Assembly (NCBI GenBank): GCA_937863095.1
Contig: CALMCP010000005.1
Coordinates: forward strand, 1-33,727
DNA: 33,727 nucleotides
From: an uncultured Candidatus Saccharibacteria bacterium
Lineage (GTDB): Bacteria > Patescibacteriota > Saccharimonadia > Saccharimonadales > Saccharimonadaceae
Direction of reading: 5' to 3'
A model generated the notes under the pieces. That model was not told the origin of the DNA and did not search any database. It saw only the letters and a program-made list of their open reading frames with translations. Made by a program: the position numbers and the translations under genes. Shown piece by piece: positions 1-33,727 of this stretch (positions are counted from its first letter, which is position 1; each line of letters starts with the position of its first letter).

Positions 1-1
1 C

Positions 2-1519
2 AATCCGGTTGGCGAAATCATCGGCATCGATTCGTTTCTAGTGAAAGTAAAGGGCCTGCAACCGACCAATGTCCACGCTGTGGTGCGGTTTGACGACGAC
101 ACGCGCGGCTATGTCCACCATGTCTACGAAGACTATGTCATGGTCATGAAACTTGACCCGACACCGCTGAAAATCGGTTCAGTCTGTGTTATCGAAAACT
201 CCGAGTTGCTGACGAAGGTGGGTAAAAACTACATCGGCCGCGTTATCAACGCGTTTGGCGAGCCGATTGACGGCAAGGGGCCGATTACGCCGGACATGGA
301 GTGGGAAATTTTTCATGGTGCGCCGATGCTCTACGAGCGTGAATTGCTCGACCAGCCAGTAGAAACCGGCGTGACGATTCTCGACCTTGAGTATAGCTTG
401 GCGCGCGGTCAGCGCATGGCGATGCTGGGTGACAGCAAGGTCGGCAAGACGGCACTGGCGGCGCAGGTGGCGATAAACCAGAAAAATACCGACATCACCG
501 TCATCTATGTGCTCATCGCCAAACGACAGCGCGATGTTGCCGAGCTAGTGACCAATCTCGAGAAAAATGATGCGCTGAAAAAGGCTATCGTGGTGGTGAC
601 GAACTCGTTTGAGTCGCTCATCCTTACCTATCTGGTGCCGTATGTCGGCGCGGCGCACGGTGAATACTTCTGGCACCAGTGCAATATGGACACGCTGGTG
701 ATTTACGACGATTTGACCGCGCACGCCCAGGCATACCGTGAGATTTCACTCATCGCTGGCGTCTCTCCGGGCCGCGACTCGTATCCGGGCGACATGTTCT
801 ATACCCATTCAAGCTTGCTCGAACGAGGTGGTAAGACCGAGGCAAATCACGCATCTCAGACGCTGATTCCTATTATTTACGCCCCAGGTGGCGACATCAC
901 GGCCTATCTGCCGACCAATGTCATGTCAATCACCGACGGACAGTGGATTCTGGACGGGCAGATTTTCAAAGACACCATGCGCCCAGCGGTCAGTACGGCC
1001 TTGTCGGTGACGCGCGTCGGTGGTGTCGGGCAAAATAAACGCCAAAAAGCACTGGCGGACAAGCTGAACCTGACGCTGGCAGGGTATCGCTCGGCTGAGG
1101 AGTACGCGCACTTTGGTACCGAGCTCAGCCCGCAGGCGCAGGCCGATTATGACAAGGGTAAGGTATTGTTTAAACTGATGAACCAAGCGATTGGTGAGAT
1201 TTATAGTTTTGTGGAGCAGCAGTTTTTGATGACGATTGTACTCGAAAGCAGTCCTGAAGAAATCATCGATGTTCCGATGCTCAAGCAAAAAGTCCATGAC
1301 TATGCGCCGAAACTGCAAGAAGACAAGGACATGAACGGCAATTTCGATGAGCTATGTGCAGCCCTCAAAACTGAAGTGATGACGATTGACGAGGTGAAAA
1401 AGGCCGCCATAGAGAAGCAGGCGAAGATTGAAGCCGAAAAGAAGCGTCAGGCCGAGGAAGCGGCCAAAGCTGCCGAAGCGGAAAGCGCACCCGCTGAGCC
1501 GGTGGAGGAAAAGAAGTAG
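2..1519 (+). CDS. atpA: F1 ATP synthase subunit alpha (5' partial)
   Basis: Non-catalytic nucleotide-binding subunit of the F1 head, on the cytoplasmic face of the membrane. The reading frame is open from base 2 and the first visible residues (VGEIIGIDSFLVKVKGL) match the N-terminal beta-barrel of alpha, so the true start lies about 25-30 codons left of the window; the GTG at 41 is internal. The P-loop GDSKVGKT is at visible residues 143-150, and the family signature reads VSPGRDSYPGDMFYTHSSLL. A charged Ala/Glu/Lys tail of about 30 residues follows the usual C-terminal helices and is not typical of the family. atpG starts one base after the stop. The identity is secure; the role of the tail is unknown. 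Confidence 0.97.
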   Translation, partial: NPVGEIIGIDSFLVKVKGLQPTNVHAVVRFDDDTRGYVHHVYEDYVMVMKLDPTPLKIGSVCVIENSELLTKVGKNYIGRVINAFGEPIDGKGPITPDMEWEIFHGAPMLYERELLDQPVETGVTILDLEYSLARGQRMAMLGDSKVGKTALAAQVAINQKNTDITVIYVLIAKRQRDVAELVTNLEKNDALKKAIVVVTNSFESLILTYLVPYVGAAHGEYFWHQCNMDTLVIYDDLTAHAQAYREISLIAGVSPGRDSYPGDMFYTHSSLLERGGKTEANHASQTLIPIIYAPGGDITAYLPTNVMSITDGQWILDGQIFKDTMRPAVSTALSVTRVGGVGQNKRQKALADKLNLTLAGYRSAEEYAHFGTELSPQAQADYDKGKVLFKLMNQAIGEIYSFVEQQFLMTIVLESSPEEIIDVPMLKQKVHDYAPKLQEDKDMNGNFDELCAALKTEVMTIDEVKKAAIEKQAKIEAEKKRQAEEAAKAAEAESAPAEPVEEKK

Positions 1520-1520
1520 T

Positions 1521-3849
<2,329 letters not shown>

Positions 3850-3850
<1 letters not shown>

Positions 3851-4116
3851 TGACCGACGAGCATGGCAAACCAGCTATGGCAGTCAAGGTGTATGCACCG
3901 TTTCAGGTCTACTTTGAGGGCGATGCCTACTCGGTGAGTGCCGTGAACGACACTGGCCCGTTCGACATCTTGCCGCGTCACCGCAACTTTCTCTGCATGC
4001 TTGTACCTTGCCACCTCGCCATCCAACCCGTCACCGGCGACAAGAAAACCATCAAAATCCACCGCGCTCTCATGCATGTCAAAGCCGACAAAGTCGTAGT
4101 ATTCATGGATGTATAG
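3850..4116 (+). CDS. atpC: F1 ATP synthase subunit epsilon, N-terminal domain only
   Basis: Subunit of the central stalk that binds gamma and the c-ring. The 88-aa product contains the N-terminal beta-sandwich with the family motif GPFDILPRHRNFLCML (compare GPFDILPGHANF). It ends where the two C-terminal helices would begin; ordinary epsilon is about 130-140 aa. Epsilon without the helical hairpin is known in a few lineages, for example green sulfur bacteria. In other bacteria the hairpin inhibits ATP hydrolysis, so that brake should be missing here. The start is GTG, overlapping the last base of the atpD TAG. No frameshift remnant of a C-terminal domain follows, and no terminator is visible after the gene. 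Confidence 0.9.
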
Positions 4117-4164
4117 CTCAAAACATGTCAATATATTGACATCACGCTATATATGGCGTATCTA

Positions 4165-4191
4165 TTGATTTTTATAAAAGTGTGCTATCAT
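4165..4191 (+). promoter_or_regulatory. Promoter of collagen-like/GDPD unit
   Basis: Extended -10 TGC-TATCAT (4183-4191) with a weak -35 TTGATT (4165-4170, 15-base spacer). A second candidate just upstream is TTGACA (4136-4141) with TATCTA (4159-4164), 17-base spacer. The leader is about 35 bases and carries AGGA at 4219-4222, ten bases before the ATG at 4233. Confidence 0.6.
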
Positions 4192-4232
4192 AAGCGTAAT
4201 AACCAGCATAGTGAAAGTAGGATGCAATAACC

Positions 4233-5300
4233 ATGCCAAGACTACCAGAACCAGGAGGCGACACCGGTCAATGGGGGCAAATCCTCAACGACTATCTCTC
4301 AGCAGTTCATAAGCCCGACGGCACGCTCAAAGAGAACTCTGTCACGGCTGATACTATTGCTCCGAATGCTATTACTGAAGACAATCTCTCGCAATCTATC
4401 AAGAATCAGCGTGAAACTATTGCGGGTCAACAAGGTTCTACTGGTGCAACAGGTCCGCAAGGGACTCCTGGTGCCACAGGCGCTACCGGATTGGCTGGTG
4501 CAAGTGGCACTCCTGGTCCGCAGGGCGCTACGGGTGCAAGTGGCCCGCAGGGTGCTCCAGGCGCTGATGGTCAAGACGGAGAAGTTGGTGCTACGGGCGC
4601 CCCAGGTTCGGCTGGTTTTCATGGTGCTACTGGCGCTACAGGCCCCGAGGGCCCTATGGGTGCAAGCGGAACCGCTGGACTAGACGGAGCAACCGGAGCC
4701 TCGGGGCCACAAGGATTTACTGGTGCCACGGGAGAATCCGGCCAAGTTGGTGCAACGGGCCCTACAGGCGCTACAGGTCCTGAGGGTTTGCAGGGTCAAG
4801 TTGGCGCAACGGGCAGCGCGGGAGAATCGGGTGAGGTTGGGGCGACTGGGCCGGCCGGGGGGCCTGGCGCTACGGGCGCACAAGGTGCTTCGGGTGTTCC
4901 GGGTGCGAACGGGGCTGATGGTCAAGACGGAGGCGTCGGAGCTACGGGTGCCCCAGGGCAGATTGGTGCCACAGGAGCACAAGGCCCAGACGGGCCAACT
5001 GGCCCAGCTGGAGAAGACGGTGCGCAGGGCGCCACAGGAGCAACTGGCGCACCGGGCGCGACAACGATTGCTGGTATTGACGGCTTACAGGGGGTGTTGG
5101 ATAATAAACTCGAGACTTCTCGGTTGGACACCGATGGCACACTTGCAGCAGAGAGCGACACTACTATTGCCAGCCAAAAAGCTGTCAAAACGTATGTCGA
5201 CGCCCAAGTAGTTGGGTCAAATGTCCATGTCTACCAAAACTATGCTGATGCTCCGCCGCTACCAGTCGATACGATTGTAATTTCTCGTACGGGGTCATAG
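4233..5300 (+). CDS. Collagen-like (Gly-X-Y) fibre protein, phage-tail-like
   Basis: A 355-aa protein in three parts. The head (residues 1-65) opens with [20 protein letters not shown]. The middle (about 67-275) is almost unbroken Gly-X-Y, dominated by GAT, GPQ, GAS and GAP triplets, and should form a collagen triple helix. The tail (about 276-355) contains '[11 protein letters not shown]', a motif common in phage tail-fibre proteins, and ends in [11 protein letters not shown]. There is no signal peptide or membrane segment. The next gene begins three bases after the stop, so the two form one unit. The block [16 protein letters not shown] occurs twice, evidence of internal repeat expansion. 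The composition suggests a trimeric shaft holding a receptor-binding tip. Whether this is a domesticated tail protein, a prophage scrap or a cellular adhesin cannot be told from this sequence alone. Confidence 0.85.
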
Positions 5301-5303
5301 CAT

Positions 5304-7673
5304 ATGGCAGTCGCACTGCGTGCTGCTGGTACGGGTACTCATGTTAGTTCGGGCACTACGCTGACGTTAAATCTTCCTGCTGGTACACAGGAGGGAGATT
5401 ACCTGATTGCCTTTATTCATAGCCAGGCTTCAACGGCAACGGTTGATTTTGCACCACCAGCTGGTTGGACAAAAATTGGACCGAGTTTCACGCCAAATAG
5501 TGCGACCAATCGTGTCACATCTATGTTTGCTAAGTTTGCTGGCAGCAGCGAGGCTTCTACGTATGTTTTTACTGCGCCCCTTACGGGCGATCGAATGCTT
5601 GGTGTTATTCATGCGTATACTGGCGTCAACACGATGACTCCAGTTGCGGCTTCGTCCGGCTTCTCGAACATCACAGTTAGCTCAAACACATTGAACGTAG
5701 CAGCGTTTCCTGCTTCCTCTTCTTGCTATACCATCCAGATGAGTACCAGTCAGTTTGCCTCGCCGTATTCGTACGCGTTAACTAGTTATACGGGTGGTCT
5801 CACACTCCAATCAGAGGTCTTTCGGGCTTCCGGAGCGACACAAAACCCTCCCTCCGAAGATATTTCAGTGTCGCGTAGTTGTATGCGAATTTGGAGCGGA
5901 ATGGCCGATGGTAGCGGGATTGGGGCGCATGCGATTGTAACGGCAGGGCAAGCAAGCCAGAGCACAGCAGCGCTGATTTGCCTCAATGAGGCAGCCGTTC
6001 CCACTGCCGACCTCCCAACACTTGCTGGCTGGACGACAGACTTTTCCCGAATCAATGAGACGCCTACGCCTACGGCAGGGGACACTGCACATGCAGCTAC
6101 GCTTACTGTGGATGCGCCCTATAATGGCCTGCCACCACAAGTGGGCGACTTCTATGTGCTTGTACATCAACTCAATAACGGTGCAGCATCAGTAAAATTG
6201 CCAGCAACACCCGCTGGTTGGACACAAATTCGAGAAGCTGGATCGCCTATTACGGCTGGGACGATGTCGACCGGAGCATGGTATAGGCAGTTGACGGCCG
6301 ATGATATTGCGAATGGCAGTGTCGAGGTGAGCCTTGCAATCAACAACGATACTGGCCGTACTAGTCGCCCGGCTTTTCTTGGGTTTTGGGTGCGTGGCGC
6401 CGTATCGCTTACGTATGGAACGCCGCAAGACCGTCAGCATCATGCACCACCTGATTCCTCGGCCGTATATCCGCTTGCATTGACGGTACCAAACACTGCT
6501 CCGAGCACTAAGGTACTCGGCGTGACGCTTGCTACTGAACGAACGGTTGCAGTAGAAACGGCTGAGCAGATGCAATACCTTGCGGCCGATGGCGTGAGTG
6601 TGCAGTCTCGTTGGACGAGCAGTATGTTCCAGAGCCTTTCTTTAGACAGTACTTTCTTAACCGTTAGTGCTGACTTGACTGACCAAAAGGGTGGCCAAAG
6701 TACACCATTCTGTATCAAATGGCCCAATACCCATAGCTACAACGCATGGGCCGTGCAGTTGGCATTTGAGAGTCCGACAAGTGTCACATCGGGTCTCACT
6801 ATTCGTCGTAGTGATGGTTCGGCCCTTGAGGCCGCCTATTTGAAGGTGTCAAATGGAGGTGGTGCACTGGTTACTCCTGGCGGTCTAAAAGTCGTCAAGC
6901 CTGGGTATGATTCGGTGACGAGTATGTTAGCAAGTAACCCCTTTTATATTGCGCACCGCGGCGGTAGCCGTGACTTTCCCGAGATGAGCGGCTATGCCTA
7001 TGGTCAATCAGTTCTGCGTGGGTATGGTGCCTTGGAAGTAAGCTTGGCGCGGACCAGTGATGGCGTATGGTTTGGACTACATGATGCTGACCTAAATCGA
7101 ACTAGTGGCACTACTGGTCTTGGGGCCGCGTCGGCGATGACTTGGGCGCAAGTGCAGACGTATCAAATCCTTGGCTCGATGGCGCCCAACAACCCCTCGC
7201 AGGCACATCGACCATATATGCGGCTAGAGGAGTTACTGGCGCTGTACTATCCAAGTCATGTTATGTTTTTGGACATCAAGTATGCCAGCGCTTACCAAGC
7301 AGAGTTCATCAGCAAGATAAATGCTCTTCCGGGAGCGCCACAAGATCATATCGTTGGCAAGGCGTTTGGAGTAGGTGCTGGGTTTACCAACGCCATGCAT
7401 GCCGCTGGATACAAAACCTGGGGGTATTTTTATGAAAGTGACTATACTGGGGGTACTCTAGCAAGCAACCAGGCTAATTGGGATATTCTTGGCATGGATT
7501 ACGGTGCTTCGACTGCCGCATGGACGGCTGTCACTGGCTACGGCAAGCCCGTCATCGGCCATATCTGTCCGACTGTCAGTGCTAAGAACACAGCTATCAG
7601 TCGTGGGGCTACCGGGTTGATGTGCTCGGGTGTCATTGCTATCGTGCCAAATACGCCGTATGACAACAATTAG
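5304..7673 (+). CDS. Tail-tip-like protein with C-terminal glycerophosphodiester phosphodiesterase domain
   Basis: A 789-aa protein. The N-terminal half holds two related beta-sandwich repeats, each with a 'GD(Y/F)xxxxxH' strand and an 'PAGWTxI' motif (about residues 20-60 and 270-310), a fold I associate with minor tail proteins of actinobacteriophages. The C-terminal part is a TIM-barrel GDPD domain: HRGG at 551-554, FPEMS shortly after, ALEVSLARTSDG around 577-588, and LHDADLNRTSG from 592. Ordinary GDPDs have PENT and an E-x-D metal pair; here these read PEMS and E-V-S, so metal binding may differ. The family hydrolyses glycerophosphodiesters and could act on lipoteichoic-acid-like or phospholipid headgroups of a target cell. 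No signal peptide is present. The gene is coupled to the collagen-like gene before it. Confidence 0.85.
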   Translation: MAVALRAAGTGTHVSSGTTLTLNLPAGTQEGDYLIAFIHSQASTATVDFAPPAGWTKIGPSFTPNSATNRVTSMFAKFAGSSEASTYVFTAPLTGDRMLGVIHAYTGVNTMTPVAASSGFSNITVSSNTLNVAAFPASSSCYTIQMSTSQFASPYSYALTSYTGGLTLQSEVFRASGATQNPPSEDISVSRSCMRIWSGMADGSGIGAHAIVTAGQASQSTAALICLNEAAVPTADLPTLAGWTTDFSRINETPTPTAGDTAHAATLTVDAPYNGLPPQVGDFYVLVHQLNNGAASVKLPATPAGWTQIREAGSPITAGTMSTGAWYRQLTADDIANGSVEVSLAINNDTGRTSRPAFLGFWVRGAVSLTYGTPQDRQHHAPPDSSAVYPLALTVPNTAPSTKVLGVTLATERTVAVETAEQMQYLAADGVSVQSRWTSSMFQSLSLDSTFLTVSADLTDQKGGQSTPFCIKWPNTHSYNAWAVQLAFESPTSVTSGLTIRRSDGSALEAAYLKVSNGGGALVTPGGLKVVKPGYDSVTSMLASNPFYIAHRGGSRDFPEMSGYAYGQSVLRGYGALEVSLARTSDGVWFGLHDADLNRTSGTTGLGAASAMTWAQVQTYQILGSMAPNNPSQAHRPYMRLEELLALYYPSHVMFLDIKYASAYQAEFISKINALPGAPQDHIVGKAFGVGAGFTNAMHAAGYKTWGYFYESDYTGGTLASNQANWDILGMDYGASTAAWTAVTGYGKPVIGHICPTVSAKNTAISRGATGLMCSGVIAIVPNTPYDNN

Positions 7674-7680
7674 TAAAAGA

Positions 7681-8706
7681 TTAGTACGTCACGAAATAAT
7701 CAAACCCGAACGCTGAGTTACCTGGAGCAGGAGCGGCGGTGCAAATGCTAAAGCCTGTTTGGTCGCGGTCGACATAGTACTGGGTACGACCGGCGGCGTT
7801 GCCGATGGGGCTGACGATAACATGGGGTTGTTTGGTAAATGCTTGGTTGAAGTTGATGCGCATGAAACAACCAGCCTGCGGGTTGTTGCCAGTGTTGATA
7901 CTGATGCTACCGGCGGTGTCTGAGCCACTGATTGATGCCGAGCCACCGCCACCAAGCGGCGCGGCATTGGTAGTGCGTCCCGGCGTCGGGCCGGTGAAAC
8001 TGATATGGTTGGGCACTTCGAGTGTTGCATTGCCGCTGAGCACCAGCCGTGATGTGGTGATTTGTGACGCGGTCATCGGGCCATTGAAGGTCGACGCACC
8101 ACTGACACTTAGGTCGCGGAGGGTCGTGTTGCCTTGGATGGCGGTGTTTGTCGCGACTTGTAGCGAGTTGATTTGTGCATCCCCGAGATTCGCCGAACCA
8201 GAGATGGTCAGAGTTGGTCCTTGTATACTACCGCCTGTCTGGAGATTGCCGGCGATGTTGAGATTGCCACGCATCAGCGTCTGGCCGTCGATGATAGCAT
8301 TGCCCTGGATGGTCAGTGTCTGTGACGCGCCGCCGACCGAGGCATCTTTGTTGGCGAGACCACGCAGGGCCTCTTCGGTCAGCTCTTGACTTGCAACAGT
8401 TGGCTCAACTGGCGGTTTCTGGCTGTTGAGATAAAAGACGATGGTTACGGCAATCGCTATAATCACCACGAAAATGAACATCAACAGATATACGTTGATT
8501 CGCTTAAAGAACAGCTTGAGTTTTGAAACTTTCTTTGGCTTGACGCCATCGGTCGCCTCCGGCTCAACTTTGGCAGCCGCCTGTTCTTCCTCGAGTTCAT
8601 CGGGCGTACGGCTCAGCGCGTCGGCTGGTGCGTCTTGAGTGTGCAGTCCGTCCTCGGCAGGAGCCGGCGCGTCCGTTTGTTCGCTTGATTTGTCGTCTTC
8701 GTTCAT
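7681..8706 (-). CDS. Membrane-anchored protein with repetitive beta region and tail-protein-like C-terminus
   Basis: A 341-aa type II membrane protein of unknown function. Residues 1-65 are acidic and Pro/Ala rich, a basic stretch precedes one transmembrane helix (about 70-93), and the rest is predicted outside. Residues about 125-225 are short degenerate repeats of the form 'NxxIxGxxTxxxLxVxG' (DGQTLMRGNLNIAGNLQTGG, then GNTTLRDLSVSG), suggesting a beta-helix. The C-terminus (CFMRINFNQAFTKQPHVIVS to FGFDYFVTY) resembles the terminal domains of phage structural proteins. The stop faces that of the GDPD gene seven bases away, so the two are convergent. No clear promoter or Shine-Dalgarno site precedes the ATG. 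It may be a cell-surface fibre; the function is inferred from shape only. Confidence 0.75.
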   Translation of the reverse strand: MNEDDKSSEQTDAPAPAEDGLHTQDAPADALSRTPDELEEEQAAAKVEPEATDGVKPKKVSKLKLFFKRINVYLLMFIFVVIIAIAVTIVFYLNSQKPPVEPTVASQELTEEALRGLANKDASVGGASQTLTIQGNAIIDGQTLMRGNLNIAGNLQTGGSIQGPTLTISGSANLGDAQINSLQVATNTAIQGNTTLRDLSVSGASTFNGPMTASQITTSRLVLSGNATLEVPNHISFTGPTPGRTTNAAPLGGGGSASISGSDTAGSISINTGNNPQAGCFMRINFNQAFTKQPHVIVSPIGNAAGRTQYYVDRDQTGFSICTAAPAPGNSAFGFDYFVTY

Positions 8707-8797
8707 AATTATTCTTGTGCTTACCTTGTATCTAGCTTACTACACTCTGCGCGCGAGGGCTATAGCCTTGAGTTTTATGGCGATTTCGGGGATAATT

Positions 8798-8803
8798 TAC
8801 CAT
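8798..8803 (+). promoter_or_regulatory. -10 element, predicted leaderless start
   Basis: TACCAT ends six bases before the ATG at 8810, with no Shine-Dalgarno site. The string ATAAGCGTATGAA here recurs at the murC start (minus strand, 30046-30034), where the -10 is TACAAT. Confidence 0.45.
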
Positions 8804-8809
8804 AAGCGT

Positions 8810-9547
8810 ATGAATACGACAAAGTTTGGGGTAGGGGTGATGGTGTTTGCGGTGCTAGTGTTTGGGGCGCTGGCCAGTTCGTCGCAGGCCCAGGAGGACA
8901 CAACCGCGTCGCCAAACTATCAGGTGACTGAGCCGCAGTTTGGTGCTGGTTCAGAACTCGATACCTGCTCAAACGGCTACTGTGCTCATGCAACCATCGG
9001 CAACCTCGACGGCGGGGCAGACACGCCGAGCAGTGCTAGCTTTGGGCTCATCCCGCAGGATAGCGACCCGCTCCTCGAAGTGATAGTCGACCCCGGCGTG
9101 TCGTACCTCGGTGTGCTGAGCACGACGGAAACGGCCAAAAAGACCATGATTGTCCGTGTCCGTACCTATCTGACCGATGGCTACACGCTCCATATCTACG
9201 GTACACCACCAAAGTACGATAGCCATACACTTAGTGTACCAACGACACCAACTACATCGACTCCGGGTACCGAGCAGTTCGCGCTCAATGTCGTGCGCAA
9301 TACCGTGCCAGACTTTGGTGCTGACCCGGTGCAAGTACCATCAGACTCGCTGAGCTTCGGGGAGGTCGCCCCCGACTACCAAACAGCCAACCTGTTTAAA
9401 TACGTCAACGGTGACATGATAGCCAGCAGTGCCGTTGAGACCGGTCGAACGGACTACACCGTCTCGATGATAGTCAACATCTCCAACAAAACACCCGCTG
9501 GTCACTACAGTGGCGACTACTCGGCTATCGTTATCCCGCGCTTCTAA
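8810..9547 (+). CDS. Secreted beta-rich surface protein, paralogue A
   Basis: A 245-aa exported protein of unknown function. A signal peptide covers about residues 1-28 (FGVGVMVFAVLVFGALASSSQA, cleavage near AQ-ED). The C-terminal module is shared with the 11370 protein: PGTEQFALNVVRNTVP, then GADP, then a Y..AN.FKY.NGD segment, then VSMIVNISNKTPAGHY and a last strand ending in PRF. The N-terminal part is different and has a lone C-x5-C pair. The frame is open back to 8639, overlapping the divergent neighbour, but the ATG at 8810 gives a proper signal peptide and sits six bases after a -10. It is the smallest of the four paralogues and lies at the edge of the surface island. Confidence 0.75.
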   Translation: MNTTKFGVGVMVFAVLVFGALASSSQAQEDTTASPNYQVTEPQFGAGSELDTCSNGYCAHATIGNLDGGADTPSSASFGLIPQDSDPLLEVIVDPGVSYLGVLSTTETAKKTMIVRVRTYLTDGYTLHIYGTPPKYDSHTLSVPTTPTTSTPGTEQFALNVVRNTVPDFGADPVQVPSDSLSFGEVAPDYQTANLFKYVNGDMIASSAVETGRTDYTVSMIVNISNKTPAGHYSGDYSAIVIPRF

Positions 9548-9592
9548 AACGAGAATATGTGGAAAACTTTCTGTAAATTACATGAAAATGTC

Positions 9593-9622
9593 TTGATTCT
9601 AGCGTACTGCTTGTGCTATTAT
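9593..9622 (+). promoter_or_regulatory. Strong promoter of the 9693 surface gene
   Basis: TTGATT (9593-9598), 18-base spacer, TGC-TATTAT with the -10 at 9617-9622. The predicted start of transcription is near 9629, giving a leader of about 64 bases. Confidence 0.75.
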
Positions 9623-9633
9623 GCTGATTGAAG

Positions 9634-9681
9634 CCCTATTTTTAGGGAATTAAAGAAAATAAAAACGCTAAAAATAAGGAG
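9634..9681 (+). promoter_or_regulatory. 5' leader hairpin and Shine-Dalgarno site
   Basis: The hairpin CCCTA-TTTT-TAGGG (9634-9647) lies about five bases from the predicted 5' end of the mRNA and may protect it from decay. The strong Shine-Dalgarno AAGGAG (9676-9681) precedes the ATG at 9693. With the downstream terminator, this gene looks built for high, independent expression. Confidence 0.55.
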
Positions 9682-9692
9682 ATATACACACT

Positions 9693-11294
9693 ATGTATAC
9701 ACTCAAGTCAATTGTGCAACGAGGCACGTTGTTTGGAGCGACGGCGGCGCTGGTAGTCGCAGCGGTAGCTCCTGCGGCAGCTGTTTTCGCTGACGCATTA
9801 AATCCTCTGACAGAGCGCTCTCTGCTTCTGTCAAGCTCTGCGCCGGGATGGCAGGACACTGACGGTTCGAACTATTCAACCGCCAGCCCGAACCCTGGTC
9901 AAGGCTTTAACGGCACGCCATCGAGCTATGCTCCAGCTGGCTCCGGTCCAAACGGTAAGAAGTCTGGTGAGACATTTACCTTTAGGACGAGTAGTGCTGG
10001 TGCAATCGCTGGCTTCTCATTCCAGTACTGCACGACAGCAGCCGGTCTGTGTGTTGGTCCGGGTAATAACACGGGTGATGCCGACCCAGATAAGGACGGC
10101 GACACAGCCGATAGCACTCGTTTAGCTAACGAAACGCCAACGACCGGTGGTTGGGCGATTAAGAAGAGTGACCTTGATGTCACCGGTGCATTTACTGAGA
10201 CGACAGCACCACTGCCTGAGAACATGCCCGCGGGTACATTTGGTGTGTACATCGATGGCACGCTCTCAACAGGTTGGGAATTTGCCGCAGTGAACAAAGA
10301 GACTGCTGCTTCTACTAACCCAAAGACTGGCAAGAAAAACTACCTGACCTTAACGAACGATGGCGCGAGCCTACCAACTACCGCTGGTGGTACGCAAGTA
10401 AAAGTATTCTTTAAGGCTTCGGAGACACAGTTTATCACCAACCCAGGTGCGGGTGCCTTCTTCGTCAAGATTAACACATGGGACAGCGACGATGTGGCTG
10501 ACTTTGTACCGGGCAACGCTCACAATATCGACGGCGGTGTGACTGTGGCAAATGTCATGACTGACTCTATTCACATCACGACCAAGGTTCTGGAAACCAT
10601 GGCCTTCTCGGTCGGTACACAGAACCCAGATACACAGGTAAATGGTGGAAATCACGGTACCTGCGATGTATTGACGCAACTGAACGGCAACCGCCTCGAC
10701 CTAGGTAATCCAATGGCAGAGTACTCACTGGAAACGGGTAAGGCATGGGACGTTCACTCCTACTGGCGCCTGAGCTCTAACTCATCTGGTGGTGCATCGG
10801 TGTACTACTCTGGTGATACACTTTCAAACACTATGGGAGACCAAATTGCTGACATGCCAAATGAAGTAGCTAGCCTACCTGGCACAGAACAGTTTGGACT
10901 AGGATTTGTCGATGCCGGACTTGACACTATGGATTCAGTATTTGCAGGTCTTGTCACGAGCGAACCTACCAAATACTTTACCCCTCGAAGCTATCCATTT
11001 ATCACTTTGTCTACTCAGACCGGCGCACCATACAACGGATTGGCTGCTCAGCCAGCAAGTACTGGCTACGATGAGGCTACTGGTACAATCGACGACGGTG
11101 CTGGTCACGCGGGTACTGCTAAGTTCAAGTTCCTAAAAACTAGCTCAACTGTTCCGGAGATGATTGCTCAGCAAACCGAGTCTGTCATTAGCTGTGCAAC
11201 TGCTAAGATGCGCTATGTCGGTAACATCGCTGCGGATACCCCAGCTGGTGTCTATACGACAAAGATTAACTATCTTGCTGCTCCACAGTACTAG
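9693..11294 (+). CDS. Large secreted beta-rich surface protein, paralogue B
   Basis: A 533-aa exported protein of unknown function. The signal peptide ends near VFA-DA (about residue 33). Just after it comes ERSLLLSSSAPG, a motif shared with paralogues C and F ([ED]RS-x-x-[LI]). A calcium-loop-like acidic run (DADPDKDGDTAD) lies around residues 130-141. A middle segment (ITTKVLETMAFSVG) matches the LETLTFCVSG and IETQVPPMLIYC segments of F and C, and the C-terminus carries PGTEQFGLGFV and TPAGVYTTKINYLAAPQY. There is no membrane anchor. The gene has its own promoter and terminator, so it is monocistronic. I infer a major surface or S-layer-like component held by the DUF916-like partners nearby. 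No named family can be assigned with certainty. Confidence 0.8.
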   Translation: MYTLKSIVQRGTLFGATAALVVAAVAPAAAVFADALNPLTERSLLLSSSAPGWQDTDGSNYSTASPNPGQGFNGTPSSYAPAGSGPNGKKSGETFTFRTSSAGAIAGFSFQYCTTAAGLCVGPGNNTGDADPDKDGDTADSTRLANETPTTGGWAIKKSDLDVTGAFTETTAPLPENMPAGTFGVYIDGTLSTGWEFAAVNKETAASTNPKTGKKNYLTLTNDGASLPTTAGGTQVKVFFKASETQFITNPGAGAFFVKINTWDSDDVADFVPGNAHNIDGGVTVANVMTDSIHITTKVLETMAFSVGTQNPDTQVNGGNHGTCDVLTQLNGNRLDLGNPMAEYSLETGKAWDVHSYWRLSSNSSGGASVYYSGDTLSNTMGDQIADMPNEVASLPGTEQFGLGFVDAGLDTMDSVFAGLVTSEPTKYFTPRSYPFITLSTQTGAPYNGLAAQPASTGYDEATGTIDDGAGHAGTAKFKFLKTSSTVPEMIAQQTESVISCATAKMRYVGNIAADTPAGVYTTKINYLAAPQY

Positions 11295-11306
11295 AATAGT
11301 TGTCTT

Positions 11307-11337
11307 AAAAACCGACCCTTACGTAGGGTCGGTTTTT
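11307..11337 (+). terminator. Rho-independent terminator
   Basis: A perfect stem ACCGACCCT / AGGGTCGGT (11311-11319 with 11325-11333) and loop TACGT, flanked by four A and seven T. It ends the 9693 transcript 12 bases after the stop codon. Confidence 0.93.
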
Positions 11338-11356
11338 TTATCCGCTACTGACATAG

Positions 11357-11362
11357 TATAAT
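11357..11362 (+). promoter_or_regulatory. -10 TATAAT, predicted leaderless start
   Basis: A consensus TATAAT ends seven bases before the ATG at 11370, directly after the terminator of the previous gene. There is no Shine-Dalgarno site between them, so the mRNA should begin at or next to the start codon. Confidence 0.7.
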
Positions 11363-11369
11363 ACTTCTT

Positions 11370-12443
11370 ATGCAAGGCTACTTAAATCACTGGTTTATCC
11401 ATTTCATGCGCTGGCCACACATGTTGCTAGAGCTGTTGCTGGTCGGAGCGCTAGTGATACTGTTTATTGCTCCGTCTGCCGGAGCGGCTATGCGACTGCA
11501 AGAGCGCAGTTTGTACATTGCCAATGACGAGGCGGGGGAGCGGTCGATGTATCGCCTCGGGTTCCGTTTCATGAGTCCGACACCGGTTGGTTCATTTGAG
11601 CTGCTGTTTTGCAACGACCCCATCCCGTACCATCCGTGCGATATCCCACTGAACATGGACGTTTCGGGGGCAAACCTGACGGACCAGACAGGGGAGACTG
11701 GGTTCACTATCTCTCAGCGAAGTACTAATCGCTTGCTGTTTACGCGGACGGCCAGTTTGCCCGGACCCGAGCGCTCGACGTACACGTTTGACAACGTACT
11801 CAACCCAGTTGATACTGAGCGGGCATTTTCTGTGCGTATCAAAACATTTAGCTCGACCAATGGTTCTGGTGCGCAGGTTGACTTCGGTTCGGTGCGAGCG
11901 CAAGTTATCAAGGGTATACGGATTGAGACGCAGGTGCCACCGATGTTGATTTACTGTCTTGCGCAAGAAGTCGAGTACAATTGTACTGGCACAAATGAAA
12001 TCTACTATACTGACATGGGCACGCTAAGCCCAACGGACACGCTGACCGCGCAGTCGCAGATGGCGGTCGGGACGAATGCCAGTGGCGGGTTTGTTATCAC
12101 AGCGGTCGGTGCGCCGCTTAGTGCTGGCACGACGACTATCGCTTCGCTAGCGACACCGAGCCCGAGTGAGCCAGGCAAAAACCAGTTTGGTATCAACTTG
12201 GTGGCAAACTCTACCCCAGGTATCGGTCTCGACCCAGAAGGCGAGTGGGCAAATGCGACGACCACAGCCGACTATAGTCAGCCAAATAGGTACAAGTTTA
12301 AAGACGGTGATATCGTTGCGTTCTCGCCAAACGTCAGCCTGATGAAGAAGTTTACTGTTAGCTATATCGTCAATGCCAGCCCGGCACTCAAAGCCGGTGT
12401 GTATACAACAACCATAAACTTTATAGCCAGCGGCAGATTTTAG
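11370..12443 (+). CDS. Secreted beta-rich surface protein, paralogue C
   Basis: A 357-aa exported protein of unknown function. It has a long N-terminal region and a hydrophobic core (about residues 17-35, MLLELLLVGALVILFIAPS) ending at AGAA, followed by the family motif QERSLYIA. The next part has a Cys pair (LLFCNDPIPYHPC) corresponding to YFCNNSPLKGLAC in paralogue F. The central IETQVPPMLIYC and C-terminal NQFGINLVANSTPGIGLDP, Y..PNRYKFKDGD and AGVYTTTINFIASGRF follow. The ATG at 11370 is chosen because of the -10 seven bases upstream; ATG 11406 (345 aa) would give a more compact signal peptide. The gene leads into the 12495-14487 genes with no visible terminator, so they may be co-transcribed. 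Confidence 0.75.
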   Translation: MQGYLNHWFIHFMRWPHMLLELLLVGALVILFIAPSAGAAMRLQERSLYIANDEAGERSMYRLGFRFMSPTPVGSFELLFCNDPIPYHPCDIPLNMDVSGANLTDQTGETGFTISQRSTNRLLFTRTASLPGPERSTYTFDNVLNPVDTERAFSVRIKTFSSTNGSGAQVDFGSVRAQVIKGIRIETQVPPMLIYCLAQEVEYNCTGTNEIYYTDMGTLSPTDTLTAQSQMAVGTNASGGFVITAVGAPLSAGTTTIASLATPSPSEPGKNQFGINLVANSTPGIGLDPEGEWANATTTADYSQPNRYKFKDGDIVAFSPNVSLMKKFTVSYIVNASPALKAGVYTTTINFIASGRF

Positions 12444-12452
12444 TGATACAAT
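12444..12452 (+). promoter_or_regulatory. Extended -10 TGATACAAT
   Basis: TGA-TACAAT lies directly after the TAG stop of the previous gene. It would give a leader of about 35 bases with Shine-Dalgarno GGAGGA (12479-12484) before the ATG at 12495. The same nonamer recurs at 24718 and 28011, and on the minus strand at 30052-30044. Confidence 0.5.
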
Positions 12453-12494
12453 GTGTACTATATTACTTACGGTAACATGGAGGACCCACCGATA

Positions 12495-13547
12495 ATGAAT
12501 CGCTTAAAGAGCGCAGCACTGATTTTGCTTGCAGTCGTCGTGACGACGTCAATGGTACTTATCCCGAACTATCAGGTAGCAGCACAGGGGTCGGCGGCAC
12601 TGAGTATCGCGCCGCGAAAAGACTACACCATCGAGCCGGGCAAGACTATTACCGATACACTGTTGGTGCGTAACCAAGACAAAGAACGACCGCTAAATCT
12701 ATCGTTGAGGGTGGTTGACTTCACCTATAACGACGACAGTGGTGCGCCAAAGTTGATGTTGGACGAAGACGCAGCTCCAACGCAAGAGTCCTTACGGTCA
12801 TTCATCAGCATCCCAGAAGCAGTCACCATCGAGCCAGGTGGTAGCCAGTCAATCGAAATGACTGTTGCTATCCCAGAGGGACAGGGTGGCGGTAGCTACT
12901 ATAGCGCCATCGTTTACTCGTCGGGCAGTTCAGAGGGCGGTAATGTTGGCTTGAGCGCATCCGGTGTCTCTCTCGTCTTTGTTGAAGTTCCTGGAGAAGG
13001 TAGCCAGGTCCTAACTCTTAAGCAGCTAGGTGCGTATAAGGAAACATCGTCTCAGACTGGAGGTCAATATGCGCGTTTCCATAGCGATGCCCCAAAACGA
13101 GTTGCGTATACACTAAAAAATGAAGGTAATTTGACCGGTCGCCCATACGGTACTATCACCATCAAGTCACTTTTTGGCCAAGAAGTTGTCATTAACGACA
13201 TCAACCCCAGTAACTCACTCGCTCTGAACAATCAAGAACGAACGTTTAGTGCCTGTATCAAGCTCAAAAATCAAGAAACTGACTTTAACGGCAGTCGAGC
13301 TGAAGCGACCACTTGTACTGATGCTGGTCTTTGGCCCGGGTTTTATAGCGTAGATATGACGGCATACTATGGTCGTAATGGTAGCCCAACCAAAGACCTC
13401 GTCGGCCATAGCTGGTTTATCTACATGCCATGGTGGGCTATCGTCATCCTCGTACTAGTACTAGCATTCATCGGCTACCATATCTGGAAGATAGTCCGAC
13501 ACATCCGCTCAAAGAGTACGAAGACCAAGCTCAAAAAACGAAAATAA
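12495..13547 (+). CDS. DUF916-like membrane-anchored surface protein (WxL-interacting-protein-like) 1
   Basis: A 350-aa exported, membrane-anchored protein. Signal peptide residues 1-32 (LILLAVVVTTSMVLIPNY). The first beta-sandwich (about 35-155) has the DUF916 layout: an 'IEPGKTITDTLLVRNQD' strand, an LNLSLRVVDF strand, then 'IEPGGSQSIEMTVAIPE' and GGSYYSAIVY. A second beta domain (about 165-300) is followed by one transmembrane helix (WWAIVILVLVLAFIGYHIW) and a Lys/Arg-rich tail inside. In Firmicutes, DUF916/DUF3324 proteins have this order and bind both WxL proteins and peptidoglycan. GTG 12453 would be an upstream in-frame start, but ATG 12495 has Shine-Dalgarno GGAGGA ten bases before it and a proper signal peptide. 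The homology is judged by eye. Confidence 0.75.
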   Translation: MNRLKSAALILLAVVVTTSMVLIPNYQVAAQGSAALSIAPRKDYTIEPGKTITDTLLVRNQDKERPLNLSLRVVDFTYNDDSGAPKLMLDEDAAPTQESLRSFISIPEAVTIEPGGSQSIEMTVAIPEGQGGGSYYSAIVYSSGSSEGGNVGLSASGVSLVFVEVPGEGSQVLTLKQLGAYKETSSQTGGQYARFHSDAPKRVAYTLKNEGNLTGRPYGTITIKSLFGQEVVINDINPSNSLALNNQERTFSACIKLKNQETDFNGSRAEATTCTDAGLWPGFYSVDMTAYYGRNGSPTKDLVGHSWFIYMPWWAIVILVLVLAFIGYHIWKIVRHIRSKSTKTKLKKRK

Positions 13548-13572
13548 GACATAACGGGGGCGCGGACAACGC

Positions 13573-14487
13573 ATGAAACGGTTTCTACCACAGCTGCTCG
13601 CAGGACTATCGCTCGCGATAGTTAGCCTCCTTGTCGTGTCGTCAACCACCCGCGCTATCACGCCCCTCCCGACACCGGACCCAAAACCCGGCGGTTACGG
13701 TCTGGAGGCGACAAAAACCCAAGCGCCACCAACTATGGGCGCAACCATCACCACACCAGCCAATGGTGCGTCATTTTCAACCTCACCGATTACCGTAAAT
13801 GGTCTCTGTCCGCAAGGACTTCTGGTGCAAGTCTACAACAACGGCGTTATGGTCGGCTCAGTCATGTGCGAGAACGGCAGTTTTAGCGTTGAAGTGAGCT
13901 TATTTGCCGGGACAAATGAACTCAAGGCTATCGTCTACGATGACCTTGACCAGGCTGGGCCAGAGTCAAACGTCGCTACGGTGAGCTACACCGACACTAA
14001 CTTCACGCGGTTCGGCGAGCTTATCACGCTGACGAGTAGCTATGGACGTCGCTCAGCTGCCAACAATACGCAACTAGAGTGGCCGCTCCAGTTGTCTGGT
14101 GGTACGGGGCCCTATGCGTTTAGTATCGATTGGGGCGATGGGGGCGAGCTGCAGCTACTTAGTCAGTCGCTGTCTGGATTGGTCAATGTCGCCCACATCT
14201 ATAAAAAGGCCGGCATCTACCAAGTAAATGTCAAAGTGACCGACACCAATGGCGTCAGCGCGTTCTTGCAAGTTATCGCTGTGTCGAGCGGGGAGGCTGA
14301 CCAAACAGCCGCCACGGCGGAAGATGATGGCGCAGCAAAGCAGGGCAAACCAGTGGTCCTCTGGGCGCCAACCGTAGTGTTGCTGCTACTCCTGCTACCA
14401 ACCTATTGGCTCGGCCGCCGGTCGCAGATGGTGACGATTCGCCGCAAGATGCTAAAAGAACGGGACAAATACCAAGATAAGAAATGA
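13573..14487 (+). CDS. Exported Ig/PKD-like protein with C-terminal membrane anchor
   Basis: A 304-aa protein. The signal peptide covers about residues 1-28. A Pro-rich linker leads to an Ig-like domain (about 55-140: ITTPANGASFSTSPITVNGL with a Cys pair, then FAGTNELKAIVYDDLDQ). A PKD-like domain follows (about 150-238), with SGGTGPYAFSIDWGDG and the typical 'HIYKKAGIYQVNVKVTD' strand. One transmembrane helix (about 257-276) and a basic tail end the protein. PKD and Ig domains usually mediate extracellular protein or carbohydrate contacts. The gene starts 25 bases after the DUF916-like gene, in the same direction and with only a weak Shine-Dalgarno site, so it is probably read from the same transcript. 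The partner or ligand is unknown. Confidence 0.75.
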   Translation: MKRFLPQLLAGLSLAIVSLLVVSSTTRAITPLPTPDPKPGGYGLEATKTQAPPTMGATITTPANGASFSTSPITVNGLCPQGLLVQVYNNGVMVGSVMCENGSFSVEVSLFAGTNELKAIVYDDLDQAGPESNVATVSYTDTNFTRFGELITLTSSYGRRSAANNTQLEWPLQLSGGTGPYAFSIDWGDGGELQLLSQSLSGLVNVAHIYKKAGIYQVNVKVTDTNGVSAFLQVIAVSSGEADQTAATAEDDGAAKQGKPVVLWAPTVVLLLLLLPTYWLGRRSQMVTIRRKMLKERDKYQDKK

Positions 14488-14490
14488 AAC

Positions 14491-14520
14491 TTGAAAGCAT
14501 GAGCTTTGTCGTGCTACACT
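14491..14520 (+). promoter_or_regulatory. Promoter of the 14566-16755 pair
   Basis: TTGAAA (14491-14496), 18-base spacer, TGC-TACACT (-10 at 14515-14520). The predicted leader is about 39 bases and contains AGGGAGG (14553-14559), six bases before the GTG at 14566. Confidence 0.65.
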
Positions 14521-14565
14521 GTGAGAGTAAGGTGTGAAACGAATAAGTTTTTAGGGAGGAACAAC

Positions 14566-15735
14566 GTGAAACAGACAAAATTTTCAACGAGGCATGCAGG
14601 CTTTTTGGTAGCTGCCTTTGTCATGGTGGCATCGCTTGCGGCACCACTGACAACAGCGTTTGCCGCTACGGCGACTGACCGGTCAGTGACGCTATCGAGC
14701 ACGTCGATCAGTGCAACAGGCGTAAAATATGATGTAGAATTCACAACAGGACCAGCTGCAGCTGGCGCTATGGTCATCTACTTCTGTAACAACAGCCCGC
14801 TCAAGGGCTTGGCGTGCGATGCGCCAACGGGCTTCACTGCTGTCAACGCGACGGTCGCCTCGCCATTTACCAAAGTGAACTCAACAGCAAACCGTATCGA
14901 ACTGACGGGCACATTTGCCGCCAACACACCTGTCAAGGTAGAGTTGGGCAACATCCAGAACCCATCGGTTCCTTTTGAGACGGCACCGCTATTTGCACGT
15001 ATTGTCACCTATGCTGCGGGCGGGGATGCTACTGACACGACAGCAACAGCACTGGGTACCAACCAAGTCGATGACGGCTCCATGTCGATAGCCATCCACC
15101 AAAACATCAACGTTTCTGGCGTCGTCCTTGAAACGCTGACGTTTTGTGTGTCAGGCGGCGTGTCGGGTGACGAAGATACCAGCCCTATCGGTGACGGTTG
15201 TAGCGGCACACTGCCCGCTCCAACACTCAAGCTTGGCGATGAAACGACTGGCCTGGAGCCAGGTACGGTCAGTGAAGGGTATATCCACACGCAAATCTCA
15301 ACCAACGCTTCAAAGGGTGCTATCGTCCGCCTAAAGAGTGACGCAACCAACTGTGGCGGCTTGCTACGGGCTGGTGCGCCAAGCGCCTGTGACATCGCTC
15401 CAGCGCTACAAAGCGGTATCGCCAACGGTGAAGCAAAGTTCGGCGTAAAGACGGCCACTGCTACTGACGGCACCGGAGCGACTGGGCTCTATCAGCCATA
15501 CGGCACCTCTGCGGAGACACCAAACCCTTACTACAGCAACGGTGCGTATGCTATGCGCTATGTCGATGCCACAGATGGCGTGACCAGCCCATTTGGTGAC
15601 CGCTTCCTCGAGACAGCAGGAGGCCCAGCGAATAACAAGAACATGATGTTGACCTTTGGTGTTGGCACGTCAAACAGTACGCCAGCCGGCACCTATTCAG
15701 CCAACCTCAACCTCATCGCGGTGGGCACATTCTAA
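14566..15735 (+). CDS. Secreted beta-rich surface protein, paralogue F
   Basis: A 389-aa exported protein of unknown function. A signal peptide (about residues 1-33, FLVAAFVMVASLAAPLTTAFA) is followed by TDRSVTLSSTSIS, the shared [ED]RS motif. The first domain has YFCNNSPLKGLAC, corresponding to the Cys pair of paralogue C. Next come VLETLTFCVSG and a segment (TQISTNASKGAIVRLKSDA) resembling the region where WxL domains carry their first motif. The end is TPAGTYSANLNLIAVGTF. The frame is open to 14506, but GTG 14566 has a strong Shine-Dalgarno site and starts the signal peptide. It is paired with the second DUF916-like gene 27 bases downstream, repeating the order seen at 11370-13547. Confidence 0.78.
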   Translation: MKQTKFSTRHAGFLVAAFVMVASLAAPLTTAFAATATDRSVTLSSTSISATGVKYDVEFTTGPAAAGAMVIYFCNNSPLKGLACDAPTGFTAVNATVASPFTKVNSTANRIELTGTFAANTPVKVELGNIQNPSVPFETAPLFARIVTYAAGGDATDTTATALGTNQVDDGSMSIAIHQNINVSGVVLETLTFCVSGGVSGDEDTSPIGDGCSGTLPAPTLKLGDETTGLEPGTVSEGYIHTQISTNASKGAIVRLKSDATNCGGLLRAGAPSACDIAPALQSGIANGEAKFGVKTATATDGTGATGLYQPYGTSAETPNPYYSNGAYAMRYVDATDGVTSPFGDRFLETAGGPANNKNMMLTFGVGTSNSTPAGTYSANLNLIAVGTF

Positions 15736-15762
15736 CACATCGGCTAGTTTAAGGAGGCAGAT

Positions 15763-16755
15763 ATGCAGTTCAGACAGAAGATTCGAAATATAGCAGTCGC
15801 GTCGCTCGTGGCAATTGTCGGTGTATCGGCGGTACTGGTAGGGCAGAGCTATGCTCAACAAGCGGCCGAGCCCAGCACGGCAAACACCCTCAAGGTTTCA
15901 CCGCTCCGCACTGAGATAACCGCAGACCCGGGTGAGACCAAAGTGGTCAAAATCATCGTGACCAATCCATCGGACAGCGAAGTGTCGGTCAAGCCGATTC
16001 AGAACGACTTTGTTGCCGACAAGGACGAGGACGGTAGCCCAGCTATCATCCTCGACGAAAATGAATACGCCGAAAACAACAGCTTGAAGCGCTTCCTCGT
16101 ACCACTTGAGAGCTTCAATGTCGGTCCGGGCGAGTCTGTCACAGTCGAAGCCACCATCAACGTGCCGGCTGACGCTGAAGCGGGTGGCTATTTCGGTGCG
16201 GTTCGCTTTGCGCCAACCTCTCCCGACGGTGGTGGACAAGTTAACACCAGCCCAAGTGTCGCCTCGCTCATCCTTTTGCGCGTCAATGGTGATGTGCCGG
16301 AGAAACTTGAACTGACAGACTTTCAAGTCCAGCAAGCCGCTAAGGCAACCAATTTCTTGACAACCGACAAAGACATCTCCGTCCTCGTCCGTTTCAAGAA
16401 CGACAGTAAAGTCCAGCTCGCACCGTTTGGCATGGTGTCCGTTCAGCGAGGCAACGACGTCGTCTATGCTGCTAGCTTCAACTCCGAAGAGCAAAAAGAC
16501 AACATCTTGCCAGCAAGCGCTCGTCGCTGGAACATCCCGCTCAAGGACATCGAAGGCTTTGGCCGCTACAACGTTACAGCAACCTTTACCTATGGCGCGA
16601 GCAACAAAACCATCGAAGTATCACAAGTCTTCTGGGTTGTGCCTTTGCCGATGATTATCGGTGCGGTCGTAGCTCTGCTGCTCATCATCGGCGTCATTGT
16701 CCTGATTGTCCTCCGCGCCCGTCGCAAAAAGAGTGGCATGTCACTGGGTAAATAA
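15763..16755 (+). CDS. DUF916-like membrane-anchored surface protein (WxL-interacting-protein-like) 2
   Basis: A 330-aa exported, membrane-anchored protein. Signal peptide residues about 1-31 (AVLVGQSYAQ). The first beta-sandwich (about 40-165) begins LKVSPLRTEITADPGETKVV and includes VGPGESVTVEATINVPADAE then GGYFGAVRFAP, the DUF916 pattern also seen in the 12495 protein. A second beta domain (about 175-290) precedes a transmembrane helix (MIIGAVVALLLIIGVIVLIV) and the basic tail RARRKK. Shine-Dalgarno AAGGAGG lies seven bases before the ATG. I infer that it holds paralogue F, encoded just before it, on the cell surface. A terminator follows 15 bases after the stop. Confidence 0.77.
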   Translation: MQFRQKIRNIAVASLVAIVGVSAVLVGQSYAQQAAEPSTANTLKVSPLRTEITADPGETKVVKIIVTNPSDSEVSVKPIQNDFVADKDEDGSPAIILDENEYAENNSLKRFLVPLESFNVGPGESVTVEATINVPADAEAGGYFGAVRFAPTSPDGGGQVNTSPSVASLILLRVNGDVPEKLELTDFQVQQAAKATNFLTTDKDISVLVRFKNDSKVQLAPFGMVSVQRGNDVVYAASFNSEEQKDNILPASARRWNIPLKDIEGFGRYNVTATFTYGASNKTIEVSQVFWVVPLPMIIGAVVALLLIIGVIVLIVLRARRKKSGMSLGK

Positions 16756-16770
16756 GGCATCCGGGTAGTC

Positions 16771-16798
16771 AAACAGCGTCTCGCAAGAGGCGCTGTTT
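16771..16798 (+). terminator. Terminator of the surface island
   Basis: Stem AAACAGCG / CGCTGTTT extended by CTC / GAG around a GCAA tetraloop. The T tract is poor (TTTAATTT), so termination may be partial. Confidence 0.75.
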
Positions 16799-16824
16799 AA
16801 TTTGCTGGCCATCTCACTCCCACG

Positions 16825-16907
16825 TGTCATTACCCGGTCTATCCGGGTAATCCAGTATAAAACTAATTCATTTCCACTAGATACCCCGAACGAGTCGGGG
16901 TATGACA
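16825..16907 (+). repeat. REP-doublet-like palindromic element, copy 1
   Basis: An 83-bp element bounded by TGTCAT and ATGACA. Two hairpins lie inside: ATTACCCGG / CCGGGTAAT, and ATACCCCGA / TCGGGGTAT. The second copy at 32400-32489 has the same ends and the same stems. The layout matches REP doublets known from several proteobacteria, which are often spread by TnpA-REP transposases; no transposase is in this window. The outer flanks (AATTTGCTGG near 16799, CCTGGCAAATT near 16913) are also imperfectly inverted. The remaining bases to 17017, before the transferase gene, hold nothing I recognise. Confidence 0.8.
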
Positions 16908-17017
16908 AGGAGCCTGGCAAATTATAAAAGGATAATCCCTTAACAGAGGAGAAAACTTACTTGACAGCGGAAGGAAGGGCTAACTCGATACAGCAAGCGG
17001 GCAAGCGAGGCTGTCTG

Positions 17018-18577
17018 CTATTTCAAAAATATCTGCTTCTCGTAGAACTCTGACCGCTGACTGAGGATGTTGTTCAAAGCGTCGATGGTGCCGTATTGCT
17101 CGACCAGAGTTGGCTGTCCGGAGAATAAGTTCGTTCCAAGTGCTAGCCGGTCACCGGCGATAGTCACGCCCATGGCGGCAAGGGTGCTTGGATACATGTC
17201 AAATGACGAGAAGAGCCGTCCTTGGGAAGACTCTGGGCGCACTGCCGGGTTGATGAAGACGTTGTAGACTGTTCGGCTGTAGTTGGGTTCGGTGATTTTG
17301 TCGTCATAGTACGACGTTTGCATGCCCAAGTGGTCGCCAGTGATGATGATGGTCGTGTCGTCGGCATAGGACTGCTCTTGTATCCATGCCACAAACTCAG
17401 CGACCATCTTTGACGAGCAAGCATGTACGTTGTCGTATTGGTTCTGGTAGGCTGTCTCGCAGCTCGGGTCGAGCCAGCCGTCAGTGAAGTGTGTATCGAC
17501 GGTGAGCAGCTGTAGGTTAAACGGTTTGTCTTCTTGCGACAGCCGACCGAGCTCTGTTTTGGCAAAGTCGAGCAGCTTTTTGTCTTCGTAGCCCCACCAG
17601 ACGCCATAGTCTGAAGAGATATCGCCTGACTTTTTGGCGTATGAGTAGTCGTGAATCGCGTACGAACCGTGTTGGCTGAGCAACTTGTCACGACCGCCAA
17701 ATGACGCCTCTGACCCCATGATAAATGTCTGATTGTAGCCGTGAGTGTGCAAGATGTCGCCGAGGGTATATGCGCCAGGTAGGAATTGTTTATAGAGTCC
17801 CATCGAGTTGTGGTCTTGGCCGAGCACGCTCGATTTGAGCGGGACACCACCACTCTGGGCCATCATCGCACCGACAGTCCACGTCGTTCCAGTAGCGGGC
17901 AGGGCGCCACCGAGGCCAGTCTGTCGATTGGAGAACGATACATTGTCGAGCGCTAATTTCTCCAGCTCTGGCATGATACTTTTGCCCATCTGACCACCGT
18001 TTTCCTTCGAAAAGAGCGTATTTTCCATCGACTCGAGGTAGATGTAGACGAGATTGCGCTTTTTTTCAGGGAATTCTAGCGCCGCCGTACGCGGTTCGAC
18101 GTAGTGCTCCTCGTACAGCGTGCTGGTCTGAGTCAGCGACCAGACATAGTCAAACACGCCAAAGCTACTGAGCAGCAGCCATGTCGAGAGGAGAAACATA
18201 GAGAGGGCATAGATGAACTTGTATTTCAGCCGAAATCGCGAGGGATTGATGGCGAGTTTTTTAGCTCGCCCCAAAAATGATAAGTCAAGGTTGATGGTGA
18301 TGCGATTGCGGTAAAAATCAATCACTGGAAGGAGCAGCAGGAAAAAGACGATGCCACAAAACAAGATATTGTCCTGTGCTGCCGCGGTGAGACTAGCCAT
18401 CTGTCCGCTGTCAGCGCCGTTGGTGAAGTAAAAGATGATTTCGTCTATCTGTGCGTCGCCGAAATGGGCGCGTTTGTAGCGGTTGGTGACGTAGAAGACG
18501 GCCGCGAGTAGCAGCAGTACGACTATCGCTACACGAGCGACTGTCCGGCGGGTACTAACGCGCCTATCTTTTGCCAT
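17018..18577 (-). CDS. OpgB/LtaS-family phosphoglycerol transferase (sulfatase fold)
   Basis: A 519-aa membrane enzyme that likely transfers glycerol-phosphate to a cell-surface glycolipid or glycan. Three hydrophobic helices occupy about residues 12-31, 65-85 and 115-140, followed by an extracellular alkaline-phosphatase/sulfatase-fold domain. It contains VYIYLESMENTLF, close to the YLESLE motif of OpgB and LtaS; GTTWTVGAMMAQSGG with the nucleophile Thr; a VDTHFTDG stretch; and ITGDHLGM with metal-binding Asp and His. The frame opens at TTG 18598, but ATG 18577 is the better start. It overlaps the upstream membrane gene by 14 bases, so they are coupled. LtaS would support a monoderm envelope with lipoteichoic-acid-like polymer. 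The exact acceptor cannot be read from sequence. Confidence 0.85.
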   Translation of the reverse strand: MAKDRRVSTRRTVARVAIVVLLLLAAVFYVTNRYKRAHFGDAQIDEIIFYFTNGADSGQMASLTAAAQDNILFCGIVFFLLLLPVIDFYRNRITINLDLSFLGRAKKLAINPSRFRLKYKFIYALSMFLLSTWLLLSSFGVFDYVWSLTQTSTLYEEHYVEPRTAALEFPEKKRNLVYIYLESMENTLFSKENGGQMGKSIMPELEKLALDNVSFSNRQTGLGGALPATGTTWTVGAMMAQSGGVPLKSSVLGQDHNSMGLYKQFLPGAYTLGDILHTHGYNQTFIMGSEASFGGRDKLLSQHGSYAIHDYSYAKKSGDISSDYGVWWGYEDKKLLDFAKTELGRLSQEDKPFNLQLLTVDTHFTDGWLDPSCETAYQNQYDNVHACSSKMVAEFVAWIQEQSYADDTTIIITGDHLGMQTSYYDDKITEPNYSRTVYNVFINPAVRPESSQGRLFSSFDMYPSTLAAMGVTIAGDRLALGTNLFSGQPTLVEQYGTIDALNNILSQRSEFYEKQIFLK

Positions 18578-18869
18578 TTTTCTTGACTTCGATAGCAACG
18601 ACGTTCTCCACGAGATTTACGACGAACGGCAATATCAGCGCAAACACAGAAGCGCCGATGAGATACCACACAAATGCTTTGTCGCGAAACTCGACATGCT
18701 CCTGGCCGAGCAGAAAGATGATGACGAGGTACATGCACAGGTTGATGAGTACCAAAAACAGACCGTAGGACGAAAAAAGTTTACGAGTTGACAGTTTGCT
18801 GCGACGCAAATGGTTGTAAAAACCGAGTGCGACGAGCGCTGGTGCGAGTAGGGCGATGATTTCTTGCAT
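18564..18869 (-). CDS. Small multi-pass membrane protein paired with the phosphoglycerol transferase
   Basis: A 101-aa protein with three predicted transmembrane helices (about residues 3-18, 34-54, 67-88) and a short basic C-terminus. It overlaps the start of the transferase gene by 14 bases, so the two are co-transcribed and probably work together, for example in substrate handling or membrane assembly. I do not recognise a named family. The start is ATG 18869, with a -10 element six bases upstream and no Shine-Dalgarno site. Confidence 0.75.
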   Translation of the reverse strand: MQEIIALLAPALVALGFYNHLRRSKLSTRKLFSSYGLFLVLINLCMYLVIIFLLGQEHVEFRDKAFVWYLIGASVFALILPFVVNLVENVVAIEVKKNGKR

Positions 18870-18875
18870 GTATCC

Positions 18876-18881
18876 ATTTTA
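18876..18881 (-). promoter_or_regulatory. -10 TAAAAT, predicted leaderless start (minus)
   Basis: Read on the minus strand, TAAAAT ends six bases before ATG 18869. It is back-to-back with the corA -10 about 30 bases away. Confidence 0.55.
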
Positions 18882-18909
18882 CCATATTCGCTTTTCGCGC
18901 ACTTCGTAG

Positions 18910-18915
18910 TACAAT
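18910..18915 (+). promoter_or_regulatory. -10 TACAAT of corA
   Basis: TACAAT ends nine bases before ATG 18925. No Shine-Dalgarno site fits between them, so a leaderless or nearly leaderless mRNA is predicted. Confidence 0.55.
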
Positions 18916-18924
18916 TATGTCAAT

Positions 18925-19842
18925 ATGGTGGAGTATTATCTAAAGCGTTCAGCCAGCGACACCCTCAGTCGCGTTGACAAACCGCTGAGCGGTGCGGGGC
19001 TGTGGGTGCACTCGACTGACCGGCGTGCTGAGGTGCTGGCCATCATAGACCATCACGGGCTCGACCAGAACACCGTGCACGATGTCTATGACCGCCACGA
19101 GCTACCGCGTCAAGAGTGGAAAGATGGCATCTCGTATAGCTTCTTGCGCGTGCCAAACTCGGTGGGTGACACGGTGCCACTTCTGGCAGTAGCAACCAAG
19201 CACAATCTCATCACCATCTCACCACACATGGCATTTGTGCCAGCTGAAGCCGATGTATTTTTAACAACACCCACTAGTCATCCGCCCTCGTCTTTGTTGG
19301 CGCTACTCGCGAAAGTCGTTACCGAGTACGAAAAACACATCAACCGCCTGAGCGAATCTATCGCTAAAGCACGCAAACATCTCAAGAAGCACGATGTTTC
19401 AAACAAGGACTTCATCGAATTTGTGAGCATCGAAGACCAGCTTAACGACTATCACACCAGCCTCAACGGCATGAGCGACGTTGTGCGCCGCCTCGGCGAG
19501 AACAAAGAAGACATGTTCAAAAAGTCCGACCTCGAGACTATCGAGGACTTATCGCTCCATCTGTCGCAGCTCATCGTCTCAATCGGCTCAAATGTCCAGT
19601 CGGTCCGCAGCATCCAGGGCGCGTACTCGACCATCGCCAACAACACCGTCAATCAACGCATGAAGGCGTTGACAGTGGTGACCATCCTCCTCGCCATCCC
19701 AAATGTCTTCTACGGCATGTACGGCATGAATATCGCTTTACCGCTCCAAGACAAAGCCTGGGCTTACCCGGCCATCACCGGATTTACACTGTTGTTAATA
19801 TTACTTGTGTTTGTGCTTGCAAGACGGTATCGATTATTTTAA
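18925..19842 (+). CDS. corA: CorA-family divalent metal ion channel
   Basis: A 305-aa inner-membrane Mg2+/Co2+ channel subunit, expected to form pentamers. A cytoplasmic alpha/beta domain (about residues 1-150) is followed by a long helical stalk with charged heptads (about 150-240). Two C-terminal membrane helices (about 246-266 and 281-300) flank the signature YGMYGMN, whose GMN selectivity triplet is at residues 267-269. The length matches the family. It is divergent from the phosphoglycerol-transferase pair. The ATG at 18917 is out of frame and can be ignored. Confidence 0.93.
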   Translation: MVEYYLKRSASDTLSRVDKPLSGAGLWVHSTDRRAEVLAIIDHHGLDQNTVHDVYDRHELPRQEWKDGISYSFLRVPNSVGDTVPLLAVATKHNLITISPHMAFVPAEADVFLTTPTSHPPSSLLALLAKVVTEYEKHINRLSESIAKARKHLKKHDVSNKDFIEFVSIEDQLNDYHTSLNGMSDVVRRLGENKEDMFKKSDLETIEDLSLHLSQLIVSIGSNVQSVRSIQGAYSTIANNTVNQRMKALTVVTILLAIPNVFYGMYGMNIALPLQDKAWAYPAITGFTLLLILLVFVLARRYRLF

Positions 19843-19856
19843 ACTAGTAGCAGATA

Positions 19857-19909
19857 AGCACAAGTTTTTTGTGCTATGACTTGACGTGCGTGTTTTCGCT
19901 TGCTATGAT
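19857..19909 (+). promoter_or_regulatory. Inverted repeat and strong promoter upstream of small ORF
   Basis: A near-consensus promoter: TTGACG (19881-19886), 17-base spacer, TGC-TATGAT (-10 at 19904-19909). Just upstream, AGCACAA (19857-19863) and TTGTGCT (19869-19875) form an inverted repeat that could be a regulator site. It has no T run after it in the forward sense, so it is a poor terminator for corA. The transcript would run from about 19916 to the terminator at 20117. Its first 85 bases include CTCGCGC pairing with GCGCGTGAG across a U-rich loop, a possible structured leader. Confidence 0.6.
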
Positions 19910-20001
19910 AGTTGATGTGTCTCGCGCCGAAGCATTAAATTGTTCTATATAATAAAGGTCGAAGCGCGTGAGGCTGTACATAAGTACGGGGAGTATAACA
20001 C

Positions 20002-20094
20002 ATGCCAATAGCAATCACGTTTGTGTCATCACGACGCAAAAAGATAGCGGTTGACGTGGTGCCTGCCGAATGGCAAACATACATTGCACACTAG
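20002..20094 (+). CDS. Small ORF, 30 aa, unknown
   Basis: This ORF begins MPIAITFVSSRRKK and ends TYIAH. Shine-Dalgarno GGGGAG lies eight bases before the ATG, a strong promoter is 93 bases upstream and a terminator follows 23 bases after the stop, which together argue that it is expressed. The product has no signal peptide or obvious domain. The transcript could equally be a regulatory RNA with the ORF incidental. I recognise no family. This 317-base interval between corA and the DsbA-like gene would otherwise look empty. Confidence 0.45.
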   Translation: MPIAITFVSSRRKKIAVDVVPAEWQTYIAH

Positions 20095-20116
20095 AGAAGT
20101 ATGTCTCAAAAAAACA

Positions 20117-20146
20117 AAAGACACCTCAAGGCACCGAGGTGTCTTT
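20117..20146. terminator. Bidirectional terminator
   Basis: Stem AAAGACACCTC / GAGGTGTCTTT with an eight-base loop. On the minus strand it is followed by TTTGTTTTTTT, giving a strong terminator for the DsbA-like gene. On the plus strand a weaker TTTGCTTTT follows and serves the small ORF. Confidence 0.88.
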
Positions 20147-20159
20147 GCTTTTGCAGTGG

Positions 20160-20852
20160 TTATTTGACGTCTTTAAGCGCGTCGTCGATGAGTGTTTTGA
20201 GCGCTTCAGTTGAACCTGCCTTGTCACCATCAACTTTCTTGCCGTTGAGAAAGAGGGTTGGCGTACCGGTGACGCCGGCAGCCTTACCCAGTGCTTGGTC
20301 AAACCTAATTTTTTGGCTCACGGCATCGCTGGCTTGGTCGGTGCGGAATTGTTCCAACTTCACTCCGAGCGCGCTGGCGTAACGCTCAAAGAATTCATTG
20401 CGCTCTGACGGGCTAGCAGCGCTCCACTCGGCTTGGTTGCCGAACAGTGCGTCCCACATCTCCCAGAACTTTCCCTGTTTGCCAGCAGCTTCGGCGCTGG
20501 CTGCGGCAGCGTTGGCATTTGGGTGGATTTGCGGGATGGGGAAGTTGCGGTAGATGAAGGCAATCTGCTCTTTGTACGTTTCGTCCTGCATGATAGGCGA
20601 AAAGTTTTCGTGGAACAGGCGGCAGCCGGGGTTGCACTGATAGTCGCCGTACTCAACTAACAGAACTTTTGCGTCCTTGTTGCCGAACACATGGTCACCG
20701 ATGTTACCGTTGCGTTCCTCAGCTCCGAGAATCTTCCCTGAACCGTTCTCGATATCGCTAACATCAACGGTGTTTTTTGGCGATATATATATCAACCCAC
20801 CGATAATCGCCACAACGATTACCCCAAAAATAATCCATGATTTTCCGTTCAT
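20160..20852 (-). CDS. DsbA-like membrane-anchored thiol oxidoreductase
   Basis: A 230-aa protein with one N-terminal membrane anchor (about residues 6-23) and an extracellular thioredoxin fold of the DsbA/DSBA-like type. After VLLVEYGDYQ comes the active site CNPGC (C73, C77). The usual motif is C-x-x-C (in this group often CPGC), so there is one extra residue between the cysteines. The cis-Pro loop reads GVTGTPTLFLNGK, as expected. The role is oxidation or isomerisation of disulfides in exported proteins, and several surface proteins nearby have paired cysteines. ATG 20852 is preferred over the longer frame because AGGAGG lies four bases before it and it gives the right signal anchor. Confidence 0.88.
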   Translation of the reverse strand: MNGKSWIIFGVIVVAIIGGLIYISPKNTVDVSDIENGSGKILGAEERNGNIGDHVFGNKDAKVLLVEYGDYQCNPGCRLFHENFSPIMQDETYKEQIAFIYRNFPIPQIHPNANAAAASAEAAGKQGKFWEMWDALFGNQAEWSAASPSERNEFFERYASALGVKLEQFRTDQASDAVSQKIRFDQALGKAAGVTGTPTLFLNGKKVDGDKAGSTEALKTLIDDALKDVK

Positions 20853-20874
20853 ATTTCCTCCTATTACTCTAGCT

Positions 20875-20880
20875 ATTGTA
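20875..20880 (-). promoter_or_regulatory. -10 TACAAT of the DsbA-like gene (minus)
   Basis: TACAAT on the minus strand, giving a short leader that contains AGGAGG. It is only 13 bases from the opposing -10 of the CBS-domain gene. Confidence 0.55.
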
Positions 20881-20893
20881 CCACGACGTGCGC

Positions 20894-20899
20894 TACAAT
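20894..20899 (+). promoter_or_regulatory. -10 TACAAT, predicted leaderless start
   Basis: TACAAT ends six bases before ATG 20906, with no Shine-Dalgarno site. This decides the start against the longer frame opening at 20876. Confidence 0.6.
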
Positions 20900-20905
20900 A
20901 CATAC

Positions 20906-21925
20906 ATGACGATACTGCTTGCGGTGTTATATGGTGTGTTACTCGTGTGCTTGTTGATAGTTCTCGGGGTCCATCCTCAGCTGTCTTCGCATAGTCGATT
21001 TGAACTACAACGGCGGACGCGAGGTGGTGACGAAGAAGCCATGTTGCTACTCAAGCGTCACGGCTTGTTGCGCGATATGTTTTCATTGCAACGAGTGTTG
21101 GCGGCCATACTGCTGGTATCTATCAGTTTTATTGGAGTTGGATTGTTTCATTGGTCATTTGGTCTTGTACTTTCGTTCCTTATCGCTCTTGAGTCGGGGG
21201 CACTCGCACGAACGCGGGTGCTTCAGCAGTATTCTCAGAAGCTCTATGACAGGTACGAAGGGAAGATACTGGGTGTTATCGAACACCATCCATTTGTTTT
21301 TCGTGCGATTCGTAGCGTTGCGCCTATCCCGAGCGATAGCTACGATATCGAGTCAAAAGAAGAGTTGTTGTCGATGGTCGAGCAGTCTGGTGATGTCTTG
21401 AAGCCTCACGAAAAGCGTCTCATCGTCAATGGTCTAAAGTTTGACGAGATAGCTGTCAAGTCAATCATGACGCCGCGCAGCGTTATAGCGTCGCTCAGCC
21501 ACGATGACTTACTTGGCCCAGTTCTGCTCAACGAACTGCACACAACTGGTCACAGTCGCTTTCCAGTGACAGCGGGGGATATTGACCACATCGTTGGCGT
21601 ACTGTATGTGCGTGATTTGCTGGTGGTGGACGGCAGTAAAAATTCCAAAAAGGTTAGTCAGGTCATGGATGAAGAAGTCTGTTTCATACATGAGGACCAA
21701 GACCTAGCACATGCGCTTAAAGCATTTATCAAGACCGAGAAACTCCTGTTCGTCGTCGTAAATGCTTACCGCGAAACAGTCGGCGTCGTAACACTCGAGG
21801 ACGTCGTCGAGGCGTTGATAGGCCAGAGAATCAACGATGAGTTCGAACATCATACCGACCTGCGCGTCGTCGCCGAGCAGAATATCCGCAAGAACAATTC
21901 ACCGAAGAGCGCCCGCGACGTCTAA
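20906..21925 (+). CDS. CBS-domain membrane protein (CorC/HlyC-like)
   Basis: A 339-aa protein. Hydrophobic helices lie at about residues 1-22 and 50-85, followed by a cytoplasmic CBS pair (about 165-300). Family features include the segment EELLSMVEQSG, then 'VKSIMTPRSVIASL' opening the first CBS motif, 'HSRFPVTAGDIDHIVGVLYVRDLL', and 'FVVVNAYRETVGVVTLEDVVEALIG' in the second. This matches the CNNM/CorC/HlyC group implicated in Mg2+ transport or membrane repair. It has only part of the usual DUF21 membrane domain and lacks the C-terminal CorC_HlyC domain, so it is shorter than typical members of about 430 aa. corA lies close by, consistent with a role in Mg2+ handling, but that is inference. 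Confidence 0.82.
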   Translation: MTILLAVLYGVLLVCLLIVLGVHPQLSSHSRFELQRRTRGGDEEAMLLLKRHGLLRDMFSLQRVLAAILLVSISFIGVGLFHWSFGLVLSFLIALESGALARTRVLQQYSQKLYDRYEGKILGVIEHHPFVFRAIRSVAPIPSDSYDIESKEELLSMVEQSGDVLKPHEKRLIVNGLKFDEIAVKSIMTPRSVIASLSHDDLLGPVLLNELHTTGHSRFPVTAGDIDHIVGVLYVRDLLVVDGSKNSKKVSQVMDEEVCFIHEDQDLAHALKAFIKTEKLLFVVVNAYRETVGVVTLEDVVEALIGQRINDEFEHHTDLRVVAEQNIRKNNSPKSARDV

Positions 21926-21950
21926 GTTTATTCTCAAAGCCGACAAAACC

Positions 21951-21959
21951 TGCTACAAT
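21951..21959 (+). promoter_or_regulatory. Extended -10 TGCTACAAT, predicted leaderless start of aspS
   Basis: TGC-TACAAT ends seven bases before ATG 21967, and no Shine-Dalgarno site is present. Confidence 0.65.
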
Positions 21960-21966
21960 AACAGAT

Positions 21967-23712
21967 ATGAAACGGATATTGAGTGATGAAGTTACTGCTC
22001 GCGTTGGTGAGACAGTGACAGCTAAAGGCTGGGTGCAAGCGCGCCGCGACCATGGTGGTGTAATTTTTGTTGACTTGCGCGACCATACAGGACTGGTACA
22101 ACTCGTGATAAACCCTGAGCAAGCTGAGGCTTTTGCTATCGCCGAGACAGCGCGCGATGAGTTTGTATTGCAAGCGACGGGCGAAGTACGCGCACGTGGT
22201 GAAGGGCTGGTCAACCCAAACATTGCCTCTGGTGGTGTTGAAATTGTGGTTGAAGATTTTGCGGTGCTGAACCGTGCCGAAGCGTTGCCGATTCAGCCAT
22301 TTTCTGAAGCCCAAGCGAACGAAGAGCTGCGTTTGAAATATCGCTATCTTGACCTGCGTCGCCCGAAAATGCAGCGCATGCTCAAAAAACGCGCCGAGAT
22401 GTTTACTCACATTCGTCGCTTCATGGAGCAGCTTGACTTTACCGAAGTTTCCACGCCAATTTTGGCCAATTCGAGCCCCGAAGGCGCGCGTGACTTTCTG
22501 ATTCCATCTCGTCTGCACGAAGGTAAGTTCTATGCCTTGCCGCAAGCGCCACAGCAGTTCAAGCAGTTGCTGATGGTTGGCGGACTGCATCGGTATTACC
22601 AACTGGCTGCCTGTTTCCGTGACGAAGACCCACGTGCCGACCGCTTGTACGGCGAATTTTATCAGCTTGATGCCGAGATGAGTTTTGTTGATGATGGTGA
22701 AACGGTTCGTTCGACATTTGACCCACTCATCAAGCAACTTTCGACCGAATTTGCCGGCAAAAAGCTGCTTTCAGAGGACATTCCACGTATTTCATACGCC
22801 GAAGCTATGGAAAAATACGGCTCGGACAAGCCGGATTTGCGCTTTGGTATGGAACTTACCGAACTAACCGATGTATTTTCTACAACAGAATTTGGCGTGT
22901 TCAAAAATGCCGAATGCATCAAGGCGATTTGCGTAAAGAACGGCGTGAGTTTAAGTCGCAAACAAATCGATACATTTACCGACATCGCTAAAGGCGAGGG
23001 TGCTGGCGGACTAGCGTATATCACCTACGAAAACGGCGAAGCGAAAAGCCCAATCGCTAAGTTTTTGTCAGAAGCCGAACTCGAAACAGTCAAAACCAAA
23101 CTTGGTGCTAGCGATGGCGACGCAATTTTCTTCGGTGCCGATACCCGAAAAACCGTCAACAAAGTACTCGGCAAGCTCCGTAGTGAATTCGCTGACCACT
23201 TTGAGCTCAAAGACCCAGGCACTATCGCTCTCTGTTGGATTGTTGATTTTCCGTTCTACGAATGGGACGAATCGCGCCAAAAAGTCGACTTTGGTCACAA
23301 TCCGTTCTCCATGCCAAAAGGTGGCTTATCGGCGCTCAAAAATGCTGAGACCGACGAGGAAAAATTAGCCATCGTCGCTGACCAGTACGACATGGTCATG
23401 AACGGCTACGAGATTTGTTCCGGCGGTGTACGCAACCACAACCCAGATGTGCTCTATAAAGTCTTTGGTCTACTTGGATATGACAAAACATATGTCGAAG
23501 AAAAGTTTGGTGCCATGCTAAGTGCCTTTAAATACGGTGCACCGCCTCACGCCGGCTGTGCGTTTGGGGTTGACCGGATGTTCATGGAGTTGATGGGCGA
23601 GTCGAATATTCGCGAAGTCATCGCCTTTCCAAAAAACGGTTCTGGTGTCGATGTTATGATGAATTCACCATCGACCATCGACCCAGCGCAGCTCAAAGAA
23701 CTCGGGCTGTGA
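21967..23712 (+). CDS. aspS: Aspartyl-tRNA synthetase
   Basis: Class II aminoacyl-tRNA synthetase attaching aspartate to tRNA, cytoplasmic. At 581 aa it is the bacterial type with an inserted GAD domain. The N-terminal OB fold (about 1-110) includes GWVQARRDHGGVIFVDLRD. The catalytic core has LRLKYRYLDLRR, TPILANSSPEGARDF, motif 2 around residue 217 (CFRDEDPRADR then GEFYQLDAEM), an insert at about 285-420, and motif 3 (GCAFGVDRMFMELMG) near 530. Whether it is discriminating or also charges tRNA-Asn cannot be decided here. The stop overlaps the GTG start of the next gene by two bases. Confidence 0.97.
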   Translation: MKRILSDEVTARVGETVTAKGWVQARRDHGGVIFVDLRDHTGLVQLVINPEQAEAFAIAETARDEFVLQATGEVRARGEGLVNPNIASGGVEIVVEDFAVLNRAEALPIQPFSEAQANEELRLKYRYLDLRRPKMQRMLKKRAEMFTHIRRFMEQLDFTEVSTPILANSSPEGARDFLIPSRLHEGKFYALPQAPQQFKQLLMVGGLHRYYQLAACFRDEDPRADRLYGEFYQLDAEMSFVDDGETVRSTFDPLIKQLSTEFAGKKLLSEDIPRISYAEAMEKYGSDKPDLRFGMELTELTDVFSTTEFGVFKNAECIKAICVKNGVSLSRKQIDTFTDIAKGEGAGGLAYITYENGEAKSPIAKFLSEAELETVKTKLGASDGDAIFFGADTRKTVNKVLGKLRSEFADHFELKDPGTIALCWIVDFPFYEWDESRQKVDFGHNPFSMPKGGLSALKNAETDEEKLAIVADQYDMVMNGYEICSGGVRNHNPDVLYKVFGLLGYDKTYVEEKFGAMLSAFKYGAPPHAGCAFGVDRMFMELMGESNIREVIAFPKNGSGVDVMMNSPSTIDPAQLKELGL

Positions 23713-24509
23713 ACGCCCACCAATTCCCAGAATTTCTATGGCAAAAAGGCCGCGAGCTCTACCGTGACATGCCGTGGCGGCGTGATACGCGGCCGTACTA
23801 CATCCTCGTCAGTGAGCTGATGTTGCAACAGACACAGGTGGCGAGAGTGGTGCCGAAGTTTGAGCAGTTCATCGCCCGATTTCCAGACGAGGAGACACTG
23901 GCGAACGCTAGCCTGGCCGACGTGCTGGTGTCGTGGCAAGGGCTTGGCTACAATCGCCGAGCAAGATTTCTCTGGCAAGCCGCGCAGATGGTGGTGCGGG
24001 AGTACGATGGTCAATTTCCACACGACATGCAGGGACTACTGCGTCTACCGGGCGTGGGCAACAATACCGCCGGGGCAATCATGGCTTACGCATATAATCA
24101 GCCGAGCATCTTCATCGAGACAAATGTTCGTACGGTCTACATCCACCACTTTTTTGCTGACATCGACACGGTAACAGATGCGGAGATTACCGAAAAGCTC
24201 ATAGCAACGCTCGACCATGAACATCCACGAGAGTTTTACTGGGCACTGATGGACTACAGTGCACATCTAAAATCCCAGGGCATCAAAACGAATGGTCGTT
24301 CAAAACACTACAAAAAACAGTCGAAACTCGAGGGGAGTGTGCGCCAAGTGCGCGGGCGTATCGTCACACTTTTGACCGAGCACGGGTCACTGACGGACGA
24401 AGAATTGCGCCATCTACTCGTTGCGGATGAGCGCTATCGACCAGCACTCGCCGGACTTGTCAAGGATGAAATTATCTCTGTTGTAAACGACCGTATCGCC
24501 ATCGAGTAA
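23709..24509 (+). CDS. MutY-like HhH-GPD DNA glycosylase lacking the Fe-S cluster
   Basis: A 266-aa base-excision-repair enzyme of the HhH-GPD superfamily. It has WRRDTRPYYILVSELMLQQT with the MutY catalytic Glu (E36), WQGLGYNRRARFL, and the helix-hairpin-helix LLRLPGVGNNTAGAI (110-124). At the second catalytic position, where MutY has Asp, this protein has Glu (IETNVRT, E137). The whole protein contains no cysteine, so the MutY/Nth [4Fe-4S] cluster is absent. Instead of the NUDIX-like domain that reads 8-oxoG there is a short C-terminal region resembling a winged helix. It is coupled to aspS by overlapping start and stop (GTG at 23709). The family is certain; substrate specificity for A opposite 8-oxoG is less so. 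Confidence 0.85.
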   Translation: MNAHQFPEFLWQKGRELYRDMPWRRDTRPYYILVSELMLQQTQVARVVPKFEQFIARFPDEETLANASLADVLVSWQGLGYNRRARFLWQAAQMVVREYDGQFPHDMQGLLRLPGVGNNTAGAIMAYAYNQPSIFIETNVRTVYIHHFFADIDTVTDAEITEKLIATLDHEHPREFYWALMDYSAHLKSQGIKTNGRSKHYKKQSKLEGSVRQVRGRIVTLLTEHGSLTDEELRHLLVADERYRPALAGLVKDEIISVVNDRIAIE

Positions 24510-24517
24510 CGCAAATC

Positions 24518-24628
24518 CTGAGCCTCAAAACCCTCCCCGAAACAGACTAAAAGCGAAACGCGAGGTGTGGTACACTTTAGTGACCACACCGGAAGTGGTC
24601 TGTTGAGCGGGAGGGTTTTGAGACTCAG
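24518..24628. repeat. Foldback element 1 (nested inverted repeats)
   Basis: The outer arms CTGAGCCTCAAAACCCTCCC and GGGAGGGTTTTGAGACTCAG match with one mismatch over 20 bp. Inside, AACAGAC pairs with GTCTGTT, and an inner hairpin GGTGTGGTACACT / AGTGACCACACC closes the structure. The whole 111 bp can form one long branched hairpin. It lies nine bases after the MutY-like stop and may act as a 3' end or terminator. The 253-base gap between genes here is otherwise taken up by the next promoter and leader. Confidence 0.75.
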
Positions 24629-24642
24629 ATACGCAAAAACTA

Positions 24643-24671
24643 TTGACAAAATATATCGCTTGTGCTATTAT
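24643..24671 (+). promoter_or_regulatory. Consensus promoter with extended -10
   Basis: TTGACA (24643-24648), 17-base spacer, TGC-TATTAT (-10 at 24666-24671). It is the strongest-looking promoter in the window. The leader (about 24678-24762) contains CCCACT / AGTGGG arms around a second TGA-TACAAT (24718-24726), which may be a further start site. Shine-Dalgarno AAAGGAG precedes ATG 24763. Confidence 0.85.
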
Positions 24672-24762
24672 AGGAGAGTAGTCATCTACAACACAAACAG
24701 CACGCCCACTCAAAAAATGATACAATAGTAGTGGGAGCACCTAACTAAAGAAAGGAGCAACC

Positions 24763-24984
24763 ATGCAAGACATGCAGGTGATTGTCACCTTGCTAACCAT
24801 TATCGTCGGGTTACTATCGCTAGTAACATTGACGCTACTCGGTGTTCTCATCGCCCTCCTCGTCAAGCTACGTCGAGTCGCGAAGAAGGTCGACAGTGTC
24901 ACTGCCAACCTCGCCCGAGCAACGGAGTGGCTATCACCAACCAAAGTGTTCGGTGCCATAGCTGGCCTGTTTGACAAAAGATAA
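24763..24984 (+). CDS. Small membrane protein, 73 aa
   Basis: One long N-terminal membrane helix (about residues 6-35, IVTLLTIIVGLLSLVTLTLL then GVLIALLVKL), followed by a basic amphipathic region (RRVAKKVDSVTANLARATEW) and the end GLFDKR. The shape resembles DUF948-type general-stress membrane proteins, which often sit beside YtxH proteins, as here. The downstream YtxH-like gene begins 23 bases later and has its own Shine-Dalgarno site, so the two are an operon under the strong 24643 promoter. No catalytic function is visible. Confidence 0.75.
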   Translation: MQDMQVIVTLLTIIVGLLSLVTLTLLGVLIALLVKLRRVAKKVDSVTANLARATEWLSPTKVFGAIAGLFDKR

Positions 24985-25007
24985 TTGTAACAAAGGAGAA
25001 TCAAACT

Positions 25008-25277
25008 ATGAAAAAACTTCTAACAGTAATCGGTGCGGCAGTAGCAGGCGCCGTAGCGGGTATCCTCATGGCGCCAAAGAGCGGCAAGGAAACGCGTGAA
25101 GACATCAAGAAAAAGGCGCAAGAACTGCGTAGTGAAGCCGAAAAGCGTACTGAGCAGACAAAGGGCGCTGCCAAAGACAGCGCTGACAGCATCAAAGCTG
25201 GTGCAAAAAAAGTTGGTGATGTTGCCAGCGACGTCGCCAAAGACGTCAAGCACAACGTTGAGAAGAGCTTTAAGTAA
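25008..25277 (+). CDS. YtxH-like membrane/stress protein
   Basis: An 89-aa protein. An N-terminal membrane helix with Gly/Ala zipper (LLTVIGAAVAGAVAGILMAP) is followed by SGKETREDIKKKAQELRSEA, the YtxH signature, and a Lys/Asp/Ala-rich amphipathic helix resembling LEA/apolipoprotein-like repeats to the end. YtxH proteins are general-stress membrane proteins of unclear biochemical role in Gram-positive bacteria. Shine-Dalgarno AAAGGAG is nine bases before the ATG. Co-transcription with the 73-aa gene upstream is likely. Confidence 0.85.
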   Translation: MKKLLTVIGAAVAGAVAGILMAPKSGKETREDIKKKAQELRSEAEKRTEQTKGAAKDSADSIKAGAKKVGDVASDVAKDVKHNVEKSFK

Positions 25278-25297
25278 GTTTCTCGATAGGCTTCCGT

Positions 25298-25407
25298 TTC
25301 AACCCCCAGCCGAGCAACCTTCTTTCCCAGACAATATTCTCCGGTGGCGCCGGTAGGCGACACATGCGTTTGGCTGGGAGAGAATGGTTGGGAGGATGGG
25401 GGTTGAA
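25298..25407. repeat. Foldback element 2
   Basis: The arms begin TTCAACCCCC and end GGGGGTTGAA, and continue inward with CAACCTTCTTTCCCAG against CTGGGAGAGAATGGTTG (one mismatch and one gap). The 110-bp unit can fold into one long imperfect hairpin. The right arm (25383-25407) is nearly identical to 32499-32524 in foldback 3. It lies between the YtxH-like gene and the promoter of the next gene. Confidence 0.75.
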
Positions 25408-25423
25408 CTCAGGTAGTCGAGAG

Positions 25424-25452
25424 TTGACCCTCAGGACATTTCACGAGATAAT
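25424..25452 (+). promoter_or_regulatory. Promoter, predicted leaderless start
   Basis: TTGACC (25424-25429), 17-base spacer, GATAAT (25447-25452), ending seven bases before ATG 25460. There is no Shine-Dalgarno site. The spacing decides the start against the longer frame opening at 25364. Confidence 0.7.
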
Positions 25453-25459
25453 AGATACG

Positions 25460-25996
25460 ATGAGACGACTCGCCATAGCCACATGTATGATCACCGCCTG
25501 CTTTGGCATGGTGATTTCGTCGCCTACCTTGGCGCAGGAACTCGCGCAGCCGTCGGACACCACGGTGGTGGACAATCTACGGACTCGGTGCGATGACATC
25601 CAGAGCTCGCTCCGCCGCCTGCATACCAGCGACGCGCTGCTCAGGGTCAATGTCGGACAGACCTACAACACACTATCCGCGCGACTGATGGCGCGGCTGA
25701 ACAGTCGTCTGGCGCTCAACCGCATCGATAGTCGTGAGCTCGTCGATATTTCAGGGAAGTTCGACCAGCTGCGAGGCGACTTTGCCAGCGACTACAACAC
25801 CTATGAGTCGTCATTTTCTGCCCTGCTGAAGATAGATTGCAAGCAGAAACCAGTCGAGTTTTACGCCAAACTGCTCTCGACACGTGACGCCCGACTAAAG
25901 CTCGCCGAGACGGTCAAGCAGATGAACGGCAGCATCTCGGACTATCGCGTTGCTGCCGAAAAAGTCAAAGCTGGGCTCTCTGGAGCGGGAGAATAG
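25460..25996 (+). CDS. Secreted helical protein, unknown
   Basis: A 178-aa exported protein. The signal peptide (MRRLAIATCMITACFGMVIS) ends near TLAQE at residue 27. The mature part is predicted mostly helical, with charged heptads (CDDIQSSLRRLHTSDALLRV; SRELVDISGKFDQLRGDF) and two Cys about 90 residues apart. It has no membrane helix after the signal. The next gene begins one base after the stop and encodes a membrane protein, so the two probably act together at the envelope. I do not recognise the family. Confidence 0.72.
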   Translation: MRRLAIATCMITACFGMVISSPTLAQELAQPSDTTVVDNLRTRCDDIQSSLRRLHTSDALLRVNVGQTYNTLSARLMARLNSRLALNRIDSRELVDISGKFDQLRGDFASDYNTYESSFSALLKIDCKQKPVEFYAKLLSTRDARLKLAETVKQMNGSISDYRVAAEKVKAGLSGAGE

Positions 25997-25997
25997 C

Positions 25998-26333
25998 ATG
26001 AAAGAGAAATTTCTCGCGCTCGTTCATCGTCATAAATTGCCAGCATTTCTTGTGGCGGTAGTTGGTCTGGCAGCAGTACTGGTGTCTGTGTCGATATCGG
26101 TTTACTATAGCTCAGGTGCGTACCAGCTCGATCTGAGCCGTCCCGAGTATAAAGGCGTGCGCTCGCAGATAGAACGCGACAAAAAAACCGACGACACGTT
26201 TGATACACAAGGAGCGGTCGATGCTGCCACGCTCGATGATTTTCTCGGTCGCTACCAGCAGGAAGCCGACAAGGCGCTGAAGGCCGATGCGTACGGTACG
26301 GACGTACTAAGTAACGAGCAGTTGGGTATCTAG
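25998..26333 (+). CDS. Single-pass membrane protein, unknown
   Basis: A 111-aa protein. A short basic N-terminus is followed by one membrane helix (about residues 13-35, LPAFLVAVVGLAAVLVSVSI), then an acidic/charged soluble part (SRPEYKGVRSQIERDKKTDD) presumed to be outside. The frame is open to 25950, but ATG 25998 has GGGAGA upstream and follows the previous stop by one base. Its stop abuts that of the MscS gene on the other strand (TAG|CTA). The function is unknown; the operon context suggests an envelope role with the secreted protein before it. Confidence 0.7.
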   Translation: MKEKFLALVHRHKLPAFLVAVVGLAAVLVSVSISVYYSSGAYQLDLSRPEYKGVRSQIERDKKTDDTFDTQGAVDAATLDDFLGRYQQEADKALKADAYGTDVLSNEQLGI

Positions 26334-27230
26334 CTAGCGGTCGATTGCCATCGCTGGCAGATTGATGACAGTGATGTTGGCTTTTTCAAGTGCTGCTAAG
26401 AGGCGGGTGCGCATCTCAAGTGTCACCGCCCACTGGTCAGACGGCATGGTTTTTCCAGAGATAGTCAGCTCGATGCTTTTTTCGGTCACTTCGCCGATGG
26501 TCATGAACTGCGGCGGGTCGATGATTTTTCGCTTCCAGCCAGGGTCTTTGGCGAGCTCGCTACCGATGCTGTTGATGAGCTTCACGGCTTTGTCAACATT
26601 GGCGTCGGCACTGATGTCGATGCTGAACCGCGTGATGCCATAGCCCATTGTCTTGTTGATAACTCGTTGAATCGTCCCATTGGGGATGTAGTGCACGTTG
26701 CCGTCTCGGTCGCGCACAACCGTCGAGCGAGTGCCGACGCGCTCAACCGTACCAACTGAGCCCATGATATCGACAACATCGCCGACGCGGTACTGATTCT
26801 CCGCGATGATGAACGCGCCAGTCAGAAAATCTTTGACTAGTGATTGCGAGCCGAAGCCGATTGCCACGCCGATGATACCCGCGCTGGCAAATAGCGGCGA
26901 CAGGTCAAATCCAAACAGTTTGTTCGCCAGCATCGCCGCGACGTAGATGAGTATGACGATGCGCCAGAAACTCTTCATCATACTGATGAGTGTTTTTTCG
27001 CGTTTTTCTCGGTCCTTGCGGTGCCATGCACGATGTTTGGCGGTTTGACGGATGATGTAGCGGATGCCGTAGGAGATAAAGAGACGGCCGATGTAGTAGG
27101 TGAGCAGCGCGCCGATGATAATGCTGACGAGCTGGAGTGCCTGCGGGCTGACGAGAAAACCGAGCCCATGACTCGTGAGCCATGTGTCGATTGACCAGTT
27201 TGCGAGGAGTTCTTTTAAAAGCGTATCCAT
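26334..27230 (-). CDS. Small-conductance mechanosensitive channel (MscS family)
   Basis: A 298-aa channel that releases solutes on hypo-osmotic shock. Three membrane helices lie at about residues 30-55, 85-105 and 110-135. The last is the pore helix with SAGIIGVAIGFGSQSLVKDF, followed by the MscS beta domain (YRVGDVVDIMGSVGTVERVG; RDRDGNVHYIPNGTI) and a C-terminal alpha/beta domain (about 205-298). The frame is open to 27371, inside trmB, but ATG 27230 is supported by the family length and an extended -10 TGA-TACACT seven bases upstream. It diverges from trmB with only 24 bases between the start codons. Confidence 0.93.
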   Translation of the reverse strand: MDTLLKELLANWSIDTWLTSHGLGFLVSPQALQLVSIIIGALLTYYIGRLFISYGIRYIIRQTAKHRAWHRKDREKREKTLISMMKSFWRIVILIYVAAMLANKLFGFDLSPLFASAGIIGVAIGFGSQSLVKDFLTGAFIIAENQYRVGDVVDIMGSVGTVERVGTRSTVVRDRDGNVHYIPNGTIQRVINKTMGYGITRFSIDISADANVDKAVKLINSIGSELAKDPGWKRKIIDPPQFMTIGEVTEKSIELTISGKTMPSDQWAVTLEMRTRLLAALEKANITVINLPAMAIDR

Positions 27231-27237
27231 TTTCCTT

Positions 27238-27247
27238 AGTGTATCAT
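27238..27247. promoter_or_regulatory. Overlapping divergent -10 elements (mscS / trmB)
   Basis: On the minus strand, TGA-TACACT (-10 at 27243-27238) ends seven bases before mscS ATG 27230. On the plus strand, TATCAT (27242-27247) ends seven bases before trmB ATG 27255. The two hexamers share two base pairs, and each upstream promoter region lies inside the other gene. Confidence 0.6.
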
Positions 27248-27254
27248 AGAGAGT

Positions 27255-28013
27255 ATGACCGAGATAGACCCCGACCAGTTCATCATCACTCGCAAGCGCA
27301 AAAAATACAAGTTTGCGAAGTTTGCCAATGCTCGCAATTGCTTCGAATTTGACGAATGGCAGACAACGCAACGGCAGGGTAATTCAACGTGCGCCGGGCC
27401 TGGCCTGGCGCAAACAGGGGTAGACATAGGCGAAGGTGCGCCGGGCCTGGCCCGGCGCAGAGTTGATGTGGTGGAAATCGGGGCGGGGACGGGATTGTTC
27501 GTGGTTGAGCTCGCGGCGAGACATCCGGAGTTGGTGTTTGCGGGGGTGGATGTCAAGGCAGACCGGCTGCAAAAGGGTGCGTACGAAGCGCTGGAGAGAG
27601 GAATTGACAATGTTGTGTTCATCCGTGCCCGCGCTGACCAGATTGATGAGCTGTTTCCGCCTGACTCGCTCCGAGCTATCTGGCTGACCTTTTCCGATCC
27701 CTTTCCAAAAAAGCGCTCGGCTGGTCGCCGCCTGACCCATCCCATTTACCTCAAAAAATACGCCAACCTATTGTGCTTGAGGCCTGGCCTCAAGCAGGCT
27801 GGGCTGGGCGAGCTGTATATCAAGCATGACAATCTGGAGTTTTTCCAGTGGAGTTTGGAGCAACTTGTAGCTGAAGGCTGGCGGGTTGATGAGCTGAGTT
27901 TTGATCTTCACGAGTCGGAACTGTCGGATAACTACAAGATTCTCACATCGTACGAGCAGCGCTGGCTCGAAGAGGGGCGAACAACACAGTTTGTGCGAGC
28001 CCACCGAAGCTGA
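27255..28013 (+). CDS. trmB: tRNA (guanine-N7-)-methyltransferase
   Basis: SAM-dependent enzyme that methylates G46 of tRNA. The Rossmann motif I is VVEIGAGTGLFVVEL, followed by 'FAGVDVK' and the family signature 'IWLTFSDPFPKKRS' with the catalytic DPxPKKRH-like stretch (R in place of H), then KKYANLL and GELYIKHDN. At 252 aa it is longer than usual (about 210-230). The excess lies in two places that coincide with GC-rich palindromes: about 30 residues between W36 and motif I, and about ten residues (CLRPGLKQAGL) where other TrmB proteins read KPGG. The stop TGA forms part of the -10 of the next gene. Activity is probably retained because the insertions fall in loops. Confidence 0.93.
   Translation: MTEIDPDQFIITRKRKKYKFAKFANARNCFEFDEWQTTQRQGNSTCAGPGLAQTGVDIGEGAPGLARRRVDVVEIGAGTGLFVVELAARHPELVFAGVDVKADRLQKGAYEALERGIDNVVFIRARADQIDELFPPDSLRAIWLTFSDPFPKKRSAGRRLTHPIYLKKYANLLCLRPGLKQAGLGELYIKHDNLEFFQWSLEQLVAEGWRVDELSFDLHESELSDNYKILTSYEQRWLEEGRTTQFVRAHRS
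27390..27412 (+). repeat. In-gene palindromic insertion 1 (trmB)
   Basis: TGCGCCGGGCC-T-GGCCTGGCGCA, a near-perfect 23-base palindrome with core GGCCTGGCC, in frame inside trmB (read CAGPGLAQ). Confidence 0.75.
27437..27459 (+). repeat. In-gene palindromic insertion 2 (trmB)
   Basis: TGCGCCGGGCC-T-GGCCCGGCGCA, a palindrome that is perfect apart from its centre. It lies 47 bases after copy 1 and so is read in a different frame (GAPGLARR). Confidence 0.75.
27776..27794 (+). repeat. In-gene palindromic insertion 3 (trmB)
   Basis: CTTGAGGCC-T-GGCCTCAAG, a 19-base palindrome sharing the GGCCTGGCC core with copies 1 and 2 but with different outer stems. It encodes LRPGLK where TrmB proteins usually have KPGG. 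Confidence 0.65.
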
Positions 28014-28019
28014 TACAAT
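28011..28019 (+). promoter_or_regulatory. Extended -10 TGATACAAT fused to the trmB stop codon
   Basis: The trmB stop TGA (28011-28013) is also the TGN of the extended -10. TACAAT (28014-28019) ends six bases before ATG 28026, predicting a leaderless mRNA. A weak -35 TTGTGC is at 27991-27996 (17-base spacer). Confidence 0.65.
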
Positions 28020-28025
28020 AACCAC

Positions 28026-28367
28026 ATGAATGTGAATGACTATAGCGAGCGCGCAATTAGTACGCTTTTGGGCGAACACGCTATTACCGACATGGACGCG
28101 ACACTCCTTTCGCAAGTGTTTGGCTTGATGGGCGAGAGCGGTGAAGTGGCAGAGAAATTCAAAAAGCTCATTCGCGATAAGAAGGGCGTTATTTCTGAGG
28201 AGGACAAGGCGGAAATTATCAAGGAGCTTGGTGATATTTTGTGGTACATCAACTCAGTATCATACCTTTTGGGCTCGAGTCTCGAAGAAGTCGCTCAAAA
28301 GAACCTCGACAAAGTGCTCAGCCGTAAAGAACGGGGCAAAACTCAAGGAAGTGGCGATAACCGTTAA
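28026..28367 (+). CDS. MazG-like nucleotide pyrophosphohydrolase
   Basis: A 113-aa cytoplasmic enzyme of the all-alpha NTP pyrophosphatase superfamily, hydrolysing (d)NTPs to monophosphate and pyrophosphate. The two metal-binding motifs are visible: GLMGESGEVAEKFKKLIRDK (about residues 33-52, E-x2-E type) and EIIKELGDILWYINSVSYLL (about 63-82, E-x2-D type). The short single-domain form is common in phages and small genomes. It is followed after six bases by a Nudix gene, so two nucleotide-clearing enzymes lie together. Confidence 0.88.
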   Translation: MNVNDYSERAISTLLGEHAITDMDATLLSQVFGLMGESGEVAEKFKKLIRDKKGVISEEDKAEIIKELGDILWYINSVSYLLGSSLEEVAQKNLDKVLSRKERGKTQGSGDNR

Positions 28368-28373
28368 AAAATT

Positions 28374-28781
28374 ATGGTTCACGAGAGTATTTATCCGTCG
28401 ACGTATTACAGAGTGTCATTAAAGGCAGTGATTCATGATGAGCAGGGAAGAATATTGGTTAACAAAGAATACGATTTTGAAACCTGGAGTCTGCCCGGCG
28501 GTGGCTGGGACCACGGCGAAACAGAGCACGAAGCACTGGCGCGTGAGCTGAAGGAAGAGGTGGGGTACGAGGGTGAGTTTACGGCAACTCCTCGCGCTAC
28601 GGCAGTGACTTGGCTGGAGTCAAAACAGGCGTATCTTTTGTGGATTGTCTATGATGTTAATCCTGAAAACATGAATTTTAGGATAGGCGAAGACAGTACT
28701 GAGATAGCGTTTATCCACCCCGATGAATTTCGTAAGAATGCTCGTGGCGGTGCTGAGCGGTGGATTGCGGATAATCTCTAG
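28374..28781 (+). CDS. Nudix hydrolase
   Basis: A 135-aa hydrolase of nucleoside diphosphates linked to another group. The Nudix box is complete: GGWDHGETEHEALARELK then EEVGY, fitting G-x5-E-x7-REU-x-EE-x-GU at about residues 43-65. The N-terminal strand (YYRVSLKAVIHDEQGRILVN) and C-terminal strands fit the fold. The substrate cannot be inferred. The start at ATG 28374, six bases after the MazG-like stop, has no clear Shine-Dalgarno site, so translation may be coupled. Its stop overlaps the stop of the converging murC segment by three bases (CTAG). Confidence 0.9.
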   Translation: MVHESIYPSTYYRVSLKAVIHDEQGRILVNKEYDFETWSLPGGGWDHGETEHEALARELKEEVGYEGEFTATPRATAVTWLESKQAYLLWIVYDVNPENMNFRIGEDSTEIAFIHPDEFRKNARGGAERWIADNL

Positions 28782-29383
28782 TTGTTTCTAGTTTGTTCTC
28801 GTACCCACCCATCAATCGACCCAGCCCCCATACACAGCACGAGGTGTCCGGCGTCGATGTGACGCTGGATGGTATCCCACAAATCATCGTTCATTTCAGT
28901 GGTGTGAACTTCGGTTTTATGTAGGTTTTCAGTCAATTCTTCGGGCGATAAAACGGGCAAACCAGGGTTTTCGCGGCTCAGATACGTCGGCAACCAGTGC
29001 ACCTTCTTCGCTCCGGCAAATACGTCATCGGTATATTGTCTGCGGATTTCATGTTGGCGGACATTCTGATGTGGTTGATATACCAAAATTACTTCCTCTG
29101 ACAGCTCACCAGCCATCTGGAGCGTTGCGGCGATTTCCGTGGGTGTGTGACCATAATCAGAGTAAAGCCCCTCTGCAAGCTTCTCAAAGCGTCGGTTGGT
29201 GCCGGGAAATGAGTTTATCGCTGGCAAAACATTGGTTTCTGGCATAATTTTCGCAAGTGCCCGCTCAACCAAAAACGCATTATGCCGCGTGTGGTCGCCC
29301 GCCAGTGTAAAGCGTGTTAGGCCCATCAACTCGTCGAACGCTTCATAATCAGCGGCAATATCCGGCTGGTGCAGATACCGCAA
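28778..29383 (-). CDS. murC: MurC-like, C-terminal segment (same frame, after an in-frame TAA)
   Basis: The downstream part of UDP-N-acetylmuramate-alanine ligase. It includes FTLAGDHTRHNAFLVERALA (the N-x6-A region of Mur ligases), FPGTNRRFEKL, SDYGHTPTEIAATL (the 'DYAHHPTE' signature) and VYQPHQNVR (the QPH.Y/F.R motif), then a C-terminal domain ending in VLCMGAGSIDGWVR. It is in the same reading frame as the segment at 29405-30037 and separated from it by a single TAA. The nominal start is TTG 29383, with no Shine-Dalgarno site or promoter. Joined, the two parts give about 419 residues, close to a complete though somewhat short MurC. It is either a nonsense-mutated gene, a sequencing or assembly error, or a true split protein. 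Confidence 0.8.
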   Translation of the reverse strand: MRYLHQPDIAADYEAFDELMGLTRFTLAGDHTRHNAFLVERALAKIMPETNVLPAINSFPGTNRRFEKLAEGLYSDYGHTPTEIAATLQMAGELSEEVILVYQPHQNVRQHEIRRQYTDDVFAGAKKVHWLPTYLSRENPGLPVLSPEELTENLHKTEVHTTEMNDDLWDTIQRHIDAGHLVLCMGAGSIDGWVREQTRNN

Positions 29384-29404
29384 ATCCTTTTCCCCAAGTA
29401 GTGA

Positions 29405-30037
29405 TTACTCTGATTGTTCGAGAAATTGCACGAAAGCCTGGCGATAATCATCGGGAGTGGGAAAAGTGTCAGGGTGGTCGTACTCAATTGACGTGACTAT
29501 GCTCAGCCATGGCTCAAAATGCAGAAAATTTCGGTCAAACTCATCGCATTCATAGACAAAATACTCGCTCGCCGGGTCAAATTGCCCACTTGGGCCCCAC
29601 GATAGTGTCGTTCCCACTGAGTACGACACTGGCACGCCAAGCTGCTTCAGCGTCCAAACCATCATGCCGGTTGTTGTTGTCTTGCCATGAGTTCCTGCCA
29701 CGGCTATCAATTTCAATTTTTTCTCAGCGATGATATGTGCCAGTAATTCATCCCGCTTCGCCGTATGTAAACCAAGCTCCCGCGCCAATACGAGCTCCGG
29801 GTGGTCACTCGGCAGCGCCGCCGTATAGACAAACCAATCAAGCGGCTTCAGAGTGTGCTGCTCGCGCAAAAACGCCCCCGACTGGTCGTACGACACGTTG
29901 ACACCTCGCTCCTCCAGCTCCCGCGTCACCAAACTCTCGGCCATGTCCGACCCAACGACCGCATATCCCGCGTTCAAAGCAATCTCCGCTAACGGTCCAA
30001 TCCCCACGCCGCCGATACCCGAAAAATAGATGTTCAT
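29405..30037 (-). CDS. murC: MurC-like, N-terminal segment (ends at premature TAA)
   Basis: The first half (210 aa) of UDP-N-acetylmuramate-alanine ligase, which adds L-Ala to UDP-MurNAc in peptidoglycan synthesis. The Rossmann motif FSGIGGVGIGPLAEIA is at residues 4-19, and the ATP loop VAGTHGKTTTTGMM at about 113-126. The central domain has YECDEFDRNFLHF and SIEYDHPDTF. The frame stops at TAA (29407-29405) after FLEQSE and continues in the same frame with MurC sequence. The start ATG 30037 lies six bases after an extended -10. MurC is normally essential, so a working copy elsewhere, readthrough or a sequence error should be considered. WhiB is encoded 12 bases upstream. Confidence 0.85.
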   Translation of the reverse strand: MNIYFSGIGGVGIGPLAEIALNAGYAVVGSDMAESLVTRELEERGVNVSYDQSGAFLREQHTLKPLDWFVYTAALPSDHPELVLARELGLHTAKRDELLAHIIAEKKLKLIAVAGTHGKTTTTGMMVWTLKQLGVPVSYSVGTTLSWGPSGQFDPASEYFVYECDEFDRNFLHFEPWLSIVTSIEYDHPDTFPTPDDYRQAFVQFLEQSE

Positions 30038-30043
30038 ACGCTT

Positions 30044-30052
30044 ATTGTATCA
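30044..30052 (-). promoter_or_regulatory. Extended -10 TGATACAAT fused to the whiB stop codon (minus)
   Basis: Read on the minus strand, the whiB stop TGA (30052-30050) is the TGN of the -10, and TACAAT (30049-30044) ends six bases before murC ATG 30037. This is the same arrangement as trmB/mazG. Confidence 0.65.
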
Positions 30053-30346
30053 TGGGCGCGACTGGGGCGATGTGCGCAGTAGGCGTCCAGGCCGTCGGCT
30101 CGCTAGCCACCTGCGCTCATGCGGAGTCGTGCCGCCCCATATGCCGTCGATTTCGTTATTTTCAAGTGCCTCTGTGAGGCACTTGTCCCTAACGATACAG
30201 CTGGCGCAGACCGTTTTGGCTAGTTTGACGGCATCTCTACCGTAGCTCGATGGAAAGAACTCATCAGGATCAGTTTGAGCGCAAGATGCGTTACTACGCC
30301 ATTCAGCGGTTATTTCAATCAATTCACGAGGTGTAATATTGTGCAT
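30050..30346 (-). CDS. WhiB-family [4Fe-4S] transcriptional regulator
   Basis: A 98-aa Wbl protein. The four cluster ligands are C22, C47, C50 and C56 (C...VCASC-x5-C). C22 sits in ASCAQTDPDEFFP, matching the C-x-x-x-DP-x-x-FFP pattern. The VRDKCLTEALENNEIDGIWG stretch and WGGTTPHERR form the family's beta turn, and a basic tail (RRPGRLLR) follows for DNA contact. WhiB proteins bind the primary sigma factor and sense O2, NO or redox state in Actinobacteria and their phages. ATG 30346 is chosen because a consensus -10 ends six bases before it; ATG 30370 (106 aa) lies upstream of that -10 and would not be transcribed. Co-transcription with murC is possible. Confidence 0.93.
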   Translation of the reverse strand: MHNITPRELIEITAEWRSNASCAQTDPDEFFPSSYGRDAVKLAKTVCASCIVRDKCLTEALENNEIDGIWGGTTPHERRWLASRRPGRLLRTSPQSRP

Positions 30347-30352
30347 ACCTTC

Positions 30353-30381
30353 ATTATATTGTGTATTCATCAGCTACTCAA
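30353..30381 (-). promoter_or_regulatory. Promoter of whiB, leaderless (minus)
   Basis: On the minus strand: TTGAGT (30381-30376), 17-base spacer, TATAAT (30358-30353), then six bases to ATG 30346. It is one of the clearest leaderless promoters in the window. Confidence 0.75.
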
Positions 30382-30412
30382 GCACAAGGGGTAACATTCT
30401 TCCAAAAAGGTA

Positions 30413-30441
30413 TTGCTTTTTTGTCAAAAGTGTGCTATACT
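30413..30441 (+). promoter_or_regulatory. Promoter of the MFS gene
   Basis: TTGCTT (30413-30418), 17-base spacer, TGC-TATACT (-10 at 30436-30441). The leader is about 25 bases with only a weak AAGG as a possible Shine-Dalgarno site. Confidence 0.65.
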
Positions 30442-30472
30442 GAAAGTATAAGGTTACAAAAAACACCAAAAT

Positions 30473-31687
30473 ATGTTCAAAAAAATCATCCACACCATCG
30501 CAGCACGACACTTCTGGCACACCGTCAGCTTCTCAGAGATTGGTCAGTTGCACGCCGCTCGGCTGATGCGTACCATCGCTATCAACCTCGGTGCAGCACT
30601 CATCTCGGTCTACATGCTACAGATAGGCTACTCACTGGTGTTTGTATCATTGTTTTGGGCAATCTACTTCGCTTTTAAAGTGATTATCATGTTGCCACTG
30701 GCACAAATCATCGCCAGCATCGGCGCCCGAAAAGCCATCCTTATCTCGAACTTTCTCTACGTCCCGTCGATGATTTCTTTCATCTTCTTGCCAACCTATG
30801 GTGCACCGATGTTGGTTATCACCGTCCTCTTTCAGACTGCCTCGGCCGCTCTCTATGACATGGGCTACCTCGTCGGTCTGTCACGCCTCAGTCGCGACCG
30901 CAAACCTGGTCAAGAGGTCGCTATGATGAAAATTGCTGAAATGGTCGCCAAAGGTCTGAGCCCGCTCATCGGTGGACTACTCGCCATGTTCTTTGACCCG
31001 CGTGCAGCACTGGTGGTATCTATCGGCTTCTTCATCCTTGCCTCGGTACCGCTCATGCGCATGGTTGACTCGATGACGACCGGCTTTCGCTTGGCGCCAA
31101 AAGGATTCCCGTGGAAAAAAGCTGCCCAGAGTCTGTTGGTGCAGGTGCCTATCGGCTTTGACTCCTATGCCTCGACGACGGCATGGTCGCTGTTTCTCGC
31201 GGTTATCATCTTTAGCGCCAGTGGCAATCAAGTCTATGCCGAGCTGGGCGCGCTGACGTCGCTTATTCTCGTGGTGTCGCTGGTGTCGGCCTATGCCTAC
31301 GGGAAATTGATTGACAGAAAAGCTGGCGGACAGTTACTGCTATGGACGGCGATTGGCAACATCGTGGCAAATCTGTTTCGCGCCTTTGTACACACGCCAG
31401 TGGCGGCTGTCGGAACCAATGCCGCCCATGAAGTCATGGCGACGGGCTACTCGATGGCCTACATGCGTGGCATGATTGACGTGGCAAACCACACTGGCTA
31501 CCGCGTGTTCTACATCGCGATGACGCAGCTGACTGCCAACCTTGGTGCGGCTATCGGTGCACTCTTGCTCGCAGGCATCATCGCGCTGTTTGGCTCAGCT
31601 ACCGGCTTCAGTGCCTTCTATATCGCCACTGCGGTCGTCGTGACAGGCATCGCCTTCGCACGATTTAGCGTATATAAAAACGCGTAG
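30473..31687 (+). CDS. Major facilitator superfamily transporter
   Basis: A 404-aa integral membrane protein with 11-12 predicted helices in two halves. After helix 2 it has the loop ASIGARKAILIS, where MFS proteins carry the G-x-x-x-D-R-x-G-R-R-type motif, and a second equivalent loop YGKLIDRKAGG in the C-terminal half. A conserved-looking charged stretch (SRDRKPGQEVAMMKIAEMVA) joins early helices. No substrate can be named; some CPR relatives are annotated as drug or sugar exporters. The gene stands alone: it is divergent from whiB and followed by a separate promoter. Confidence 0.85.
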   Translation: MFKKIIHTIAARHFWHTVSFSEIGQLHAARLMRTIAINLGAALISVYMLQIGYSLVFVSLFWAIYFAFKVIIMLPLAQIIASIGARKAILISNFLYVPSMISFIFLPTYGAPMLVITVLFQTASAALYDMGYLVGLSRLSRDRKPGQEVAMMKIAEMVAKGLSPLIGGLLAMFFDPRAALVVSIGFFILASVPLMRMVDSMTTGFRLAPKGFPWKKAAQSLLVQVPIGFDSYASTTAWSLFLAVIIFSASGNQVYAELGALTSLILVVSLVSAYAYGKLIDRKAGGQLLLWTAIGNIVANLFRAFVHTPVAAVGTNAAHEVMATGYSMAYMRGMIDVANHTGYRVFYIAMTQLTANLGAAIGALLLAGIIALFGSATGFSAFYIATAVVVTGIAFARFSVYKNA

Positions 31688-31690
31688 TTG

Positions 31691-31699
31691 TGCTATAAT
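31691..31699 (+). promoter_or_regulatory. Extended -10 TGCTATAAT
   Basis: Perfect TGC-TATAAT directly after the MFS stop, with no recognisable -35. The leader is about 23 bases, with AGGGGTGGAG before the TTG at 31729. Confidence 0.65.
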
Positions 31700-31728
31700 C
31701 ATCTCTGTAAAGAGGGGTGGAGAACTAC

Positions 31729-32379
31729 TTGGCAGATACGCAACACGTACGCCGCACGGTAAAGGCGGTTGAGAAAGTAAAAACCTGGCAGCTGGCGGTC
31801 GTCCTGCTGATGGCTGTGTTTGTGACAGCTACGTTTTTGCGGCTGAACAACATCGGTATGATTGAGCGGCGTGACGCGGTCTATGCGGCTGATGAGGCGG
31901 GGGATGCGGCGCAGCTCCAGCGACGACTCTACGACCTCCAGCGTTTTGTGTCGGCGCACATGAACACCGACCCGGGGCGGATAGCTCTAGAGCGGTCGTA
32001 TCAGCGGGATAATGACCGTCTGAAGGAAGAGTACATGGCTCGCCAATCGGACAGTCCCTATGGCAATGTCTACAAGCAGGCAGCGGACGTCTGTGACCCG
32101 ATAGGGCAGGCACAGGGGTGGCGCTGGCCAGATGTGCGCTACACGAACTGCATCGACCAAGAATTGTCAAAATATCCCGACGCCAGCCAGTCGCAGGGCC
32201 AGTTCAAGCCGCTGCCACCGGAGGCGTATTATCACACCTTTGTTTCACCTCTGTGGAGTCCAGATTTTGCTGGGTGGGCTGTGGTGGCGTGCGTGGTGAT
32301 TGTTGTGGTAATCATCGGGCGGCTCATCACTTTGGGCGTCTTGAAACTGATGTTGCGTAGTAAATATCGACAGATATAG
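31729..32379 (+). CDS. Two-TM membrane protein with extracytoplasmic domain, unknown
   Basis: A 216-aa protein with a membrane helix near the N-terminus (about residues 19-37, WQLAVVLLMAVFVTATFL) and another near the C-terminus (about 180-205). Between them lies a charged, mostly helical domain of about 140 residues (RRLYDLQRFVSAHMNTDPGR) with two Cys that could pair. The start is uncertain. GTG 31717 is in frame, but TTG 31729 is the better placed start because GGAG lies 6-8 bases before it. I do not recognise the family. It looks like an envelope protein, consistent with its neighbours. Confidence 0.65.
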   Translation: MADTQHVRRTVKAVEKVKTWQLAVVLLMAVFVTATFLRLNNIGMIERRDAVYAADEAGDAAQLQRRLYDLQRFVSAHMNTDPGRIALERSYQRDNDRLKEEYMARQSDSPYGNVYKQAADVCDPIGQAQGWRWPDVRYTNCIDQELSKYPDASQSQGQFKPLPPEAYYHTFVSPLWSPDFAGWAVVACVVIVVVIIGRLITLGVLKLMLRSKYRQI

Positions 32380-32399
32380 CTCGAATCATAGAACCCATC

Positions 32400-32489
32400 T
32401 GTCATTACCCGGTTTATCCGGGTAATCCAGTAAGACATGCATCAATTAACTTTTTTAATTGGATACCCCGAACAAGTCGGGGTATGACA
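32400..32489 (+). repeat. REP-doublet-like palindromic element, copy 2
   Basis: A 90-bp element with the same TGTCAT / ATGACA ends and the same two hairpins (ATTACCCGG / CCGGGTAAT and ATACCCCGA / TCGGGGTAT) as 16825-16907. The middle spacer differs in sequence and length (AT-rich). It appears to sit inside foldback 3. Confidence 0.8.
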
Positions 32490-32531
32490 CGGTGAGAAAA
32501 TGGTTGGGAGTGATGGGGTTTGAGATTAAAG
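32490..32531. repeat. Foldback element 3, right arm
   Basis: AATGGTTGGGAG then TGATGGGGTTTGAGATT (32499-32527) is close to the right arm of foldback 2 (25383-25407). A partial left arm (AATCATAGAACCCATC, about 32384-32399) lies on the other side of the REP element, as if the REP had inserted into the foldback. Confidence 0.55.
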
Positions 32532-32541
32532 TATTTTAGGC

Positions 32542-32572
32542 TTGACAGGGGCTACCAGAGGCGGTACTCTGG
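32542..32572 (+). promoter_or_regulatory. Promoter with operator-like inverted repeat
   Basis: TTGACA (32542-32547), 17-base spacer, weak -10 TACTCT (32565-32570). The inverted repeat CCAGAG-N6-CTCTGG (32555-32560, 32567-32572) overlaps the -10, so a bound regulator could block it. Shine-Dalgarno AGGAGG is at 32590-32595. Confidence 0.55.
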
Positions 32573-32605
32573 AGGAGTATAGCAGTAATAGGAGGTATAA
32601 ACCAC

Positions 32606-32812
32606 ATGGCTTACAAGCATACTAACTCAAAGGGTGTTACATACTACTTGCACAAGACCGACGTCACGCTACGCGGCGGCAAGACACAAACTATCTACTT
32701 CTTTGCCAAGGTAGAGAAGAACGAAAAAGGTGAGCCAACTGACTTGCCAGCAGACCGCGTTGTGACTGAAAATCCACGCAACGGTTTCTTGACTATCAAG
32801 AAGAAGAAATAA
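32606..32812 (+). CDS. Small basic protein, 68 aa, unknown
   Basis: Begins MAYKHTNSKGVTYYLHKTDV and has RGGKTQTIYFFAKVEKNEKG, LPADRVVTENPRNGFLT and a terminal KKKK. The strongly patterned beta-type sequence, perfect AGGAGG ten bases before the ATG and a downstream terminator show it is a real, well-expressed gene. I associate this kind of short protein with Saccharibacteria genomes, where it is usually left as hypothetical, but that is memory and not shown here. No catalytic motif or membrane segment is visible. A small nucleic-acid-binding role is conceivable from its charge, no more. Confidence 0.8.
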   Translation: MAYKHTNSKGVTYYLHKTDVTLRGGKTQTIYFFAKVEKNEKGEPTDLPADRVVTENPRNGFLTIKKKK

Positions 32813-32873
32813 GCACTTGCGCTTTGCGCCAGTTTGGTGATACAGTAGTATCAAACAAACAGGTGCCTAAACT

Positions 32874-32905
32874 GCCTCTCACTCTCGTAAGTGGGGGGCT
32901 TTTTT
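32874..32905 (+). terminator. Rho-independent terminator
   Basis: Stem GCCTCTCAC / GTGGGGGGC (two G-U pairs), eight-base loop, then six T. It ends the 68-aa gene. Between the gene and this stem, TGATAC-AGTA-GTATCA (about 32837-32852) is a further inverted repeat of unknown role. Confidence 0.8.
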
Positions 32906-32923
32906 GGTGGGAATGGTTTGTGG

Positions 32924-32952
32924 TTGACAGGGCGGGAGTTGTGTGATATAAT
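32924..32952 (+). promoter_or_regulatory. Consensus promoter, leaderless start
   Basis: TTGACA (32924-32929), 17-base spacer, TGA-TATAAT (-10 at 32947-32952), ending six bases before ATG 32959. A GGAG lies in between but only two bases from the ATG, too close to act as a Shine-Dalgarno site. Confidence 0.85.
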
Positions 32953-32958
32953 GGAGAT

Positions 32959-33345
32959 ATGAGTGAATCTTCACGAGCAGAAACTCTGCTGGAAACGGGC
33001 CAGGCGTCGTACTTTGACGTTGGTGGTCTATCTGGCGAACAGAAACCCCGTGTCCCTTCGTCGCCACCACGGCGGTCTCCCCGGGGAGTATCGTACCGAG
33101 AGCCGAGTGATAGTGACCTTGACCCGTACATGGCTGAAAGCATTACGCCAGTTTCGATTGAGCAGCGCCTAATAAATCGAGCTGGTATTGACGGGGTAAT
33201 GAAAGCTTTGGAGGATGCAGAGCTGGCTAGGGCAACTACTGAGGATGAGAGGAATTTGATTCGGGAGGAGTGGGAAGTTAAGCGACAAAAGCGTGCTGAA
33301 ATGCGAGAGCGTCAAGATAGAGGTGAGCGGATTATACTTCCGTAA
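32959..33345 (+). CDS. Hypothetical protein, 128 aa
   Basis: The N-terminal 60 residues are Ser/Pro/Arg rich and probably disordered (RVPSSPPRRSPRGVSYREPS). The C-terminal half is a charged helix (IEQRLINRAGIDGVMKALED, then ERNLIREEWEVKRQKRAEMR), possibly a coiled coil. There is no signal peptide or membrane segment, and I recognise no family. The consensus promoter six bases upstream supports the start. The tRNA promoter begins within a few bases of the stop. Confidence 0.65.
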   Translation: MSESSRAETLLETGQASYFDVGGLSGEQKPRVPSSPPRRSPRGVSYREPSDSDLDPYMAESITPVSIEQRLINRAGIDGVMKALEDAELARATTEDERNLIREEWEVKRQKRAEMRERQDRGERIILP

Positions 33346-33348
33346 ATG

Positions 33349-33377
33349 TTGCATAAACCCCCAAAGAGTAGTATGAT
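33349..33377 (+). promoter_or_regulatory. Promoter of the tRNA transcript
   Basis: TTGCAT (33349-33354), 17-base spacer, TATGAT (33372-33377). Transcription should begin near 33384, just before the partial tRNA copy. Confidence 0.6.
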
Positions 33378-33388
33378 GGTAGACGTGC

Positions 33389-33440
33389 CGCGGGGTAGAG
33401 CAGTCCGGTAGCTCCCCGTTGACAACATGAGCTCATAACC
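33389..33440 (+). pseudogene. Partial, broken copy of tRNA-fMet
   Basis: The first 26 bases (33389-33414) are identical to the 5' acceptor strand and D arm of the intact tRNA at 33490-33515. After 13 unrelated bases, GAGCTCATAACC (33429-33440) resembles its anticodon arm, but no T arm or 3' acceptor follows. The 5' part can instead fold on itself (GAGC / GCTC with CGGGG / CCCCG), and CATAACC-TTT-GGTTATG (33434-33450) makes a second hairpin. Both would lie in the 5' leader of the pre-tRNA. Confidence 0.65.
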
Positions 33441-33489
33441 TTTGGTTATGAAGCAGTAGGCACAGTATGGCCGGCAAAAATATATGTAT

Positions 33490-33566
33490 CGCGGGGTAGA
33501 GCAGTCCGGTAGCTCGTTTGGCTCATAACCAAAAGGTCGTAGGTTCAAATCCTACCCCCGCAACCA
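33490..33566 (+). tRNA. Initiator tRNA-Met (anticodon CAT), CCA encoded
   Basis: A 77-base cloverleaf. The acceptor CGCGGGG pairs with CCCCGCA except at position 1-72, the C:A mismatch that marks bacterial initiator tRNA. The D arm is GAGC..GCTC, the anticodon loop CTCATAA, and the T arm GTAGG-TTCAAAT-CCTAC, followed by discriminator A and encoded CCA. It charges with Met, is formylated, and starts translation. It is preceded by the broken copy in the same transcript and followed by a strong terminator. Confidence 0.96.
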
Positions 33567-33579
33567 CGTTGACCTTACT

Positions 33580-33615
33580 CGAACACATGAACATTGGTTC
33601 ATGTGTTCGTTTTTT
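33580..33615 (+). terminator. Rho-independent terminator after tRNA-fMet
   Basis: A perfect 13-bp stem CGAACACATGAAC / GTTCATGTGTTCG with an ATTG loop, then six T. Confidence 0.95.
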
Positions 33616-33727
33616 GGCCGAGTTATTCGATTGCCAGTCGACACGGCCTACCACGTTCGACTCGTTCGAACAAACGACCTTCGGGACTTGCCCGAGGGTA
33701 GCGTCAGAGGCGCTGGGACTAGTCCCA
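33616..33727. other. Right edge, no gene recognised
   Basis: No supported ORF or RNA gene. Hairpin CCTTCGGG / CCCGAGGG (about 33678-33698, one mismatch) and the perfect 14-bp palindrome TGGGACTAGTCCCA at the very end (33714-33727) are visible. The stretch may be the start of a structured RNA that runs out of the window. Confidence 0.4.

Follow-up and report, generated by a model that had tools for sequence, protein, structure and literature searches.

A probable Pam-type surface-fibre locus of a saccharibacterium and its diverged WxLIP relatives

The gene island at positions 8810–16755 of the window (the whole stretch of 33,727 nucleotides that was analysed) appears, on balance, to be a Pam-type surface-fibre locus of a saccharibacterium, a tiny bacterium of parasitic type; the word 'pilus' comes from the NCBIfam name. 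In the model that we favour, at somewhat better than an even chance, a WxLIP-type protein would cap or anchor the C-terminal domain common to the displayed subunits by strand donation, as pilus chaperones do. Seven open reading frames (A to G, in that order) were verified in the island, all on the plus strand and with intergenic gaps of 25–145 bp, and an eighth gene, H, diverges from them:

7681..8706, minus strand: H, divergent type-II membrane protein, conserved partner of the Pam locus
8810..9547, plus strand: A (PamT), 245 aa, small subunit, for the most part a Pam pilin C-terminal domain
9693..11294, plus strand: pilin B, 533 aa, large variable subunit with an N-terminal ERSLLL strand
11370..12443, plus strand: pilin C, 357 aa, conserved subunit (NF058581, 155.1 bits)
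12495..13547, plus strand: D, two-Ig protein of WxLIP type (DUF916/DUF3324-like), signal peptide at the start and TM helix at the C-terminus, proposed partner of C
13573..14487, plus strand: E (PamR), signal peptide, Ig/PKD (RbmA-like) domains, C-terminal TM
14566..15735, plus strand: pilin F, 389 aa, second variable subunit with an N-terminal DRSVTL strand and a diverged C-terminal Pam domain
15763..16755, plus strand: G, second WxLIP-type protein, two beta domains and a TM helix (residues 295–328), proposed partner of F

PamT, PamR and the Pam pilin domain are already named by NCBIfam (release 20.0, June 2026), so that the statement in the sequence-only reading that no such system had been described in CPR bacteria is out of date; literature searches did not find a paper on Pam. 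Protein A matches the PamT model (NF058579, cut-off 240 bits) at 274.9 bits and E the PamR model (NF058578, cut-off 300 bits) at 380.9 bits, both at equivalog level, and E also matches Pfam PKD_4 (5e-7), in agreement with its earlier description as an Ig/PKD protein completing the set. The presence of four secreted paralogues was likewise borne out, since the model of the Pam pilin C-terminal domain (NF058581, cut-off 55 bits) matches all of them: A at 151 bits (1.9e-44), C at 155.1 bits (1.4e-45), B at 66.3 bits (3e-18) in two stretches, its Pam domain being split by an insert, and F at 32.9 bits (6e-8), which is below the cut-off. In hhalign, a profile of PamT aligned with the last 157 columns of C (E = 1e-35). 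Pam models were found in 103 of 380 genomes of the phylum and in none of 14 controls, and are thus confined to CPR in this sample. While A, B, C and E score above the curated thresholds, no NCBIfam Pam model covers D, G or H, or F above its cut-off, and to these models the present analysis adds the WxLIP link, an aromatic signature at the C-terminus and the association with giant proteins. A search of PHROGs gave no match for A–G and, for H, matches at chance level only, so that a phage origin is not indicated, and a scan for promoters and terminators returned signals near chance level.

The C-terminal signature occupies the last 15 residues of the subunits:

9500..9544, plus strand: PamT C-terminal signature (G-x-Y ... 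F, last 15 residues)
11247..11291, plus strand: pilin B C-terminal signature GVYTTKINYLAAPQY
12396..12440, plus strand: pilin C C-terminal signature GVYTTTINFIASGRF
15688..15732, plus strand: pilin F C-terminal signature GTYSANLNLIAVGTF

In A, B, C and F the terminal aromatic lies 14 residues past the G of the AGxYxxx motif. All 235 related subunits end in Phe or Tyr, against 20 of 832 other genes, and 232 of them have Gly at position −15. A glycine and a terminal aromatic residue also occur in the last strand of chaperone–usher (CU) subunits. The terminal aromatic had escaped the sequence-only reading, and the motifs that it had proposed as common to the paralogues proved unevenly distributed: the end motif AGxYxxx[IL]xx[IL] holds in B, C and F with a variant in A (AGHYSGDYSAI), PG.[EN]QF is present in A, B and C and reads AKFG in F, and LETxxFxV and strict [ED]RSxxL are restricted to B and F (C reads ERSLYI). 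Including other CPR genomes, the Pam pilin domain forms the very C-terminus of its proteins, which range from 236 to 4,556 aa; the genes of eight of the 11 giant proteins have a D/G-family gene immediately after them, and in the other CPR genomes a protein with a C-terminal Pam module is usually followed by a WxLIP-like gene.

Two other readings concern known pilus systems. The genome has three sortase-family genes outside the locus, which could serve a Gram-positive pilus assembled by sortase, or the sortase anchoring of proteins, yet all subunits end in the free aromatic residue, with neither a TM segment nor a basic tail, an LPXTG-type C-terminal signal is absent from the Pam proteins (by regular expression and inspection of the C-termini), and the locus contains no sortase; this route was rejected and is hardly credible. 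It is also very improbable that the locus is an accessory part of the Saccharibacteria type IV pilus or T4SS, in spite of the finding that type IV pili drive host attachment in this clade (PMC12206443), as the window shows no T4P or T4SS genes, the Pam proteins start with signal peptides of the ordinary kind and lack the N-terminus of a type IV pilin, and in most relatives the locus lies downstream of ATP synthase genes. Type IV pili and the Pam system are both candidate host-contact appendages of the same clade, but the Pam proteins and their assembly route are unrelated to the former.

A third alternative holds that the displayed proteins carry extremely diverged WxL domains and form a flat, peptidoglycan-bound coat, held by WxLIPs and involving no polymer. 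It draws support from the relationship of D and G to WxLIPs, from a locus layout in which small and large proteins with a common C-terminal module stand beside a WxLIP, and from a weak resemblance of the ends (YTTTLTWVL in WxL, YTTTINFIA in pilin C). Pfam WxL (PF13731), however, matches none of A, B, C and F at E<=1 and nothing genome-wide at E<=10, while a Lactococcus control was found; hhalign of pilin C and PamT against five WxL proteins (annotated Enterococcus sequences) gave probabilities of 0.5 and 1.2; the pilins lack the W-x-L motif pair; and Pam tails are fixed at the C-terminus, unlike those of WxL proteins. A WxL-like coat is therefore unlikely, and membership of the pilins among WxL proteins was rejected on the Pfam, genome and hhalign searches. 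A WxL consensus seed, used to locate annotated WxL loci in plasmids, had no match among PDB sequences. Thus, of the WxL/DUF916 counterpart proposed earlier, the DUF916 likeness of D and G and the WxL-locus layout stood, and the WxL likeness of the displayed proteins, in which no PF13731 similarity is detectable, did not.

Profile, domain layout and fold all mark D and G, by contrast with the pilins, as genuine if diverged relatives of WxLIPs (DUF916/DUF3324), which confirms the two membrane-anchored DUF916-type proteins that had been placed after C and F. They align with each other at 63 bits and 28% identity. Against PF06030 they score under the cut-off of 27.3 bits (D 18.0, E 0.003; G 19.4), but 39 of 49 members of their family reach E<=0.01, the best of them 2.4e-11. 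Aligned by hhalign to Enterococcus WxLIP, D/G gave a probability of 98.2 and E 5.7e-14 over 249 columns; this alignment takes in the second Ig-like domain, a predicted beta domain followed by a TM segment, for which PF11797 (DUF3324) itself gave no match. In a Foldseek search with the AF2 model of G (pLDDT 90.6), ranks 1–3 were crystal structures of E. faecium WxLIP (9i1y, 9i25; E 5e-12 to 9e-11), although TM-scores were only 0.37–0.47, probably because the inter-domain angle differs. The neighbours of D/G are Pam pilins and not WxL proteins; a tblastn search of plasmids with the D/G consensus gave no match. In the tree of the family, D and G belong to two distinct clades, both well supported and common to 13 clusters, indicating an old pair and no local duplication, so that the earlier description of the locus as internally duplicated was misleading. 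Compared with the WxL locus of Lactobacillales/Bacillales (PMC10599100), the Pam locus shares a homologue of WxLIP that has a TM helix and two Ig-like domains, and displayed proteins, both small and large, that have a C-terminal domain in common, but differs in a displayed domain that is not detectably WxL, the fixed C-terminal F/Y of its subunits, the lack of an LPXTG partner and, usually, a single anchor per subunit set.

Below the WxLIPs, the Foldseek matches of G were the chaperones CfaA, DraB, CsuC, FimC and Caf1M (E 5e-9 to 1e-6), a similarity of predicted fold only, as D and G resemble WxLIPs and not CU chaperones in sequence. A further likeness of G to these chaperones is a flexible loop followed by a strand of alternating hydrophobic residues:

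16216..16278, plus strand: loop and next strand of G (residues 152–172), candidate donor strand

This segment has the lowest confidence in the ectodomain (pLDDT 71/84) and contains the pattern V160-x-L/T162-x-A/P164-x-V166, with column hydrophobicities over 77 relatives of 1.00/0.32/0.99/0.23/0.95/0.00/0.99. It occupies the position at which a WxLIP hairpin donates a strand in a published AF2 model of the predicted WxLIP–WxL complex (PMC10599100). On the subunit side, the AF2 model of pilin C (pLDDT 90.7), in which four Cys are invariant, comprises two beta domains (~40–180 and 193–357) joined by a flexible linker. Two features of it count against the strand-donation model: both domains are complete in the monomer (pLDDT >90), with no obvious missing strand, and Foldseek returned only generic beta-sandwich adhesins (TM ~0.2) and no CU pilins. 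Profile searches of PDB sequences with pilin C and D/G found no convincing relative.

Among relatives the neighbourhood is a conserved operon. In 55 loci with sufficient room, a D/G-family gene is present in 54, in each case 3' of pilin-domain genes, PamR in 52 and a divergent H in 52. It is conceivable that D and G do no more than anchor to the membrane, or are coat proteins themselves, and that the pilins self-assemble into a fibre or S-layer-like sheet. Of 195 genomes of the class, 145 do carry the family, many of them lacking PamT, which implies further uses; the family's recurrence after pilin-domain genes both in these loci and in distant CPR nevertheless points to a specific partner, and leaves self-assembly improbable.

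In the strand-donation model, A, B, C and F are exported by Sec and have in common a C-terminal assembly domain with a free aromatic residue at its end. The membrane-tethered D and G would each probably capture this domain of the neighbouring subunits outside the membrane, D taking A–C and G taking F, with the first Ig domain donating a beta strand. They might then act as chaperone, anchor or both, as do CU chaperones and the predicted WxLIP–WxL complex, only with no usher. No usher gene was seen within the window, and D and G differ from CU chaperones in being membrane-anchored, in a cell with no outer membrane. If the subunits polymerise, PamT would be the terminal subunit and the exposed shaft or tip would consist of the variable pilins, while PamR and H may be membrane-fixed accessory or contact proteins; a role of Pam proteins in host contact is plausible.

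Attachment work known in episymbiotic CPR covers type IV pili, and the pairing of subunits with WxLIP-type proteins suggests a route of surface protein display in such cells. The compact operon, whose chaperone/anchor is recognisable, whose C-terminal tag can be read and whose site after the ATP synthase genes is fixed, could be deleted or reconstituted; the last 15 residues allow giant CPR surface proteins to be assigned to a display route. If D and G act as CU chaperones do, a single donor-strand principle would have been put to use twice, by WxLIP in monoderms and by CU chaperones in diderms. More tentatively, WxLIP-type proteins may form a general usher-free class of membrane-anchored donor-strand chaperones/anchors in monoderms, of which Firmicute WxL loci would serve one kind of client, the CPR client being the Pam C-terminal domain that tags proteins from 236-aa pilins to 4,500-aa giants, with its terminal aromatic read by the cognate partner.

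Gene H, at 7681–8706, was missed in the sequence-only reading. Its product has a cytoplasmic N-terminus, a TM segment, a bactofilin-like beta-helix (PF04519, E 2.5e-4) and a conserved C-terminal domain. It is present in 52 of 56 genomes with PamT and in six of 139 others (Fisher p 1.5e-35), and this divergent, bactofilin-like protein belongs to the Pam system.

The seven co-directional open reading frames of the island described in the sequence-only reading are real, and together with the flanking genes were assigned as follows.

About 3850-4116: atpC, to the left of the genes at 4233-7673
7681-8706, minus strand: H, a divergently transcribed bactofilin-like membrane protein, without NCBIfam name
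8810-9547, plus strand: A, PamT (NCBIfam 20.0)
9693-11294, plus strand: B, Pam pilin subunit (NCBIfam 20.0)
11370-12443, plus strand: C, Pam pilin subunit (NCBIfam 20.0)
12495-13547, plus strand: D, without NCBIfam name; sub-threshold Pfam match to PF06030 (WxLIP_PGBD)
13573-14487, plus strand: E, PamR, 'RbmA-like' (NCBIfam 20.0); PKD/Ig (Pfam)
14566-15735, plus strand: F, Pam pilin family, below the NCBIfam cut-off
15763-16755, plus strand: G, without NCBIfam name; sub-threshold Pfam match to PF06030

A Pfam search of A, B, C and F gave no match, and these four are the only Pam pilin matches in the source genome (0.9 Mb, 91% complete). None of the papers covered by a literature search described Pam, so that 'pilus' is used here as NCBIfam's term for a putative fibre.

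The island had been proposed as a diverged counterpart of the Firmicutes WxL system, and for the membrane-anchored proteins D and G, taken as DUF916-type, this proved correct. PF06030 was matched by 39 of 49 members of their family (DG, best 2.4e-11), and a 77-sequence DG profile could be aligned to three proteins annotated as DUF916/DUF3324 in Enterococcus along 249 columns, transmembrane helix included (E 5.7e-14); the DUF3324 profile PF11797 found no match in the family. Of two monomers folded by structure prediction, G (AF2, pLDDT 90.6) shows two beta domains, with a helix at the C-terminal end. The top PDB matches of this model are the E. faecium WxLIP structures 9i1y and 9i25, with chaperone-usher chaperones among the next. 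TM-scores are modest (0.37-0.47), so that fold likeness alone is no proof of homology; the proof is the sequence profile, by which D and G are diverged WxLIP relatives. The displayed subunits, thought to be WxL-like, turned out otherwise. PF13731 had no match in the genome at E<=10, with the Lactococcus control positive, and profiles of pilin C (71 sequences) and PamT (39 sequences) reached probabilities of 0.5% and 1.2%, respectively, against annotated WxL proteins, five sequences in all. PamT did align with pilin C, along the last 157 columns of the latter (E 1e-35, profile comparison). At the level of sequence, A, B, C and F are not WxL proteins, although a very remote structural homology is still conceivable.

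The shared pilin domain has a fixed end. The last residue is F or Y in all 235 collected PamT/pilin proteins, preceded by G at -15 (232) and Y at -13 (229), an ending found in 20 of 832 other genes of the same loci; with mean column identity of about 35%, this invariance points to strong constraint on the C-terminus. Outside the class, in other CPR lineages, secreted proteins 958-4,556 aa long carry the domain precisely at their C-terminal end (L171-L181). In ten of these 11 giants, selected by ORF length with neighbours not a criterion, the match stops one or two codons short of the end of the ORF, and in eight a DG-family gene follows directly, often with another pilin and DG pair next. Gene order was compared at 55 PamT loci whose flanks were long enough (two cluster sets overlap, and statistics are from one only): 54 have a DG-family gene downstream, 52 have PamR downstream, and 52 have H divergently upstream. 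The usual order is atpD and atpC, then H in reverse orientation, PamT, variable pilins (from one to several), pilin C, DG and PamR. Window-type clusters add F and G after PamR. The suggested duplication within the locus does not stand, since D-type and G-type proteins form separate, fully supported clades in a tree of 78 DG proteins, on which D and G are an old pair.

Within the G ectodomain, model confidence is lowest in loop 152-165, which leads into a strand where every second alignment column is hydrophobic (V160/L162/A164/V166). In chaperone-usher chaperones it is the corresponding strand that is donated. In the published WxLIP model a long hairpin loop turns into an added strand in WxL (PMC10599100), and G likewise has a loop leading into a strand. 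Given the homology, gene pairing and C-terminal signature established here, we propose that D and G would be membrane-tethered donor-strand partners of the pilin C-terminal domain, holding it after export and then passing it on during fibre growth, or retaining it as an anchor. We lean slightly towards such strand donation; that Pam subunits form a fibre is a little more probable, and a role in host contact is a more tentative suggestion.

Relatives retrieved by PamT were mostly Saccharibacteria/Saccharimonadia MAGs, the rest including Patescibacteria bins, and the nearest D and G occur in a 'Candidatus Nanosynbacter sp.' MAG (L084). Distribution is patchy among the genomes compared (mostly MAGs): PamT exceeds the cut-off in 51 of 195 genomes of the class, and the Pam pilin domain occurs in 103 of 380 genomes of the phylum and 0 of 14 controls. 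DG-family proteins, present in 145 of the 195, are more widespread than PamT and must serve further clients as well. G050 and G052, near-complete genomes of the window's genus, have neither PamT nor DG-family genes nor H, so the whole system was gained or lost within one genus.

Of the 56 genomes with PamT, 52 encode full-length H, compared with 6 of the 139 remaining genomes (Fisher p 1.5e-35), all six having weaker Pam matches. The predicted layout of H runs from a cytoplasmic N-terminus through a transmembrane segment and a bactofilin-like beta-helix to a conserved domain at the C-terminus. This domain also ends proteins of 1,400-3,200 aa in other Saccharibacteria (e.g., G077:C1:606546-607013, G088:C5:8813-9328), where it may form a tip for trimerisation or receptor binding. 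One cluster carries five variable pilins in tandem ahead of pilin C (L126:10733-18189), which suggests that the exposed subunit has expanded and diversified. PamR is followed in one branch by a gene of 1,061-1,369 aa (L061-L065, L149, L150, L152, L154) and in others by mnmA, the gene for the tRNA thiolase. The four invariant cysteines of pilin C may be oxidised by a secreted DsbA-like thioredoxin encoded near the Pam locus (20160-20903). Between atpC and H, 4233-7673 encodes a collagen-like protein that matches tail-fibre families (phrog_6320, 2e-44), as well as a protein with a GDPD domain (phrog_17803 'phosphodiesterase', 3e-82); since H usually directly follows atpC in relatives, this segment looks like an insertion of phage-tail-like genes.
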